Below, piece after piece: positions 1-64,000 of a stretch of DNA of 64,000 nucleotides. The notes under the pieces were generated by a model, which saw nothing but the letters and a program-made list of their open reading frames with translations, had not been told where the DNA came from and ran no database searches. The position numbers and the translations under genes were made by a program. Numbering within the stretch: the stretch's first letter is position 1; each line of letters begins with the position of its first letter. Origin of the DNA: Halovenus rubra (lineage in GTDB: Archaea; Halobacteriota; Halobacteria; Halobacteriales; Haloarculaceae); the NCBI RefSeq assembly GCF_026586665.1, contig NZ_JAODIY010000004.1, positions 180,120 to 244,119 on the forward strand, in the 5' to 3' direction.

Positions 1-429
1 ATCGACCCGTCCATTCCGGACGAGTGCGGGCCGTTCTGTCCCGTCGAACACGACGTGTCTCTGGTCGGGTTCTATCGGTCCCCGACGCATATACTTTTCC
101 TCACAGGCTCGAACTGTCCCGCTTGTCCCGACTACTCTGAGACCAACTTCCATCCCCGCAACTTCGTCGAGACAGGCCAGTACCGCCCGAGCGTCCTCGA
201 CTTCGCCGCGTCGGACTCGGACGAGTGCTTCGCCGTTGTTTCCGACGAACTCGAAACGGAGGACTGACAGGTCCAGCTTCGCACTTCCGGTATCGCCGAG
301 CACGTTCTGTGCGCTGTACCAGAGTGCTCGCTGGAACGGCTCGCGTGTCACCTCCTCGTCGGCCCAGGTTTCCAGCGCGACCGCGAGATACCGCCATCGC
401 GGTTGGAGATGTTTTGGAAGGTGTTTCAT
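1..429 (-). CDS. rnp2: RNase P protein component 2 (Pop5 family), 3' end cut off
   Basis: Protein subunit of the RNase P ribonucleoprotein that removes 5' leaders from pre-tRNAs. I translated the minus strand from an ATG at 429; 143 codons stay open to the window edge, so the C-terminus is missing. The product begins MKHLPKHLQPRWRYLAV, has GDTGSAKLDLSVLRFEF near residue 53 and GTSGTVRACEEKYM near residue 104, all features I associate with haloarchaeal Pop5/Rnp2. The ATG overlaps the stop of the upstream methyltransferase (TGATG), so translation is probably coupled. The identification rests on recognition, not a search. Confidence 0.9.
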   Translation of the reverse strand, partial: MKHLPKHLQPRWRYLAVALETWADEEVTREPFQRALWYSAQNVLGDTGSAKLDLSVLRFEFVGNNGEALVRVRRGEVEDARAVLACLDEVAGMEVGLRVVGTSGTVRACEEKYMRRGPIEPDQRHVVFDGTERPALVRNGRVD

Positions 430-1052
430 CAGCGGTCGCCGTCATCACTAGGAAGCGACTCTGCAACGAGGACACCGACTTGTTCGTGTACTCGCTCGAC
501 AGCAGTGAGTACATATCCGGCATCGGTAAAGGCGTCGGCAAGCACACCGACGGTTGCTGGGTCGTCGACTTCCGGTGAGTAGAAAGGCTCGTCTGGATTC
601 GGCTCGCCGAAGAACATCACGTCACCGAGTACAATACGACGGGGTTCAAGACCCGCAATTACGTTGATTGCCTCGCGCTTTTGACCGTCCGTGAGGTGAT
701 GCATCGCGAAATTCGAGGTGACAATATCGGTATTTTCGGGTGCGTTTGGCTCCCGGAAGCGACCGTCTCCGAAGGCCACGTTCTCGACACCACGGTCGGC
801 GGCTTTCTCCCGCCCCTCTTCGAGCATCCCGTCACTGATATCGCGACCAACAACTTCGCCTGCATCCTCGGCAAGTGCCAGCGCAATCGCTCCAGTGCCT
901 GTCCCGAGATCAAGTACTGTGTCGTCGTTTCTGGGTCGTGCGTGGCTTACTACCAGCGAGACAGTGGCCTTGTACTCCTCGTTTTTGCTCGAATCGTACT
1001 CTGGTGCTTTTTCATCGAACCGCTCAGCGTGCTCTTTGAGCGACTGTTTCAT
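429..1052 (-). CDS. class I SAM-dependent methyltransferase
   Basis: Predicted S-adenosylmethionine-dependent methyltransferase of 207 residues. The Rossmann motif I is VLDLGTGTGAIALALA (about residues 46-61), followed by the acidic end of strand 2 in VVGRDIS and a motif like SNFAMHHLTD. The ATG at 1052 gives the N-terminus MKQSLKEHAERFDEKAPEYD. A TTG 30 bases upstream (1082) extends the frame but adds residues with no obvious role, so I prefer the ATG. It overlaps rnp2 downstream by one base and is probably cotranscribed with it. The substrate is unknown; the RNase P context suggests RNA or translation factors, but that is inference. Confidence 0.85.
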   Translation of the reverse strand: MKQSLKEHAERFDEKAPEYDSSKNEEYKATVSLVVSHARPRNDDTVLDLGTGTGAIALALAEDAGEVVGRDISDGMLEEGREKAADRGVENVAFGDGRFREPNAPENTDIVTSNFAMHHLTDGQKREAINVIAGLEPRRIVLGDVMFFGEPNPDEPFYSPEVDDPATVGVLADAFTDAGYVLTAVERVHEQVGVLVAESLPSDDGDR

Positions 1053-1168
1053 GCCTGGGCGTTGTTGCTCCACTGCTATCAACGATACGACTGCTTACCG
1101 GACACAGCACACTGACGGTATTGCACAGTTTCACACCATCGCAACTATTGCCGGTTTTCTGGGGACAT

Positions 1169-1177
1169 TTTATATAC
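1169..1177 (+). promoter_or_regulatory. TATA box for the 4TM-GAF gene
   Basis: TTTATATAC centred about 33 bases before the ATG at 1206, matching the archaeal TATA-to-start distance of a leaderless or nearly leaderless mRNA. Confidence 0.6.
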
Positions 1178-1205
1178 AGATAGCAAGTAGTGAGTACTGT
1201 TGACA

Positions 1206-2135
1206 ATGGAAGCACGCGACCTTTCGGCAGGTGGGATTATGATATCGGGGTTCGTACTCGTCGTGCTCCAACTGTTTCAGGGGGTCCAACAGTTAGAGGG
1301 ATTCGACGGAACTGACCTTTATATCGTGTTTATATTCGAAACGATACCGTTCGTCCTTGTTGGTCTGGCGCTTATGTACATTGGCTCATGGCTCCTGACA
1401 CAGGCCGATCTCGACGACGAGATAGAACGTGTCGTTGCGTGGGCCGTTGGGAGCAGTATCCTCTTTTCGTCGATCGCTGCGTTGTTAATCTTTAGTCTGG
1501 AGGTTACCCTCTCCAGCGCTGCAAATGTGCTCGAACAGGCTCCGTTCATCGTGGTTAATCTTCTCACAGTTGGGGCACTGGCAGGGACACTGGTTGGCAT
1601 CTACGATGCTCGCCGCCGAATCCATCAGCGCGAACTCGAACACGAGCGTGACCGAGTCGAACAGTTTGCGAACAAAGCCGCAGACATCAACAACTATGGC
1701 CGAGAACTTAACCGGAGTGACTCAGTTGAAGAGGTAAGCTCGCTTTGCCTCCAGGCAACGGAAACATTCCTGGGTCTCACGAACCTCGCATTCGCCGTCA
1801 TGGATACCGAAGAGACGGTACTTGTTGACGATACGACCGTTGGTGTCCCCGAGTCGGTTCTGTTCGATCTAGCAACTGACTCACTGGAGCAACAGCCGGC
1901 GACAGCCGTTTCTCATGACCTCCCTGCTGGCAACGAGCGTCGTTCTGATGGTGCACTGACGCTGCTCATCACCAATACCGACGATGAAACAATCGTTTTG
2001 ATTGCACTTGATGACGATTCTGTGTCTATCAGCGAAGAGAACCTCAAACTGCTCGAAATGCTCGTTGCACACGCTGGGACTGCAGTGGACCGGCTGTATG
2101 AAAAAAAGCTTCAGGCCGAAGAAACTGAGTCTTGA
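1206..2135 (+). CDS. four-helix membrane protein with C-terminal GAF domain
   Basis: Predicted membrane sensor of 309 residues. Four hydrophobic helices occupy about residues 10-30, 42-66, 79-102 and 113-136. A charged coiled stretch (RRRIHQRELEHERDRVEQF) follows, then a GAF-like domain from about residue 155 to 300 containing FLGLTNLAFAVMD and ending in KLLEMLVAHAGTAVDRLYE. No histidine-kinase, HAMP, methyl-accepting or DNA-binding output domain follows, although the membrane-GAF layout resembles the input half of haloarchaeal kinases. The ATG at 1206 is preferred over the TTG at 1200 because of the TATA spacing. It sits, in opposite orientation, within what looks like a split RNase P gene group. 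Its signal and partner are unknown. Confidence 0.75.
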   Translation: MEARDLSAGGIMISGFVLVVLQLFQGVQQLEGFDGTDLYIVFIFETIPFVLVGLALMYIGSWLLTQADLDDEIERVVAWAVGSSILFSSIAALLIFSLEVTLSSAANVLEQAPFIVVNLLTVGALAGTLVGIYDARRRIHQRELEHERDRVEQFANKAADINNYGRELNRSDSVEEVSSLCLQATETFLGLTNLAFAVMDTEETVLVDDTTVGVPESVLFDLATDSLEQQPATAVSHDLPAGNERRSDGALTLLITNTDDETIVLIALDDDSVSISEENLKLLEMLVAHAGTAVDRLYEKKLQAEETES

Positions 2136-2143
2136 GGCCGTGG

Positions 2144-3232
2144 TCAGAGCTGGTCGGAATCGAGCAACAACGCTTCACAGAGCGCGTCGACACCTGATTG
2201 GTCTCGAATCCGCCGCTGTCGCTGTGCGCCACTTTCGGTTTCGATGAGTGTCCACAGACTGTCTACTCCCAACCGGTCTACCTCTCGTTCGACGAGCTGG
2301 TCAACCGGAACAGAGTCTTCGATGTTGCGGTCAAGCAGTTCAGCATCTCGCCCGTGACGAAGTGCACGCCACTTGTTTTCGTCGAGAAGTTCGCGTCGGT
2401 GGCCAAACTCTTCTCCGCCGTCCTCGTAGCGCTCGGCCAAATCAACAACGAGTTCGTACGTGTATTCCACGAATGCAGATACTCGTCTGGGGTCGTGTTG
2501 CCCGTCCGGAACACGTACCTCGACACTGCCGTGTCCAGAATGTGGGCGCACGTCATACCAGAGTTCGCCCCGGTCCTCAATGGCCCCTCGTTCGAGCATG
2601 GTCTTTTCGAAGGAATCAAACGCCTCGTAGGAGTCAAACGTGGTTGGAACGCCAGTGTTTGGTAATCCCTCAAAAATACGGGCTCGCGCCGACTGAAGCC
2701 CCGTATCGAAGCCGTTCCAGTACGGTGAGTTTGCCGAGAGCGCGAGCATAAGCCCGAGGTGCCAGCGAATCTCGTTAGCGACCCAAACAGCTTTGTCTGC
2801 GTCGTCGACGCCAACGTGAATATGCAACCCTGCGGTTGTATTCCGGTGTTGTGGATACTGAATACGTTCGAGTTGTGACCGATAACGTGATTTCTCGGCA
2901 TGTTCCAGTTCGCGCCAGCGGGCGAGTGGGTGTAACCCTGCACCTGCTATCCCGTATCCGTGTTCGCTCGCGTGTTCGACAAGCGCTTCACGCACTGCTC
3001 GCAGACTCTCGTCTGCTTCGCTCACATCCTCAAGTCGGGGGGTTTGTGTCTCGATAACACTCTTAAACAGTTCGTGGTCGAGACGGTCCGCCAGTATCTC
3101 AGGCGGGTCGCTTCCGTAGACTAAGTCGTCTGTCCCGGCAGTCGGTCGGCCAGCCTGGTCGACGACGAAGAACTCTTCTTCGACGCCGAGAGTCCCCATC
3201 CGACTGAAGTTGTCGGCATCACCACGTTCCAT
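2144..3232 (-). CDS. gshA: glutamate-cysteine ligase (haloarchaeal GshA)
   Basis: ATP-dependent ligation of glutamate and cysteine to gamma-glutamylcysteine, the main low-molecular-weight thiol of haloarchaea, which lack glutathione. The 362-residue product has the family start [14 protein letters not shown], where the EEE acidic cluster fits the ATP/metal site of carboxylate-amine ligases. It also has [13 protein letters not shown] and [12 protein letters not shown]. The ATG at 3232 is preferred: it gives [21 protein letters not shown] and has a TATA-like box 30 bases upstream, whereas the longer frame to 3301 adds residues resembling nothing known. It converges on the upstream GAF gene with an 8-base gap. 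Confidence 0.93.
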
Positions 3233-3258
3233 CTGCTCGCGGGTTGGATTCCGCGACG

Positions 3259-3266
3259 CTAAAATA
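3259..3266 (-). promoter_or_regulatory. TATA box for gshA
   Basis: On the minus strand TATTTTAG lies about 30 bases before the gshA ATG at 3232. This spacing also supports the shorter start. Confidence 0.5.
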
Positions 3267-3319
3267 TTCCCCTTGGTACCAGGTATGTGCCGATGAGACA
3301 CGACCGCCGCGCGTATGCT

Positions 3320-4066
3320 TTACTCGTCGAGTTGGCTAGTTTCCGTATCGACTCGTCGAACACCAGGCTGGACGAATGAGTCTGACTGTCGTGCCCTGTT
3401 CCGGTCGACGAGACGCCCCCATTCGGTCAGTCCCGCCCGAACGTCGTCCGATGACAAGCCAACTGCAGAGCCAACAGCCTCCAACTCCTGTGGAGCACGA
3501 AGTTGCAGGTGAGTGGTCGGGTCTGCACTGACGACGTAGGGAACGTCGTAGTAGTCGACGATTTCACGGAGTTTCTGCAGATCACTGAGTGTCTGGACAC
3601 GAGTCCCGCCAGCGTCTCGGAGGACTCCTCGAAGATTGAACTCGATACTGACATCATTGTCGACCGCTTCGTTCGCCAGCACGTGGTTGAAATCGCCATC
3701 ACCGGCCATAGGGTGAGCGAGTACGTCCACAGCGGACTGCTCGACAGCAAATCGGTTCATCTTGGGAGTCCCTCCGTGAACCACAACGAGCGTGGTCTGC
3801 TCCCGGTGAGAGCCGAGATATCCACTCGCTTCACTGGGGTCTGTTGCACGAATCTCGACAGCCGGGACAACGTCAATATCGTACGTTTTGGCAACCACTT
3901 CAGGGTCGTAGGATGCGGGGGAACCGCCGTGGTTGCGGACGACGAGACCATCGAAGCCGTACTCACTGGCTGTGAGTGCGTGCCTGGCGACGGTGCTTTC
4001 GCCATCCGGATAGGCGTGGACTGCCTCGTACATGGGTTTTAACTGGTCTGTTGCTGTCTCACTCAT
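3320..4066 (-). CDS. rnp3: RNase P protein component 3 (Rpp30 family)
   Basis: Rpp30-type RNase P protein with a PHP-like TIM-barrel fold. The 248-residue frame contains YEAVHAYPDGESTVARHALTA, FDGLVVRNHG, LVVVHGGTPKMNRFAVE and VDVLAHPM, all typical of the family. The start is ambiguous: ATG 4066 overlaps the upstream gene by 8 bases, while the internal ATG at 4033 would begin directly at MYEAVHAYPDG, the usual family N-terminus. Upstream is the RNA-binding gene often paired with it in archaea. Downstream rnp2 is displaced more than 2 kb away by two unrelated genes. Confidence 0.92.
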   Translation of the reverse strand: MSETATDQLKPMYEAVHAYPDGESTVARHALTASEYGFDGLVVRNHGGSPASYDPEVVAKTYDIDVVPAVEIRATDPSEASGYLGSHREQTTLVVVHGGTPKMNRFAVEQSAVDVLAHPMAGDGDFNHVLANEAVDNDVSIEFNLRGVLRDAGGTRVQTLSDLQKLREIVDYYDVPYVVSADPTTHLQLRAPQELEAVGSAVGLSSDDVRAGLTEWGRLVDRNRARQSDSFVQPGVRRVDTETSQLDE

Positions 4067-4496
4067 CGAGCGTGGCGAGGGTCTCTTTGACGTTTTCGAG
4101 GGCGTGTGCCTTCTTCGCTGGGTACGCCTCGACTTTCGCCCGGAACGTAATACCGTCGCCGCGTTCGATATCGCCGCTGAACGCGGCCTGTTTTGACAGG
4201 CTCAGGAAAAATTCGGTGTTCTCGGTCACTCGCTCATCAAGTTCGTCTTGCACCTGTGCGAACTCCTCGTCGGGGAGGTCTCCAAGCGCTCCAAGGACGG
4301 TGCGCATTTCGTCAGCGTTCTCGACGCGGGCCGAGAGGACGAGAATACGGTCACCGTGGTGTCCCTCGGACTCCGCACGCTGTATCTCGAACTCCTCGGG
4401 GAGAAAGGACCGGAGTGCGTCTTCGACCCGCTCGTCATCCTCCGTTCCGTAACAGAACGTCCGGAGGTCGATGTAGTGAAACGGGACCGAAGACAT
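4059..4496 (-). CDS. predicted RNA-binding protein (COG1325 type)
   Basis: A 145-residue archaeal protein beginning MSSVPFHYIDLRTFCYGTED. It matches in length, start and position the RNA-binding proteins (COG1325, dsRBD-like fold, once proposed as exosome partner) encoded next to Rpp30. Visible features are the acidic RVEDALRSFLPEEFE segment, GHHGDRILVLSARVENADEMR in the middle, and a C-terminal ITFRAKVEAYPAKKAHALENV. It overlaps rnp3 by 8 bases and follows the small gene at 4503-4715 after 6 bases, so the three are likely one transcript. The precise biochemical role is not established. Confidence 0.8.
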   Translation of the reverse strand: MSSVPFHYIDLRTFCYGTEDDERVEDALRSFLPEEFEIQRAESEGHHGDRILVLSARVENADEMRTVLGALGDLPDEEFAQVQDELDERVTENTEFFLSLSKQAAFSGDIERGDGITFRAKVEAYPAKKAHALENVKETLATLDE

Positions 4497-4502
4497 TCTG
4501 AG

Positions 4503-4715
4503 TTACTCCTCGTCCGCGTCGTCGTCGGTCTTTTCTTCGTCCGCGGCTTCGAGCGAATCGGCGGGAACGCCGTGTTCTTTTCCGTCCTCGAAGCTAATCG
4601 AGTAGTTTTCGTCGCCGAACATCGTCTCGGAAACCTGCGTGATTTCGCCGGCTTCGCCGTCGTAGTCGCTATGCTTGTCGTTGAGCACAACTGCGTCGCC
4701 TTTCTCGAAGCTCAT
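4503..4715 (-). CDS. small acidic conserved protein, KOW/SH3-like
   Basis: A 70-residue protein with a compact N-terminal part (MSFEKGDAVVLNDKHSDYDG, then GEITQVSETMFGDENYSISF) that reads like a small beta-barrel of the KOW/DUF1918 kind. A low-complexity acidic tail of Glu and Asp follows. A TATA-like box lies 27 bases before the ATG. It is probably the first gene of the transcript that continues into the RNA-binding protein and rnp3. No function is known to me; an RNA- or ribosome-related role is only suggested by context. Confidence 0.75.
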   Translation of the reverse strand: MSFEKGDAVVLNDKHSDYDGEAGEITQVSETMFGDENYSISFEDGKEHGVPADSLEAADEEKTDDDADEE

Positions 4716-4972
4716 ATCACCGAGTTGCCCGTGCCGGGATAAAAATTGCCTGACTTGGAGTTGCCTGCGTTACCAGCAGCTCATAGGGGTCGGTCTTCTC
4801 TTCATTGAGGCGAATCAGCCGCAGACCTGTGCTGTGTACTGACCGGCATGAAACGTATCACAGAGAAGAATTCCTTTGTCGGTGTGCGAGACACGATGCG
4901 AATAGTCCGACCTTCGTCGTCACCGTGTTCGAACATACAGTTTGATTAACTTTCGTCTCAGGAATGGGAGGT
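4716..4972. other. intergenic region with no gene recognised
   Basis: The region between the leftward RNase P-related genes and the rightward decayed frame. Apart from the TATA box at 4738-4747 I see no coding frame with haloarchaeal composition, no tRNA and no clear hairpin. Confidence 0.5.
4738..4747 (-). promoter_or_regulatory. TATA box for the 4715-3320 transcript
   Basis: Minus-strand AATTTTTATC sits about 27 bases before the ATG at 4715, consistent with a leaderless promoter for the small KOW-like gene, the RNA-binding gene and rnp3. Confidence 0.5.
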
Positions 4973-5659
4973 ATGACAGCAGATGACGGTAGCACCCTCG
5001 GCAAGTCTGAAAATGAAGTAACACCAACCTAAGACAGTCATATGAAGCCATCACCCGATGGCATCCCACATAAAGGTAGCTCCGAGATCTGGCTGGACCG
5101 CTTCGTCCGGTATTTCGGGTTCGGGCGGCTTGCGACGTTTCTCACCTTTTCTCCCCCACTGTCGTACTTGTATGCCCTCGTTTAGAATCCCGACGAGGAC
5201 GAGGAAAATCCCTCTCTCCCACCGTCGTATTTGTATGCCATTGTAACCATGCTTGGATGGACGGTCATCTCTACTGGAGCCGAAATCTTCATCTTCGACA
5301 ACACACCCATCTACGTGCTGAACCCGTACTTCCTGCTGCAGCCGATCATTGGCGTCTGGCTCACAACGATAGCGACCGTCGCGTTCGCTGTCCTGTTACT
5401 TCACCGGTTTTTGCACCGAGAAAAGCGAGAAGCACTGCGAAACCTCGAAGATGAGTTACATAACTATATCGAGAACCCGTGGGAAGTACGGAACTACTCG
5501 ATACAGGACGGTGCCACTGAAGAAGTCAAAGACCTCCGCCAGCGGATCAACCAGGTCAGTTCGACACGGGAGTATCCGGCAACGTTCAGCATCTGGACCC
5601 AACTCCTCCTCTCCGTTGTCATTCCGAAAGTCCTGCAGCTGTTCCTGGCCAGTACGTAG
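4973..5659 (+). pseudogene. decayed membrane-protein gene with two in-frame stops
   Basis: One reading frame (frame of 4973, 5042 and 5231) runs through this segment but is broken by TAA at 5030-5032 and TAG at 5183-5185. The first piece (MTADDGSTLGKSENEVTPT) follows an ATG directly after GGAGGT. The second (ATG 5042, 47 residues) ends FTFSPPLSYLYALV. The third continues after the TAG through an acidic NPDEDEENPS linker to LPPSYLYAIV, then two or three hydrophobic helices and a charged middle to 5659. The motif PPxSYLYAxV thus occurs twice, once on each side of the TAG. The longest intact piece, if translated alone, starts at ATG 5231 (142 residues). No family recognised; it could also be a short functional gene starting at 5231. 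Confidence 0.5.
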
Positions 5660-5909
5660 CTCAACTGGTGGTTTTAAAATATATTATTGTTGTCATTATC
5701 GGGTATGAAGCGGTGTATCGACTCCCAGTCCGTTACGTGAGTCTCGGTGCCCGCCGAGTGGCCAGCGGCGAAATTACGAATGTCGATTCGATTTCCGGGG
5801 ACTCGCCCCGGACAGACCGGTTAAACCGCCCGGAAAACCCAGCCACACCTTGTCTGAGTTCGCTGACACTGTGCGAAAGATATAATGGCCAGAATTATGA
5901 CTATTCCAT
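5660..5909. other. intergenic region upstream of the HtpX-like gene
   Basis: About 250 bases without a convincing gene. The only signal I see is a TATA-like GATATAAT at 5879-5886, about 27 bases before the HtpX-like ATG at 5910. Confidence 0.5.
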
Positions 5910-6971
5910 ATGTCAATGATACTCCCCAATAGGCTCTCGTTGCTCGTTCGCATGAGCTTCGCGTTGGTGGTCTCCGGTGTGGTTGCTGTAATTGTAGCAG
6001 GCACTGTCGGACTTTTTGTTGGTTTTGCAGTCGTCCTCGGCGGTGCTATCCTCAACATCTTCACTCTGGGTCTATTTTTACCTGACCAACTGGTTGGTCT
6101 CTGGCCCCCTTCGATAGGCCAGTATCTGGTTGCCAGTCTCGCACTCGGTACGGTGCTTACCCCTCTTTTCTTTCGTGACCATGTCAGGGACGAAATCCGG
6201 GCGTTCGAAGCGGAACTGGGGTGTGCCGGCCAGCTAGCAACGGAACAAGACCCAAAAATCGATTCGTTGACCCAGCGGCTGGCAAAGCAGGCGAATAGTC
6301 CCACACCTTCCGTTCGTATCGTCGACCGCAGTCGGCCGGAATCTTACGCTGTTGCCAACACCGAGAACGGAACCATCGTTATCACTCGCGGTCTCATTCA
6401 ACAACTCGACGATAACGAAATCGAGGCGGTGCTCGCCCACGAGGTGAGCCATCTCGCCAACAATGACACACGCATTCTGCGGTGGCTGCTCGTCCCGATG
6501 CTTCTCGCCGAACACGTCGCCAGCGGAAAGCAACCGACACTCGCCTCCGAGAGTGTTGTTCACGCTCCAACGACCGGTGCTGGGGCAGAGGTCAGTGGAA
6601 CACCTCTCATGTCGTATCTCATCGAACTTATCCTCTCAAAGGCTATTTATGCCGTCTCTCGGGTTCAGTTATACCTCTCACAGTTCAGTGTCGCATTTCT
6701 TTCACGGCGGCGAGAGATTGCCGCCGATACGGGGGCAGCGCGACTCACCGGGTCACCCGCCGCGCTTGCGAGTGCTCTGCGGAAACTCGACGGCGCTCGT
6801 CATCGACCGAGCGAGGACAAACGAGAGTTTATGCGGACAGCGGGAGCGCTCGATATTCTTCCAGTCGAGGACAACCAGCAGATGAAGGGGCTGTTCCAGA
6901 CACATCCCCACACGGCAGACCGTATCTCGCGGCTCGAATCGCTGGCGGCTGAACTCGAACGCAAAGAGTAA
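5910..6971 (+). CDS. M48 family (HtpX-like) membrane metalloprotease
   Basis: Predicted zinc metalloprotease of the cytoplasmic membrane, 353 residues. Two N-terminal hydrophobic helices (about residues 12-35 and 40-58) and a third near 65-90 precede the catalytic domain. The zinc motif HEVSH lies at residues 177-181 (AHEVSHLANND), and the third ligand is probably Glu269 in RRREIAADTGAARL. Another hydrophobic stretch lies between them. The C-terminus LFQTHPHTADRISRLESL matches M48 proteases. HtpX homologues degrade damaged membrane proteins in bacteria; the same role here is inference. Its stop is one base from the convergent nadC stop. Confidence 0.9.
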   Translation: MSMILPNRLSLLVRMSFALVVSGVVAVIVAGTVGLFVGFAVVLGGAILNIFTLGLFLPDQLVGLWPPSIGQYLVASLALGTVLTPLFFRDHVRDEIRAFEAELGCAGQLATEQDPKIDSLTQRLAKQANSPTPSVRIVDRSRPESYAVANTENGTIVITRGLIQQLDDNEIEAVLAHEVSHLANNDTRILRWLLVPMLLAEHVASGKQPTLASESVVHAPTTGAGAEVSGTPLMSYLIELILSKAIYAVSRVQLYLSQFSVAFLSRRREIAADTGAARLTGSPAALASALRKLDGARHRPSEDKREFMRTAGALDILPVEDNQQMKGLFQTHPHTADRISRLESLAAELERKE

Positions 6972-6972
6972 C

Positions 6973-7782
6973 CTATCCTGTCCGGAACGAGAAATCAAGC
7001 GACGGGGCAGAATGGGTGAGCGACCCCATCGAGATGACATCCACGCCAGTTGCCGCGTAGTCGGGCACGTCCGCGATGGTAATTCCGCCACTGGCCTCCG
7101 CGAGTGTGTCTTCGGGAAGCAACTCGACGCCGCGCTCGACTTCGGCAGGCGAAAGGTTATCGAACAGAACAATATCAGCGCCCGCTTCAGCCGCGAACCG
7201 CCCGTCTTCTGGCTGTTCGACTTCAACCTCGACTTTCGTGGCAAAAGAGACTCGCTCACGGAAGTGCTCGACAGCGTGTTCGAGACCCATCTCCTCGACA
7301 TGATTGTCTTTGACCATTACCATATGCGAGAGGTCCAGGCGGTGACTGTCCCCGCCGCCGGCGACGACCGCACGTTTCTCGATACCGCGCAGTCCCGGAG
7401 TCGTCTTCCGTGTCCCAGCAATTTCGACGCTTTCGGAGACCTCACGGGCGGCGTTGACCGCCTCATGTGTCTGCGTTGCGATGCCCGAGGCGTGTCCTGT
7501 GATGTTCACAGCGACACGTTCAGCACGGAGCACGTCCTTGGCTTTCCCCTCGACGCGAAGTACTGTCTCGCCGGCTTCGATGCGGTCACCGTCCGAGACT
7601 GTTGTCTCAACGTCGACACCGAGGTACTCAAAGACCGCTGTTGTGGCGTTGAGTCCTGCGACGATGCCGTCTGTCTTCGTCACAAGGCGGCCTGTCGTCT
7701 CGCCGGGGACCTCGTTTGTTACGTCGTGGTGACCGAGGTCTTCCCGTAGCCACGCCTCAATCTGGCGCTGTGTTACCGGCAT
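6973..7782 (-). CDS. nadC: nicotinate-nucleotide pyrophosphorylase (carboxylating)
   Basis: Quinolinate phosphoribosyltransferase: converts quinolinate and PRPP to nicotinate mononucleotide, the last shared step of de novo NAD synthesis. The 269-residue length is typical. Visible motifs are WLREDLGHHDVT at the N-terminus, ITGHASGIATQT, the substrate-binding GTRKTTPGLR, HMVMVKDNH with its conserved Lys, VEVEVEQPEDG, and EASGGITIADVPDYA. It is the third gene of the nadA-nadB-nadC operon, starting 2 bases after the nadB stop. Confidence 0.96.
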   Translation of the reverse strand: MPVTQRQIEAWLREDLGHHDVTNEVPGETTGRLVTKTDGIVAGLNATTAVFEYLGVDVETTVSDGDRIEAGETVLRVEGKAKDVLRAERVAVNITGHASGIATQTHEAVNAAREVSESVEIAGTRKTTPGLRGIEKRAVVAGGGDSHRLDLSHMVMVKDNHVEEMGLEHAVEHFRERVSFATKVEVEVEQPEDGRFAAEAGADIVLFDNLSPAEVERGVELLPEDTLAEASGGITIADVPDYAATGVDVISMGSLTHSAPSLDFSFRTG

Positions 7783-7784
7783 CG

Positions 7785-9338
7785 TTAGGATTCTGGTGTC
7801 GACTCGACAGGTGCTTGCTCTTGGCTATCGTTCTCGTCGGTAAGATAATGGCAGCCAACGGACGACTCGTTTTCCACGGCCGCTCGCGAAACCAGCAGCG
7901 AGACGACTGAGGCCGAGCGGAGTTCATACAGTGACCGCGAGGTCCGTGTCCGAACATACGCATCAACCTCTCCTTTGAGTCGTCGCAGGATTCCCTGTGC
8001 GCGTTTGAGGCCGCCTGTCGAGCGCTCGATGCCAACTTGCTCGTCCATAACTCGTTGAAGCCGGTTGAACTTTTGTCTCGCGAAGTTCGACGGGAGGTCG
8101 GGGTCTCGCTCAAGTAACTCCGGCGGCTCGATTCTAGCAACACTCGACCCAACCGCATCTTCGCCGGCACGAAGGCCCCAGACGAGTCCCTCCAGCAGGG
8201 AAGTGCTTGCAAGACGGTTTGCGCCGTGGACACCCGTACAGGCACATTCGCCCACAGCATAGAGGTCCGTAAGAGTCGTCTGTCCTCGGTCGTCGACGTC
8301 GATACCGCCACAAAGGAAGTGCTGGGCCGGCGATACGGGGATGCCCGATGTCCACTCGATACCGTGTTCCTCGCATTTGACGGCGAGTTCCGGGAAGTGG
8401 CCGACGAAATCGAACGGTGAGACGTCGAGGTACACCTCGCCAGTTTTCTCGCGCTCGGCTTTGACCGCGCGAGCGACGACATCACGGGGTGCAAGCTCGG
8501 CGTCATCGTGATATTCAGGCATGAACCGCCTGTCGTTCCCGTTCCGGAGGAGCCCTCCCTCTCCGCGAACGGCCTCGCTGATGAGGAATGTTCCATCTTC
8601 CGTTGTACAGGCTGTCGGATGAAACTGAACGTACTCCATGTTCGAAACATCCGCTCCGGCAAGTGCAGCCATCGCAATCCCGTCACCTGTTGCGCCGTCG
8701 GGGTTCGTCGAAGTTGGGTACAGCGCGCCGATTCCGCCTGTTGCTAGAATTGTCGACCCAGCAAAGGTCGGTTCCCAGTCACCGTCGCGTTCGAGCGTCG
8801 CCCCGTACACTTGTCCTTCGTGTCGGAGCAATTCGAGAGCGGCGGTATCTTCTAGAATCTCGACACCCGTCTCCTCGGCAACGTAATTTAAGAAGGGGAC
8901 GTGAATGTGCTTACCAGTTTCTGCGTTAATATGCAGGATACGCGGCTCCTCGTGTGCCGCTTCTTGAGTGTAATCGAACGCTTCGCCGTCGGTGTCGAAC
9001 TCGATACCGATTGTCTCGACCAGAACGTCTCGGACGGCCTCCGTCGCGTTTTCGACGAGGACATCGACAGCGTCCTCGTCCGCTGTTGCACTCGATGCTT
9101 CGACAATATCTTGTTTGAACTGGTCGGGGTTATCCCGGGCAACGGCGATGCCACCCTGTGCCCACCAGGTTGAGGCTTCTTCGGGGCGCTGTGCTTTCGT
9201 TGCGAGCGTTACGTCTGCCCCTGCCCGGTCGGCAGCGAATGCGGCAGCAAGGCCGGCAATGCCGGAACCCAGCACGAGTATTTCAGTCTCTCGTTCGCGA
9301 ATACTGTTCTGGTCGGTTGGGTTCTCGTGTTTGTCCAT
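7785..9338 (-). CDS. nadB: L-aspartate oxidase
   Basis: FAD-dependent oxidation of L-aspartate to iminoaspartate, the substrate of NadA. The 517-residue product has the FAD-binding VLGSGIAGLAAAFAADRAGA (about residues 25-45), EASTWWAQGGIAVA, HFLCGGIDVDDRG and a second flavin contact VGECACTGVHGANRLASTSL, all standard for NadB and the succinate dehydrogenase flavoprotein superfamily. The helical C-terminal domain is present. The NAD-gene neighbours separate it from a succinate dehydrogenase subunit. It starts one base after the nadA stop. Confidence 0.96.
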   Translation of the reverse strand: MDKHENPTDQNSIRERETEILVLGSGIAGLAAAFAADRAGADVTLATKAQRPEEASTWWAQGGIAVARDNPDQFKQDIVEASSATADEDAVDVLVENATEAVRDVLVETIGIEFDTDGEAFDYTQEAAHEEPRILHINAETGKHIHVPFLNYVAEETGVEILEDTAALELLRHEGQVYGATLERDGDWEPTFAGSTILATGGIGALYPTSTNPDGATGDGIAMAALAGADVSNMEYVQFHPTACTTEDGTFLISEAVRGEGGLLRNGNDRRFMPEYHDDAELAPRDVVARAVKAEREKTGEVYLDVSPFDFVGHFPELAVKCEEHGIEWTSGIPVSPAQHFLCGGIDVDDRGQTTLTDLYAVGECACTGVHGANRLASTSLLEGLVWGLRAGEDAVGSSVARIEPPELLERDPDLPSNFARQKFNRLQRVMDEQVGIERSTGGLKRAQGILRRLKGEVDAYVRTRTSRSLYELRSASVVSLLVSRAAVENESSVGCHYLTDENDSQEQAPVESTPES

Positions 9339-9339
9339 G

Positions 9340-10458
9340 CTAGATCTCCAGCATCCGGTCGAGTGCTACTTGTGCTAGTTCTTTCTCCTCGGGTGCGACC
9401 TCAATGACGTTACGCTCGCGGCCCTCGACGAGTTCTTCGAGCACCCATGTCATGTAGTTAGGGTCAATCTGGCGCATCGCGTTGCAGTCCATACAAGCGT
9501 CGCCACACAGCGGCAGGACGTTCACTTCGGGATGCCACCGCGAAAGGTGGTTCGTCAGGTGAATTTCCGTCCCGATGGCCCACGTCTCGTCGGGGTCGGC
9601 GTTCTCGACAGTTTCACAGATTGTCGAGGTGCTCCCAACTACGTCGGCGGCTTCGACGACTTCGCGTCGACACTCAGGGTGGACGACGACGTTTGCGTCT
9701 GGATGTTCCTCCCGGATATCCTCAATGTGGCTCACGCGGAATCGCTCGTGGACTTGGCAGTATCCTTCCCAGAGGATGATGTCGTTTTCGACAGCTTCGG
9801 CCGCATCACTCTCTGGGTCCCATGGATCCCACTCTGCGGTCTCATCTTCCATCCCGAGGCGGTGTGCGGTGTTCTCCCCGAGATGCTTGTCAGGGAGGAA
9901 TAGAACCTTGTCACCACGCTCGAATGCGTATTCGAACGCGCGATGTGCGTTCGAGGAGGTACAGACCAGCCCACCCTGCTCGGCACAGAACGCCTTCAGG
10001 TCGGCATAGGAGTTCATGTAGGTGATTGGGATGATATTCTCGTCAGTCTTTGATGTGAGCTCGGCCCACGCTGTATCAACCTGCAGTGCTTCGGCCATTC
10101 CCGCCATCGGACATGACGCCTCCATGCTCGGAAGGATGACTGTCTGGTCGTCGTCCGTGATGATGTCGGCGGACTCGGCCATGAACGTGACCCCGCCAAA
10201 TATGACGTAGTCGGCATCGGCGTCGGCGGCGGCTTGGCTCAACTGGTAGGAGTCGCCGATAAAATCAGCGTGTTCGACGATTTCTCGGCGCTGATAGTTG
10301 TGGCCAAGGATGACCACCTCCTCACCTAGTTCGTCCAATGCCGCCTTGATGCGTTGGCGGCGTTGATTCTCTTCGAGTTCCCGATACGCTGGCGGGAGTT
10401 GCTCTAGGTTGTCGTACTTGAACAGACTCAGATCCGTCTCGAACGCGGCAGTTTCCAT
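9340..10458 (-). CDS. nadA: quinolinate synthase A
   Basis: Oxygen-sensitive [4Fe-4S] enzyme condensing iminoaspartate with dihydroxyacetone phosphate to quinolinate. About 372 residues. Motifs: VVILGHNYQRREIVEHADFIGDS near the N-terminus, VIFGGVTFMAESADI, MEASCPMAGM, VHPECRREVVEAADVVGSTS and LCGDACMDCNAMRQIDPNYM, which supply the candidate cluster cysteines. I take the ATG at 10458, since METAAFETDLSLFKYDNLEQ is the family-like N-terminus; a GTG at 10467 would add three residues. It leads the operon; a weak TATA-like stretch (TAATTACT) lies near 10482-10489 on the minus strand. Confidence 0.95.
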   Translation of the reverse strand: METAAFETDLSLFKYDNLEQLPPAYRELEENQRRQRIKAALDELGEEVVILGHNYQRREIVEHADFIGDSYQLSQAAADADADYVIFGGVTFMAESADIITDDDQTVILPSMEASCPMAGMAEALQVDTAWAELTSKTDENIIPITYMNSYADLKAFCAEQGGLVCTSSNAHRAFEYAFERGDKVLFLPDKHLGENTAHRLGMEDETAEWDPWDPESDAAEAVENDIILWEGYCQVHERFRVSHIEDIREEHPDANVVVHPECRREVVEAADVVGSTSTICETVENADPDETWAIGTEIHLTNHLSRWHPEVNVLPLCGDACMDCNAMRQIDPNYMTWVLEELVEGRERNVIEVAPEEKELAQVALDRMLEI

Positions 10459-10628
10459 TTCTGGCACAGATGCTCACCCAGTAGTAATTAGAGTCTATGG
10501 TCTCTCCTTTTGAAAAGATTTTGTATTCAATACGGTAGACTGGTAACTCAAACTGTTTCTATGCCGAGGGTGTGCCTTGTCGGTAGCTTTCCGAAACGCT
10601 TACTCACCTCTCGGCGGCAGAGTACGGT

Positions 10629-11468
10629 GTGAACGACATACATAGCGACTGGGGAGATTGGATACCTCGGGCAGTTGAGGATGCCGACCCCGATGGCATC
10701 CGCCTCTGGTATCTGGGGTGTAACGGGTTCGTACTCAAAAGCTCGGGCGGAACAACGCTGTTTATCGACCCGTATCTTGGAACGGGTGACCCGCCCCGGA
10801 CAGTACGGATGATACCGGTACCGTTTGACCCATATGACGTAGCGACTGCTGATGCGGTACTTGCCACACACGAGCACAGCGACCACGTCCACGGCCCAAG
10901 TCAGGCACCAATACTCGCCGAAACTGGTGCGCAGTTCTACGCACCTGAGGCGAGCCTCGGCGTCACAGATAAGCAGGCATGGACCGACGAGTGGGCAGTC
11001 ACGTCGGACCAACTGACCAGCGTTGGGACCGGCGACACACTAGAGATCGGGGACCTGACTGTTCACGTCCATGCAGCCAACGATCCTGACGCCGACCAGC
11101 CAGTCGCGTACGTCATCGAACACGAGACTGAGACATTTGTTCACGGTGGTGATGCCCGCCCCGGGAAGTTTGAGACTATTGGTGACACCTACGATGTCGA
11201 TCTGGGTGTCCTCGCGTTTGGCTCTGCGGGAATGATTCCTGATAAGGAAACTCGTGAGCCAAAGCGGACGAAGTGGTACAACGACGAGAACATGCTCATT
11301 GAGGCGGCGAACGAATTACAACTCAATCGACTCATTCCTACTCATTGGGATATGTGGAAAGGGCTGACCGCTGACCCATCAGCCGTTGTCAAGCACGCGT
11401 GCCGGTTTGAGTATCCGCGTCAGCTCGACATAATTGAAATCGGAGATACGGTCAATCTACCCCGCTAG
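10629..11468 (+). CDS. UlaG-like metallo-beta-lactamase-fold hydrolase
   Basis: Metallo-beta-lactamase-fold protein of 279 residues. The zinc motif is ATHEHSDHVHG (HxHxDH), with later ligand candidates in FVHGGDARPG and a C-terminal LIPTHWDMWKG. The N-terminus (WGDWIPRAV, then LWYLGCNGFVLKSSGGTTLFI) closely resembles E. coli L-ascorbate-6-phosphate lactonase UlaG, including the WxLGC(N/T)G pattern. No ascorbate-utilisation genes are nearby, so the substrate is open. The GTG at 10629 was chosen because it keeps this N-terminal family sequence. It is transcribed divergently from nadA. Confidence 0.8.
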   Translation: MNDIHSDWGDWIPRAVEDADPDGIRLWYLGCNGFVLKSSGGTTLFIDPYLGTGDPPRTVRMIPVPFDPYDVATADAVLATHEHSDHVHGPSQAPILAETGAQFYAPEASLGVTDKQAWTDEWAVTSDQLTSVGTGDTLEIGDLTVHVHAANDPDADQPVAYVIEHETETFVHGGDARPGKFETIGDTYDVDLGVLAFGSAGMIPDKETREPKRTKWYNDENMLIEAANELQLNRLIPTHWDMWKGLTADPSAVVKHACRFEYPRQLDIIEIGDTVNLPR

Positions 11469-11543
11469 CTCTGCGATGCACGCAACACGGCGACCGTTAT
11501 TACCGTCGTGTCAGCTATTTGCTGGCTATTCTCTAGTAAACAG

Positions 11544-11551
11544 GTTTAATA
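11544..11551 (+). promoter_or_regulatory. TATA box for the coiled-coil gene
   Basis: GTTTAATA centred about 29 bases before the ATG at 11577, fitting a leaderless transcript. Confidence 0.55.
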
Positions 11552-11576
11552 TCGTTGCCATCCCGACCTATTATAT

Positions 11577-12806
11577 ATGAGCGATTCACAGACATATCAG
11601 GAGCTCACAGTCGCCTCGGACGGGGTGGAAGTCGTCAAACGGTTCGAGGAAGAAGAGTTTCCTGTTCCGGCGATTGCCTTCGAGTTCACGTCCCACCGTG
11701 ATGAGGAGGTAACTGTTATTCTCTCCGATACCGTCCCAGATAATATCGAGGTAGAGGACCTTGGCTTTCATCCAGAGTATGGGAGCGAACACTGGGTCAT
11801 CGAAAACGACACCGAAATTGCTTTCGAGCGGGAAATTGGGGCAGAAAAGTCGTACACGACAGTCTACGGAATTCGTGCAACTGGCAGTGATGATGTCGAG
11901 CAGTTCCTGACTGAACCAACCATCGAGGAAGTTGAGCCGCCACTCCCCGATGACGAGGACCCTGTCGGAGATGTCATTCCTGAGAGCGATGACGACGTGG
12001 TCAAGGAGGCTATCTCCGGAGATGGCGAAATTCCCGGACTCGAGGAACCTGAAGAAGGCGATGACAGTGAAAGTGAGGATATCGCGAAACTCGACCTGAA
12101 CGATCCGGGTGAGTCAGAAGCCGAACAGACAGAAGCTACAGAGGAGGAGACCACCGATTCGGATGACGACTCATCTGAGGTCACAAGCGGGGGAGCAACT
12201 GTCGTCGAACAGATGGCAGCCGAAATCCGAGAGCAGGAAGTCTCGGCTGAAGACGTGAAACTGCTCCGCAAAGCGTTCAAAATGGCTGGTGACGACAACG
12301 GAGCCACCGCAGCCAAGGTCGACCAGGTACAGGACGATGTCGCTGATTTGCGGGCGTACACAAGTGCCCTCGAAGAGTTCCTCGACGAGAACGGAACTGG
12401 TCAAGAAATCCTGAACGACCTTGAGTCAAAGGTAGAGACGTTCGATTCAGAGCTTTCGACAGTCGAATCTAGCCTCGAAACCAACAGCAAACAGTTAGAG
12501 ACTGTGACAGAGACAGTCGAAGAATTCCAAGGGGATATTCAGTCTCTGGACGACGATATCGAAACGGTCTCCAATGAAATGGACTCTCTGTCGGGCGAAG
12601 TTGATAACGTTACTGACCAAGTTCAGACCATTGACGATAATCTCTCAGAGTTCGAAGAGACGCTTGGGGCCGTCGAATCGGAAATTGAAGAGCTACAAGA
12701 GACAGTCTCTGACGAAGACGTGGCAGAACGAGTCGAAGACATCGAAGAAGAAATAAGCAACCTCCAGTCTTGGCAAGAGCAGATCAAGCAGACATTTGGC
12801 GGCTAA
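11577..12806 (+). CDS. acidic coiled-coil protein of unknown function
   Basis: A 409-residue, very acidic soluble protein in three parts. Residues 1 to about 115 look like a beta-rich domain (VPAIAFEFTSHRDEEVTVIL, DLGFHPEYGSEHWVIEND). Residues about 115-205 are a low-complexity Glu/Asp/Ser/Thr linker. Residues about 210-409 are a long coiled coil with leucine and isoleucine heptads and frequent acidic positions, ending NLQSWQEQIKQTFGG. There is no signal peptide or membrane helix, and no Walker motif, so it is not an SMC ATPase. I do not recognise a family with a known role. A structural or scaffolding function is a guess from the coiled coil. It has its own TATA box. Confidence 0.85.
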   Translation: MSDSQTYQELTVASDGVEVVKRFEEEEFPVPAIAFEFTSHRDEEVTVILSDTVPDNIEVEDLGFHPEYGSEHWVIENDTEIAFEREIGAEKSYTTVYGIRATGSDDVEQFLTEPTIEEVEPPLPDDEDPVGDVIPESDDDVVKEAISGDGEIPGLEEPEEGDDSESEDIAKLDLNDPGESEAEQTEATEEETTDSDDDSSEVTSGGATVVEQMAAEIREQEVSAEDVKLLRKAFKMAGDDNGATAAKVDQVQDDVADLRAYTSALEEFLDENGTGQEILNDLESKVETFDSELSTVESSLETNSKQLETVTETVEEFQGDIQSLDDDIETVSNEMDSLSGEVDNVTDQVQTIDDNLSEFEETLGAVESEIEELQETVSDEDVAERVEDIEEEISNLQSWQEQIKQTFGG

Positions 12807-12835
12807 CCTCCATCTGTCCGAGGGCAGTAGCCATA

Positions 12836-13795
12836 CTACTTTTCGGGGTTGTCCGCATTACTGGCCCTCGTCTCTGTGTGTCCGTTGTTTTGTCGGCGTT
12901 CCCGTTCGACAGTTGTGACGACGATACCGGCGAGGATAATACTCCCGCCGAGGAGAGTATACCGTGTCGGTATCTCGGCGAGCAACACGAATGCAAGCAC
13001 CGTCGCTCCAACCGGCTCGCCAAGCATTGACACGGAGACAAGGGTTGATTCGAGGTGTTTGAGCGCCCAGTTGATGACGGTGTGCCCGAGCAGGCCGGGT
13101 CCTGTGGCGAGTCCGAGGAAGATAAGCCACTCTCTGGGAGGGTACCCTGTCAGCGAACTCCCTCGCAGGAGCGCGATAACGAACAGACAGACGGTACAGA
13201 CGCTATAGACCACGACAACGTAGGGGATTAGCGAGACACGCTGGCGGAGTGACCTGCCAGCGAGGACATACCCGGCAGCCATCACTGCACCAAAGAGCGC
13301 AAGCCCGTTGCCCAGAAGAGGGTTTGCTCCAACGAGTACGCCGCCAAGTAGGTCCCCAAGCGACATTACAATTACTCCGACGACGGCAACCAGAATACCA
13401 AGTATCATCCGGCGGGTGATATGCTCGGCAAGCAACAGCCACGCTCCGACAGCAACAAAAAGCGGCTGAGACTGGACGAGCGTGACGCTGGCTGCGACGC
13501 TCGTCCACTCCAGACTTTCGAACCACGAGGCAAAATGGAGCGCTAGCGCTATCCCCGAGAGCGCCGCGAAAGCGAGATCGTTCTTTTCTATCGCCCGAAA
13601 CTCACCGCGATATCGCCAGAGAGCGACTGGCAACAGCGGGAGCGTCGTGAACAAGACTCGATAAAACGCAGCCACGGTGGAGGGCGCATTGCTAAAGCGA
13701 ACTAAAAGTGCCCCTGTGCTAATACCGACAATGGCGACGCCGAGACCGATGAGCGGACGGCGTTGCTCAAGCTTTAAGCCCAGAGCGGCTGACAC
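12836..13795 (-). CDS. DMT/EamA-family transporter
   Basis: Drug/metabolite transporter superfamily permease of 319 residues with about ten hydrophobic helices in two EamA repeats. Repeat 1 starts LIGLGVAIVGISTGALLVRF and includes FYRVLFTTLPLLPVALWRYR and SWFESLEWTSVAASVTLVQS; repeat 2 includes LPLFGAVMAAGYVLAGRSL-like sequence and LGHTVINWALKHLESTLVS. The basic C-terminal tail is cytoplasmic. The start codon is GTG at 13795. Substrates of this group are varied (metabolites, amino acids); none can be assigned. It converges with the coiled-coil gene. Confidence 0.9.
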   Translation of the reverse strand: MSAALGLKLEQRRPLIGLGVAIVGISTGALLVRFSNAPSTVAAFYRVLFTTLPLLPVALWRYRGEFRAIEKNDLAFAALSGIALALHFASWFESLEWTSVAASVTLVQSQPLFVAVGAWLLLAEHITRRMILGILVAVVGVIVMSLGDLLGGVLVGANPLLGNGLALFGAVMAAGYVLAGRSLRQRVSLIPYVVVVYSVCTVCLFVIALLRGSSLTGYPPREWLIFLGLATGPGLLGHTVINWALKHLESTLVSVSMLGEPVGATVLAFVLLAEIPTRYTLLGGSIILAGIVVTTVERERRQNNGHTETRASNADNPEK

Positions 13796-13857
13796 GGCAA
13801 TAGATCCGGGCCGAGGTTGGATACTGTTTTCGGAAGCGTAGCCGCTGTGAACAACCG

Positions 13858-14565
13858 TCAGGCGTCACCGTACACCGGAACTGCTGCGCCACTTGTGACA
13901 CTTGTAGCATCGCTACAAAGCGCAAGGAAGGTGTCGGCGATGTCAGTGGGGTCAACCCACTCAGAGTGGTCTGCATCCGGCATCATCTCACGGTTCATCG
14001 GCGTGTCGATGACACTTGGCATTACTGCATTCGCTCGGAGTTCATCGTTTTCGGCTGCAATCGTCTCGGTAAGCAGTCGGACGCCAGCTTTTGTTGCGCG
14101 ATAGATACCATCGCCCTCGCCACCTTCGAGCGATGACTCTGCCGAGACGCTGACGATAGCGCCGGACTGCTCGTTGATGTGTGGAATCGCGTGCTTTGAG
14201 GCGAGGAACATAGTCTTCAGGTTTACGTCGAACAGAAAGTCGAACGTTGAACCCGCTGTCTCATCGATTGAGTCGCCACCGCGCCACGTTCCTGCGATGT
14301 TGGCGAGGAAATCTAGCTGGCCGTGGCTGGCGACGATACCTTCGACGGTTTCTTCGACGACACTTTCGTCAGTGAAATCACCGTGATAGAAATCAACTCT
14401 CTCGGGTGAGTCGAGCAGGAAATCCTCGTCGTCTGGTGTGACAAGGTCGGCTCCACAGACGACCGCGCCTGCGTCGAGAAACCCTTCCGCGACGGCACTA
14501 CCGAGCGCGCCGCCGATGCCAGTTACAAGCACGACACTGTCAGGAAAGTCAAACGTTGCTGACAT
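13858..14565 (-). CDS. short-chain dehydrogenase/reductase (SDR)
   Basis: NAD(P)-dependent oxidoreductase of 235 residues with a Rossmann fold. The cofactor motif is VLVTGIGGALGSAVA (TGxxxGxG), the structural motif is LANIAG in place of NNAG, and the catalytic YxxxK is in IYRATKAGVRLL, preceded by the serine strand IVSVSAESS. The C-terminus VTSGAAVPVYGDA matches classical SDRs. The closest types are 3-oxoacyl-ACP-reductase-like enzymes, but SDR substrate cannot be read from sequence. It lies 62 bases upstream of the DMT transporter and may share its transcript. Confidence 0.88.
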   Translation of the reverse strand: MSATFDFPDSVVLVTGIGGALGSAVAEGFLDAGAVVCGADLVTPDDEDFLLDSPERVDFYHGDFTDESVVEETVEGIVASHGQLDFLANIAGTWRGGDSIDETAGSTFDFLFDVNLKTMFLASKHAIPHINEQSGAIVSVSAESSLEGGEGDGIYRATKAGVRLLTETIAAENDELRANAVMPSVIDTPMNREMMPDADHSEWVDPTDIADTFLALCSDATSVTSGAAVPVYGDA

Positions 14566-15245
14566 GACTTATACAATGGCCCGAATACGGATAAATTTCG
14601 GTTTCAGTGTATACACAACGTCCGACATTGCCGTGACCATTATCGGCTGGCCGAGTGAATTGATTGTATCGAACACGAGAACAGTGGCCTGCAAGAAGAT
14701 ATTCACGTGGCAGTTGCGACTGAAAATGATACTCATAAGACAGCACAGGCAATTGAATTCCACTGGTAACATAACAGTTACCTGCATCATCGAAAAGGGC
14801 GATGAGGTCCCCGGTACGACACCCGCTGAACAGGCTGATTGTGTCCGTACTCATCTCTGAGGGTGGTTCTTCGCTCGTGTGCTACCCTGGCCAAGCCTAC
14901 GCTGTCTTTCATGACGGCCCTGTGAGAAACAGGCCAGATGCGACACTCGATGGTATGTAACTATTTGATATAGACCTGCCAAACAGTTGGGCAGATGTTG
15001 CCCGCAAAACAGAAGAGAACGTCGACACTCCTTGTTTTAGATTGCTATCTAATTTGTAGATAGTTTCAACAAAGTGTATATTACAGTTACCTCTTGTTTG
15101 TACTGTTGCATGTACCATGCTGCTGTCTGCATGTTTCGTGCTTTTCACTCACATATCGAATATCTGAATTTGATACTGTTAAAAAACACAAATTATAAAC
15201 ATTTGTGATGAGTGTGTGAGAAACAGCTTAGTGACCAGTGTGAAC
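14566..15245. other. long AT-rich intergenic region
   Basis: About 680 bases between divergent genes, visibly richer in A and T than the flanks. Frames in it are short and lack acidic haloarchaeal composition, so I call no gene. It holds a CTATCT/AGATAG inverted repeat at 15045-15063 and a TATA-like TTATAAAC near 15192-15199 that probably serves the downstream kinase gene. Confidence 0.5.
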
Positions 15246-17282
15246 ATGATCTTCAACAAGCAGATTGAGTGGTGTGATACACTTGTCGAACAGTTGGAGA
15301 TGCCGGTATTCGTTCTCAATGACTCGGGTGAATTTGAGTATGTTAGTGAGACACTGTTAGAACACTTCCCTGACGCGAACAACGCTACTGACCCTCCATC
15401 ACTCGAGCAATGTAACGTAACACAGTTTATCTCAGACAAAGACTTTGATAAATTAGAAGCGATATTCGACACCAAATCAGCCCCAAAGCGTGACTCTGTC
15501 ACAGTTCAGTTCGAACGATGGAAAGGACAAGACCCAGCGTTTGAAGTGATTGAGTGTGACGGTGTGGCGGTCGGCTGCCAACCGCCTGAGATCACCCGCG
15601 AACCGACAGACGATACTGACCAGTTTCTCAAAGCTCTCGAACAGCTACATGAGGTAACAAACAGGCTCTATGCGTCCGATTCAGTTGCCACGGGTCTGGA
15701 GATCACAACCGAAGCGGCCGTCGAAACACTCGGATTTGATTGGTGTCTTCTGGCGGAGGCGACAGACGGTGTCTTCAAAATCCGAGAGGTTACGGAAGGC
15801 TCTCCGGTAACGGTCGATGATATACTACTCTCAACAACACAGGGCGTTGCTGGTGCTGTCTACCAGAGTGGTGAGTCATGCCTTGTGGGGAACATCGACA
15901 ACTCTGATATCGCAGCCCCGACACATCCATTCATCTGCTCGACAGTAACCGTGCCAGTCGGTGATTGGGGTATCTTCCAAGCCCTATCAAAAACCGAAAA
16001 CGCATTCGACGAACACGAGAAACAACTCGCAGAGACGTTAATTGCGCCACTGGCGACAAAAATCGAACAGATCCAACGGAAAGACGCGCTCAGGACGAGT
16101 AACGAAGTCAAACAGCGACAACGAACGCAAATCGAAGCACTACATAGTGTGGCGACCGAAATGAAGACCGCGACGACCAGAGCTGAAGTTTACGACATGA
16201 CCATCGAAGCTGTCGAAGATATTCTAGAGTTCAACTTCTGTGTTATCGACGAGGTCGTTGGTGATTTTCTTGTCCCACAGACTGTCGGGTCGAATATGTC
16301 GGACAAAGACTACTACGAACGAATCGCCATCAACAGCTCAGGAAATCTTGGATGCCTGACATACCGCGAAGAGGAACCGTTCGTTGTCGACTCGTTACAG
16401 GATGCCGGGTTCGAACCGGCGAACTCGAACTACGCATCGGCGATCAGTCTCCCGCTTGCTGACTGGGGTGTCTTCCAAGTTGTCTCCACGGAGGAAGCCG
16501 CCTTCGATGAAGTTGACTGTCGAGTTATAGAACTGCTCACTGAATATGCTGTCGCTGCTATCGACCGCATCGAGCGGGAAACAGAACTTAAGCGGCGTGC
16601 AAAAGAGTTTGAGGCACAGATCTCGCGTCTTGATGAGTTCGCGAGCATTGTTTCTCATGACCTTCGGAACCCGTTGAACGTTGCCTCTCTTCGCACACAG
16701 CAAGCGATGCGCACCGGAAACACAGACGAACTGGAGACCGTTCTCGACTCCATCGAGCGGATGGATTCAATTATCGAGAACGTCCTGACACTTGCACGAC
16801 AAGGAAACGCTGCTGAGGAACACGACCCAGTCGCCTTAAGCGACGCCATTTACCAGTGCTGGGAGCTTGTTCCATCCGAGCAAGCGTCGCTTACAGTTAC
16901 TGGCGACCGAATCATCAAAGCAAACGAAAATCAGCTGTGCCACCTCTTCGAGAATTTGTTCCGTAACGCCGTCGAACATGGCTCTACCGCTCCTGAAGAT
17001 GGTACTACAAGCGGTGAAACGGAGACAGTCACAATCGAGACTGGCGTACTTTCGGATTCGCGGGGATTTTACGTCGAGGATGACGGCCCAGGAATCGACG
17101 ACGAAAACAGAGAGAAGGTCTTTGACCGTGGCTATTCCCAATCAAGACAGGGTACCGGTCTTGGCCTCGCTATCGTCGCTGAGGTTGTCGACAGCCACGG
17201 TTGGGATATCCGGGTCGGTGAAGGCTCTGCAGGCGGTGCGCGCTTTGAAATAACTGGTGTGGCGATTCCGGACCGTCTGTAG
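15246..17282 (+). CDS. PAS-GAF-GAF sensor histidine kinase
   Basis: Cytoplasmic two-component sensor kinase of 678 residues. Order: a PAS-like domain (about 10-110, MPVFVLNDSGEFEYVSETLL), two GAF domains (about 135-275 and 295-440), then HisKA with the phospho-acceptor His471 in IVSHDLRNPLN. The HATPase_c domain has NLFRNAVEHG (N box), VEDDGPGIDDENREKVFDRG (G1/F) and GTGLGLAIVAEVVDSHGWDI (G2). No membrane segment. Both GAF domains carry the same G(D/A)DWG(I/V)FQ-like strand (VGDWGIFQALS, LADWGVFQVVS). The ATG at 15246 is used; a GTG at 15216 would add ten residues. No response regulator lies beside it. Confidence 0.92.
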   Translation: MIFNKQIEWCDTLVEQLEMPVFVLNDSGEFEYVSETLLEHFPDANNATDPPSLEQCNVTQFISDKDFDKLEAIFDTKSAPKRDSVTVQFERWKGQDPAFEVIECDGVAVGCQPPEITREPTDDTDQFLKALEQLHEVTNRLYASDSVATGLEITTEAAVETLGFDWCLLAEATDGVFKIREVTEGSPVTVDDILLSTTQGVAGAVYQSGESCLVGNIDNSDIAAPTHPFICSTVTVPVGDWGIFQALSKTENAFDEHEKQLAETLIAPLATKIEQIQRKDALRTSNEVKQRQRTQIEALHSVATEMKTATTRAEVYDMTIEAVEDILEFNFCVIDEVVGDFLVPQTVGSNMSDKDYYERIAINSSGNLGCLTYREEEPFVVDSLQDAGFEPANSNYASAISLPLADWGVFQVVSTEEAAFDEVDCRVIELLTEYAVAAIDRIERETELKRRAKEFEAQISRLDEFASIVSHDLRNPLNVASLRTQQAMRTGNTDELETVLDSIERMDSIIENVLTLARQGNAAEEHDPVALSDAIYQCWELVPSEQASLTVTGDRIIKANENQLCHLFENLFRNAVEHGSTAPEDGTTSGETETVTIETGVLSDSRGFYVEDDGPGIDDENREKVFDRGYSQSRQGTGLGLAIVAEVVDSHGWDIRVGEGSAGGARFEITGVAIPDRL

Positions 17283-17338
17283 CGGCGAGATAAGACGAGA
17301 CAGGTAGATTCATAGCCCTGTCTACCCGAGGTAAATAC

Positions 17339-18586
17339 ATGAGCTACGAGACGGTGCGAGCGGCGGATCCGGCCGTCGCTGACGCGCTCGCAGCCGAGCG
17401 GGACAGACAGAACGACACACTGGCGATGATTGCAAGCGAAAACCACGTCAGTGAGGCGGTTCTCGAAGCCCAGAGTTCGGAACTGACGAACAAGTATGCC
17501 GAAGGGTACGCTGGCGAGCGGTACTACGGCGGTTGCGAGCACGCCGATGAGATAGAGAATCTTGCCATCGAGCGGGCGAAAAAGCTATGGGGTGCCGATC
17601 ACGTCAACGTGCAGCCCCACGCGGGAACACAGGCTAATATGGGTGTTTACCTGGCGATGCTCGAACCCGGTGACAAAATCCTCTCACTGGAGTTAAACCA
17701 CGGCGGTCACCTCTCTCATGGCCATCCGGCGAACTTTACGGGCCAGACGTACGATGTCGAACAGTACTACGTCGACGAGGATACTGGCTATATTGATTAC
17801 GATGGTCTCGAAGAGACGGCTCATGAGTTCGAGCCAGATATCATCGTTTCGGGGTATTCGGCATATCCACGGGATGTCGAATGGGAGCGTATTCAGGAGG
17901 TTGCCGAGGCCGTCGATGCCTACCACCTTGCCGACATCGCTCACATCACAGGGCTTGTTGGGACTGGCGTTCATTCTTCGCCAGTCGGAATCGCCGACTT
18001 TGTCACCGGTAGCACACACAAGACAATCCGTGCCGGTCGTGGCGGTATCATTATGTGCGATGAGGAGTACGCCGATGACATTGATTCCGCAGTGTTCCCC
18101 GGCTCACAGGGTGGCCCGCTGATGCACAACATTGCAGGCAAAGCAGTTGGCTTTGGCGAGGCTTTGGAACCCGAATTCGAGGAGTACACCAAGCAGGTCG
18201 TCGACAACGCTTCGGCGCTTGGTGAACAGTTGCAAGAACACGGCTTCTCGCTGGTTTCCGGCGGGACCGACAATCACCTCGTACTTGTCGACCTCCGTGA
18301 GTCTCACCCCGAGACAACTGGCAAGGAGGCCGAGGAAGCACTCGAAGATGTCGGAATCGTGCTCAATGCGAACACTGTCCCCGGTGAAACGCGGTCGGCA
18401 TTTAATCCGTCCGGCATTCGTATCGGGACTCCCGCACTTACCACGCGTGGCTTTGAGGAAGAAGCGATCCGAGAAGTGGCGGACCTCATCACACGTATCG
18501 TCAACAACCTTGCTGATGAGGATGTAAAGAGCGATGTAAGCGACCGCGTGGATGAACTCACAAACGAGTTCACTCTGTACGAGTAG
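17339..18586 (+). CDS. glyA: serine hydroxymethyltransferase
   Basis: PLP enzyme interconverting serine and glycine while charging a folate-type one-carbon carrier. 415 residues, the usual length. Motifs: MIASENHVSEAVLEAQSSEL, YAEGYAGERYYGGCEHAD, HGGHLSHGH, the PLP-lysine motif VTGSTHKTIRAGRGGI, and TRGFEEEAIREVADLI near the C-terminus. A GAGGT stretch lies about 7 bases before the ATG. Together with folD about 4 kb downstream it provides methylene-carrier units. The preceding kinase ends 56 bases upstream. Confidence 0.97.
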   Translation: MSYETVRAADPAVADALAAERDRQNDTLAMIASENHVSEAVLEAQSSELTNKYAEGYAGERYYGGCEHADEIENLAIERAKKLWGADHVNVQPHAGTQANMGVYLAMLEPGDKILSLELNHGGHLSHGHPANFTGQTYDVEQYYVDEDTGYIDYDGLEETAHEFEPDIIVSGYSAYPRDVEWERIQEVAEAVDAYHLADIAHITGLVGTGVHSSPVGIADFVTGSTHKTIRAGRGGIIMCDEEYADDIDSAVFPGSQGGPLMHNIAGKAVGFGEALEPEFEEYTKQVVDNASALGEQLQEHGFSLVSGGTDNHLVLVDLRESHPETTGKEAEEALEDVGIVLNANTVPGETRSAFNPSGIRIGTPALTTRGFEEEAIREVADLITRIVNNLADEDVKSDVSDRVDELTNEFTLYE

Positions 18587-18845
18587 CGCTGTCCAAATTT
18601 TCCAGTCCGGAAACTAGACAGTGGCCTGATACAATAACACACGAATTGGGGGAAGTGGCGCTACCCAGCCCGGTAGTTGGGGGTAGTCCCGGAGTGCCTC
18701 TGACAGCACAACATAGTAATACGGCAGATACGCTGTCTCAAATTGGCACTGCCGTATCATGTCATATGGGAAGACGATATATAGACATGATTACTAATAT
18801 ACAACAGTGTCAGCACCAAAGGGGGCTAACTATCTAGACGGAGCG
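18587..18845. other. convergent intergenic region
   Basis: 259 bases between the convergent ends of glyA and the Bat-like gene. I see no gene. Both transcripts must stop here, but I found no hairpin strong enough to call a terminator. Confidence 0.4.
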
Positions 18846-21800
18846 TCATTGTGTCTCAAACAGCGCAGTTAAGAGGCGATACTGTGCTTCTCGAAGGTGA
18901 TGAGCAACTGTCGGCTGCGAGAGGTCCAGCAACCCGGCCAGTTCTTCGCCAGTCGTTTCACGAGGCGACTGGAAGAAGCCGGTTTCATACGCTTTCAACA
19001 ACACTTCACGCTGTCTGTCGGTTAACTCCTCGTCGAGTGCACGGCGAACCTCGTTTCCTGAGTCACTCATCGCACCCGTGTCACGTCTTGAATGCAGTTC
19101 GGCGTCGGGATATCGATCTCTCACTCTGTCGAGGAACGTCCGCACACGTAGCTCAGTCGGGAGTCTGACTGTCGCCTGAGTCTCTCTCGCTGTTGCGGTG
19201 ACTGCTTGTGGAACACCGCCACAGTCGAGGAGTTCAGCTCCGACCGGCTCACCTGAAACCGTCGCCCTGAAGATGTCTGTCTCTCCTCGCTGTGTATGGC
19301 TCACCGCAGTCACCGAGACGAACTGGTCACCGAGTGCAAGTATCTCCTCGACGGGTGGGTCCGAAAATGAGAATATAAGTTGTCTGTTCTGGGCATCAAC
19401 GGGTGTCAGCTCCCGATAGCTCACCGGCTCTCCAACGAGAGCAGCGACCTCGTTGAAAAACGTCTCGGTCTGACCGATACGAACTTCGAGTTCCGTTGCT
19501 TGCTCCGAGAGGAGGCCACGTCTGGTTTCGATACTGTTGATCCCATATGCAAGTGTTGCCCCGAAATCTTCAGCGACCGCTTTATCAACCTCACTGAACA
19601 AGCCTGGTTGTGACGAGTAGAGCGCGACTACGCCATAGACTATTTGACCGTTGACCAGCGGCACAGCAAGCACTGAGTGGTGTCCTCTATCAACAGCCTT
19701 GCGCGGCCACCGTTGCTCCCGAATGTGGCTTGTCACGTTCGACACAGTCGTTGTCTCCCCCGTTCTTATTGCCCGGACTGCTGGCTCGTCACTACTCAAC
19801 TGTAACGATACCGCGTCGAGATACCCCTCTTCGCTCCCTGCCCACACGCGAGGCACCAGTTCGTTTTCTTGTTTCTGAGTCTTTCCAATCCAGGCCAACG
19901 AGAAATAGTCGTGCTCAGTGAGTCGCTCACAGAGCCGTTGTTCAAGCTCTGCCCTTGTCTGGGCGTCCCGTACCAGAGTCGTGATGTCTTGACTGACCGA
20001 GAGGAGGCTTTCAGTTCGGTCAAGTTGCTCGGTTCGAGACTCCAATGCTTGGTCACGCTCCCGGATATCTGCTTGCCCGGCAACACGGTCCAGTGCCGCC
20101 TCGGTTGTTGCAGCAAGTAATCCGACCAGCTGACGCCTTTGTTCGGTGAAAACGCCAGCCTCTGTCGAGGCGGCAACGAAAACGCCGTGTTCTCCAAGCG
20201 GGAGAAGCAGCGATGCACGCGCTGACGTCTCCGAGTTCGTAAATCGGTCCATCGTCTGGATATCCGCATAACACTGAGACTCTCCTGTAACGTATGTATG
20301 CCAGGTAACCGAATCTCGCTTCGCGGGGCCAAACACCGTCGACTCATCGAGGAAAGACAAGAACTCTTCGGTTCCAGCGACTGGAGACAGCAGATTTGTC
20401 TCCTCGTCGAACAGGAACACGCCGATTCCCGGGAAATCAAGCACCTCCATCGCTGTCTCGACAGCCAACTCACTCGCTTCCTCGGGAGACTCTGCTGTGA
20501 GGAACTGCTCTGTTGCCCGGTAGAGCGCTGTTAATGTCTCCTCGCGCTCTCGACTTTCGATACCGGCAATAGCATGGCCAACAGTCTTCCCGAGTTCGTC
20601 GAGTACAGTCCGAATATGCGAGCCAAACTGCCCGCTCCCGGACGAAAATACGGCGATGACGCCGTACTCAGCTCCTTCGTAGACAACCGGAATAATCCCA
20701 TACGAATTGATTCCTGCTTCGTTGAGGACCGGAAACCAGTTGATATTTTCCTGGTGATGAAATACCTGTGTGCGATTTGTGTCGAGTGCCTTTCTCACTT
20801 GCATCCGTTCCCCTTGTGCCTTCGACTCGGTGGTAAGTGGAGCCACAAGGTGTTTTGCCCCCTTTGTCCAAGCGACTGCGCCAAATTGGCCGGTCCGACC
20901 CGTTCTCAGGGCAACAGCATGTTGATACGTACCGGTTGCTGTCAGCTTTTCACAGGTTGCTTCCAGCATCTCGTCGCGGTCATGTGTATCTAACAGTGCC
21001 TCATGCACATCGCGAATAAGGCTATTTATCTGGTCAAGCTCTGCGAGTTCGTCTCGCTGTTCTTGGAGTCGCCTTTCGCGAGCCACCCGTTCGGTCACGT
21101 CATCAACGGTGATGACTACGGCCTCAAGACACTCACCGTCGAACAGGGGGACTCCATAGACTGTGATGACGGTTTCCTCGCTTGTACCTGGGGGCTCCAG
21201 TATATACTGTTCGTTCCGAATCGGCTCCCCAGTGGCCACGATTCGACGGAACGGAAACTCTTGTTCTGATAGCCTTTGTCCGTCTCTATCACGGACTCCC
21301 ACCTCGTCAAGATGCGAGAGGACTTCCTCAAGCTCTCTGTGTGACGTCCCGAGTATACTCTCTGCTTTTTGATTTGCCTTGGTAACCGTCCCATCCGTAT
21401 CCAAAACTAAGACACCAACTGGACTGGCTTCGAGGATACGCTCGCTGACATCTCGCTCGGCGGCAAGCTCCTGTTTTTTTGTCTTCCGCTCGGTGATATC
21501 GGAGGCAATACCAACGATACGGACTAGCTCGTTGTCCTCACGAATGCCGATTGCACGGCTGTGAACCCAGCGTTGTTCCCCGTCGGGTCGTACGATTCGA
21601 AAGGTTAGGTCGAACTCTTCGGGTGTCTTGCGTTGTTGCTCCATCGCTCGACTGACACGCTCGCGATCTTCCGGGTGAACTGTCTCCAAAATTGCGCTCC
21701 GATCCTCGTAGAGGGGTTCCGGTGATCGCCCCCACACATCCTCGTACGTACTATTGATATACTGTAGCCCACTCTCGCCGATATCATTGACCCAGACCAC

Positions 21801-22259
21801 TTCGTCGATACTTTCGGTAACCGCACGACTGAGTTGTGGTGACTCTTTGTCCGCTGTCGAGGCTGTGTCTTCCTCTCCGGCAATCGAAAGCGCGGCATCA
21901 ATTCGCCGGTCCAAGAGTGTTTGTGGCGTGTTGGCGACGTTGGACCGAATAACATCGGTAACTCCCGCATCGAACAGTTCGTCGATGTTGTCACGTCCCT
22001 CACCGACGAATGCAACGACAGGCACCTGTCTCGAAATGTCCTGCACTGCGCTCGCAAGCTCGCTCACTTCTTGGGTACTGAGACTCTCAGAGACCAAGAT
22101 ACAATCTGGGAGTTCATCGTTGACCGGCAGTCCGTTACTGGGCCACGCTGCATGCGAGACGGGTAGCGTCGTGTTGACGTGCTTGTCAGAGAGACTCGAC
22201 AGTTCGTCAGAGCCTGCAGTGACAAACAGTAGCTGGGGTGGTTCGGTCCTCGCGTGCAT
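18846..22259 (-). CDS. Bat-like multi-domain sensor/HTH transcription regulator
   Basis: A 1137-residue regulator of the bacterio-opsin activator type. Order: a degenerate receiver-like domain (residues about 8-125); a PAS/PAC domain (EEVVWVNDIGE-like to DITERK, about 150-270); a second PAS (about 280-400, ending VVITVDDVTERV); several GAF domains (about 430-950); a Bat-specific domain (about 960-1065); and a C-terminal HTH_10 (LTDRQREVLLKAYETGFFQS, then TGEELAGLLDLSQPTVAHHL). There is no kinase domain. The receiver-like domain has PDCILVSESLST where a phospho-Asp would be expected. The ATG at 22259 is preferred over an upstream TTG. Bat of Halobacterium controls purple-membrane genes; the targets here are unknown. 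Confidence 0.9.
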   Translation of the reverse strand: MHARTEPPQLLFVTAGSDELSSLSDKHVNTTLPVSHAAWPSNGLPVNDELPDCILVSESLSTQEVSELASAVQDISRQVPVVAFVGEGRDNIDELFDAGVTDVIRSNVANTPQTLLDRRIDAALSIAGEEDTASTADKESPQLSRAVTESIDEVVWVNDIGESGLQYINSTYEDVWGRSPEPLYEDRSAILETVHPEDRERVSRAMEQQRKTPEEFDLTFRIVRPDGEQRWVHSRAIGIREDNELVRIVGIASDITERKTKKQELAAERDVSERILEASPVGVLVLDTDGTVTKANQKAESILGTSHRELEEVLSHLDEVGVRDRDGQRLSEQEFPFRRIVATGEPIRNEQYILEPPGTSEETVITVYGVPLFDGECLEAVVITVDDVTERVARERRLQEQRDELAELDQINSLIRDVHEALLDTHDRDEMLEATCEKLTATGTYQHAVALRTGRTGQFGAVAWTKGAKHLVAPLTTESKAQGERMQVRKALDTNRTQVFHHQENINWFPVLNEAGINSYGIIPVVYEGAEYGVIAVFSSGSGQFGSHIRTVLDELGKTVGHAIAGIESREREETLTALYRATEQFLTAESPEEASELAVETAMEVLDFPGIGVFLFDEETNLLSPVAGTEEFLSFLDESTVFGPAKRDSVTWHTYVTGESQCYADIQTMDRFTNSETSARASLLLPLGEHGVFVAASTEAGVFTEQRRQLVGLLAATTEAALDRVAGQADIRERDQALESRTEQLDRTESLLSVSQDITTLVRDAQTRAELEQRLCERLTEHDYFSLAWIGKTQKQENELVPRVWAGSEEGYLDAVSLQLSSDEPAVRAIRTGETTTVSNVTSHIREQRWPRKAVDRGHHSVLAVPLVNGQIVYGVVALYSSQPGLFSEVDKAVAEDFGATLAYGINSIETRRGLLSEQATELEVRIGQTETFFNEVAALVGEPVSYRELTPVDAQNRQLIFSFSDPPVEEILALGDQFVSVTAVSHTQRGETDIFRATVSGEPVGAELLDCGGVPQAVTATARETQATVRLPTELRVRTFLDRVRDRYPDAELHSRRDTGAMSDSGNEVRRALDEELTDRQREVLLKAYETGFFQSPRETTGEELAGLLDLSQPTVAHHLREAQYRLLTALFETQ

Positions 22260-22410
22260 TGGCAAACTGTTTCATGTTGGACACTCCGTTTCTGGAGCGT
22301 GTTTGTGTTATAACAAGTTGGTAGCTACTCATACATAAGTCTGCTACTCTGTTCCACGGTGAGAGAACCAATTCGGGACGTTGAATAGTCACCGCTACGC
22401 GAGCCTAGAT

Positions 22411-23304
22411 ATGACTGAGATAATCGATGGGAATGCAGTAGCTGAGGGAATCAGAGAGGAGCTTACTTCCTGTGTCGAGTCCCTTGCAAGCGACGATGAA
22501 CGCCCGACACTAGCGACAGTATTGATGAGTCCCGATCCAGCCAGCGAAACTTACGTCTCGATGAAACAGAACGACTGTGAGGAGATAGGCATCGAGACTC
22601 GCGACGTGGAAATCGACCTCGATGCGCCAGCGTCTGACCTCTTCGAGACCATTGACGACCTCAACGCCGACGACGATGTCAACGCAATTCTGGTTCAGTC
22701 ACCCGTCCCGGACCACATCGATTACCGGGAGGTACTCGAACGAATCGACCCACTGAAAGACGTTGATGCGTTCCATCCCGAAAACGTTGGACGACTCGTT
22801 GCTGGCTACCCCCGATACAAACCCTGTACACCACATGGTATCCAACAGTTGCTTGCCGCAACCGACGTGGAGACCGAAGGCAAAGATGCTGTCATCGTCG
22901 GGCGCTCACGCATTGTTGGCAAGCCGATGGCGAACCTCTTCATTCAGAAGGCACCCGGTGGCAACGCGACGACGACAGTCTGTCATTCCCGGACTGATGA
23001 CCTCGCGTCGAAGACACGCGAAGCTGATATCGTGGTCGGTGCCGCTGGCGTCCCCGAACTCATCGACGGTTCGATGCTCACTGAGGGAACAGTCGTTATC
23101 GATGTAGGAATCAACCGTGTCGACGCTGACAACGAGAAAGGATACGAGCTAGTCGGCGATGTAGACTTCGAGAGCGCAAAAGAAAAAGCCAGCGCGATTA
23201 CGCCAGTGCCCGGCGGTGTCGGACCGATGACACGCGCAATGCTACTCTATAATACGGTCAAGGCGACAAGCTTGCAAACCGACATCGACGTTGAACTGCC
23301 CTGA
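22411..23304 (+). CDS. folD: methylenetetrahydrofolate dehydrogenase/cyclohydrolase
   Basis: Bifunctional NADP-dependent methylene-THF dehydrogenase and methenyl-THF cyclohydrolase, linking 5,10-methylene- and 10-formyl-folate. 297 residues. Motifs: SETYVSMKQNDCEEIGIE with the catalytic Lys, AILVQSPVPDHID, KDVDAFHPENVGRLV, PCTPHGIQQLL, VIVGRSRIVGKPMANLF (cofactor site) and ITPVPGGVGPMTRAMLL. The ATG at 22411 gives MTEIIDGNAVAEGIREEL, the family start; the longer frame begins at TTG 22381. With glyA it forms the one-carbon pair of this region. Confidence 0.96.
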   Translation: MTEIIDGNAVAEGIREELTSCVESLASDDERPTLATVLMSPDPASETYVSMKQNDCEEIGIETRDVEIDLDAPASDLFETIDDLNADDDVNAILVQSPVPDHIDYREVLERIDPLKDVDAFHPENVGRLVAGYPRYKPCTPHGIQQLLAATDVETEGKDAVIVGRSRIVGKPMANLFIQKAPGGNATTTVCHSRTDDLASKTREADIVVGAAGVPELIDGSMLTEGTVVIDVGINRVDADNEKGYELVGDVDFESAKEKASAITPVPGGVGPMTRAMLLYNTVKATSLQTDIDVELP

Positions 23305-23323
23305 AAAAGTCGCTTTCCGAGTT

Positions 23324-23437
23324 TTAGGAGTCCGTCTCTTGCTCTCTTTTTCCATATCCAGCAACGACAGCAGTAAGGGCCAACACAACAAACACTGCAA
23401 TCAGCGTGTCGTACTGTTTTGCTAGAACCGCTCCAAT
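23324..23437 (-). CDS. possible small membrane protein without a standard start codon
   Basis: Overlapping the end of the zinc-ribbon gene in the -1 frame is an open stretch encoding GAVLAKQYDTLIAVFVVL and continuing ALTAVVAGYGKREQETDS to a TAA. It has one clear membrane helix and a charged tail, not what random sequence usually gives. The frame has no ATG, GTG or TTG between the upstream TGA and the helix; the earliest candidate is ATT at 23437. It could be translated from ATT, reached by a -1 frameshift from the upstream gene, or be chance. Confidence 0.35.
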   Translation of the reverse strand: MGAVLAKQYDTLIAVFVVLALTAVVAGYGKREQETDS

Positions 23438-24117
23438 GCCCGAGCGAGTGCTGTCTCATCGCTTTCTCGCAGGTACGCACTCACATCGCGAACCGCTCTG
23501 AGTAGTTGCTCAGCTTCTTCGGGTTCGACTTCGCCATCAAGGGCCTCGATACGCTTGCGGCGGGAGCGAACCGACGACAGCACGCGGTCTACGTCAGTGT
23601 CTCGCTGTTCGTAGACTCGCCCGATGTCTGTCGTGTACATATCGATACTTGCTGCTACACCGAGGCCTCGTTCGGAGTATAGCGTTTCTGGAACGTCTTC
23701 TGGGTTTGGCCGCTCATTTTGGTCGGCTAGCTTGAGTAGTTCGAGGAAGTACAACTCCTCGTTGTCCTCGACGCGCATCACGCGCCCAAGCGTAACAGCG
23801 ACTCGACGTAACTCGGCTGCTGCAACGACTGTCTCTTCGAGTGGTTGTAGCTCTCCGGCCTTGACGAACCCAACCTGTCGGAGGTACGACCGTACCGTCT
23901 CAGAAGCCTCATCAGCTAACGTCTCGACAGAAACAGCACTGATGTCGTTTCTGATGGCTGTGAGGTCAAGCGTTACATCGCGTGCTGTATGAGTCGTTGG
24001 TTCGTCGAGACTCACGCTTCGGACGCTTCCACAGTTCGGACAGGTAATTTCGTCTGTCTCGTAGTACGACCACTGCGAACCACAGGACTGACACTCGCGC
24101 TCACCGCGAACTTCCAT
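23422..24117 (-). CDS. haloarchaeal zinc-ribbon protein (DUF7117-like)
   Basis: A 231-residue protein with an N-terminal zinc ribbon: CQSCGSQWSYYETDEITCPNC gives two CxxC pairs 16 residues apart (residues about 9-30), the layout of TFIIB-type ribbons. The rest is helical and acidic, with RRVAVTLGRVMRV, LLKLADQNERPNPEDV and a C-terminal LLRAVRDVSAYLRESDETAL. I recall this as a conserved haloarchaeal family of unknown function (DUF7117). The ribbon is compatible with nucleic-acid or protein binding. Its end overlaps the possible small membrane ORF. Upstream, 168 bases separate it from EF-2 on the same strand. Confidence 0.8.
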   Translation of the reverse strand: MEVRGERECQSCGSQWSYYETDEITCPNCGSVRSVSLDEPTTHTARDVTLDLTAIRNDISAVSVETLADEASETVRSYLRQVGFVKAGELQPLEETVVAAAELRRVAVTLGRVMRVEDNEELYFLELLKLADQNERPNPEDVPETLYSERGLGVAASIDMYTTDIGRVYEQRDTDVDRVLSSVRSRRKRIEALDGEVEPEEAEQLLRAVRDVSAYLRESDETALARALERF

Positions 24118-24285
24118 ACCGACTGTTTACGTATCCAGCCGTTTATACGAGTCGTCTGACCGGCATCCACGTGACTGAGCGAAACCCTGTCTATGTGTGA
24201 CGAAAATAGAGCGATATCTCAGGTCACTCTGGGTTACTGGCATCCGAAACAAACTGAGTGAGGAACCCAGAAAACGAAATCTGAG

Positions 24286-26475
24286 TTAGAAGTAGTTGAT
24301 AGCTTCGGGCAGTTCGAGCTTCATGCCCTTGCGCTCACGAATCTCTTCAATCTGGTCGGGCTGGAGGTTGTCGGCCATGACCTGGAAGCCGGCATTCTCA
24401 GTGTTCCAAGAGGCACGACCTTCAGTCGCAGAGCGGATGTCTGAGGAGAAGCCAATCATCTCTTCGACGGGTGCGACACCCTCGACAACCATTAGATCGC
24501 CTTCCTGGTACATGTCATCAACACGTCCACGTCGACCCTGGATTTCGCCCGAAGCGGCACCCATGTGCTCGTTGGGAACGTCGATACGGACTTCCTGAAT
24601 TGGTTCGAGGAGTTTGACTTCCGCATCGATAAGCGCGTTGTGCAGCGACTCACGGACTGCGGGAATAACCTGTGCAGGACCACGGTGGATAGCGTCTTCG
24701 TGGAGGCGCGCGTCGTGCAGCGTAATCAGTGCGCCCTCGACAGGCTCTGCGGCGAGGGGTCCGTCGTTGAGGGCCTCTTCGTACCCCTCGATGACAAGTT
24801 CCATCGTCTCGTTGAGGTGCTGGATACCTTTCGTGTCGTCGACGATGATGTTTGCACCGTGGATGTGCTCGACATTCTGGGAGGTATCCTTGTCAAGGCC
24901 TGCATCTTGAAGCGCTTCACGCCGTTCGAGTTCCGGCATGTCCATCGACGCTTTGCCCTGCTTGAGCGTATCGATAATTCCCTGATCGAGGGGCTTAATC
25001 GTCATATAGAAGCGGTTGTGACGATTTGGCGAGATTCCCTCGACTTCCCGACTTGCTTCCTGGGGCTGTTCTCGGAAGACAACAATTGGCTCACCGGTTG
25101 TGACCGGAATGCCTTGGTTGCGCTCGATACGCTGTGTGACCACTTCAAGGTGGAGCTCTCCCTGTCCAGAGATAAGGTGCTCACCGGTGTCCTCGTTAAT
25201 CTCGATGTCGATAGTTGGGTCTTCTTTTGCGACCTGCTGGAGTGTCTCGATTAGCTTGGGCAGGTCGTCCATGTTCTTGGCCTCGACGGACTTGGTGATG
25301 ACCGGCTCCGAAATGTGCTCGATAGATTCGAACGGCGTCATCTCGGTGCTGGATACCGTCGAGCCGGCGATTGCATCGTTGAGGCCGGTGACGGCAGCAA
25401 TGTTTCCGGCGGGGACGTGGTCGACTTCCTCGCGTTCGCCACCCATGTAGATACCGACGCTCTGGACGCGGTTCTTGCCTGCGGTCCCAGAGACGTACAG
25501 CTCCTGTCCTTTCTCGATTGTTCCGGAGAAAACACGACCCGCGGCGATCTCGCCAGCGTGGGGGTCGATACCGATATCGGTGACCATCAGGACGACTTCA
25601 CCATCCTCGTTGACCAGTTGCATGTGCTCGGAGACGTCCAGATCGTCATCACCACGCCAGATACGCGGAATACGACGGGGCTGGGCGTCGATTGGGTTGG
25701 GGAAGTGCTCACAGACCATGTCGAGGACGACATCGGCCAGCGGCGTTTTCTCGGCGAGTTTTTGGCGCTTATCGGCACGTTCGAGGTCGATAATCTCACC
25801 GAAGTCCATTCCGGTACGCTGCATCGAGGGCATCGAAACACCCCATTTGTACAGTGCGGACCCGAACCCGACAGTTCCTTTTTCGACGGAAACCGTCCAG
25901 TCATCCTGGATATCGTCCATTTCCTCGGTCATACCACGGATGAGGTCGTTAACTTCGCGGATAACGTCGGTCATCCGTTCTTGCATCTCTTGTGGTCCCT
26001 CCTGCAGTTCCGAAATCAGGCGGTCGACCTTGTTGATAAAGAGTGTCGGCTTGACCCCCTCACGCAGTGCCTGTCGCAACACTGTCTCTGTCTGTGGCAT
26101 TGCGCCCTCAACTGCGTCGACAACGACCAGCGCACCGTCGACTGCGCGCATTGCACGCGTCACGTCGCCCCCGAAGTCGACGTGGCCGGGTGTGTCGATG
26201 AGGTTGATGAGGTGATTTGTCTCCTCGTACTCGTGGGTCATCGACACGTTTGCCGCGTCGATGGTGATTCCACGTTCCTGCTCGTCTTCTTCGGTGTCCA
26301 TGGCGAGTTGTTCGCCAGCGGTGGCGTCGGAAATCATCCCTGCCCCTGCAAGCAGGTTGTCCGTCAGCGTCGTCTTCCCGTGGTCGACGTGTGCCGCAAT
26401 TGCAATGTTCCGGATGTTCTCCGGTTTATCCATAAGCGTCTCACATTCCTGGACGATCTTCTTTCGTCGGCCCAT
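24286..26475 (-). CDS. fusA: translation elongation factor aEF-2
   Basis: Translocation GTPase of the ribosome, 729 residues. G1 is [16 protein letters not shown] (about residues 28-43), switch I ends [14 protein letters not shown]3 is [12 protein letters not shown] and G4 NKVDRL. The domain IV loop [12 protein letters not shown] carries His597, the expected diphthamide site. The start [19 protein letters not shown] is the haloarchaeal form. A perfect CTACCGGTAG palindrome lies 13-22 bases before the ATG. Unlike in many archaea, rps12 and rps7 do not precede it; the next gene upstream is a divergent lipoprotein. Confidence 0.98.
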
Positions 26476-26859
26476 TATTGTTGTCGACTACCGGTAGCAG
26501 GGTCAAAAGGGTAGTGTTTCTCTCCGACGAACTGTATCAGTATCTATGTTATATCGCTACATGGTATACGGTTAGCTACCGACTCACCGTGAGCGGGACT
26601 CTTGTTCTCCTCTGTTTGACCATGCCAGTGGTTGTTTCTGTAATAAATGTAATCGCGGTCAGTCCGTATTTTCATACTGTACAACAGTGCCGCGCGCGAC
26701 GGTTGAGTTTTCTTGGGAGACGGTTGGTACTTAATTTCTGGCCCATCTCTGGGGGCCAAATTGGAACGAAATTTCAATAGTTTCACGCCGGATTTTCCGG
26801 AGAATTTGTTTGAATGTTGAAAAAACCACTTTATACACGAGGGAGACCGTTCAGTTGGA
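26476..26859. other. divergent promoter region between EF-2 and lipoprotein genes
   Basis: 384 bases with no gene. It holds CTACCGGTAG (26488-26497) in the EF-2 leader, a CTCAC-C-GTGAG inverted repeat at 26583-26593, and the TATA box of the lipoprotein gene. The minus-strand EF-2 promoter is not obvious; a weak CCTTTTGACC lies near 26503-26512. Confidence 0.5.
26829..26836 (+). promoter_or_regulatory. TATA box for the Tat lipoprotein gene
   Basis: CTTTATAC about 27 bases before the ATG at 26860, fitting a leaderless transcript. Confidence 0.6.
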
Positions 26860-27903
26860 ATGTCAAACAACGATACGACACGACGCAGGTTTATACAGGT
26901 AGCTAGTGGCTCGGCGGCAGTTGCACTTGCAGGCTGTCTCGGCGGTGGTGACGACGATGGCGACTCGATGGATGATTCCGGCGACGATATGAATACAGGG
27001 AGTGACGGAATGGACGGTGAAGATGAATCTGCTGGGATGATGACCGATAGTCCCAACCCCACCGACCCCACAGAGGCACCACGGGCCACTGTCGACCGCT
27101 TTAGCGAGGAAGCCGGCATGCTAATGGTTCGGACAGAGGAAAACGACTTGCCCGGTCCAGATGAGCCAGTCAACTTCGACCAGGCGCCGTTTATCACACA
27201 AGGCCTCGGTCCAGAGGGAGGGATGGTGGAGTACTATAATTTTGACGTAAAATCCACCACACCAGCCCCAATATACGCGCTGTTCCACGAGAACGGCGAC
27301 CCAGTTGAGGGCCAACTCAACATCATCGACGTTATCCCGGGCGATGAGGGATATAATGACTTCTGGCATGTGAATAAAGTGACCGTGCCCGATGACTACG
27401 AGGCAAACGTCCTCACCAGCGTGGACGGGATTACCGAGGCGGGGTACGATGTGGAACCGACTGGTATGATAAAGAACTGCCCGGTCGTCCCAGAAGGCTC
27501 GACAGCGTCGAAACACTTTGGCGACGACCACGACGAGGCACCGGTTGTCGACGGGTGGTATGACGGCGAGGTCGTCTCCTATTTCCTCTTTGAAGAGGAC
27601 TCTTTCATGGCAACTGACGATGGGAGCATGCCACTTTCGCCGATTTATGTCAGCTTCAACACGAATCCTGGACAGGAGGGCGGCGGCCCGGCTTCCGGCT
27701 TCATGACCGAGGAGGGTAGTAATCAGACACACAACGTCGTCGCAACGTTGCCTGGCGATGATGGGTACTCGTCGCTGTGGATGGTTAATCCATACGACAA
27801 CGCTGATTTCGAAGCTGTTTCGGACCTTGACTCAGCTACTGACTCGAACGTCCTTGCGATGGGTGCAGCGACTGTCAACTGTCCCATCGTCTCGACGAAC
27901 TGA
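26860..27903 (+). CDS. Tat-exported lipoprotein with duplicated domain
   Basis: A 347-residue secreted protein. The N-terminus has the twin-arginine motif RRRFIQ, a hydrophobic stretch and the lipobox LAGC (Cys about 26), then a Gly/Asp/Met-rich linker to about residue 75. The mature part contains two related domains. The first has VIPGDEGYNDFWHVN and ends IKNCPVV; the second has TLPGDDGYSSLWMVN and ends VNCPIV, so the pattern PGDxGYxxxWxVN...NCPxV repeats. It should be anchored to the outer membrane face. Family unknown to me (possibly DUF7482-like). It stands directly before an HTH regulator and a small membrane protein. Confidence 0.88.
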   Translation: MSNNDTTRRRFIQVASGSAAVALAGCLGGGDDDGDSMDDSGDDMNTGSDGMDGEDESAGMMTDSPNPTDPTEAPRATVDRFSEEAGMLMVRTEENDLPGPDEPVNFDQAPFITQGLGPEGGMVEYYNFDVKSTTPAPIYALFHENGDPVEGQLNIIDVIPGDEGYNDFWHVNKVTVPDDYEANVLTSVDGITEAGYDVEPTGMIKNCPVVPEGSTASKHFGDDHDEAPVVDGWYDGEVVSYFLFEEDSFMATDDGSMPLSPIYVSFNTNPGQEGGGPASGFMTEEGSNQTHNVVATLPGDDGYSSLWMVNPYDNADFEAVSDLDSATDSNVLAMGAATVNCPIVSTN

Positions 27904-27912
27904 CGCGGCTTT

Positions 27913-27936
27913 CCCGGTATAACTCCGAAAACCGGG
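27913..27936 (+). terminator. possible stem-loop after the lipoprotein gene
   Basis: CCCGGT and ACCGGG form a perfect six-pair stem around a 12-base loop just after the lipoprotein stop and 22 bases before the next ATG. There is no T-run after it, so it may be a weak terminator or RNA-stability element. Confidence 0.35.
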
Positions 27937-27958
27937 CCGACACTCTAGGTAACACCCG

Positions 27959-28336
27959 ATGAACCATACAGCGCACGTCGACGAGCTTGTTGGTGAGACA
28001 GATAGCTCCAATACAGATGTCGAAATGTCTTTGACAACACCGTCTCAACAAGCTAAGTCAATGGAGAAGGCTCTGTGGTATCTCTTTGCTGGGAGCCGCG
28101 GCGGTGCAAACAGAGTGCGCATCGTCAAAGAGCTGGCAGATCAACCCCGGAACGCGAACGAACTTGCCGATGAATTAGACCTCAACTACAATACGATAGA
28201 CCACCACCTGGACATGCTAGAAGAACACAACGTCGTCGAGCCAAGCGACCACGATTACGGGAAGCTGTACTTTTTGACTGACCAGTTCGAACAACACAGC
28301 GATACCTTCGAAACAATCTCTGAAAAGGTGAGCTAA
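27959..28336 (+). CDS. winged-helix (ArsR-like) transcription regulator
   Basis: A 125-residue DNA-binding protein. After an acidic leader of about 35 residues comes a winged helix: RVRIVKELADQPRNANELA, recognition helix in LDLNYNTIDHHLDMLEEHNV, wing in VEPSDHDYGKLYFL. This is the common haloarchaeal ArsR-like/HTH_20 type. No cysteine metal-binding site is visible. Its stop is two bases from the ATG of the following membrane protein, so the two are translationally linked. Its target may include the adjacent lipoprotein or itself (inference). Confidence 0.85.
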   Translation: MNHTAHVDELVGETDSSNTDVEMSLTTPSQQAKSMEKALWYLFAGSRGGANRVRIVKELADQPRNANELADELDLNYNTIDHHLDMLEEHNVVEPSDHDYGKLYFLTDQFEQHSDTFETISEKVS

Positions 28337-28338
28337 CT

Positions 28339-28638
28339 ATGGCGATGGGTGTCCCAACAATACTAGGAATCGCGCTTACCGTGGTCAACAGCCTCTTGCT
28401 TGGGGTCCTCGTCTCTGTCTGGCTCACGAACTATCGCAAGTTCGGCTCGACGATGGTGCTTGGACTGCTTGGATTCAGTGTGGTCCTCCTCGTCGAGAAT
28501 GTGGTGGGTCTCCTGTTTTTCCTCAGCAGCATGAAGATGCTTTACTCTACGGACCCTCTTGCCGGGCAGGTGGCGCTTGGCATGCGTGTACTGGAACTGC
28601 TCGCAATCTCTTTTCTGACGTATGTGTCGCTAAAATAA
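28339..28638 (+). CDS. small three-helix membrane protein (DUF7521-like)
   Basis: A 99-residue integral membrane protein with three hydrophobic helices (about residues 6-27, 36-60 and 72-97) and little else: ILGIALTVVNSLLLGVLVSV, VLGLLGFSVVLLVENVVGLL and VLELLAISFLTYVSL. I recall such proteins beside ArsR-like regulators in haloarchaea (DUF7521). The two-base gap from the regulator suggests a membrane-plus-DNA-binding unit, perhaps a one-component sensor split over two chains. Function unknown. Confidence 0.8.
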   Translation: MAMGVPTILGIALTVVNSLLLGVLVSVWLTNYRKFGSTMVLGLLGFSVVLLVENVVGLLFFLSSMKMLYSTDPLAGQVALGMRVLELLAISFLTYVSLK

Positions 28639-28646
28639 CTGGCACA

Positions 28647-28656
28647 AATATAATAC
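28647..28656 (+). promoter_or_regulatory. TATA box for the DUF5781-like gene
   Basis: AATATAATAC lies about 30 bases before the ATG at 28682; the gene therefore has its own promoter. Confidence 0.55.
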
Positions 28657-28681
28657 GCACTCATCCCTTGTCAGTGTGTGT

Positions 28682-29428
28682 ATGGATGTCAAAATAGAAG
28701 GGGCAGGCCCTGCTGAACCGTTTCTCGCTGCCGGCTCACTGCTCGAAACGCAGTGTCGTCTCGACCGACCTGTGACGGTTACGGTCGTTGACGATTCAGA
28801 CGAACGTACTCGTGTTGGACATACGGAGGACGGCCATCGGCTGACTATTTCTCGCCAGGCTGCCACCTCTGCTATCGCACGAGAACTTGCGTTACACGAG
28901 TTCGCACACATGCACCACTACGAACGTGGGCACCCATCGCATACACAATCAACCGAAGAAGCAATTTATCTCGGTCTCGCCGGCCAGCAAGTCGAACAGC
29001 GAAAGCTCACCCACTGTTATCAGATTGCAAACCATATGAAAGACATCTACGCGGACGACCTTTGGATGGAGGTCGCACCAGCAGACAAACTGGTTGGCTT
29101 TCTGGAAGCGAGTCTCGCCAGCTCTCTGGCTGACCGTGACTCGGGGCCACAGGGGTGGGAACGGCTCGCTGCCGGGTCTGACGCAGAAATTACCGCTGTC
29201 AACGCCGCGTTCGCTCTTGGGCTAGTTGAGCGTCATAATCTCGCCGACCCCGACCACCAACTGTATGACCTCGCACACGCCGCAGCAGCTGACGCACCGA
29301 CTATCGAGTTCGAACGGTTCCGAACGCTGTTCAAATCGCTTGCTACTGACCCCGATGAGAGTGAGTACCGGAAGCGACTGGTTGGTATCACACGTGCCTA
29401 CGCAGGCGGCGAGCAGGCGGCTGACTGA
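28682..29428 (+). CDS. haloarchaeal DUF5781-like protein with HExxH motif
   Basis: A 248-residue soluble protein starting MDVKIEGAGPAEPFLAAGSL. It has a zinc-protease-like motif: HEFAHMHHYERGHPSH near residues 77-92 (HEFAH), followed by EEAIYLGLAGQQVEQ where a downstream Glu might be a ligand. The rest is helical (NHMKDIYADDLWMEV, ALGLVERHNLADPDHQ). I recall it as DUF5781, often near the EF-2 gene in haloarchaea. Whether it is an active peptidase is unknown. The ATG at 28682 is preferred over a GTG six bases earlier because of TATA spacing. Confidence 0.78.
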   Translation: MDVKIEGAGPAEPFLAAGSLLETQCRLDRPVTVTVVDDSDERTRVGHTEDGHRLTISRQAATSAIARELALHEFAHMHHYERGHPSHTQSTEEAIYLGLAGQQVEQRKLTHCYQIANHMKDIYADDLWMEVAPADKLVGFLEASLASSLADRDSGPQGWERLAAGSDAEITAVNAAFALGLVERHNLADPDHQLYDLAHAAAADAPTIEFERFRTLFKSLATDPDESEYRKRLVGITRAYAGGEQAAD

Positions 29429-29495
29429 CCGGAAATGGCTCACCCGCAGACAGCAAAGAGGTAGTTGTAAGAGGGAGGGACAACTCACCAAAGAT

Positions 29496-30455
29496 ATGGA
29501 TGTGACTGAAGCAAGCGAGGTGACTGAAGAGGTCATCGACGAGATTCTCGAAGCGGTTATCGGCAACCGAGAGTTTATGGAGACAGTCATGGTCGGTGTC
29601 CTCTCACGAGGCCACGTGCTGCTGGAAGATGTTCCGGGGACCGGGAAAACGCTAACGGCGAGTGCACTCGCCACGGCGCTTGGTCTTGACTTTTCACGCA
29701 TCCAGTTCACCCCGGACCTCCTGCCAGCTGACGTGACCGGCACACACGTCTTTAACGAGCGTGACCGGTCATTTGAGTTCTCTGAAGGCCCGATTTTCGC
29801 CAATGTTGTCCTCGCAGATGAGATTAATCGTGCCCCGCCAAAGACACAGGCAGCCCTCCTTGAAGCGATGCAGGAACGACAGGTTACCGTCGACGGTGAC
29901 ACACACGACTTACCGGAGCCGTTTTTCGTGATTGCAACGCAAAACCCCGTCGAGCAGGAGGGTACATTCGAGTTACCCGAAGCACAGGTCGATCGTTTCC
30001 AAATAAAGTCGTCGCTGGGCTACCCCGAAGAAGAAGGCGAGTTTGAACTGCTACGGCGACGTGCTAACCGTGACGTCCAGACCCCGTCAGTCGGCTCGAT
30101 GCTCGACCAAGAGTCGGTCCGTGAGCTAAGACAGGTCGCTGAGATGGTTCATACAGACGAAGATGTGCTCCAGTATATCGCCAAAGTTGGACGGGCGACA
30201 CGAAACCACCCGAACGTCGATGTCGGTGTCTCTCCACGCGGGACACAGAAGTTGTTCGAATCTGCACGGGCCCACGCCGTCATCGATGGACGTGATTTCG
30301 TCAGACCCAACGACGTCAAACGTGTTGTCGAACCTGTCCTTGCTCACAGGTTGGTTCTCAAACCTGAGGCCACAATTGAAGGGGTTGAACGACGATCTAT
30401 CGTCCGTGATGTGATGGACCAGATTCCTGTTCCGACGGTCAAAATCGAAAACTGA
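29496..30455 (+). CDS. MoxR-family AAA+ ATPase
   Basis: AAA+ chaperone-type ATPase of 319 residues. Walker A is EDVPGTGKTL (about 43-52), Walker B VVLADEINRAPPKTQAALLEAMQE, sensor 1 FFVIATQNPVEQEGT and sensor 2 in VGVSPRGTQKLF. MoxR proteins act with von Willebrand or DUF58 partners in protein maturation, and a DUF58 gene lies in the convergent cluster 5 bases away. The longer open frame from 29226 lacks haloarchaeal composition and overlaps the preceding gene, so the ATG at 29496 is used. Confidence 0.94.
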   Translation: MDVTEASEVTEEVIDEILEAVIGNREFMETVMVGVLSRGHVLLEDVPGTGKTLTASALATALGLDFSRIQFTPDLLPADVTGTHVFNERDRSFEFSEGPIFANVVLADEINRAPPKTQAALLEAMQERQVTVDGDTHDLPEPFFVIATQNPVEQEGTFELPEAQVDRFQIKSSLGYPEEEGEFELLRRRANRDVQTPSVGSMLDQESVRELRQVAEMVHTDEDVLQYIAKVGRATRNHPNVDVGVSPRGTQKLFESARAHAVIDGRDFVRPNDVKRVVEPVLAHRLVLKPEATIEGVERRSIVRDVMDQIPVPTVKIEN

Positions 30456-30460
30456 CGCCG

Positions 30461-31024
30461 TTACACGACATCGCCAACGTCATCCCGCAGAACCAGCGCT
30501 GAGATAAACAACACGCCAGCGAGCAATAGCAGGACCACCACGCCACTCGGCTGTTGTCCCGGCGCGACGAGGAAAATAACTGTTCCGAGAATGGCCGTCA
30601 GGGCCGACACTGTGACCGTGAGTCCGATGTGTCTGAGTTCCGCATCGGTCGTTGTTCCACTTCGTCCGATTTGCGTGCCCAACTGCACAGCGTACCGACC
30701 TGCGTCGAACACAACCACCATCGCAGCCCCGGTGACGACAACAGCAACTGGAGAACTGCCGCTCAATCCTGCGCCGACGAGCGCAACGAACAACACACCA
30801 GACCCGAGAGTGACGACTTTCTGTCGTCCTTTGACGACGCCAGCAACTACCACGGCTGCGCCGGCACCGGCACCAAGGGCCATATAGAGTGTCGAAAGTG
30901 CGAGTGCGGCAATCGCCACAAGTGACCCACCGAAGATGGTGGCTGTCGCGATGCTTGGTGGTTCGTACTCGAACTCGACCCATTCAGTATCGACTGTCTT
31001 GTCGTCTGTCTGTGCGTCGCTCAT
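30461..31024 (-). CDS. membrane protein of the DUF58 cluster (DUF7519-like)
   Basis: A 187-residue integral membrane protein with about five or six hydrophobic helices after an acidic leader (MSDAQTDDKTVDTEWVEFEY). No enzymatic motif is visible. It is the last gene of the leftward cluster DUF4129, DUF7269, DUF58, DUF7519 and overlaps the DUF58 stop by 4 bases (ATGA). A membrane scaffold for the MoxR/DUF58 complex is plausible but inferred. Confidence 0.78.
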   Translation of the reverse strand: MSDAQTDDKTVDTEWVEFEYEPPSIATATIFGGSLVAIAALALSTLYMALGAGAGAAVVVAGVVKGRQKVVTLGSGVLFVALVGAGLSGSSPVAVVVTGAAMVVVFDAGRYAVQLGTQIGRSGTTTDAELRHIGLTVTVSALTAILGTVIFLVAPGQQPSGVVVLLLLAGVLFISALVLRDDVGDVV

Positions 31025-32388
31025 TTTGACCACCCGTGCATCGTCTGTGCGACAGTTGTCTCAAGCGGTGTGTCGGTATCCCAGTCGATGACTGGAATTC
31101 CATATCCGTGAATCCGGCTGACGCGTTGCTGTCGTTCGAGTGTGGCGACGATACCGCCTCTGGTGTCCATCTCTGCCGGATTCGGTGAGAGTACAGTCAC
31201 TTCGTGCCCGTCCGATTCTAGCATCTGTAGCGGTAACTCAACGCGGTCGTCGACGAGTGGCGTACATATAATCACCTGTGTCGGCTCGGTTAACCGCTGA
31301 AGTAACTCAAGTGTTCGAAGTCTCGTCGGATACTCCTCGTCCGGCGGTGTCGACGAGAAGACAGGGTTACACGAGAGTGCGTCTAACGCTCTGTTGCGGT
31401 GGTTCGTCCCATCACTCGGCGCGAGCCAGAACGGTGGACCAAGTGTCGCGAGACCGACTTGGTGGTCTTCATCAAGCAGCGTGACCAGCGCTCTTCCAGC
31501 GGCTTCGATTCCGCGCTCAACGACATGGTTGTCTTCTGGGTCAGTTCGGACGTACGCGTCTTTTCGAACATCCACGAGAATAACGACCGATGCGGAACGC
31601 TCCGTTCTGAACTGAAGAGTCGCGAGTTGCTTGCTTGAAGCGTACTGGTTCCAGTCGATTCGCTTGAGGGGGTCGCCGGTTCGGTACTCCCGGACAGCAA
31701 AGAACTCAAGTCCTTCTCCGGGCTGTTCAGTTGAGAGTCGACCGGCATACGGCGTCGTCACTGACCTGAGAACTGGGACTTGTAGCGGTGACGGGTTGCG
31801 CCGGCAGTCAAGTCGTTGGTGGACTCCCAGTTTGTACTCGTGTTCTGTGGCTCCTACTGCATCACTCAGAATAAGGTAGATGTCCTCGAACTTGTGGGTT
31901 CCACCCTCTGCCTTGATATCGTAGGAGAACGTACACTCTTCGCCGGGAGCAAGTCTGGTTGCGAGACGTGGAGTTCCATTACTCACTCGGAGTTCGTCGG
32001 GTACACCTGCAATAAATCGACAGTCGGGTAATGACCGCTCGCCGACGTTTTTTATTGTGGTTTCAACCGTAACAGTCTCGCCGGGGTCGGGGTCTACGGG
32101 CGAGAGCGACCGGCTGACTGTCACCTCGGGGTTTGGCACTGATGACAGTTGCCGAACAGTAAGCATTCCAACAGCCATAACACAGACGAGTAACAGTGCT
32201 GGCACTCTGGCGAGGATACTTACACCAGCAGCGAGGATGGCTCCACCGCCGACGACTTTCCAGCGACCGGTACTGTGGGAGGCAATATGACGAACTCTTG
32301 GTGATTGATTTATAGTTTCGTTCTCGTTTTCACCGTCCGAGAGTTCTGTTCTCTCTTTTTGTTCTGTTCGATGCTGTGTTGTGCTCAT
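31021..32388 (-). CDS. DUF58 domain protein (MoxR partner)
   Basis: A 455-residue protein. A hydrophobic hairpin near residues 50-85 anchors it. A beta-rich segment follows (VSRSLSPVDPDPGETVTVET, RLAPGEECTFSYDIKAEGGTH). The DUF58 core has EFFAVREYRTGDPLKRIDWN and then a vWA-like start VVILVDVRKDAYV. DUF58 proteins occur with MoxR ATPases across bacteria and archaea. Overlaps of 4 bases at both ends show a tightly packed operon. The exact substrate is unknown. Confidence 0.92.
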   Translation of the reverse strand: MSTTQHRTEQKERTELSDGENENETINQSPRVRHIASHSTGRWKVVGGGAILAAGVSILARVPALLLVCVMAVGMLTVRQLSSVPNPEVTVSRSLSPVDPDPGETVTVETTIKNVGERSLPDCRFIAGVPDELRVSNGTPRLATRLAPGEECTFSYDIKAEGGTHKFEDIYLILSDAVGATEHEYKLGVHQRLDCRRNPSPLQVPVLRSVTTPYAGRLSTEQPGEGLEFFAVREYRTGDPLKRIDWNQYASSKQLATLQFRTERSASVVILVDVRKDAYVRTDPEDNHVVERGIEAAGRALVTLLDEDHQVGLATLGPPFWLAPSDGTNHRNRALDALSCNPVFSSTPPDEEYPTRLRTLELLQRLTEPTQVIICTPLVDDRVELPLQMLESDGHEVTVLSPNPAEMDTRGGIVATLERQQRVSRIHGYGIPVIDWDTDTPLETTVAQTMHGWSK

Positions 32389-33035
32389 TGTGGCCCACCT
32401 GCGTCCTGTGTCTCAACACCTGTTTGCTGGCCGTCTTTATCGAGTGACTCTGGCCTTGTCACAGCCTCGTCGGGGAGAAGTTGCTCGCCGCGTTCGATTG
32501 TTCCCAGCTCGTCAATCACGTGTCGTGCCTGTTGTCCAACGTTGGACCGTATTGATGCGGCCCGCGGCCCGCCATCGTTTTCGTTCCTTGTTGCGTTGAA
32601 AAACGCCGTAGCCTTGGGGTCTTGGGACCAGGTACCTGTCTCTATCAGCTCAACTGCCACTTCATTGGTCAGGTTATACCGCTCTGCAAGCGTCTGGACT
32701 GCGAGCGTGTGGAGGTGTGTCGATACCTCCTCTCGTGTGTCTTTCCAGAACGTGACCGCGTCTGGACGAACTGGGGTTCCCGAGAGCACATCCAGTTGTT
32801 CTTCAATACTCTCACCGGGTGAAGAAAGCTCTGCCCGCGTTTCTGGCATTGGGGGAGTAGCCTGTGTTTGTTCCCTGCCGGGCCACACGTACACCACTCC
32901 GAGAGCGATGACGACCAATCCAATAATATATACGAGCTGTCGACTGAGTGGTATCTCTCCGCTTACTGGCGAAAGCAAAATCACAGCGGCTAAAGTGAAC
33001 AACACCACGGCGGTGACTGTTCGTTTCAGCGCCAT
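32385..33035 (-). CDS. membrane protein of the DUF58 cluster (DUF7269-like)
   Basis: A 216-residue protein with two N-terminal membrane helices (VTAVVLFTLAAVILLSPV and LVYIIGLVVIALGVVYVW) and an acidic cytoplasmic region of about 150 residues with helices (DTREEVSTHLHTLAVQTLAE). Its ATG lies inside the end of the upstream DUF4129 gene, preceded by GGAGGGAG, so translation is coupled. Role unknown; conserved position with DUF58 and MoxR is the only clue. Confidence 0.8.
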   Translation of the reverse strand: MALKRTVTAVVLFTLAAVILLSPVSGEIPLSRQLVYIIGLVVIALGVVYVWPGREQTQATPPMPETRAELSSPGESIEEQLDVLSGTPVRPDAVTFWKDTREEVSTHLHTLAVQTLAERYNLTNEVAVELIETGTWSQDPKATAFFNATRNENDGGPRAASIRSNVGQQARHVIDELGTIERGEQLLPDEAVTRPESLDKDGQQTGVETQDAGGPQ

Positions 33036-33997
33036 TTCTCTCCCTCCTGGTCTTCATCCGGCGATTCTTCCGGGCCTGCGTGCTCTCGCTCGATTCGTCG
33101 GAGCGCGTCCTCTGCTCGCTTCTCGTGGTCGCTAGTGATAGATGTTGTCCCGTATCGGGTAGTTTCGAACAGTTCGGTAAGCTCTTGGACGTCATCAGCG
33201 TTGAGTCCGGCTGCCAGGGCAGCGTCAGCGAACTCTTGGGGTGTGCTCGTCTCAGGATGGTCAACATCGAGCACCTCTGTCATCTTCGCCCATGCTCTAT
33301 AGATACCGTTTGTATCGGCCGACACATGCTCTATCTCGTCGGCTGCCTCTCCCGCGGCAGCAGCGATATCCGAGACCTGTGTTGGATGGTCGTCAGCCAC
33401 CTCGTCGGAATCACGACGTTGGACGTAGAACGCCCCCGCTAACAAGACCGTTACAATTACGAGAAAGGTACCAACTATCTGTAGCCGACTCGTGAGTGAC
33501 CCTTCGCCCTCTCCGGAACCGAATGCATTGTTAAACGATGTACCGTTCTGGACAACTGTGCCGTTTTCCTGTACTGCAGCGGTTGCTTGCTGCCCAGGCT
33601 GTGCACAGCCAATAAACCCGAATAACCCGGTCATGAGGAGGACTGCTGGAATTGCTAACACAGGGAGGACGACGATACCGGCCATTACCGACCCCTCGTG
33701 AATGCCGACAAGTGCTGACAGGGCAAGGACAGTCGCAAGAAGAATCACACCAAGCGATGTCGAATCCCATCCGCTGATACATTGTGTGTCCCCCTGCGCT
33801 GCCTGTTGCTGGCCTGATTGTGCCTCGGAACGTGGAGGACTGTCGCCAGTCGTACTATTTGTCTCAGCGGTATCTCCGTCGCCGAAGAACCCGTTACCGC
33901 CATTACTATCGGCGGGCTGTGACAACGACGCGGCTCCAATTCCGACGGCCACAATACAGAGGAGGGCAATTGCGACAGGAACCAATCTGTCTCTCAT
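33026..33997 (-). CDS. DUF4129 domain membrane protein
   Basis: A 323-residue membrane protein. An N-terminal helix (VPVAIALLCIVAVGIGAASL) is followed by a Ser/Gly/Gln-rich external stretch, two helices near residues 95-150, and another at about 180-198 (FLVIVTVLLAGAFYV). The C-terminal cytoplasmic DUF4129 part has STPQEFADAALAAGLNADDV and LTELFETTRYGTTS. DUF4129 is often linked to transglutaminase/DUF58/MoxR loci. The ATG at 33997 is preferred because it begins the signal-like helix with MRDRLVP; an earlier frame starts at 34021. It heads the cluster. Confidence 0.85.
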   Translation of the reverse strand: MRDRLVPVAIALLCIVAVGIGAASLSQPADSNGGNGFFGDGDTAETNSTTGDSPPRSEAQSGQQQAAQGDTQCISGWDSTSLGVILLATVLALSALVGIHEGSVMAGIVVLPVLAIPAVLLMTGLFGFIGCAQPGQQATAAVQENGTVVQNGTSFNNAFGSGEGEGSLTSRLQIVGTFLVIVTVLLAGAFYVQRRDSDEVADDHPTQVSDIAAAAGEAADEIEHVSADTNGIYRAWAKMTEVLDVDHPETSTPQEFADAALAAGLNADDVQELTELFETTRYGTTSITSDHEKRAEDALRRIEREHAGPEESPDEDQEGEKWR

Positions 33998-34110
33998 TAA
34001 TTGAATTGCTCTCAATTGCACATCATCACATATAGTAGCGATGGTTTACTCTACAACTCGTCTTGTCTGTGGCTGTCTTAGATATGGCTATTGCTGGTCG
34101 AGATACGTAT

Positions 34111-34118
34111 CTTTAATA
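34111..34118 (+). promoter_or_regulatory. TATA box for the DUF7548-like gene
   Basis: CTTTAATA about 32 bases before the ATG at 34147, consistent with a leaderless promoter. Confidence 0.5.
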
Positions 34119-34146
34119 CTGTCTCGGCTCACCCCTCACTAAGAGC

Positions 34147-34737
34147 ATGTGGGTTCGTTCGCAGTATACGAGTGAATTAGCAGTACTCGCAGCCTGGGTT
34201 TCGTTACTTGTTCCTTGGAACGTTGCGTACCAAGGAGACGCTCCGGCTGGCGGAACAGTCTACTTTTTCCGGTTTGCACTGGTCGAACTCCAGTTCCGTC
34301 AACCGGGCGTTCTTGATATAGGCGGCAGCTCTATCAAGGCAACGCAGCCGCTGGATGCGACGTACTCCGGATCAGAACTTGCCACATCGCTGTTTGCCAC
34401 TACACCGGTCGGCTCAGCGACGTTCTACGAGGGAACACTTGGGCTGGCGAGCATCCTCTGGCTGCTAGCAGCACTTGTTTTCTTAATCGCATTCGCGTTC
34501 AGCCTCGCACTGTATCTTAGAACTGCACAGACAATTGCACGATTACCGGTTAGCGAGGTCCGACTGATGGGAGCACTACTGGGAGTTGGGACTCTCGGAG
34601 TCGGCGCTTCCTCAGTCTTTCAGTTCCTCGAACGAGATACAGTTGGGATGCCAATTCCCATTGGCGTCTTCATCGTCGGAGTCCTCTCGGTCGTCTTGCT
34701 ACTGACAAAGCAAGTGCCTGACGCTGACGCGTCGTAG
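34147..34737 (+). CDS. four-helix membrane protein (DUF7548-like)
   Basis: A 196-residue membrane protein with helices at about residues 12-27 (LAVLAAWVSLLVPW), 100-123, 138-155 and 168-186. A long loop between helix 1 and 2 (TVYFFRFALVELQFRQPG, then DATYSGSELATSLFAT) probably faces outside. I recall this as DUF7548, frequent in haloarchaea. It is divergent from the DUF4129 cluster and shares its upstream region, so joint regulation is possible. No function known. Confidence 0.78.
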   Translation: MWVRSQYTSELAVLAAWVSLLVPWNVAYQGDAPAGGTVYFFRFALVELQFRQPGVLDIGGSSIKATQPLDATYSGSELATSLFATTPVGSATFYEGTLGLASILWLLAALVFLIAFAFSLALYLRTAQTIARLPVSEVRLMGALLGVGTLGVGASSVFQFLERDTVGMPIPIGVFIVGVLSVVLLLTKQVPDADAS

Positions 34738-34879
34738 CGGCTGCAGTTCGCCAGGGCTCCTCTCAGAGTGGATAACTCCTGTCTGAAACGAGTTCCAGTT
34801 GGGTGGATACGGTACCTACCGAAGACCGCATATGGGGTGGAACTGAACTCTCATCTGCTCTGAGCCAAGCAACAGATCA

Positions 34880-35338
34880 CTATTTGGCTGCTGCTGCACT
34901 TTCACAGAGGGAGGTCCATTGCCCTTCTTCTTCGAGAAACTGCTGGAGTTCGTCAGCGTACTCACCAACGAGTGCAGACGCTGCCTGGAGAGTTTCTTCA
35001 TCGGATTGGCCGCTATCATCGTTCCCGCCAAGGAAACCACGAATCTTACCCAACAGCCCGTCACCACTTCCGCCCTGAGACTGTTGTTGACCCATCGGTG
35101 CGCCGCCCATTCCTTGTGGGACGTTATCGAGTTCTGGGATGATATGTTCGACCTGGTCTGTTTTGGCGACAAGTTCGGCCGACTCTGGCTGCTCTGGGTT
35201 GTCGATGTCGAACTCGACTGCAGTCATAATAAGGCCCCATTGCTGGTTGGTAAACTCTGAGGTGCGAATTCGGTCGTCGAAACGTTTGTCGACCTGCATG
35301 CGCGCACCTGCAAGCCTGTCGCGCCACTGATTACTCAT
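34880..35338 (-). CDS. haloarchaeal DUF5799-like protein
   Basis: A 152-residue soluble protein starting MSNQWRDRLAGARMQVDKRF, then FTNQQWGLIMTAVEFDIDNP, which I recall as DUF5799. The middle is Gly/Gln-rich (QGMGGAPMGQQQSQGGSGDG) and the C-terminus helical (ALVGEYADELQQFLEEEGQW). The ATG at 35338 is preferred; the upstream extension to 35464 is basic and unlike haloarchaeal protein. It follows the OsmC gene by 53 bases on the same strand. No function is known. Confidence 0.8.
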   Translation of the reverse strand: MSNQWRDRLAGARMQVDKRFDDRIRTSEFTNQQWGLIMTAVEFDIDNPEQPESAELVAKTDQVEHIIPELDNVPQGMGGAPMGQQQSQGGSGDGLLGKIRGFLGGNDDSGQSDEETLQAASALVGEYADELQQFLEEEGQWTSLCESAAAAK

Positions 35339-35391
35339 ACCCTGCCCTACAAGCGGTATCCCTATCAGCGTTTCCAAAAAATGGGGTTGGT

Positions 35392-35790
35392 TTACAGGTC
35401 TGCGCTGTCGGTGACCGTAATATCCGCCTGCAGTTCCTCTCGGAGTGCGGCGTGGACGTGACAAATGTCCTCTGCACGGGCAACGACGTCGTCGACGGAG
35501 TCACCAAGGTCCGACTCAACGTGAATGTCGAATGAAATACTGGACAAGTCGTCACCGTCGTCGAGTTCAGCAGCGGATTCGACCGTGATTGTGCCAACAT
35601 CGTCGAATCCTTCTTTATCGGCCCCGACACGGAATGCAGGGATGAAACAGGACGCATAATCAGCGACCAATACTGCGTTCGGGTTCGGGCCGTCCTCATC
35701 TGTGGCGTCGACAACGAGGTCCCAGTCTCCGACGACACTCTCAGTTGTGTACCCTTCTTCACACGTGCTCGTGACGTTAATATCTGACAT
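35392..35790 (-). CDS. OsmC family peroxiredoxin-like protein
   Basis: A 132-residue OsmC/Ohr-fold protein. The two redox cysteines are visible: Cys48 in LVADYASCFIPAF and Cys110 in EDICHVHAAL, matching the OsmC pattern of one Cys at the central helix and one before a His-containing C-terminal helix. OsmC proteins reduce organic hydroperoxides using dithiol donors; activity here is inferred. The fold is short but complete. The neighbouring metallo-hydrolase gene lies upstream on the same strand. Confidence 0.88.
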   Translation of the reverse strand: MSDINVTSTCEEGYTTESVVGDWDLVVDATDEDGPNPNAVLVADYASCFIPAFRVGADKEGFDDVGTITVESAAELDDGDDLSSISFDIHVESDLGDSVDDVVARAEDICHVHAALREELQADITVTDSADL

Positions 35791-35886
35791 CACTTCCTGT
35801 TCGACCCGGGGAATGAAAACCTTGGTTATCGCCTCAGTACTTGCGGGGAAATAAGCGCTGTCCGTTAGCTGGACGGCAACTGCTTG

Positions 35887-36603
35887 CTACAGTTCGAACG
35901 TTTCGTCGCCGTCGAGTACAACCGACTCGGTGTCGGGTGCATGTGCCTGAATGTGACGCTCGAACTCTTCGGTATCGATTTCGATTGGCGGGAACGAATC
36001 GTAGTGCATCGGAACCGCGTACTCAGCGTCAACCCAGCCAGCAGCGATAGCCGCTTGCCGCGGCCCCATGGTGAAGTGGTCACCTGCCGGCAGTGCTGCT
36101 ACATCGGGTTCGAGATACGGCCCGATGACGTCTTTCATTTCGCTCATTAGGGCAGTATCGCCGGCGTGATAGAATGTCTTTGACTCGTTTTCGCTTACCT
36201 GTGCTGGCTCTGTATCCGAGATAACGAACCCTGCTGGCATCCCACCGGAGAACTCGTACTCCGTCATGAGGCCGTTTGTATGGTCTGCACGGTGCATCGT
36301 GACGTATGCGTCACCCAGCTCTAGCGTTCCACCGAGATTGAAGCCGACGGTGTTCGCTTCGTCGATATCGAACTCGTCAACGACGAAGTTGGCAAGTTCC
36401 GGCGTCGCGGCAACTGTCGCATCTCTGAACTCGCCTACATCCGCAATGTGGTCGGCGTGTCCGTGTGTCAACAGCACGTAGTCAGGGGTGAGTTCTGTCG
36501 GCTTTGTCTCTGTGTTGGGGTTGTCAAAAAACGGGTCGATCAGCAGACTGGTCGTCCCCAGTTCGACGTGCCACGTTGAGTGGCCATGCCAGGTAAGATC
36601 CAT
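35887..36603 (-). CDS. metal-dependent hydrolase (UPF0173, metallo-beta-lactamase fold)
   Basis: A 238-residue metallo-beta-lactamase-fold hydrolase beginning [20 protein letters not shown]. The HxHxDH motif is [12 protein letters not shown]. Later ligand candidates are [19 protein letters not shown] (Asp), and [11 protein letters not shown] (His). This set defines the UPF0173 group, whose substrate is not established. A TATA-like GTTTAAGTAA lies about 28 bases before the ATG (36627-36636, minus strand). It is a distant paralogue of the UlaG-like gene at 10629. Confidence 0.9.
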
Positions 36604-36626
36604 ACCAGTTCATGTTACTCACGACT

Positions 36627-36636
36627 GTTACTTAAA
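36627..36636 (-). promoter_or_regulatory. TATA box for the UPF0173 hydrolase gene
   Basis: Minus-strand GTTTAAGTAA, about 28 bases before the ATG at 36603. Confidence 0.5.
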
Positions 36637-36684
36637 CAATGAGGAGTCAGTCACCGTTGACACTGACCGCTCACTGACACAGCG

Positions 36685-36939
36685 TTACTGAGCCGCTGCA
36701 ATCCACTGTTCTATCTGTCTATTAATCCCCCAGAACAGAATAGTCACCATGACGATAATAGCGAGGGTTATCACTCCACCGAAGTAAATATCGTTTTCTG
36801 CCGGCAGGCCAACCAGCACAATCAGGCCGCCAGCGAGCACCATCTCGATCCCGCAACGAACGCCCGGAATCAAGAAATCTGGCTTGTCGTCGGATACGCT
36901 CGTATTTGCTCCGTCTGTGCGAGATTGCTCCGTTGCCAT
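36685..36939 (-). CDS. small two-helix membrane protein
   Basis: An 84-residue protein with an acidic N-terminal 25 residues, two hydrophobic helices (MVLAGGLIVLVGLP and VITLAIIVMVTILFWGI) and a short C-terminal helix. No family recognised. It lies between the UPF0173 gene on the same strand and the divergent HtrA gene. It is short but its composition and membrane pattern fit a real haloarchaeal gene. Confidence 0.65.
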   Translation of the reverse strand: MATEQSRTDGANTSVSDDKPDFLIPGVRCGIEMVLAGGLIVLVGLPAENDIYFGGVITLAIIVMVTILFWGINRQIEQWIAAAQ

Positions 36940-37070
36940 AGCCGTCTTTTTGTTGGCCCTGCTCTAGTATCTTCGCCACCGATTTGGCGACGCTTGGTAT
37001 ACGGTCATCGAGCTGTGAAACCGAAATCAAAGCGTCGGCAACACGAGATTTTGTTCGGTTGCTCCCGGTC

Positions 37071-37079
37071 ATTTATTAT
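37071..37079 (+). promoter_or_regulatory. TATA box for the HtrA-like gene
   Basis: ATTTATTAT centred about 26 bases before the ATG at 37101, supporting that start over the longer frame from 36984. Confidence 0.5.
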
Positions 37080-37100
37080 TGTCGCGTCCTTCCCTTTGGT

Positions 37101-38255
37101 ATGGAACAGACGGGCATGTCTCGTCGTCATCTTCTCGCCGGTGTGGGATCATTGTTGTCGGCAAGTGTGGCTGGGTGTGTGCTTCAAGCACCCGAAGAAA
37201 TCCCTTCTACTGAGTCTGAAAGCACTGATAGAAATCTTGGAGAGTTTCCCGAAACCTCCGATACGCCGGAGGGGACAATCGAAAAGCCATCCACTGAGGG
37301 CGCTCAATCAGAAGTGTACGATGCAGTCATTGATTCGGTTGCCGGTGTCGAGATTCAGACGCCCCAGGGTCCTGCAGGCGGGACCGCTTGGGTCTACAAC
37401 GACTCCTATCTTGTCACAAACGAACACGTTGTTAGCTTCGACGTCCCTCCGTACGTTCGGTTTCCGGACGCCGGGTGGCGTGAAGCTTCTGTGGTCGGCA
37501 CTGATATCCACAGTGACCTCGCTGTTATCGAGGTGACAAACAAACCGGAGAATGCCACACCGCTCCCCCTCGTCGAAGAGCCACAGGCCGTTGGTACGCC
37601 GGTGGCTGCTGTTGGCAACCCATTTAATCTGGCTGGCTCTCTTACCACCGGTGTAATTAGTGGCCTTGACCGGAACATTCGGCCTCGCGGGCAGCCGTAT
37701 AGTATTGCCGACGGTATCCAGTTTGATGCGGCAGTCAACCCCGGTAATAGCGGTGGGCCACTGGTCACCTACGGCGGTGACGTGGTCGGTGTAGTCAGTG
37801 CGGGACAGCGACAGGCACAGAATATTGGCTTTGCTATTTCGGCCGCGATGGTACAAAATGTCGTCCCCGCACTCATTGCTGACGGCGAGTACGAGCACTC
37901 ACATATGGGTATCCAACTATACGATGTTCGGCCACCAATTATTAAAGCGAATGACCTCCCTGTTACGTGGGGGGTCTACATCGATGACACACTCCCCGGC
38001 GGCCCGTCAGATGGCATCCTTGAAGGGACGACCGAAACACAAAGTGTCGACGGGAGAGATGTCCCTGTCGGTGGCGATGTCATCGTCCGTATGGGAGACT
38101 GGGCAATACCAAGTCAGGAGCGACTCTCGGCGTTTCTCGCCCTGGAAACCGACCCCGGAGACACGATTGAGATCGAAATCATTCGTAATGCCGAGCGCGA
38201 GACTATCTCCCTGACTCTTGGAGCTCGTCCGGATGACAACGACACCACACCCTGA
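37101..38255 (+). CDS. Tat-exported HtrA/DegP-like serine protease lipoprotein
   Basis: Trypsin-like protease of 384 residues. The N-terminus has a twin-arginine motif (SRRHLLAG) and lipobox SVAGC (Cys about 26), so it is exported folded and lipid-anchored. The catalytic triad is readable: His109 in TNEHVVS, Asp139 in SDLAVIEV, Ser217 in NPGNSGGP. A PDZ-like C-terminal domain follows (VNGR-type loop replaced by RDVPVGGDVIVRMGDW). HtrA proteins degrade or refold damaged extracytoplasmic proteins. Starts at 37101 or 37116 are both possible. The GT87-like gene follows 45 bases later with its own TATA box. Confidence 0.92.
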   Translation: MEQTGMSRRHLLAGVGSLLSASVAGCVLQAPEEIPSTESESTDRNLGEFPETSDTPEGTIEKPSTEGAQSEVYDAVIDSVAGVEIQTPQGPAGGTAWVYNDSYLVTNEHVVSFDVPPYVRFPDAGWREASVVGTDIHSDLAVIEVTNKPENATPLPLVEEPQAVGTPVAAVGNPFNLAGSLTTGVISGLDRNIRPRGQPYSIADGIQFDAAVNPGNSGGPLVTYGGDVVGVVSAGQRQAQNIGFAISAAMVQNVVPALIADGEYEHSHMGIQLYDVRPPIIKANDLPVTWGVYIDDTLPGGPSDGILEGTTETQSVDGRDVPVGGDVIVRMGDWAIPSQERLSAFLALETDPGDTIEIEIIRNAERETISLTLGARPDDNDTTP

Positions 38256-38270
38256 CCCAAAGCCGACCTG

Positions 38271-38278
38271 TTTTATAC
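38271..38278 (+). promoter_or_regulatory. TATA box for the GT87-like gene
   Basis: TTTTATAC about 27 bases before the GTG at 38301, supporting that GTG as the start. Confidence 0.5.
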
Positions 38279-38300
38279 GCTGTCGACTGATACACCTCGT

Positions 38301-39542
38301 GTGTCAGCCGACCGCCCAGATGACTGTGGCCGTGACCGCTCAGTGACGCCGCCACGGAGTGCACGCCTCGTCCTTCTTTTTGGGATTCTCTCTGGGTGTC
38401 TGAGCGTCGTTGCTGTTCCCCTTGTCGCACCCGAGCAGTTCATGCTCGCCTCTGATGTCTACTATTATGCAGCAGACGCGTTGCTCTCTGGGGGTGATAT
38501 CTACAATGTGGCCCCGCCGGATAGAAGCGGTTATCACTACATCTATCCGCCGGTTATCATCTTCGTGTTTGTGCCACATGTCTTTCTTGGTGGTCCCGGA
38601 GCCGCGTTCGCCGTCCAGACCGTATTGAACACTGGCTTTGCCGTGGGTATCGCCGTGTTCCTCTGGCGCGCACTTTCACGACGGAATGTGGCTCTCACAT
38701 GGATTGACTGGCTGTTGCTGACCGGTTTTGGGCTTTTTTCTTCTTACAGTGCGATTACGGTGGTTAACGGACAAGTGACACTCTGGCTTGGATTTGCGGT
38801 TGCAGCTGGCCTCGATGCTCTTGACCGGGACCGTGACGCCGTCGCAGGTATTGCCTTTGCGGGGGCCGCATTGGTCAAAGTGTTCCCCGCAGTGCTTGGT
38901 CTCTGGTTGCTCCGCCGTCGGTCATACCGGGCCGTCGTGGCTGCTGTGGTGTTTGGCTTCGCTGGCATACTTGTGGGAATCTTCGCGTTGGGGCCAGATG
39001 TAACTGAGACCTACTTTACCGAGGTACTCACGGGACGGTACGACGGGTTCGACGGCGCTCCGGAGCCAGCAGCAACCAGAGGCGGGGCCCAGCGGCAGGT
39101 AGCGGCGATTTTCGGTATCGGTCCGCCGTATGTAACGCCGCTTGCTGCAGTCGTTCTTGGGCCGATTCTGGGATATCTCTATCTCGATGTTGGAACCGAC
39201 AACAAAAAGAACGCAACCGTGCTTGGGACGGTGTTGGTCGCACTGCTGTTTTTTCCCCTCCAGCGACTCTACATGGTCTTATTTATCGTGCCACTCGTGG
39301 TCCTTCTCTACCGACTGCCATCTGGTCGCCCGCGACAACTGCTGGTCGTCGGGACGCTTGTCTCAACAGTGCGTGTTAGCTTTCCTGTTGTCGAGACGGC
39401 TGTGCGTGGACTGGGAGTTGCTGGCCCACTTGAGTCGGCGCTGTTAGCTGTTGGGCATCGATTTTACGAGGTTATTCTGTTCCCGACGCTTGGCATGTGG
39501 CTGTTGCTTTTGGGCTGTGTGTTTGTTCACGTTGACCTGTGA
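38301..39542 (+). CDS. GT87-like (DUF2029) membrane glycosyltransferase
   Basis: A 413-residue polytopic protein with about ten hydrophobic helices. It fits the DUF2029/GT87 family of polyprenyl-phosphate-sugar dependent mannosyltransferases: an external loop after helix 1 with LASDVYYYAADALLSGGDIY and YPPVIIFVFVPHVFL, containing the candidate catalytic Asp, and ALVKVFPAVLGLWLL further on. In archaea such enzymes may glycosylate lipids or S-layer proteins; no substrate can be assigned. It converges with rps2. Confidence 0.82.
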   Translation: MSADRPDDCGRDRSVTPPRSARLVLLFGILSGCLSVVAVPLVAPEQFMLASDVYYYAADALLSGGDIYNVAPPDRSGYHYIYPPVIIFVFVPHVFLGGPGAAFAVQTVLNTGFAVGIAVFLWRALSRRNVALTWIDWLLLTGFGLFSSYSAITVVNGQVTLWLGFAVAAGLDALDRDRDAVAGIAFAGAALVKVFPAVLGLWLLRRRSYRAVVAAVVFGFAGILVGIFALGPDVTETYFTEVLTGRYDGFDGAPEPAATRGGAQRQVAAIFGIGPPYVTPLAAVVLGPILGYLYLDVGTDNKKNATVLGTVLVALLFFPLQRLYMVLFIVPLVVLLYRLPSGRPRQLLVVGTLVSTVRVSFPVVETAVRGLGVAGPLESALLAVGHRFYEVILFPTLGMWLLLLGCVFVHVDL

Positions 39543-39653
39543 CGCTCGGTCCACAGCCAGTGTGGTCTCACTATTCGCTTGAGAGAAGCGTCGCCACTGG
39601 TCAGCAATTCGAATCGGGAGAACTGCACACGCTGTCAGTCGAAAACCCGAAAC

Positions 39654-40439
39654 TCAGATATCGCTTTCGAAGTCCTCAAGCGAGTAGGCAGGCTTGGCAC
39701 CGCGGCGGTCCAGCGTTTCGTTGGCAAGCAGCCAGTAGACCACAGACAGTGCTTTGCGACCCTTGTTGTTGGTTGGGACCACGAGATCAACGTTGCTCGT
39801 GGTGTTGTTGGAGTCACACATGGCAATCACTGGGATGCCAACCGTAATGGCTTCCTTGACAGCCTGTGCGTCCCCGATTGGGTCAGTTACAACGACTACG
39901 TCGGGCTCGATGTAGCCATCGTATTTGGGGTTCGTCAGTGTGCCGGGGATGAACCGACCGGTCCAGGCGCGTGCGCCCACTGCCTCGGCAAACTTCTCAG
40001 CCGGGAACCGACCGTACTGGCGCGACGATGTAACCAGAATCTGCTCTGGCTCGTAGTTCGCGAGGAAGTCCGCAGCCGTCCGAATACGGCTGTCAGTCAT
40101 CGCGACGTCAAGGACGTAGAGTCCGTCGGTCCTGACCCGGTGGATGAACCGTTCCATGTCCGAGGTCTTCTGTTGAGTCCCGATGTGAACACCGGAGCCC
40201 AGATAGTCCTCGACAGGAATGAGGAGGTCAGCATCCTCGTCGGACATGACATCCTCGTCAAGCGTGCTTTCGTTATCCGACGCTTCGTCGTCAACTGGTT
40301 CTGCCTCAGCCTCGTCGGCTTCGGCGGGTGGTTCCGCTTCCGTCTCGGCCTCGGCAGCCTGCTCCTCGGTCGTCCCGTCTGTTTCGGGGTCGACGTTGGC
40401 GTCGGACTCCTCGAGACCGTCGTTATCGTTTCCGCTCAT
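39654..40439 (-). CDS. rps2: ribosomal protein uS2
   Basis: Small-subunit ribosomal protein S2, 261 residues. The archaeal core begins [20 protein letters not shown] at about residue 72 and includes [41 protein letters not shown] and [16 protein letters not shown]. Before it is an unusually long acidic, low-complexity extension of about 70 residues rich in Glu, Asp and Ala, probably a halophilic adaptation. It is the last gene of the operon and overlaps eno by 4 bases. A mevalonate kinase gene does not follow it here. Confidence 0.97.
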
Positions 40440-41638
40440 GCGTTATGTTCAATTCTGATGAGTTCGTTCAGCTTTGCCGTCCGCTCGCCGCCGACAACGC
40501 CTGTCTTGATGAACGGGGCGTCAGTAGCGACAGCGAGGTGTGCAATCGTCGTATCTTCCGTCTCTCCGCTCCGGTGTGAAATAACCGGCTCGTACCCGTT
40601 CCGTCGGGCAAGTTCAACTGCGTCGACCGTCTCTGAGAGCGTCCCAATCTGGTTGGGCTTAATCAGAATGCTGTTTGCAGCCCCCATTTCGGTACCGCGT
40701 TCGAGGCGTTCGACGTTGGTCACGAACAGGTCGTCACCACAGATGTGGGTCCCCTGGCCGACGCGCTCTGTCAGGGTGACATAGCCCTCGAAGTCGTCTT
40801 CGTCAAGGGGATCCTCGACGTAGATCAGGTTATATTCCTCGATGAGCTCTGTGATGTAGTCGATTTGCTCGCCGGTATCACGAGTCTGCTCACCGTAGCG
40901 GTAGACCTCTTTGTCGGCATCGTACAACTCCGCGGCGGCTACGTCCAGTCCGAGCCGGATTTCGAAGCCGACATCGTCTTCGACAGTCTCGATTGCTGCC
41001 GACACGATGTCGAACGCACTCCCGTCGTCGACTGATGGTGCCCATGCACCTTCGTCGCCTTTCCCACAGGAAAGTCCCTGCTCGTCGAGTTGGTCCCGTA
41101 CTGCGCTGTGGACGGCTGCGTTGGCGAAGATTGCCTCCTCAACCGATGGAGCGCCGACGGGCGCAGCGAGGAACTCCTGGATATGTGTGGCATCTGCAGC
41201 GTGTTCGCCGCCGCCCACAACGTTGCCAAGCGGCGTAGGGAAGGTATCCCCGCGGAACGTGCCACCAAGATGCTGGAATAGTGGTGCACCGAGTACGTCG
41301 GCGGCTGCCTTGGCACCAGCCATCGAGATGGCGACTGCACTGTTGGCACCAATATGCGAGAAGTCGTCAGTGCTATCGGCAGCACGGAGCGCGTTGTCGA
41401 TATCTCGCTGATTGCCGGCATAGACCTCTCCGACAAGACGAGGAATCGCTCGCTCGCGTGCGCCGGCGATTGCCTCACCGACAGGCAACTCAATTGCTTC
41501 GTACTCTCCGGTACTTGCTCCGGATGGCGCCTTTGCACGCCCGAAGCCGCCGCTTTCCGTTCGAACGTCAGCCTCGACAGTCGGGTTACCGCGTGAGTCG
41601 AGTACCCGCCGCAGGCGGACGTCCGTGACGAGCGTCAC
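40436..41638 (-). CDS. eno: enolase
   Basis: Glycolytic/gluconeogenic 2-phosphoglycerate dehydratase, 400 residues. Motifs: [26 protein letters not shown], the catalytic region [11 protein letters not shown], metal ligands in [14 protein letters not shown] and [27 protein letters not shown] and [19 protein letters not shown]. It sits inside a ribosomal/RNA polymerase operon, a long-known archaeal arrangement, overlapping rps2 and rpoK by 4 bases each. Confidence 0.98.
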
Positions 41639-41814
41639 GCACGGTCACCTCGCCGCACAGTGAATGGCAACACACCCTCGTCGTACTCCTGAGCAGCGAT
41701 GAGAATTGGCTCTCGCTGGTCGGTTTCGACGAGTACCGGTGCGCCGTAGGCTACCTGTAGGGCTCGTGCGCCGATGATTCGCGCCTTCTCGTAGCGATTA
41801 TCTGGTTTCGACAT
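41635..41814 (-). CDS. rpoK: DNA-directed RNA polymerase subunit K
   Basis: Omega/RPB6-type small subunit of archaeal RNA polymerase, 59 residues. The start [20 protein letters not shown] is the family N-terminus (ATG 41814), and [20 protein letters not shown] follows. The longer frame to 41973 is an artefact, because its upstream part overlaps rpoN out of frame. It starts one base after the rpoN stop and overlaps eno. Confidence 0.97.
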
Positions 41815-41815
41815 A

Positions 41816-42016
41816 CTATTGATATGGTGCGACGATGTCGACGAGGTCCTTGTGCGAGACAAGCATCCGTCGACAGCAGTGTCGTTCGATGCCCAGTTCG
41901 TCGAGGACCTTTTCGGGGTCTTCTGGCTCGTCAGCTTCTTTCGTGCGATGCTTAAACTCTTCCCAGTGCTCACCGACGACGGTCCCGCACGTGAAACACC
42001 GGACTGGTACCATCAT
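41816..42016 (-). CDS. rpoN: DNA-directed RNA polymerase subunit N
   Basis: RPB10-type subunit, 66 residues, beginning [20 protein letters not shown]. It binds one zinc through CFTCG near the start and the CC pair in ERHCCRRM. The ATG at 42016 (MM) is the usual archaeal start. It sits between rps9 and rpoK as in other archaea. Confidence 0.98.
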
Positions 42017-42023
42017 GGCTGTA

Positions 42024-42422
42024 TCACCGGTAAGATTTCTGGTAGCGGGCACGAGCGCCCGGGCCGCCCCATTTCTTGGCCTCACGCTGTCGGACATCGT
42101 TGACCAGTAGCGACCGGTCGAACTCCATGAATGCATCGCGCAACTCTGCGTCGTTCGTGTACTGGACGAGTCCGCGGGCAATTGCCGTTCGTGCGGCGTC
42201 AGCCTGCCCCATCACACCACCGCCTTCGACGGTGATGTCGATGTCGACCTCCTCGCGCAGCGGGTCGTCGATAACGCGGAACGGTTCCAGAATCTTCAGT
42301 TGGGCCGACTCTGGGTCGTACAACTCGACCGGTCGGGCGTTGATGCGGACCTTGCCGGTCCCCTCCCGAACGGTCGCTCGCGCGATTGCCGTCTTCTTCT
42401 TGCCTGATGTGTTCGTTACCAT
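42024..42422 (-). CDS. rps9: ribosomal protein uS9
   Basis: Small-subunit protein S9, 132 residues. Motifs: [20 protein letters not shown] at the N-terminus, [20 protein letters not shown], and the tRNA-contacting basic tail [17 protein letters not shown]. It overlaps rpl13 by 7 bases, indicating coupled translation. Confidence 0.98.
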
Positions 42423-42859
42423 GTTACGTTTGCTCCGAGTGATTCGCTAATGTCTCCCAGTGAGACAAACTTGATGTTCGAAAGCCTGTCCAGGGATGTT
42501 CCGTCAAGCACGTTCGCTTCCATGTCTCCCTCGTAGGGGTTGCCGACGTAGATGCGGACGTTCTCGAAGGCCTCACGGCCTCGCGTGCTCTTGTACGGCA
42601 GCATTCCTCGCACTGCTCGCTTGAAGATTCGGTCCGGTCGCTTCGGATAGTATGGACCGCGGTCCGACCCAAGCTCGCGGCGCTTGGTGTAAGTTCCCAT
42701 AATGTCGTCCTCGTTGCCGGTGATGACAGCCTGTTCGGCGTTGACCACTGCAACGGTCTGACCGTCAAGCGTCTTTTCGGCAACCTGTGAGGCGACACGA
42801 CCCATGATACAGTCACGGGCGTCAACGACGATATCTGCATCAAACTCTGCGATGCTCAT
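42416..42859 (-). CDS. rpl13: ribosomal protein uL13
   Basis: Large-subunit protein L13, 147 residues. Motifs: [56 protein letters not shown] and VYVGNP-type [11 protein letters not shown]. Overlaps rpl18e by 4 bases and rps9 by 7. Confidence 0.98.
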
Positions 42860-43206
42860 CGAATCACCCGTACGTTCGAGGCTTCCGGATTCTGTTCAAG
42901 TATCTGTTCGAGTTCCATAGTCTCACCGACCTGGTCGATTTTGGTCTTCGCAGTGCCCGAAAAGTCGACAGCGGCGACGGCTACCTCTTTGTTGAGGGAA
43001 CCGCTGCCGAGGACTTTTCCCGGCACGACGACTGTTTCATCCTCCTGAGCGTACCGCTCGATGCGGCCCAGGTTGACTTCTGCGTGCGTCCGCCGCGGCT
43101 TCTCCAGTCGCTCGGCGACGTCGCTCCAGACGTCGCTGCCGGAGTTCCGGGCAGCCGACTTCAGGTCGGCGATGAGACTCTTAAGTCTCGGGTTTGTCTT
43201 GCTCAT
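42856..43206 (-). CDS. rpl18e: ribosomal protein eL18 (L18e)
   Basis: Large-subunit protein L18e, 116 residues, beginning [20 protein letters not shown] with [20 protein letters not shown] in the centre. A GGAGGT Shine-Dalgarno sequence lies in the 18 bases between the tRNA-Leu 3' end and the ATG, so the mRNA is probably released by tRNA processing and then translated from this site. Confidence 0.97.
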
Positions 43207-43224
43207 AACCTACCTCCTAAAAAA

Positions 43225-43309
43225 TGCAGGGAGCAGGATTTGAACCTGCGGACCCCTACGGGACAGCGCCCTGAACGCTGCGCCGTTGGCCTGACTTGGC
43301 TATCCCTGC
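43225..43309 (-). tRNA. tRNA-Leu (anticodon CAG)
   Basis: 85-base type II tRNA on the minus strand. Acceptor stem GCAGGGA/TCCCTGC with discriminator A; anticodon stem CAGCG/CGCTG around loop TTCAGGG, giving anticodon CAG; a long variable arm TCCCGTAGGGGTCC; T arm GCAGG-TTCAAAT-CCTGC. CCA is not encoded. No intron. It directly precedes rpl18e. Confidence 0.97.
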
Positions 43310-43447
43310 GTGCGTATACTGGTTGTTGTGACCCCCACAAACCCCTTTCGGTCCGTCGGTCAGCGCCGCTCTCCGGCGTGACCAATGGTGCCAGCACGCG
43401 CTCTCCGCGCCCGGCTGCCGTCGTACGGTGGGGGTGTCCAATCATTG

Positions 43448-44236
43448 CTATAGTGCGACTGCGTCTTTGAGTTCGTTGGCGCGTGATCCGAGTGTGTTAG
43501 CGGCTAGCTCCACGAGTTCATCCGCAGTGAGCGAGCCGTCCGTCTCGACGTCGAAAACAAACGCATCCGGAACGTCTTTGACTGTCACTTCTTTCCCGGG
43601 ATACCGGTTCGTGAGGTCGTTCTCGAACTCACCGGTCGGAACGAGATCGCCGTTTTCGGGTGTTCCGTCACCAGTCTCAGCAGCGTGTTCGGCTTCCTGC
43701 TCTTCGAGGACGCCCCGAAGAATGTGTGGCTCTCCGTCGTCGAACTCGCTTTTCTCACCGACAACTTCGACAGTCTGGAGATGACGGTAGCCCACAGCAA
43801 CGCCACCCTGATGTTTGGCGTGTTCGTTGCCAACATCGAGAACCGCGTCGGCCTCAATCTCTAGTCGCTGCCCGTCTTTGAGGTCGATAATCGGGATGTT
43901 ATCGTCGGCGACAGTGACTGACCCATCTCCTGGGACGAGATCGCCTGAATATGCGGTCTCGGGCCCCGATACGTCGAGCGAGAGGGTCACTTCGTCACCA
44001 ATTTCAAACTCGTTTGGTGGCGTCTTTAGCGGGACCAGTCCAAGTCGGAGACCGATCTGCTCGTCGAACATTACGCTCGAGTTCTCGATGAAACGAACGG
44101 TGTCGATACTGAGCGTCGGCACGTCTGCGATCATTGCCCGGCGAATGCCGTTGGCAAACGCTGGCGTTACCGAACGGACAACGAATCGTGCGTTTCGTTC
44201 GCTACGTTCGACGAACTGGACCTCGTATTCGGACAT
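43448..44236 (-). CDS. rpoD: DNA-directed RNA polymerase subunit D
   Basis: RPB3/alpha-like assembly subunit, 262 residues. Motifs: [40 protein letters not shown] and [13 protein letters not shown] see no cysteine in the protein, so the Fe-S cluster domain found in some archaeal RpoD subunits is not functional here. Acidic insert around residues 185-215. It follows rps11 by 2 bases. The 138 bases downstream lead to tRNA-Leu without an obvious separate promoter. Confidence 0.97.
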
Positions 44237-44238
44237 GA

Positions 44239-44625
44239 TTAGAAGCCCGCGTTCTTTGGACCGCGTGTCCCGTCGTGTGGAATCGGCGTCACGTCTTCGA
44301 TACGACCGATTTCGAGTCCGGCACGAGCGAGTGCTTTAATTGTCGCCTGCGCACCCGGTCCGGGGTTTGTCTGCTGGTTTCCGCCTGGACCACGAACGCG
44401 GACGTGGACGCCTTCGACGCCCTGATTTCGTACGTCTTCGGCGACTTCTTCTGCCATCTGCATAGCGGCGTATGGCGAAGCTTCGTCACGGTTCTGCTTG
44501 ACGACCGTTCCGCCGCTGGACTTGGCCAGCGTTTCTGCGCCGGTCTGGTCCGTGATGGTGATGATAGTGTTATTGAACGATGCGTGCACGTGGGCGATGC
44601 CCCAGATACTTTCTTCCTCTGGCAT
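44239..44625 (-). CDS. rps11: ribosomal protein uS11
   Basis: Small-subunit protein S11, 128 residues. Motifs: [59 protein letters not shown] and [15 protein letters not shown]. It is immediately downstream of rps4 with no gap. Confidence 0.98.
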
Positions 44626-45150
44626 TTATTGGTCCTCCGCTCGTTCGGGGTGGAGTTCGTCACTCAGCGCTGAACTCTCGTCGAAGGCGACAGAGTGCTC
44701 CTCGTCGGCGTCAACCTTGTACGACGGCCGCTGAACGCGTGCACCGTTGACGGTGATATGGCCGTGCGAGATGAACTGTCGAGCCTGGCCGACGCTGTTG
44801 GCCAGTCCGTTCCGGTAAACAACCGTCTGAAGACGGCGCTCCAGAATATCGGTCACTTCCAACGATAGCACGTCCGCCAGCGACTCCTGCTCGTCAAGAA
44901 TGTCGAGGCGCTGGAGGCGGGCCACGAACTCGGAGCGCTCGGCTTCGGCTTGACTCTCGTCGCCGCCGGTTGCCCCGAGTGCGTCTCGGGCTTCACGTCG
45001 GTACTGGCGCAGTTCGGACTCGGCGCGCCAAAGCTCTTCTTTGTTTTTGAGTCCGTACTTCCCAAGAAGGCCGGATTCCTCGGCGATACGTTCTTCCTGA
45101 TACGGATGATTCGGTGTTTCGTAGAACGTTGTGTTAGTTCCGAGTGCCAT
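44626..45150 (-). CDS. rps4: ribosomal protein uS4
   Basis: Small-subunit protein S4, 174 residues, beginning [20 protein letters not shown]. The S4 RNA-binding domain is [20 protein letters not shown]-like sequence followed by [19 protein letters not shown]. Its start overlaps the rps13 stop by one base. Confidence 0.98.
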
Positions 45151-45671
45151 TATTCCTCACCTACGTCGTCCTCTGCGGCTTCCTCCTTGATGGCTTCGAC
45201 GTTGACACCGATGGTGCCCTCAGTACGACCCGTCGACTTGGTACGCTGACCGCGTACTTTCTGGCCGCGCTTGTGTCGAACCCCTCTGTAGGAGTCGATC
45301 ATTTTCATTCGGTTGATGTCTTGTCGTCGTGTCAGACCGAGTTCACTGCCGATTTCGTGGGTGGTCTCGCCGCCAAAGAAGTCGTTCCGGTGGTTTGTGA
45401 GCCACTCGGGTACTTCTTCTTCGAACCCTTCCACAGTATCGACAATGTCGTCGATAGTGTCATCTTCGAGTGCGCCGAACGTAGCGGTACGGTCGACACC
45501 TACTTGATCAGCAATCACTCGTGCTGCACGATGTCCGATACCCTTGAGATCTGTCAGGGACCGCTCTATCGACTTGGTCCCGTCGAGGTCGGCTTGGCCG
45601 ATGCGAACGAAGTAGCGAATGTCATCGTCTTCGCCATCCTCGCCCGCGTTGTCTGGTTGTTCTTCACTCAT
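45150..45671 (-). CDS. rps13: ribosomal protein uS13
   Basis: Small-subunit protein S13, 173 residues, starting [20 protein letters not shown], with an acidic leader and then [38 protein letters not shown] and the basic [17 protein letters not shown]. The ATG at 45671 is used; the longer frame runs into tRNA-Ser. It follows the tRNA 3' end by 20 bases, without a clear Shine-Dalgarno sequence. Confidence 0.97.
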
Positions 45672-45691
45672 GTGTGAGTCGTTGTGATGCA

Positions 45692-45774
45692 CGTCGTGGC
45701 GGGGATTCGAACCCCGGAGGCATGACGCCACATGGTTAGCAACCATGCGCCTTGGGCCACTTGGCTACCACGAC
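45692..45774 (-). tRNA. tRNA-Ser (anticodon GCU)
   Basis: 83-base type II tRNA on the minus strand. Acceptor GTCGTGG/CCACGAC with discriminator G; anticodon stem CATGG/CCATG around TTGCTAA, anticodon GCT; long variable arm; T arm CGGGG-TTCGAAT-CCCCG. CCA is not encoded. It is the first element of the rps13 transcript. Confidence 0.96.
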
Positions 45775-45871
45775 ACGCGAAACTCGCGCTTAGCTGCCTT
45801 GTACTTGCGCCCATCGACTGGACTCGGGGTCCAACACCCCTACACGATTCTACTACACTCTCTTCCCCGGG

Positions 45872-45882
45872 AGTATATAAAC
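45872..45882 (-). promoter_or_regulatory. TATA box for the tRNA-Ser/rps13 operon
   Basis: Minus-strand GTTTATATACT, a strong archaeal TATA match, about 100 bases before tRNA-Ser. Initiation about 25 bases downstream would give a roughly 75-base leader ahead of the tRNA. Confidence 0.6.
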
Positions 45883-46002
45883 ACAACGAAACGGCTGTCT
45901 CTTTTCATCGAATTCTCTCTGATTGGGTGGACAATCCCACGGACCTCTCGCAACTGCTGTAAGACGGCAGTCATCCACACGAAAAGCCAACTCACCCGAC
46001 TG

Positions 46003-46010
46003 CTTTTAAG
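46003..46010 (+). promoter_or_regulatory. TATA box for the receiver-PAS-GAF kinase gene
   Basis: CTTTTAAG about 29 bases before the GTG at 46035; supports the GTG as a leaderless start. Confidence 0.5.
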
Positions 46011-46034
46011 TGATTAGCAGCAAATAGTAACGTA

Positions 46035-47924
46035 GTGACACGGACGATTCAGCTGCTACATGTCGACGATGACCCCGATTTCACCGAGCTGACAGCTGAG
46101 TTTATCCGACGCAAGTACGACGCGTTCAATATAATTCAGGCTATCGACGCCGAAGAGGGGCTGTCGAAGCTACAAAATGAGACAATCGATTGTATTGTCA
46201 GCGACTACAAGTTACCCGGGATGGACGGTGTCGCGTTTCTCAAGAAGGTGATGCAACGAAGCCCAGACATTCCATTTATCCTGTTCACTGGCAAAGGAAG
46301 CGAAGCCATAGCAAGTGAAGCAATTTCCGCAGGAGCGACCGACTATTTCCGGAAAGAACGGATAGAGAGCCAGTATGAACTGCTTGCAAACCGAGTCCTG
46401 AATGCAGTCAGTGCGACCGACGCCCGCAAACGGGTCAAAAGTCGAACACAGGAGTACCGTATGCTGGTTGAAGAGGCTCCTGTGCCGATGCTTGTCGTCG
46501 ACACAAACCATACGATACGGTATGTAAACGCCCACGCCGCCGAGGTGGCCGGAGCAGACACCGAGAGTGAACTGCTTGATCTGGACATCGGCATGTTTCT
46601 CCCCGCAAACGACGACTCAGCCCGTTCACAGCTCGATACGGTCCTACAAGAGCGTACGCCGGTTGAGTTCACAGCCTACGAGTTCATGGACCTGCAAGGA
46701 AACACGCGCCATGGACGCGGGACAGTTGTCCCCGTTACGTTTGACGAAGAGCGCGCTGCGCAGCTCGTCATCTCGGATTTGACCGAAGAGAAACGTCAAG
46801 AACAGCGCGCCAAGCAGCGTCACAACCAGATTACACAACTTCACCAAGTCGGGTTTGATATCGCCGGTTCCAAGAGCAAACAACAGGTGTACAAACTAGT
46901 CGTCGACGCTGCCGAACGAATTCTTGACCTTGATCTTTGCATTGTTGACAGCGTTATCGATGATTCGCTCGTGGTTGAAGCTACATCGACGGAGCTGACC
47001 GAGTATGAGGCGTCACCGCTGGGTGAAGCCGGAATCGCCGGAACCGCCTTCAAGTCCGGTGACTCGTATCTCGTCAACGACAGCCACGAACACCCAGAGA
47101 CACGGCCAGTTGGCGATTATCGTTCGGTGATAACAGTCCCAATGGGCGATATCGGTGTCTTCCAAGCAACCGCTCGTGAGGTTGGTGTATTCGACGAACG
47201 TGACCTCGAACTCGTCGAGTTACTCGTTGGGCACGCAACACAGACACTCGTCAGAATCGAACAGCAAGAACGACTCCGCGAGCAACGCGACCAGCTTCGT
47301 CTCGAAAACAAACGTCTCGACCAGTTTGCGAGCATCGTCAGCCACGACATTCGGAACCCACTGAATGTGGCACAGCTCCGGCTTGAGCTTGCGATGGACG
47401 AGTATGACAGCGACCATCTTGATGCTGTCGCACGCTCTGTCGACCGGATGGAGACATTGACTGACGAATTGCTCGCACTCGCACGCATGGGCGATGCGGT
47501 AACTGAACAGACTGCCATTGACCTTGGCAGTGTGACAAACGACTGCTGGCTCAATGTCGATACTGGTGGAGCAACAGTTACTGTCTCGGATGGACCACCG
47601 ATTTTGGCTGCTGAGACACGGCTTCAACAACTTCTGGAGAATCTATTGCGTAATGCTGTCGAACACGGTGGCGAAGACGTGACAGTACGTGTCGGATTTC
47701 TCGAAGACGCCGAAGGGTTTTACGTCGAGGATAATGGCAAAGGAATGACCGCTTCCGTGAGAGAACAGGCACTCGAATCCGGATTTTCGACACAGGATGG
47801 TGGTACTGGATTCGGACTCGCAATCGTTGTCCGTGCAGCCGAAGCACACGGTTGGGAGGTTACGCTCGACGAGAGCACGTCCGGCGGCGCTCGGTTCGAG
47901 TTCACCGGTGTCGAGTTCGCTTAG
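46035..47924 (+). CDS. receiver-PAS-GAF sensor histidine kinase
   Basis: Two-component kinase of 629 residues with an N-terminal receiver. The receiver (about 3-125) has the acidic pocket HVDDDPD, phospho-acceptor Asp57 in VSDYKLPGMDG, and Thr in FTGKGSE. A PAS domain (about 135-250, ending VISDLTEEKRQE), a GAF domain (about 270-405) and a HisKA with His437 in IVSHDIRNPLN follow. The HATPase_c domain has NLLRNAVEHGG, VEDNGKGM and GTGFGLAIVVRAAEAHGWEV. It is soluble. GAF, HisKA and ATPase parts resemble those of the kinase at 15246. The signal and its regulator are unknown. Confidence 0.93.
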   Translation: MTRTIQLLHVDDDPDFTELTAEFIRRKYDAFNIIQAIDAEEGLSKLQNETIDCIVSDYKLPGMDGVAFLKKVMQRSPDIPFILFTGKGSEAIASEAISAGATDYFRKERIESQYELLANRVLNAVSATDARKRVKSRTQEYRMLVEEAPVPMLVVDTNHTIRYVNAHAAEVAGADTESELLDLDIGMFLPANDDSARSQLDTVLQERTPVEFTAYEFMDLQGNTRHGRGTVVPVTFDEERAAQLVISDLTEEKRQEQRAKQRHNQITQLHQVGFDIAGSKSKQQVYKLVVDAAERILDLDLCIVDSVIDDSLVVEATSTELTEYEASPLGEAGIAGTAFKSGDSYLVNDSHEHPETRPVGDYRSVITVPMGDIGVFQATAREVGVFDERDLELVELLVGHATQTLVRIEQQERLREQRDQLRLENKRLDQFASIVSHDIRNPLNVAQLRLELAMDEYDSDHLDAVARSVDRMETLTDELLALARMGDAVTEQTAIDLGSVTNDCWLNVDTGGATVTVSDGPPILAAETRLQQLLENLLRNAVEHGGEDVTVRVGFLEDAEGFYVEDNGKGMTASVREQALESGFSTQDGGTGFGLAIVVRAAEAHGWEVTLDESTSGGARFEFTGVEFA

Positions 47925-47968
47925 ACCGCATAGAAATCCTTTTCGCTGGACCACCCCGAATGCCAGCT

Positions 47969-49015
47969 ATGACAGACGAGGACAAAATACGAGGGGCGCT
48001 TCAGTCGGTTGAGGACCCACTGCTGGGAGACGACATCGAATCCCTTGGACTGGTGACCGAGATCGATATTGACGACGAGGCTGAGACAATTGACGTGACA
48101 TTGGGTCTTGGCGCACCGTACTCCCCATCAGAGACGAGTATTGCTGGTCGCGTTCGGGATGTTTTAGATGAGTACGGCTACGACGTTGAACTGACTGCGT
48201 CAGTCGACCGGGGTGTTGACCCTGAGGAAACAGTGTTACCCAACGTCAAGAATATCATTGCCGTCGCCTCCGGGAAAGGCGGTGTCGGAAAAAGTACGGT
48301 CGCCGCGAATCTTGCGGTCGGGTTGGGAGACCTTGGTGCTCGTGTGGGGCTTTTCGATGCCGACGTGTACGGTCCGAACGTCCCGCAGATGATGGGCTCT
48401 GACGACCAGCCACAAGCCACCGAGGAAGAAGAGATTGTCCCGCCAGTTGTCCATGACGTTGAGATTATGAGCATGGAGTACCTGCTCGACGAGAGTGCGC
48501 CGGCCATCTGGCGAGGACCGATGGTTCATAAAGTCCTCACACAGCTCTGGGAAGATGTCCAGTGGGGACGAGGCGGTAACCTGGATTACATGGTTGTTGA
48601 CCTTCCACCGGGAACAGGTGACACACAGTTGACGATGCTTCAGAGCATCCCTGTCTCCGGCGCGGTCATCGTTACGACGCCACAGTCGGTCGCACTTGAC
48701 GACGCAGAGCGTGGGATGGAGATGTTTGCTGAACACGAGACACCCGTTCTTGGCATCGCGGAGAATATGGCGACGTTCGCCTGTCCAGACTGTGGCGGTC
48801 GGCACGATATCTTTGGCTCGGGTGGCGGGGAAGAATTTGCTGAGGAGACAGATATGCCCTTCTTGGGGTCGATTCCCCTCGACCCTGCGGTACGGACAGC
48901 CGACCAACCAATCGTCCTCGAAGACGACGAGACAGCGGATGCTGTGCAGGCGTTTGTCGAGAAGGCAGTTGATATGCAAGGCGTCGTCCACCGACGCCGA
49001 GAAAGCTCGAGCTAG
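47969..49015 (+). CDS. Mrp/NBP35-type Fe-S cluster carrier ATPase
   Basis: P-loop ATPase of the Mrp/ApbC family, 348 residues, that loads Fe-S clusters on apo-proteins. The N-terminal DUF59/MIP18-like part (about 1-85, ALQSVEDPLLGDDIESLGLV) precedes the deviant Walker A ASGKGGVGKSTVAANLAVGL (about 100-120). DADVYGPNVPQMMG and VVDLPPGTGDTQLTML follow, and the cluster-binding CxxC is in FACPDCGG near residue 271. ATG 47960 is an alternative start. Its TAG stop shares CTAG with the stop of the convergent CDF gene. Confidence 0.94.
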   Translation: MTDEDKIRGALQSVEDPLLGDDIESLGLVTEIDIDDEAETIDVTLGLGAPYSPSETSIAGRVRDVLDEYGYDVELTASVDRGVDPEETVLPNVKNIIAVASGKGGVGKSTVAANLAVGLGDLGARVGLFDADVYGPNVPQMMGSDDQPQATEEEEIVPPVVHDVEIMSMEYLLDESAPAIWRGPMVHKVLTQLWEDVQWGRGGNLDYMVVDLPPGTGDTQLTMLQSIPVSGAVIVTTPQSVALDDAERGMEMFAEHETPVLGIAENMATFACPDCGGRHDIFGSGGGEEFAEETDMPFLGSIPLDPAVRTADQPIVLEDDETADAVQAFVEKAVDMQGVVHRRRESSS

Positions 49016-49977
49016 TTCTGTGGCTCGATATAAACAATCTTTACGCGTTTGTCAACCGCTTGGAGCTCTGTTTCTATCTGTCTGATATCTTCGTCCAGAG
49101 CTGCCGTGTCAAGTGATCCGTCGAACTCCACGTCAGCAGTTACGAGAACCTCACCGCTCCCGATGAACATGCTACGGAAATCTTCGATGCCAGTAACAGT
49201 ACTGTGACCACTGATAGCGTCTTTGAGCGAATCTTCGGCTGCTTCTGGAAGACTTTCACCAAGAATGAGTCGTTTGTTCTCGATAGCGAGAAAGACGGCA
49301 AATATCATTAGCAAAATGCCGATGACAACTGCACCAAGCGAATCGTACACCGGATTTTCGGTGAGACGAGTGGCAATGATGCCGCCAAGAGCAACGAGCA
49401 GTCCGACGAGTGCGACAGTGTCTTCGGTAAACGCGGTCAAGGTGGTAAGATCGCTGGTCCGACTGAAGGTCTCACGATAACCTGACCAACCGTGGGTTTC
49501 CATCTGTTCTTTTAGTTCTGCTCGCGCTTTCAGGAAGGCGTAGGTTTCGAACGCGACTGCACCTAGAAGAATAGCAACGACCACCCAGAACGGTTCTATG
49601 GGAAGCTGGATATCAATCGTGAACCCAAGGAACTCGGCCTCACCGGCTTCCATCTCATGGCCGCCCGCCTGTAGCTCAGCGATGCCATGTTTTAGGCTCT
49701 CCCAGCCAGCAACACCGAACAACAGTACCGAGACGAGAAACGCAAAGAAAAATTGCGCCTTTCCGTAGCCAAAGGGATGGACGCGTGATGCACCCCGTTG
49801 GCTGTGTTTGATGCCGATTAATAACAACACCTGGTTGCCAGTGTCTGAAATAGAGTGATACGTCTCGGCTAGCATCGAGGGGCTGCCGGTCAGCAGAAAG
49901 CCAATGAATTTGAGAATGGCGATACCACCGTTCGCTATCATCGCTGCGATGACGACACCCGTACTTCCGCCTGCCAT
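49012..49977 (-). CDS. cation diffusion facilitator (CDF) metal transporter
   Basis: CDF-family transporter of 321 residues exporting divalent metal (Zn, Fe, Mn or similar) in exchange for protons. Six hydrophobic segments; the helix-2 motif AETYHSISDTGNQVLLL holds the HxxxD metal site, and a second site is in FTEDTVALVGLLVALGG. The cytoplasmic C-terminal domain ends VEFDGSLDTAALDEDI. The loop after helix 2 reads RVHPFGYGKAQFFF, typical of the family. The ATG at 49977 is preferred over the upstream frame start at 50007. Metal specificity is not readable. Confidence 0.92.
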   Translation of the reverse strand: MAGGSTGVVIAAMIANGGIAILKFIGFLLTGSPSMLAETYHSISDTGNQVLLLIGIKHSQRGASRVHPFGYGKAQFFFAFLVSVLLFGVAGWESLKHGIAELQAGGHEMEAGEAEFLGFTIDIQLPIEPFWVVVAILLGAVAFETYAFLKARAELKEQMETHGWSGYRETFSRTSDLTTLTAFTEDTVALVGLLVALGGIIATRLTENPVYDSLGAVVIGILLMIFAVFLAIENKRLILGESLPEAAEDSLKDAISGHSTVTGIEDFRSMFIGSGEVLVTADVEFDGSLDTAALDEDIRQIETELQAVDKRVKIVYIEPQN

Positions 49978-50171
49978 ACCACATTTCCAGAGGGCGGTCA
50001 CTAACACCTTTCGACACGAACAACGCTCGCAATGTTGTCAGAAAATAAACTATATATGGCAGACGGCTCAGAGTTGGCAGTTCACAATAGAACGAAATGG
50101 TTTTCGTTCGTCCACACACACCATTTTTTAACGAGCTGTTCCCATGCGATTTACACACGCAGTCAATCGGC

Positions 50172-50178
50172 GGAGGTG
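50172..50178 (+). promoter_or_regulatory. Shine-Dalgarno sequence fixing the mnhE start
   Basis: GGAGGTG lies 15 bases before the GTG at 50187 and selects this GTG over the earlier ATG at 50097. Confidence 0.7.
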
Positions 50179-50186
50179 GAAGGCCG

Positions 50187-51311
50187 GTGCCGGATAACCG
50201 TCTGCTGGTTCCAGTTGCGGAGTCGTCGACACTTCGGCAAACTGTGGAGTACGCGGTCAGGACCGCACTCGAAGGCACTGGTTCCGGATACCTGGAGTTT
50301 GTCTACGTCCACTCGCCTGAAGTCTCAGACGAGCGACTCGGTGACCAAGCCGAGGCGAATATCGAGACAGTCACGGCCCTGTTGGACCGAATTACGGTCT
50401 GGGCTGAAGAAGACGCGGGCGACAACAGTAAAGAGCTGACAGTCGAGTCGACACATGTCGGAAGAGACAGATACCTGTTCAGCCCCGGCGATGTCGGCAC
50501 TGCGCTGGCCGCGGTGGCCAATCGTAATGATATCGAGCGGATGGTGCTCGATCCGGAGTACAACCCCGGTGTCGGCTCGCCACTGCTCCGCCCGCTTGAG
50601 GTCGAGCTTACTCGACTTACCGACGTCCCTGTTGAGGAGGCACCCGTCCAGCGACAGGTCCGTCGTCCGCCGTTGCTCTTGCGGTCATCCTCGATTCAGG
50701 CCGGAGCGCTGTTTTTTGTCTCGTTTATGTTCTATCAAGTGCTTGCCGGAACATTTGGGCTGTTTGACCTCGTTACAGGGGCCATCTCTGGGACAATTGT
50801 TGCAGTCAGTCTCTCCCGTATCACGTTCAACCACGACCCATCAGTCAGCTGGATTGGACGCCTCGCTCGGTTTGTTGTTTTTGTTCCCTACCTGTTCTGG
50901 GAAATCCTCAAGGCCAACGTACTGGTCGCGAAAGTGATACTCCAGCCGGGCCTTCCGATTGAGCCACGGCTCACGCGCGTCGATACGGCTGTCTGGGGAA
51001 GTCTTCCGGTCACAACACTTGCCAACAGCATTACGCTCACACCGGGGACACTCACTGTCCGGGTTGAGGGCCGCTCACTGATGGTGCACACCCTTGTTCC
51101 TGGCGCACGAGAAGACCTGTTCGACGGCGGACTCGAACGAGCTGTTCGGTTCGTGTTTTATGGTCGAAATGCGATGAGCATGCCGACGCCTCGTGAACGA
51201 GACGATACGACAATCTTGCAGCCACGAGACGAATCAAAATCGCTTGAGTCGGATGGTGGACCGCACTCCAGTGGCAAGACTGCTGGTGAGTCGGGAGGTG
51301 ATGAGCAATGA
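50187..51311 (+). CDS. mnhE: Usp-like/MnhE fusion, Na+/H+ antiporter subunit E
   Basis: A 374-residue two-part protein. Residues 1 to about 165 form a soluble Usp-like domain (DNRLLVPVAESSTLRQTVEY, YLEFVYVHSPEV, ERMVLDPEYNPGVGSPLLRP). Residues about 180-340 are the MnhE/PhaE membrane subunit: ALFFVSFMFYQVLAGTFGLF, FVPYLFWEILKANVLVAKVI, SITLTPGTLTVRVEG. The tail is acidic and disordered. The GTG at 50187 has a GGAGGTG Shine-Dalgarno sequence. It leads the nine-gene Mrp-type antiporter operon and overlaps mnhF by 4 bases. Confidence 0.9.
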   Translation: MPDNRLLVPVAESSTLRQTVEYAVRTALEGTGSGYLEFVYVHSPEVSDERLGDQAEANIETVTALLDRITVWAEEDAGDNSKELTVESTHVGRDRYLFSPGDVGTALAAVANRNDIERMVLDPEYNPGVGSPLLRPLEVELTRLTDVPVEEAPVQRQVRRPPLLLRSSSIQAGALFFVSFMFYQVLAGTFGLFDLVTGAISGTIVAVSLSRITFNHDPSVSWIGRLARFVVFVPYLFWEILKANVLVAKVILQPGLPIEPRLTRVDTAVWGSLPVTTLANSITLTPGTLTVRVEGRSLMVHTLVPGAREDLFDGGLERAVRFVFYGRNAMSMPTPRERDDTTILQPRDESKSLESDGGPHSSGKTAGESGGDEQ

Positions 51312-51607
51312 TGCCGATTCTTTTCCTCAGCGGTGACGCTATGACAGACGTGTTCCTGCTGGCTGCGGCGGTGTTTATGTTACTCGCAACAGCGATGCTC
51401 TATCGGGTAATCAAGGGACCGTCTACACAGGACCGCGTGCTCGCGGTGAACGTCCTCGGGACGAACACTGTGGTCGTTTTGGCGTTGCTCGGTGCTGGAC
51501 TCGACGTGCCTTCGTTACTCGACATCGCGCTTGTGTATGCGTTATTGAACTTCTTGATGTCGGTTGCAATTTCGAAGTTTACCGTTGAACAGGGTGGTGT
51601 CCTATGA
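51308..51607 (+). CDS. mnhF: Na+/H+ antiporter subunit MnhF
   Basis: A 99-residue subunit with three membrane helices. The MrpF signature RVIKGPSTQDRVLAVNVLGT lies after helix 1, then VVVLALLGAGLDVPSLLDIA. It overlaps mnhE (ATGA) and mnhG by 4 bases each. GGAGGTG lies exactly 14 bases before its ATG, inside the mnhE tail. It has no known catalytic role alone, but Mrp complexes need it. Confidence 0.93.
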   Translation: MMPILFLSGDAMTDVFLLAAAVFMLLATAMLYRVIKGPSTQDRVLAVNVLGTNTVVVLALLGAGLDVPSLLDIALVYALLNFLMSVAISKFTVEQGGVL

Positions 51608-51978
51608 TTGAAGCTGCCCGTGATGGTGCCATTGTCGCCTTCGTGTTACTTGGCCTGTTCTTTACGTTCGTCTCGACGGCTGGTGTGCTTCGACTCCCAG
51701 ATATTTATTCCAGAGCACACACTGCCTCACAGGCCGACACCCTCGGTGCCGGGTTTACCCTCGCTGCCGTCGCACTTGCAATTGGCTTCGAAACTGGTTC
51801 GTACAAGACGGTCCTGTTGTTGTTCTTTATTTTCATCACCAACCCGACCGCAGCACACGCGATTTCTCGGGCTGCAGAGGAACAGGGCATCGAACCGTGG
51901 ACAACTGATGACGACCAGACTGACGAGGAACTCTACCGTGATTCAAAACTCGAAACTGACGGAGGTGACAACGAATGA
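51604..51978 (+). CDS. mnhG: Na+/H+ antiporter subunit MnhG
   Basis: A 124-residue subunit with three membrane helices: FVLLGLFFTFVSTAGVLRLP, then PDIYSRAHTASQADTLGAGF (the MnhG signature), and FFIFITNPTAAHAISRAA. A soluble acidic tail of about 35 residues follows. Overlaps the neighbours by 4 bases on both sides. Confidence 0.94.
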   Translation: MIEAARDGAIVAFVLLGLFFTFVSTAGVLRLPDIYSRAHTASQADTLGAGFTLAAVALAIGFETGSYKTVLLLFFIFITNPTAAHAISRAAEEQGIEPWTTDDDQTDEELYRDSKLETDGGDNE

Positions 51979-52520
51979 TATCAGCCTTCGAGGCAGCACT
52001 GTTCGTGTTCGTTTTGACGACTGCGCTGGCGACCGCACTCCTGCGAGATATACTCGCAGTTATCATCGTATTTGCGGCGTACAGCCTGGGGATGGCATTG
52101 TTCTATGCCTTCCTGCTTGCTCCCGACGTGGCGATGACAGAGGCGGCTATCGGTGCCGGCGTGACGACACTCCTGTTGTTGCTGGCGCTGGTCAAAACGA
52201 GTCGCCCGGATCTGGACTACTGGCTGGAGCGACCGAACATCTCGGCACTCGTCGTTTTCGGCGCGTTGCTGGTCGTTATCATCTCGACACTGGGCGAGTT
52301 CCCTGCGGTCGGGACTGCAGACGCTCCGATCTGGGAGAACCCTGCCGTGACACAGTACTACATCGAAAACGCCTACAGCGATACTCACGTGACCAATGCG
52401 GTCACGTCAGTGCTAGCTGGCTACCGTGGGTTCGACACCTTCGGCGAGGCAGTTGTTGTCTTTGCTGCTGGTATCGCAACACTGCTTGTCCTTCACAGGG
52501 AGGTGTTTACCCGTGAGTAG
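51975..52520 (+). CDS. DUF4040 subunit (MnhA C-terminal/MnhB N-terminal part)
   Basis: A 181-residue membrane subunit. Its first half matches the DUF4040 segment at the end of MrpA: RDILAVIIVFAAYSLGMALF, LLAPDVAMTEAAIGAGVTTL. Later, GYRGFDTFGEAVVVFAAGIA is the segment that normally joins MrpA to MrpB. So the large MrpA of bacteria is split here, with this gene supplying the C-terminal portion. GGAGGTG lies 14 bases before the ATG. It overlaps mnhG by 4 and mnhB by 8 bases. Confidence 0.9.
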   Translation: MISAFEAALFVFVLTTALATALLRDILAVIIVFAAYSLGMALFYAFLLAPDVAMTEAAIGAGVTTLLLLLALVKTSRPDLDYWLERPNISALVVFGALLVVIISTLGEFPAVGTADAPIWENPAVTQYYIENAYSDTHVTNAVTSVLAGYRGFDTFGEAVVVFAAGIATLLVLHREVFTRE

Positions 52521-53022
52521 CGCCGACTCCTCCAGTGGTGATTCACTCGGGGATGCCACATCAACCTATATCGAGAGCCAGGTCATTATGGTCACCGTCC
52601 GGGTTATTGCGCCGTTCTCGCTCACTTACGGACTGTTCTTGATGTTCCATGGCTCCGGGTCGCCCGGTGGAAGTTTCCAAGGCGGTGCAATTATCGGTGC
52701 AACAGTGCTGATGATTGCGTTCGCGTTCGGTATCGAACCGACCCGTGACTGGATTCAGAACCGAACGCTGGTTGCACTCGCAACAGGTGGTGTCACTACT
52801 TTTGCGATGATTGGGCTCATCCCACTCGCCCTCGGTGGCAACTTCCTCGAATACGAGATGTACAAAGAAGAGTTTGGTATCAAGGCCAAGTGGGGACTGG
52901 AGGCTATCGAAATCGGCGGCGTCGCACCGATAGTTGCCAGTGTCGTTGTGGGGTTGTTCTTCCTCCTTGCTGCCGGAACAATGCAGGACTCCGTTTCCGA
53001 GGAGGTGTCTGGCGATGAGTAG
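52513..53022 (+). CDS. mnhB: Na+/H+ antiporter subunit MnhB
   Basis: A 169-residue membrane subunit with four helices. Signature: APFSLTYGLFLMFHGSGSPG, then GGSFQGGAIIGATVLMIAFA, characteristic of MnhB. The GTG at 52513 overlaps the previous gene by 8 bases and has GGAGGTG 14 bases upstream, which fixes this start. The C-terminus also encodes GGAGGTG for mnhC. Confidence 0.94.
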   Translation: MSSADSSSGDSLGDATSTYIESQVIMVTVRVIAPFSLTYGLFLMFHGSGSPGGSFQGGAIIGATVLMIAFAFGIEPTRDWIQNRTLVALATGGVTTFAMIGLIPLALGGNFLEYEMYKEEFGIKAKWGLEAIEIGGVAPIVASVVVGLFFLLAAGTMQDSVSEEVSGDE

Positions 53023-53449
53023 CGGTTTCGTCGCCGCTGTGGCGGGTTTCTCCACTACGCCGCTCGTGACGGAGCTGTTGACGACTCGCTACACGTACGT
53101 GCTGTTTGCAATCCTGCTGGTGGTCGGGCTGTACATGGTTGTTGCCAGCTCGAATCTCGTGAAGAAGATTATCGGACTAAATCTGTTCCAGTCCGCAATC
53201 TTCCTGTTTTTCGTCTCGACAGCCTATCTACGCGAGTTCAAGGGGGAATCCGGGCAGGTGCCGATTATCCCCAAGAAAGCGGCTGCTTACGACCCCTATG
53301 CCAGCCCGCTCCCACAGGTTATCGTCTTGACCGCAATTGTTGTCGGTGTGGCACTGACTGCGGTTGCCTTGGCACTCATCGTTCGAATCTACGGAGAGTA
53401 CGGAACACTCGACGAAGAGACGCTTCGGGAGGTGCGGGCCGATGACTGA
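53015..53449 (+). CDS. mnhC: Na+/H+ antiporter subunit MnhC
   Basis: A 144-residue NuoK-like subunit with three helices. Motifs: LFAILLVVGLYMVVASSNLV, KKIIGLNLFQSAIFLFFVST, PLPQVIVLTAIVVGVALTAV. The ATG at 53015 overlaps mnhB by 8 bases and has GGAGGTG 14 bases upstream. The longer frame from 52934 overlaps mnhB and is rejected. Confidence 0.94.
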   Translation: MSSGFVAAVAGFSTTPLVTELLTTRYTYVLFAILLVVGLYMVVASSNLVKKIIGLNLFQSAIFLFFVSTAYLREFKGESGQVPIIPKKAAAYDPYASPLPQVIVLTAIVVGVALTAVALALIVRIYGEYGTLDEETLREVRADD

Positions 53450-55058
53450 GGAAGCGCTCCCAGCACTGTTGATTGCAGTCCCGATACTCGGTGCGACCCT
53501 TCCACTCGCCCTCGGACTTGTCCGCCAGCGAATTGGCTGGTGGGTCGCGACGCTCGTTCTCGCTGTCGAGGCAGCAATGGCTTCTTGGATTGCGTACGCG
53601 GTTTATATCGGTGGTGACCGGATCACACACATTCTGGGTGGTGAAACCTTTGGTCGCAAGGAGGTAACTGTCGGCTCGTTCGATACAGAAGGGTTTATTG
53701 TCGGTATCGAACTTGTCGCTGATGCGCTTTCGGGCCTACTCGTGGCGCTCATCGCGTTTGTCTCTCTTGGTGTGCTCGCCTACGCGCGGCGAGCGGGACC
53801 GCGACAGAACACGTTCTATAGTGCGTACCTTCTACTGACTGGGGGGTTAATGGGTCTCGTCCTCACAGGCGACCTGTTCAACATGTTCGTCTTCCTCGAA
53901 ATTGTGGGGCTAATGACCTACGCACTCGTTGCCAGCGACCGCTCGGCGGCATCAGCTGTCGCGGCGCTGAAGTATCTGGTCATCGGGACGACCGGCGCGT
54001 CGATGTATCTCGTCGGTGTTGGTTATCTGTTTGTCCGGACTGGGACACTCAACATGGTTGACACCTCACGCGTACTCGCAGGTGAGCCTGAATGGCTTGA
54101 AGTGACGGGAGCGCTTTACACGGAGCCGCTGGTTGTCGCAAGCTTTGGCTTCATCGCTGTTGGACTGGCGACCAAGACTGCTATCTTCCCGCTCCATACG
54201 TGGCAGCCGGGTGCGTACTCCGAAGCGCCAGATTCGGTGACGGTCCTCATCTCCGCGCTCGTCTCGACGACCAGTGCCTACGCACTCGCTCGCATCACAT
54301 GGGTCGTTTTCACACCCGAGTTCTTCGCTGTGAATGTCAAAGCAACAGAGGCCATCCTCGTATTGGCCGCTTTGAGTGTCGTCATCGGTAGCGTTCTGGC
54401 TGCGATGCAACAGCGAGTCAAGCGAGTGTTTGCGTATTCGTCGGTTGCACAGTTCGGTCTCATCGCGATGGCTATCGGTATCAGTGTCCACCCAGCAGCG
54501 ACGGATACAGCGACGCGCTTTGCGGTGTACGGCGTTGTTATCCATCTCATCGGCCACGCTGTCATCAAGGGTGGGCTGTTCGCGACTGTCGGTGCAATAA
54601 AAAAGAGCACCGGTGCACGGTCTATTGATGAATATGCTGGTCTTGCCACGGAGCGGCCAGTTCTCTCTGGGACGCTTGCTGTCCTTGGGTTCAGTCTCAT
54701 CGGTGTCCCACCGATGATTGGCTTTGTTGGCAAGTGGTATATCGGGTTAGCCGCCGTCAAGGCAGAACTCTGGCCGCTCGTTTTCGTCATCTTCGCCAGT
54801 ACCCTCTTGACGCTTTTGTACGTCGCAAGGTTGCTGGAGAAACTGTATTTCACCCCCCTCTCCGAGACCACCGACACTGCCCAGGAGCCAGCAGTTGCCA
54901 CGGACGGCCGTGGCTCGGTTTCCTTTGGCATGGTTGCACTGGCCGTTACTGCTGCCGTTCTCGCCGTTGGACTCGGGTTCATGGGCGCTGAACTGACCGA
55001 CGCTATCGATCCACTCGTCGATGCAATCCAAGAATCATCGCCGGAGGTACACCAATGA
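53442..55058 (+). CDS. mnhD: antiporter subunit MnhD (NuoN/M-like), copy 1
   Basis: A 538-residue proton/sodium antiporter-like subunit with about 14 helices. Motifs: LTGDLFNMFVFLEIVGLMTY holding the key Glu of helix 5, LPLHTWQPGAYSEAPDSVTV-like FPLHTWQPGAYSEAP, RVKRVFAYSSVAQFGLIAMA (Lys helix), and HAVIKGGLFATVGAIKKSTG. GGAGGTG lies 14 bases before the ATG. It belongs to the Nqo12-14/MrpA/D family. The C-terminal cytoplasmic stretch is acidic. Confidence 0.93.
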   Translation: MTEEALPALLIAVPILGATLPLALGLVRQRIGWWVATLVLAVEAAMASWIAYAVYIGGDRITHILGGETFGRKEVTVGSFDTEGFIVGIELVADALSGLLVALIAFVSLGVLAYARRAGPRQNTFYSAYLLLTGGLMGLVLTGDLFNMFVFLEIVGLMTYALVASDRSAASAVAALKYLVIGTTGASMYLVGVGYLFVRTGTLNMVDTSRVLAGEPEWLEVTGALYTEPLVVASFGFIAVGLATKTAIFPLHTWQPGAYSEAPDSVTVLISALVSTTSAYALARITWVVFTPEFFAVNVKATEAILVLAALSVVIGSVLAAMQQRVKRVFAYSSVAQFGLIAMAIGISVHPAATDTATRFAVYGVVIHLIGHAVIKGGLFATVGAIKKSTGARSIDEYAGLATERPVLSGTLAVLGFSLIGVPPMIGFVGKWYIGLAAVKAELWPLVFVIFASTLLTLLYVARLLEKLYFTPLSETTDTAQEPAVATDGRGSVSFGMVALAVTAAVLAVGLGFMGAELTDAIDPLVDAIQESSPEVHQ

Positions 55059-56734
55059 CAGAAGCAGTCGTCACTGATATTCGACCACTGGCCGCCGTGC
55101 TCGTCTCGGCAGTCTCGGTCGTGTTGATTGTCGCGTCGCATCGCTACCCGAATATCCGCGAGTCGTGGTCGATACTTGCAGCGCTTACGAAGTTCGGCCT
55201 CATCGCGAGCATGGTCCCCGGCGTACTCGACGGGACCGAATATGAAGCGTCACTCGGTGAGTTTGTCTACGGTATTGAGTTCGCTCTGAAGGCTGACGCG
55301 CTTGGCATGATATTTGCGCTACTGGCCAGCTTTCTCTGGATTTTCACAGCCTTCTACGCGGCGGGATATATGCGTGGCCTCGACGAGGGAAACCAGACCC
55401 GCTTTTTCGCCGCCTTTGCTGCCAGCCTTTCGGCAGCCGTCGGTATCGCGTTCGCGCGCAATCTACTGACAATTTTTGTCTTCTACGAACTTCTCTCGGT
55501 CGCTACGTATCCGCTCGTCGCCCACGACGGAAGTAAAGAAGCTAGAGTGGCGGGTCGGAAGTACCTCGCGTACACGTTCTTTGGCGGCGGGTTGCTCGTC
55601 TTGGGTGGCACTGCACTAGTGTTTGCCATGGCTGGAACGACAGAGTTTGGGGCAACTGCTACGCATCTCGCCGACTCCAACGCCGCCCTCGCTCGGGCAG
55701 CGTTCGGTCTGCTCGCAGCCGGGTTCGGCGTCAAAGCTGCCCTGATGCCGGTTCACTCCTGGCTGCCTGACGCGATGGTCGCGCCGACGCCTGTTTCGGG
55801 TCTCCTCCACGCCGTGGCAGTCGTCAAAAGCGGTGTCTTCGGTATCGCACGCCTCGTTTTGGAGGTATACGAGCCACAACTTGTCGGTGATCTCGGTGTC
55901 GGCATCGTGCTTGCTATTGTTGCCGCAATCACGCTCACGGTGGCGAGCATCATTGCGCTTCGCGCTGACCGTCTCAAGCGTCGGCTAGCGTACTCGACGA
56001 TCAGCCAACTCTCGTATATCGTGCTTGGTTTGGGACTTGTCGGGCCTGCTGCTGTTGCGGGTGCAGGCCTTGAAAATGTCATCAAGGGTGGACTGCTCCA
56101 TATCCCAGCTCACGCGTTTATGAAACTCACCCTCTTTTTCTGTGCGGGGATTATCCACGTCGAAACCCACACGGACTACATCAGCGAGATGGACGGTATC
56201 GGCAAGCGGATGCCACTGACGATGACAGCGTTTGGCATCGCTGCAGCAGGAATGGCCGGTATTCCGCTGGTCGCTGGGTTCGTCAGTAAGTGGTTTATCC
56301 TTATCGGCGCTGTTCAGGCGAGCCAGTCCGCATTTGCTGTTGTCTTACTCATCTCTGGTGTCCTCAACATCGCGTACTTCTGGCCTATCGTCTACGGCGC
56401 GTTCTTCGAGTCCTACGACAGTGCCGACTCGAAGCCACTCGTCGAGGGGCCACTTGGGGGCCACAGCCCAAAGCAGGCTGCAACCGACGGTGGCTCCGAA
56501 CAGGACCCGGGCGGCGACGCTGAGTCCCACGACACGCACGTTGAGGAGGGTCACCATGGTGGCCCCGGTGACGGCGGCTGGGACCGCGTTGGCTGGACTG
56601 GTGATGAGGGGTCATGGCTCATGCTTGGGCCGATACTGCTCATTGCCGCCGGTGCTGTCGTTCTTGGTATCGTGCCCGACGCCGCTGTGTTCCTCCAACT
56701 TATCGAAGATGTCGCTCAGGGGGTGATGGCCTAA
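55055..56734 (+). CDS. antiporter subunit MnhD-like (NuoM-like), copy 2
   Basis: A 559-residue antiporter-like subunit. Motifs: RNLLTIFVFYELLSVATYPL (Glu helix 5), LMPVHSWLPDAMVAPTPVSG, RLKRRLAYSTISQLSYIVLG, HAFMKLTLFFCAGIIHVETH. Between residues about 462 and 520 a soluble loop rich in His, Gly, Asp and Glu (HDTHVEEGHHGGPGDGG) interrupts the C-terminal helices; this loop is unusual. GGAGGT lies 12 bases before the ATG. It overlaps copy 1 by 4 bases. Confidence 0.92.
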   Translation: MTEAVVTDIRPLAAVLVSAVSVVLIVASHRYPNIRESWSILAALTKFGLIASMVPGVLDGTEYEASLGEFVYGIEFALKADALGMIFALLASFLWIFTAFYAAGYMRGLDEGNQTRFFAAFAASLSAAVGIAFARNLLTIFVFYELLSVATYPLVAHDGSKEARVAGRKYLAYTFFGGGLLVLGGTALVFAMAGTTEFGATATHLADSNAALARAAFGLLAAGFGVKAALMPVHSWLPDAMVAPTPVSGLLHAVAVVKSGVFGIARLVLEVYEPQLVGDLGVGIVLAIVAAITLTVASIIALRADRLKRRLAYSTISQLSYIVLGLGLVGPAAVAGAGLENVIKGGLLHIPAHAFMKLTLFFCAGIIHVETHTDYISEMDGIGKRMPLTMTAFGIAAAGMAGIPLVAGFVSKWFILIGAVQASQSAFAVVLLISGVLNIAYFWPIVYGAFFESYDSADSKPLVEGPLGGHSPKQAATDGGSEQDPGGDAESHDTHVEEGHHGGPGDGGWDRVGWTGDEGSWLMLGPILLIAAGAVVLGIVPDAAVFLQLIEDVAQGVMA

Positions 56735-58548
56735 TGGTGCTCGAATCTATCCCGCCGTTTGCTATTGTGTTAATTGCCGCAGTTCTTGTGCCCGTTTTGC
56801 CCCGGCGTCTTGGGCACGCTATTGGCGTTCTCGCGACTGGGAGCGTCGCCGCTATCTCGTTGGTTATCGACGAGGGAACACACCTCTCTGGGTTCGAACT
56901 GTTTGGCACCTTCGACGTGGTCATTTACAACGTCGACCAGTTTTCGCGACTGATGGGCCTCATCTTCGGGTTCATCGCGGCGGTTGCGGTGCTGTACTCT
57001 TATGCTAGTGACGCTGACAGCATCCAGACGGCGTTTGCGCTGTCGTACGTTGGAGTTAGTCTCGGAACCGTCTATGCCGGTGACTGGCTAACGCTCATTT
57101 TCTTCTGGGAGCTGATGGCTGTCACGAGCACGCTGCTTGTCTGGCACTACGGTGGCGACGCAGTCCGGTCCGGGTTCCGTTACGCTATGCTTCACGGTAT
57201 CGGTGGCAGCCTCTTCCTTGCTGCTATCGTCTGGCATTACGCTAACGTCGGGGCGGTTGCATTCACTGGAAACGGCATTACCGGCACCGTCCCTGCGACA
57301 CTTGCCGCAATCGGTATCGGAGTCAACGTTGGCTTTGTTGGGCTACACGCCTGGTTGCCCGATACTTATCCGAGTCCACATCTCGCTGCGAGTGTGTTTC
57401 TCTGTGTCTACACAACCAAAACAGGAGTCTATGGCATGTATCGCGCGTTCCCTGACGGTCATATCTGGATTGCGTACATGGGCGGTGCGATGGCCGTCTT
57501 TGGTGCGTTTGCGGCGCTGCTCCAGTCAGATATGCGTCGGCTTCTCTCCTATCACATTCAGTCTCAGGTTGGGTATATGATTGCTGGCGTCGGTCTTGCT
57601 GGTGGAGCCATCGGTCACGGTGGTCATGACAAGTATTACGACGTCCTCGCGGCGGCAGGGACGTTTGGACACGTGTTCAACCACATCCTTTACAAGGGAT
57701 TGTTGTTCATGACTGTCGGTGTCATCATCTACCGGACAGGACAGGAGAGTCTCGATAACATCGGCGGCTTGGGTCGGAAAATGCCGATTACTGCTATTAC
57801 GTTTACAATCGCGGCGCTGTCCATTGCTGGCTTCCCCGGATTCAACGGCTTCGTCTCGAAGGGGATGATTATTGGTGCGGCCCACAAGAAACATCTGGAT
57901 ATTCTCTGGTATCTCCTCTTGCTTGGCGGCGTCGGAACGTTCCTCTCGTTTATCAAGCTGGGCTATTTTGCTTTCATCGAAGGAAGCTACGACGGAGTGG
58001 TCAAAGACGCAAATATCGGCCAGAGTGTGTCGATGGTCTCTGTTGCGGGACTTTGTGTTCTGTTTGGTCTCCGGCCAACGCTTCTCTTTGAGCTATTGCC
58101 ATTCCAGGGGCAGTACGAGTACACTACCTACACAGCCTCACACATTACTGAAGGGCTAGTGTTGGCTGGTGCGGGTGCAATTGGCTTTGCCGTGTTGCGG
58201 GGGCCGCTCCATCATATTGGGAGAGTCCCGGATATCGATTCCCTGTACAACCGGGGATTCTTCTACGGTGGACGAGTCCTGATTGTGGCCGTTACCGAGT
58301 TGTATGCTTTCGTTGACCGGGTTGCGGTCGGGCTGGTCCGTAACAGCTACTGGGTTGGAGCCAATCCGACGTTGGCTGTGGCCCGAACTGCCCGGTATCT
58401 CCCCCAATCAGTTCGGCCGTCTTGGGATGACGAACAACCACAGGCTGACGGCGGTGCACCCCCGCGGCTGTATCTCCGCGCTGGTATCGGAACCTCTGTT
58501 CTGTTGTTAGCAACTGTGTTGACCATCGTGTTGCTCGTCGTGCTGTAG
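56734..58548 (+). CDS. antiporter subunit (NuoL/MnhA-like), copy 3
   Basis: A 604-residue antiporter-like membrane subunit. Motifs: [20 protein letters not shown] (Glu helix), [60 protein letters not shown], and [18 protein letters not shown]. It is the third such subunit in the operon and together with the DUF4040 gene may replace the large MrpA. Its ATG shares one base with the previous stop (TAATG). The tail carries a final membrane helix ending VLLVVL. Confidence 0.91.
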
Positions 58549-58601
58549 GACGGCAGTTTGGATCAAAAATTGTTTCGCCGTTCCCGCCTGAACAACTGAC
58601 A

Positions 58602-59579
58602 ATGGGAAACGCAGATTTACGCGACCTCGCTGCGATTACAGAGGTGCCATTCGATAACGTGGGGGAGTCGACAGTTGCAGTTGATGCGCACAACTGGCTG
58701 TATCGTTATCTCACGACGACAGTCAAGTGGACCAGCGACGAGAAGTACACTACGCGTGACGGGACCGAGGTTGCGAATCTTCTCGGGGCTGTCCAGGGGT
58801 TGCCGAAGTTCTTCGAACACGACCTTACGCCCGTCTTCGTCTTCGACGGAGCTGTTACTGACCTCAAAGAAGACGAGGTAGCAAAGCGCCGAGAACAGCG
58901 CGAGCAATACGAGGCAGAGCTTGCAAAGGCCCGCAAAGAGGGCGACCAAGTCGCAGTTGCCCGTCTCGAATCCAGAACACAACGGCTCACCGACACGATT
59001 ATCGAGACGACTCGGCAACTGTTCGAACTGCTTGATGTCCCGGTTGTGGATGCACTCGCCGAGGGTGAGGCCCAGTGTGCCCACATGGCCCGGCAGAAAA
59101 CTGTCGACTACGCCGGGACCGAAGACTACGACGCGTTGCTCTTTGGCGCGCCTTACACACTCCGGCAACTCACGAGTAGCGGCGACCCCGAGCTGATGGA
59201 CTTCGACGCAACGCTTGAAAACCACGACCTGACCTGGGAGCAACTCGTCGACGTGGCGCTACTCTGTGGAACAGACTTTAATCCGGGCATCTCCGGCATT
59301 GGCCCAAAGACCGCTGTCTCGCTTGTTTCCGAACATGGTGACCTCTTTGGCGCACTGTCGGCGCGTGATGAACATATCGACAACGCAGACCGGCTTCGCT
59401 CGCTCTTTCTTGATCCGCCTGTCGAAGACGTGACTGTCGACACGGCAATCAACCCAGATGTAGGGGCAGCTCGTGAGTTTGTCACCGAAACCTGGGAAGT
59501 TGATGCCAACGAGGTCGAACGCGGCTTCGAGCGTATCGAGCAATCGCTCGTCCAGACGGGTCTTGGAGACTGGTCTTAA
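58602..59579 (+). CDS. fen: flap endonuclease 1
   Basis: Structure-specific 5' flap endonuclease of replication and repair, 325 residues. The N and I regions are intact: [60 protein letters not shown] (active-site acidic residues), YDALLFGAP, and the helix-hairpin-helix [20 protein letters not shown]. The C-terminus ends [11 protein letters not shown], a shortened PCNA-binding-like box. It follows the antiporter operon by 53 bases. Confidence 0.96.
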
Positions 59580-59669
59580 GCCTTTGTTTGCCCGAACCGA
59601 GCCTGTCTATCCCCTTATACTGTTTTCCCAACGTTACCTCGTGACCACCAGTTTCCGGGCACACTCTCT

Positions 59670-59867
59670 CTACCGAGCACGTTCAAGCGAGCAACAGGCT
59701 TCGCTGTCGACGGTAATCCAGGCCGCCGCAATGTGTGGGGTGGCTGGGTCAAATATTGTGAGCTTCGTCGGGTCGTCCGTATCGCTGTGTGCCCAGTCTA
59801 GATCGACATCGGGATACTCGGACAACTGCTCGGGACCGTACCGCTGATGATTGCTTTGTTTGGTCAT
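59670..59867 (-). CDS. small haloarchaeal protein (DUF7511-like)
   Basis: A 65-residue acidic protein. Its C-terminal half (LTIFDPATPHIAAAWITVDS, then ACCSLERAR) follows the pattern I recall for DUF7511, a short beta-strand domain with a T-W-I/L core. The ATG at 59867 (MTKQSNHQRYG) is used; a start 15 bases upstream is possible. Function unknown. Confidence 0.65.
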   Translation of the reverse strand: MTKQSNHQRYGPEQLSEYPDVDLDWAHSDTDDPTKLTIFDPATPHIAAAWITVDSEACCSLERAR

Positions 59868-59965
59868 ACCACACGTATTCAATTAGCCAGTAATAAACGC
59901 TCCGTACAAACACTCAGGCAGTCCTTAAGGAAAATCATATTCTCTAAACAGCACCTGATGACGTG

Positions 59966-60628
59966 TTACTGTTCTGTCGGCACTCCAACGACGAGCAGTA
60001 CAGCTGTCAGCACGAACACGCCCGTTGCGATGTCATAGGTAAACTCCCCTGTCTGGAGTGCGAGTGTGGTTCCAGTAAGGAAGCTACCAGCCGTAGCAAT
60101 CAGTGGTAGCGTACAGCTTACACACGCAAACAGCCCGAGAATGCCGGCAACTGCTCCGCGAGATGTTGCTGCAACAGCTCGGTATACGCCGTAGGAGAGT
60201 CCAATGTAGCCAATAACCTTGAACGGCAGTAGAACAATCCGTATCGGTGGCAGAGAGCCGAGCACAACTGGCCCCCAGCCGGGAGTTGAAACCTCGACAG
60301 CAAGAGAACTGGTTTCGGCGCCGAGACCGACCACGCCGCCAATTATTGCGAGCACGAAAAAATACACCACACCGACGATGGGGGCAAACAAGCCGGTATT
60401 AGTCTGGCACCCACGCTCTCGGAGATGAGCAACTAGCCAGACCGCAACTGTAATCCAGACGACCGGCACCATCGCACGCTCCGCTGCGATGACTGTCCCT
60501 GTTGCGTGTACATATGCAAGTAGTGCCACAATATGAGCGACGAGAACAAATATACTGAGAATTGCCGCACGACTCCTAAAGAGCCTGAATGCGCGGATTA
60601 TTCCCGGATTCTCGGTAACGCTACTCAT
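59966..60628 (-). CDS. membrane protein of the oxidase cluster (DUF7546-like)
   Basis: A 220-residue integral membrane protein with about seven helices, among them IFVLVAHIVALLAYVHATGT, VVYFFVLAIIGGVVGLGAET, and a Cys pair in FACVSCTLPLIA within a late helix. The CxxC could bind copper or heme or form a disulfide, but this is speculation. It lies downstream of the ba3 oxidase genes on the same strand and I recall it as a recurrent neighbour of haloarchaeal oxidases (DUF7546), so an assembly role is plausible. Confidence 0.75.
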   Translation of the reverse strand: MSSVTENPGIIRAFRLFRSRAAILSIFVLVAHIVALLAYVHATGTVIAAERAMVPVVWITVAVWLVAHLRERGCQTNTGLFAPIVGVVYFFVLAIIGGVVGLGAETSSLAVEVSTPGWGPVVLGSLPPIRIVLLPFKVIGYIGLSYGVYRAVAATSRGAVAGILGLFACVSCTLPLIATAGSFLTGTTLALQTGEFTYDIATGVFVLTAVLLVVGVPTEQ

Positions 60629-60660
60629 TATCTTATTGACGTGGAATTGGTGCCTTTTGT

Positions 60661-60867
60661 CTATGCACTCACCGAGGCAGCATCCTGGTTTTTCGGGAGA
60701 AGCAAGAGACCACCAAACACCACGGCGAGGATGGTCCCTATGGCTGGGAAGTAGACGCTCGGCGCGATGTCAATGCCGAACATTCCGAGCAGTGTATTGA
60801 ACTCGACAGCGAAGACGATAGCGAACGCACCGAGAACCAGCAGGCCTGCCGTACCGGGACGGTTCAT
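60661..60867 (-). CDS. small oxidase-cluster membrane protein
   Basis: A 68-residue protein with two helices (TAGLLVLGAFAIVFAVEF and YFPAIGTILAVVFGGLLLL). It overlaps the end of cbaA by 4 bases (ATGA), so it is made with the oxidase. It may be a CbaC-like accessory subunit; the family is not certain. Confidence 0.7.
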   Translation of the reverse strand: MNRPGTAGLLVLGAFAIVFAVEFNTLLGMFGIDIAPSVYFPAIGTILAVVFGGLLLLPKNQDAASVSA

Positions 60868-62594
60868 GGTATCACCCCAAAGACTGCATGGAATAACCCA
60901 GTGAGGAAGCTACTGGTATCGCCGATAAACGTGGTCACTGGGCCAAACCAGCCGTTTCCAGAGACAATTGCTGCAATCGGGAGTGTGTAAGTGAGAAGAA
61001 TTAGCCCGATTGCGATAGCGGTCCACAACCGGAAGTTTTCGAGGACTGCAGGGGCGTGTTCCGGACCCGAAAGAGCTGGCGGAATTGTGTCTGGCGTCGG
61101 TGCATCTTTATCAGCGAAATTGAACCACGACAAGAGAATGTGTGCTGCAAACAGCAGTAGTGAGACAACCAGCAGCACAGAGCCCAGCGCAATCTGGGCG
61201 TGCAGTTCGCTAATCGTTCCAAGCGATGTCTCGAAGGTCACACCATCGTAGAATGGGTCTGCGGTTCGCCGTGGCTCACCAGCTAACCCGATGCGGTGCA
61301 TCGCGTTCGACATGAACACCATTCCGATAAACCACACGACGACCTGAACGAGACCGAGGCGCTTGCTGAACACTTTGTGGCCTGTAATCTTCGGGAGGAA
61401 CCAGTATGTAGACGCCATAAACGACAGCGCTACGGCGGTCCCGACAGTGAGGTGGAAGTGACCGACAATCCAGAGTGTATTGTGAACGAGGTAGTTGAAG
61501 TTCATACCTGCGTTTACCATCCCGGAGAAGCCTGCTGCGGCAAACATCAGTGCTGCCAGAGCCATGCCAGTAAACGCCGGGCGGTTCCACGGCAAGTCAG
61601 TGAGCCATCGGAAATAGCCAGAGCCACCACGCTGACGTGCACCGTGTTCGATGCTTGCCACAACGGTAAAGGCTGTTAGCAGACTGGGCAACAGCAAGAA
61701 CATCGTATTCGTCATTGCCAAGAATTTGAACCCTTCTGAGATACCGGGGTCCACGTACTGGTGATGTATACCAGTTGGCACCGAAAGCACCAAGAAGAGA
61801 ACGAACACGATGCGTGCAAGCGGGTCACTGAACAAGCGGCCGCCCGCGAGTTTGGGAAGGATGACATACCACATCATGTACACCGGCATCAGCCAGAAGT
61901 ACACGACCGGGTGGCCAAAGAACCAGAATAGCGTCCGTGTTAGCAGTGGATTCACGCCACCGACAAGACCGAGTTGCCACGGTAACAAAAAGAAAATAAC
62001 AGCGATAGCAACACCGGCGGAAGCGAGATACCACATAAGCATCGTCGTCAACACCATGAATGTCCGCAGCGGTGTCTTCTCACCACGGTTCTTCTGTTTC
62101 CAGGCCCACCACGAGCGGAACCAGTCGATGCCTGCAAGCCAGGTGCCGATAATGAACACAGCAAGCCCGGCATAAAACAGTGGATGTGCCTCAAGGGGCG
62201 CATAGAACGTGAACAGTACGTCTGCACTGATTTCTGTCTGATCGATAAATCCACCGAGGATCGGGACCGCGGCCATAATCGAGCCAAGAACCATCAGAGC
62301 ATACCAAAGTTTCGTAAACCGAATATCCTCTGACGGACGGTCGAGGCTGTCAGTTACTGCCCACTGGAAGAACCCGACCAAAAAGAAGATACTAAATAGG
62401 ATAGCAAGCGAGACACCATGAAGCGTCAACACCGTGTAGTATGTCGAATCGTCGATAACTTGTACGTAACCGGTCCGGTGCAACGCCTGAATAAGTCCCA
62501 TCACGCCACCGAGAAGTAGCGCGACAAACGAACTTGCGAGGGCAGCCCTGACAATTCCAGCCTCATTGGGATACTCGTGGGCGAACACCCCCAT
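60864..62594 (-). CDS. cbaA: ba3-type cytochrome c oxidase subunit I
   Basis: Heme-copper oxidase catalytic subunit, 576 residues, about 13 helices. The Cu-B/tyrosine segment is FGHPVVYFWLMPVYMMWYVI, the B-family form in which His and Tyr sit four apart. A low-spin heme His is in LTLHGVSLAILFS, Cu-B histidines in TGIHHQYVDPG, and heme ligands in GHFHLTVGTAVALSF. This matches Thermus ba3 and haloarchaeal CbaA. GGAGGTG in the end of cbaB lies 14 bases before the ATG. Quinol or halocyanin donor not resolvable. Confidence 0.96.
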   Translation of the reverse strand: MGVFAHEYPNEAGIVRAALASSFVALLLGGVMGLIQALHRTGYVQVIDDSTYYTVLTLHGVSLAILFSIFFLVGFFQWAVTDSLDRPSEDIRFTKLWYALMVLGSIMAAVPILGGFIDQTEISADVLFTFYAPLEAHPLFYAGLAVFIIGTWLAGIDWFRSWWAWKQKNRGEKTPLRTFMVLTTMLMWYLASAGVAIAVIFFLLPWQLGLVGGVNPLLTRTLFWFFGHPVVYFWLMPVYMMWYVILPKLAGGRLFSDPLARIVFVLFLVLSVPTGIHHQYVDPGISEGFKFLAMTNTMFLLLPSLLTAFTVVASIEHGARQRGGSGYFRWLTDLPWNRPAFTGMALAALMFAAAGFSGMVNAGMNFNYLVHNTLWIVGHFHLTVGTAVALSFMASTYWFLPKITGHKVFSKRLGLVQVVVWFIGMVFMSNAMHRIGLAGEPRRTADPFYDGVTFETSLGTISELHAQIALGSVLLVVSLLLFAAHILLSWFNFADKDAPTPDTIPPALSGPEHAPAVLENFRLWTAIAIGLILLTYTLPIAAIVSGNGWFGPVTTFIGDTSSFLTGLFHAVFGVIP

Positions 62595-63091
62595 CAGGCA
62601 TCACCTCCAAACTCGTCTTCAGGGACAACTTGGATTTGCCCCTCCATTTCGTGATGGAGGCTTCCACAGTACTCGTGACAGACGAACCCATACGTCCCGG
62701 ACTCGTCGAATTCAACCGTTATCTCCGTTATTTGACCAGGAATAATCATTGAATTTACGTTTGTTCCAGCAATGTTGAACCCGTGTGTCACATCACTGGC
62801 AGTCATATAGAACGTCACTGTACTACCTTCCGGAATCTCGATATCGTTGGGAATAAACGACGGGTGAACTGCAATCATGTTCACCTCGAACTCTCCATCC
62901 CCGACCTGGTGTACACCAGTATCGCCAAACCGCTCGTGGTCGCTGAGGTTATTCGGGTCAATGGTTCCGCCATCATCGTCGACCATTTCGATGCCGGCTC
63001 CGACGGCACCGTACGCAACGGTTCCAATAAACGCGACGATTAACAGCACTGCAACGCCGAACCAGATTTTCTCGTATCTGTGTATCTCCAT
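62594..63091 (-). CDS. cbaB: ba3-type cytochrome c oxidase subunit II (CuA)
   Basis: CuA-carrying subunit, 165 residues. One N-terminal membrane anchor (IWFGVAVLLIVAFIGTVAYG) and an external cupredoxin domain. The CuA ligands are readable: His in SDVTHGFNI, Cys138, Cys142, His146 and Met149 in CHEYCGSLHHEM. The ATG at 63091 starts 2 bases after the cbaD stop; a GTG six bases earlier is possible. Ends TGATG with cbaA. Confidence 0.96.
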   Translation of the reverse strand: MEIHRYEKIWFGVAVLLIVAFIGTVAYGAVGAGIEMVDDDGGTIDPNNLSDHERFGDTGVHQVGDGEFEVNMIAVHPSFIPNDIEIPEGSTVTFYMTASDVTHGFNIAGTNVNSMIIPGQITEITVEFDESGTYGFVCHEYCGSLHHEMEGQIQVVPEDEFGGDA

Positions 63092-63093
63092 TG

Positions 63094-63306
63094 TCACACC
63101 ACCGTTGGGCCGCGACCGAGGAACTCGACGAAGTACATGAACACCCAGAGAAAGGCGATGATAAGGAAATACACCGTAATCAGGCTGAGTGTTCCAACGG
63201 GATCGTACTCGTCGTGTCCAATTTGTTTCTCGATGTCTACCTCCCAGACATCGTCTGGCTCGTCAAGGGTGTCGGGGGATGCCTCGTGTTCGGTGCCTGA
63301 ACTCAT
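63094..63306 (-). CDS. cbaD: CbaD-like small oxidase subunit
   Basis: A 70-residue protein: acidic N-terminus (about 35 residues) and one membrane helix (LSLITVYFLIIAFLWVFMYF). It leads the oxidase operon and is followed directly by cbaB. Position and size match CbaD of Natronomonas-type ba3 oxidases, as I recall them. Confidence 0.8.
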   Translation of the reverse strand: MSSGTEHEASPDTLDEPDDVWEVDIEKQIGHDEYDPVGTLSLITVYFLIIAFLWVFMYFVEFLGRGPTVV

Positions 63307-63379
63307 GACTATCGGTTCTTAGAATACAGCAGTCTAATACCTGTACGCTGGTTCCCACGCCCTGGGAACCACGGCTTTC

Positions 63380-63391
63380 TTTTAGCATAAT
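63380..63391 (+). promoter_or_regulatory. TATA-like box for the small membrane gene
   Basis: CTTTTAGCATAA lies about 25 bases before the ATG at 63410. Confidence 0.4.
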
Positions 63392-63409
63392 ACCGCCGTA
63401 GGGTGTATC

Positions 63410-63613
63410 ATGAGTCTCCCTGTTCGCGCGAATGGCTTGCTCGCTTTGGGAGCGTTCATCCCGCTCGTAACGTTCCTGACAGGCACTGCACAAGCTGACC
63501 TTACCAGCGGTATCTTCACCGGAGTGAACGTCTTACTGATAACTGGCAGTCTGTTCGTTCTTTTCGGTGGGTCAGAGGCCGAAAACGGACAGGAAAACGG
63601 CGCTGCACATTGA
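63410..63613 (+). CDS. small two-helix oxidase-locus protein
   Basis: A 67-residue membrane protein with helices ALGAFIPLVTFLTGTA and FTGVNVLLITGSLFVLFGG and a hydrophilic tail. Such short proteins are often annotated as Cox-cluster proteins in haloarchaea. It lies between the divergent oxidase operon and the copper-type P-ATPase, so a link to copper-enzyme assembly is suggested by position only. Confidence 0.7.
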   Translation: MSLPVRANGLLALGAFIPLVTFLTGTAQADLTSGIFTGVNVLLITGSLFVLFGGSEAENGQENGAAH

Positions 63614-63650
63614 TTCGCCTGCATCCCACAGTCTGCGGACGTGTATACGC

Positions 63651-64000
63651 ATGACAAACGAGGCTTGTTCACTTTGTGACCTCCCCGCAGACGAAGCCGT
63701 AACTGCCCCGAAAGTTGATGGGACGTTCTGTTGTCGTGGGTGTCTGGAGGTGTACCGTTCTGTGGGTGATGTTGCTGTTTCGGACGATGAAACAATCGAG
63801 TCAGCGTTCGGGACAGACGACGACACCGACTATCCCGAGTCCGCTGAAACCGCTTACCTCGCTGTCGACGGGATGCACTGCTCGACGTGTGAGGTGTTTC
63901 TCGAATCGAATGCGTGCAACCAAGATGGTGTCTACGACGCTGAGGCGAGCTACGCGGCTGAAACAATCAAGCTCGTCTATGACCCTGAGTCCCGGACGGA
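63651..64000 (+). CDS. heavy-metal P-type ATPase (copper type), 3' end cut off
   Basis: The first 116 codons of a metal-translocating P1B ATPase, translated from the ATG at 63651; the window ends before the membrane and ATPase domains. Residues 6-35 hold two cysteine clusters (CSLCDLP and FCCRGCLEV), the N-terminal metal-binding motif found before some haloarchaeal CopA proteins. Near residue 76 starts an HMA domain, AYLAVDGMHCSTCEVFLES, with its CxxC. Placed next to a ba3 oxidase, it probably supplies or exports copper; direction unknown. Confidence 0.85.
   Translation, partial: MTNEACSLCDLPADEAVTAPKVDGTFCCRGCLEVYRSVGDVAVSDDETIESAFGTDDDTDYPESAETAYLAVDGMHCSTCEVFLESNACNQDGVYDAEASYAAETIKLVYDPESRT

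Follow-up and report, generated by a model that had tools for sequence, protein, structure and literature searches.

In the Mrp-type operon of Halovenus rubra, five gene starts are each preceded, at exactly 14 nt, by the sequence GGAGGTG, which lies inside the 3' end of the upstream gene. These sites are very probably full Shine-Dalgarno (SD) motifs that aid termination-reinitiation at the overlapping starts. As such, they are a new and particularly regular example of a known mechanism. The main pattern and its interpretation have already been published (Kramer 2014, Huber 2019/2023), and the newer point is a putative leader ORF that overlaps the start of mnhE, the first gene of the operon.

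GGAGGTG sites at the gene junctions

The window (the whole stretch of 64,000 nt that was analysed) contains the operon on its plus strand. Pfam identifies the genes as Mrp-type subunits, in the order E, F, G, MbhD+MbhE-type gene, B, C and three D-like subunits; membership in one complex is a frequent, but not obligatory, feature of genes linked by termination-reinitiation. The gene mnhE (50187..51311; PF01899), whose GTG position is kept in near relatives, is followed by mnhF (51308..51607; PF04066), mnhG (51604..51978; PF03334), the MbhD+MbhE-domain (DUF4040) gene (51975..52520; PF13244 and PF20501), mnhB (52513..53022; PF04039), mnhC (53015..53449; PF00420), mnhD (53442..55058; PF00361), and the second and third D-like subunits (55055..56734 and 56734..58548; both PF00361). 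At each of the eight junctions, the genes overlap by 1, 4 or 8 nt, which is the arrangement of haloarchaeal SD-assisted termination-reinitiation.

The GGAGGTG sites at 51294..51300 and 51961..51967 precede the ATG codons of mnhF (51308) and of the MbhD+MbhE-domain gene (51975), where the overlaps are 4 nt. Those at 52499..52505, 53001..53007 and 53428..53434 precede the GTG of mnhB (52513) and the ATG codons of mnhC (53015) and mnhD (53442), where the overlaps are 8 nt. The spacing read in the sequence was 14 nt in all five cases, and both spacings and overlaps agree with the first-pass annotation. The two further sites that it listed were also found: the GGAGGTG before mnhE (50172..50178) is 15 nt from the GTG at 50187, and that before cbaA (COX1, PF00115; minus strand, 62608..62602; start 62594) is at 14 nt, where cbaA and the COX2-type gene upstream of it overlap by 1 nt.

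Three junctions of the operon do without the full motif, and this counts against the explanation. At the F/G junction (4-nt overlap), GGTGGTG is present at 11 nt and there is no GGAGGTG. The junction between mnhD and the second D-like gene (4-nt overlap) has GGAGGTA at 12 nt, that is, GGAGGT at 55043..55048, and the junction between the second and third D-like genes (1-nt overlap) has nothing better than the weak GGGGTGA. A motif complementary to the 16S rRNA, at SD distance and inside the upstream gene, is accordingly GGAGGTG at 14 nt in five of the eight junctions and GGAGGT at 12 nt in one.

Some features of the encoded proteins should also be mentioned. MnhE carries about 170 extra residues (LLVPVAES...) ahead of the PF01899 domain (window 50187-50700); this N-terminal part is conserved across haloarchaea and gave no Pfam match. 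At 51975-52520, the MbhD and MbhE domains are in one gene, with three D-like subunits downstream, and this gene probably corresponds to the C-terminal part of bacterial MrpA as a separate subunit. A second, divergent cluster of the Mrp/Mbh type may be present on another contig (G000:C36:16420-19245), as suggested by weak MnhB-like and MnhE-like matches there.

Predicted pairing with the 16S rRNA tail at overlapping genes

The placement of GGAGGTG, not its number, is non-random. The motif occurs 12 times in the window, against 8.9 expected, which is unremarkable; at the motif density of the coding strand, the probability that at least five of eight junctions carry it at one fixed spacing is about 2e-20. 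In the 3.57 Mb genome, the pattern GGAGGTG-N7-ATGA has 11 occurrences, of which the Mrp operon holds four; the reversed control pattern has 0.

Gene calling covered 1.26 Mb of the genome that contains the window and 0.4 Mb of a same-genus genome, and made no use of SD information; gene calls and starts are this analysis's own. Pairing was regarded as strong at a predicted value of -8 kcal/mol or lower with the 16S tail. Because no 16S rRNA gene was found in the window's own assembly (98.7% complete), the tail was taken from relatives: ...GGATCACCTCCT-3' was read in the same-genus genome G007 and the same-family genome G030. A match to GGATCACCTCCT in contig C4 was considered as rRNA and rejected, as it had no Rfam match. 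G030 (70% GC) was left out of the overlap statistics, because the gene caller gave very few overlaps there.

Among the called genes, the commonest overlaps were 4, 1 and 8 nt. In the 1.26 Mb, strong pairing was predicted ahead of 58% of 132 overlapping genes; for the 404 leading genes, the figure was 6% (p = 1.5e-35). The overlapping genes gave 8% when a control stretch upstream of them was taken instead. In the same-genus genome G001, the values were 66% for overlapping and 10% for leading genes. Strong SD pairing is enriched at overlaps in both genomes, and the motif pattern is not peculiar to the Mrp operon. The operon is richer in the motif than the other overlaps of the sampled genome (5/8 vs 15/124, p = 0.002), although it was chosen post hoc for this comparison.

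These numbers bear on bacterial-style de novo initiation, in which each motif would recruit free ribosomes and upstream translation would be irrelevant. The strength and spacing of the motifs are suitable for it. However, the SD that this reading would place before leading genes is nearly absent there, at 6% as compared with 58% at overlaps. In addition, SD motifs in the 5'-UTRs of H. volcanii reportedly fail to drive initiation (PMC3986360), and upstream stops abolished downstream translation in the tested pairs (PMC6728339). De novo initiation therefore seems unlikely at these junctions.

In SD-assisted termination-reinitiation, the motif would pair with the 16S rRNA tail, and the ribosome would be held or would pause. 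It would terminate slightly past the next start and then restart at that start. We infer the reinitiation step from published work, whereas the motif, its position, the phase rule, conservation and selection at the nucleotide level come from the present analysis. The role in termination-reinitiation that the first-pass annotation gave to the sites is supported by this analysis and by published Haloferax experiments (PMC6728339, PMC10666635); its view that they are surprising for haloarchaea is not, as motif, spacing and location are all in PMC3986360. It had also spoken of balancing the subunits, and an equal subunit supply might follow from such coupling. A strong motif alone would predict no output level: removal of the SD in H. 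volcanii had effects from -80% to an increase (PMC6728339).

Spacing and codon phase

The spacing of exactly 14 nt is no special code, and the same junctions in relatives use 12, 14 or 15. In 71 Mrp operons, the first G at 4- and 1-nt overlaps was at position 11 in 12 cases, 12 in 57, 13 in 0, 14 in 44, 15 in 34, 16 in 1 and 17 in 2. At 8-nt overlaps, it was at 11 in 5 cases, at 13 in 7 and at 14 in 64, positions 12 and 15 being empty.

The occupied positions follow the codon phase of the motif. Phases 0, 1 and 2 were used 41, 0 and 96 times in gene interiors, 65, 1 and 161 times at the junctions of the 71 Mrp operons, and 12, 0 and 13 times at overlaps outside the Mrp operon; the avoided phase thus accounts for 0/137, 1/227 and 0/25 cases, in related genomes on which the rule rests. 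The phases in use are GGA-GGT-Gxx (Gly-Gly) and xxG-GAG-GTG (Glu-Val), and the avoided one is xGG-AGG-TGx. Because xGG-AGG-TGx is avoided, position 13 is lost at 4- and 1-nt overlaps, positions 12 and 15 are lost at 8-nt overlaps, and 14 becomes the commonest. This means that 14 is ordinary SD geometry (first G 12-15 nt ahead of the start codon) filtered by codon phase. The mnhB junction illustrates this across genera: an 8-nt overlap has the motif at 14, a 4-nt overlap has it at 12, and Glu-Val is encoded both ways.

The overlaps also bear on SD-stimulated programmed frameshifting, by which neighbouring subunits would be fused. In some bacterial genes, frameshifting is stimulated by internal SD-like motifs near overlaps. 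Frameshifting is also mentioned in PMC3986360. Here the 4- and 8-nt overlaps differ in phase, so that no single shift fits all, and no X_XXY_YYZ slippery heptamer was found at any of the eight operon junctions. Fusion by frameshifting is hardly credible for this operon.

Selection on the motif and the encoded C-termini

The earlier suggestion that the motif constrains the encoded C-termini is supported: endings such as (R/E)EV and GGD are encoded by it. It could be asked whether the dependence runs the other way, so that conserved C-termini (REV..., GG...) yield the motif incidentally, through protein constraint or chance. Such endings do come from the motif, and phase 2 is frequent in gene interiors as well. 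When the codons were reshuffled with the protein fixed, however, GGAGGTG at positions 10-17 was expected at 26.3 junctions and was observed at 227, a contrast whose significance is overstated by the non-independence of the relatives. Moreover, when the overlap at the mnhB junction changes from 8 to 4 nt between genera, the motif shifts from 14 to 12 and is still near the start. An origin in protein constraint or chance is very improbable.

Codon choice points in the same direction. Where Gly-Gly is encoded at -14, GGAGGT is used in 44/82 cases, and GGA and GGT make up 9% and 11% of the Gly codons in the same genes; where Glu-Val is encoded in 8-nt overlaps, GAGGTG is used in 67/72 cases, and GTG makes up 27% of the Val codons, the relatives being non-independent in both counts. 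Taken as strong indications but not as formal probabilities, these figures argue that selection acts on the motif at the nucleotide level.

Putative leader ORF upstream of mnhE

An SD at mnhE was unexpected, because mnhE is a leading gene: the upstream gene (49012-50007) runs in the opposite direction. The site does not fit the earlier reading of mnhE as a plain leading gene; it sits in an overlapping upstream ORF (uORF) that was absent from the first-pass annotation. This putative leader uORF (50144..50197, plus strand) has 17 codons (MRFTHAVNRRRWKAGAG), overlaps the mnhE start by 11 nt, contains the GGAGGTG and is kept in relatives. About 40 nt upstream of it, a BRE/TATA-like element, ACGAAATGGTTTTCG (50092..50106, plus strand), might serve as the promoter; the same element is found in relatives. 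ATG 50097 was considered as the mnhE start and rejected, because this codon falls within the promoter-like element and the alignment of relatives points to the GTG at 50187.

From the order, 141 distinct regions upstream of mnhE were searched for an ATG-initiated ORF ending 1-14 nt inside mnhE. With the start nearest the alignment, the uORF was present in 98 of the 141 loci, and with other in-frame starts allowed in 107, some mnhE starts being uncertain. It was present in 46-52 of 79 upstream-sequence clusters. The same search on the leading genes of three genomes gave a background of 70/1144 (about 6%), and 46/79 clusters compared with this background corresponds to p ~1e-30. The uORF is thus retained across relatives above background, as would be expected if a leader ORF were translated and coupled to the first gene. 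The overlap is 11 nt in the Halovenus-like group, 8 nt in Halorubrum and 1 nt in Haloferax; across genera, overlaps of 1, 4, 8, 11 and 14 nt occur, and the peptides differ too. The mnhE start is GTG in 70 of the 107 uORF-bearing loci.

No selection on the leader peptide was detected, synonymous and non-synonymous differences being about those of off-frame controls, and in this it does not resemble a sensing leader peptide. In the window and in several relatives, the SD inside the uORF sits in the phase avoided by real genes. These two features suggest that the uORF serves as a device and not for the sake of its product. In 88 of the 107 loci, the uORF ATG is preceded, at a distance of 38 +/- 3 nt, by an AT-rich box; this outcome was favoured by the search itself, whose window was set relative to that ATG. 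If the distance from a haloarchaeal TATA box to the transcription start is about 27 nt, transcription would begin some 10 nt ahead of the uORF.

The occurrence of mnhE uORFs in most loci suggests that the whole operon is one reinitiation chain. We are slightly more inclined than not to think that a tiny leader ORF of indifferent sequence launches the Mrp operon of haloarchaea. Some 10 nt of transcript would precede a uORF of about 17 codons that begins with AUG, and ribosomes would load there in a near-leaderless way. The SD in the uORF would then lead to restart on mnhE, and the remaining genes would be reached by serial reinitiation.

For mnhE only, the uORF might instead be incidental, with translation from a normal leader of 50-60 nt. 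About 6% of leading genes have such a uORF by chance, the peptide is without amino-acid conservation above off-frame controls, and about one quarter to one third of the mnhE loci have none at the assigned start. This reading is a possible one, but it appears doubtful, since 46 of the 79 clusters have the uORF, with overlaps and peptides that vary by genus, and since the promoter-like box is positioned relative to the uORF ATG.

A similar arrangement was seen beyond mnhE. In two genomes, an overlapping uORF was found for 11/62 leading genes with a strong SD versus 45/822 others (p = 0.001). By genome, the counts with and without a strong SD were 7/42 and 36/654 in the window's own genome and 4/20 and 9/168 in G001. 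The strong SD of leading genes in these genomes may be owed to such overlapping uORFs. If so, we would better understand why some leading genes have kept an SD motif in organisms where the SD drives no de novo initiation. If the leader ORF at mnhE is real, the operon is one without any conventionally initiated gene. Through overlapping short uORFs, haloarchaea could then employ SD motifs and GUG starts at first genes, and such uORFs would be escaping annotation pipelines.

Comparison with known systems

Babski et al. 2016 (PMC4983044) described short ORFs, 15-31 codons in length, ahead of normal H. volcanii genes. They were sought in leaders of 150-250 nt only, and Table 2 of that work does not include mnhE. 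The mnhE uORF differs in that it lies about 40-56 nt upstream, overlaps the start and has the SD inside. No prior report of the mnhE uORF was found in a literature search that stopped short of the key Haloferax ribosome-profiling and small-proteome work (PMC7261190, PMC10117724). Adaptation of the upstream gene end to the SD of the next gene, in stop codon and spacer, was described by Palleja et al. 2009 (PMC2784483) and is seen here as well, but overlapping genes were excluded from that study.

Termination-reinitiation at overlaps of this kind has been established experimentally by Huber et al. 2019 and 2023 (PMC6728339, PMC10666635). The 2019 study found strict coupling in nine H. volcanii pairs, and in seven SD mutants the contribution of the SD ranged from strong to negative; it also listed haloarchaea as employing the SD at overlaps and not at leading genes (PMC6728339). 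The 2023 study found a link between distances from -8 to +10 nt and subunits that belong to heteromeric complexes (PMC10666635). The SD motifs lie at overlaps as in the Mrp operon, and the SD effect is gene-specific there; neither paper was seen to include an experiment on the Mrp operon (PMC6728339, PMC10666635).

The closest system is that of Kramer et al. 2014 in Haloferax volcanii (PMC3986360). There, the extended motif GGAGGTGA near gene ends precedes distal operon genes, and re-initiation was proposed. For the 8-nt motif, the spacer is always 6 nt, which puts the first G of the motif 14 nt ahead of the start. Shorter motifs are commonest at spacers of 4 and 6, and a spacer of 5 is depleted because UGA would be in frame in 4-nt overlaps. 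The Mrp operon has the same GGAGGTGA motif inside the upstream ORF. It differs in genus, and the phase rule extends here to the 7-mer, which lacks the UGA, and to 8-nt overlaps, traced through the one operon in 71 loci. The five sites thus provide a clear natural example of the published haloarchaeal mechanism.
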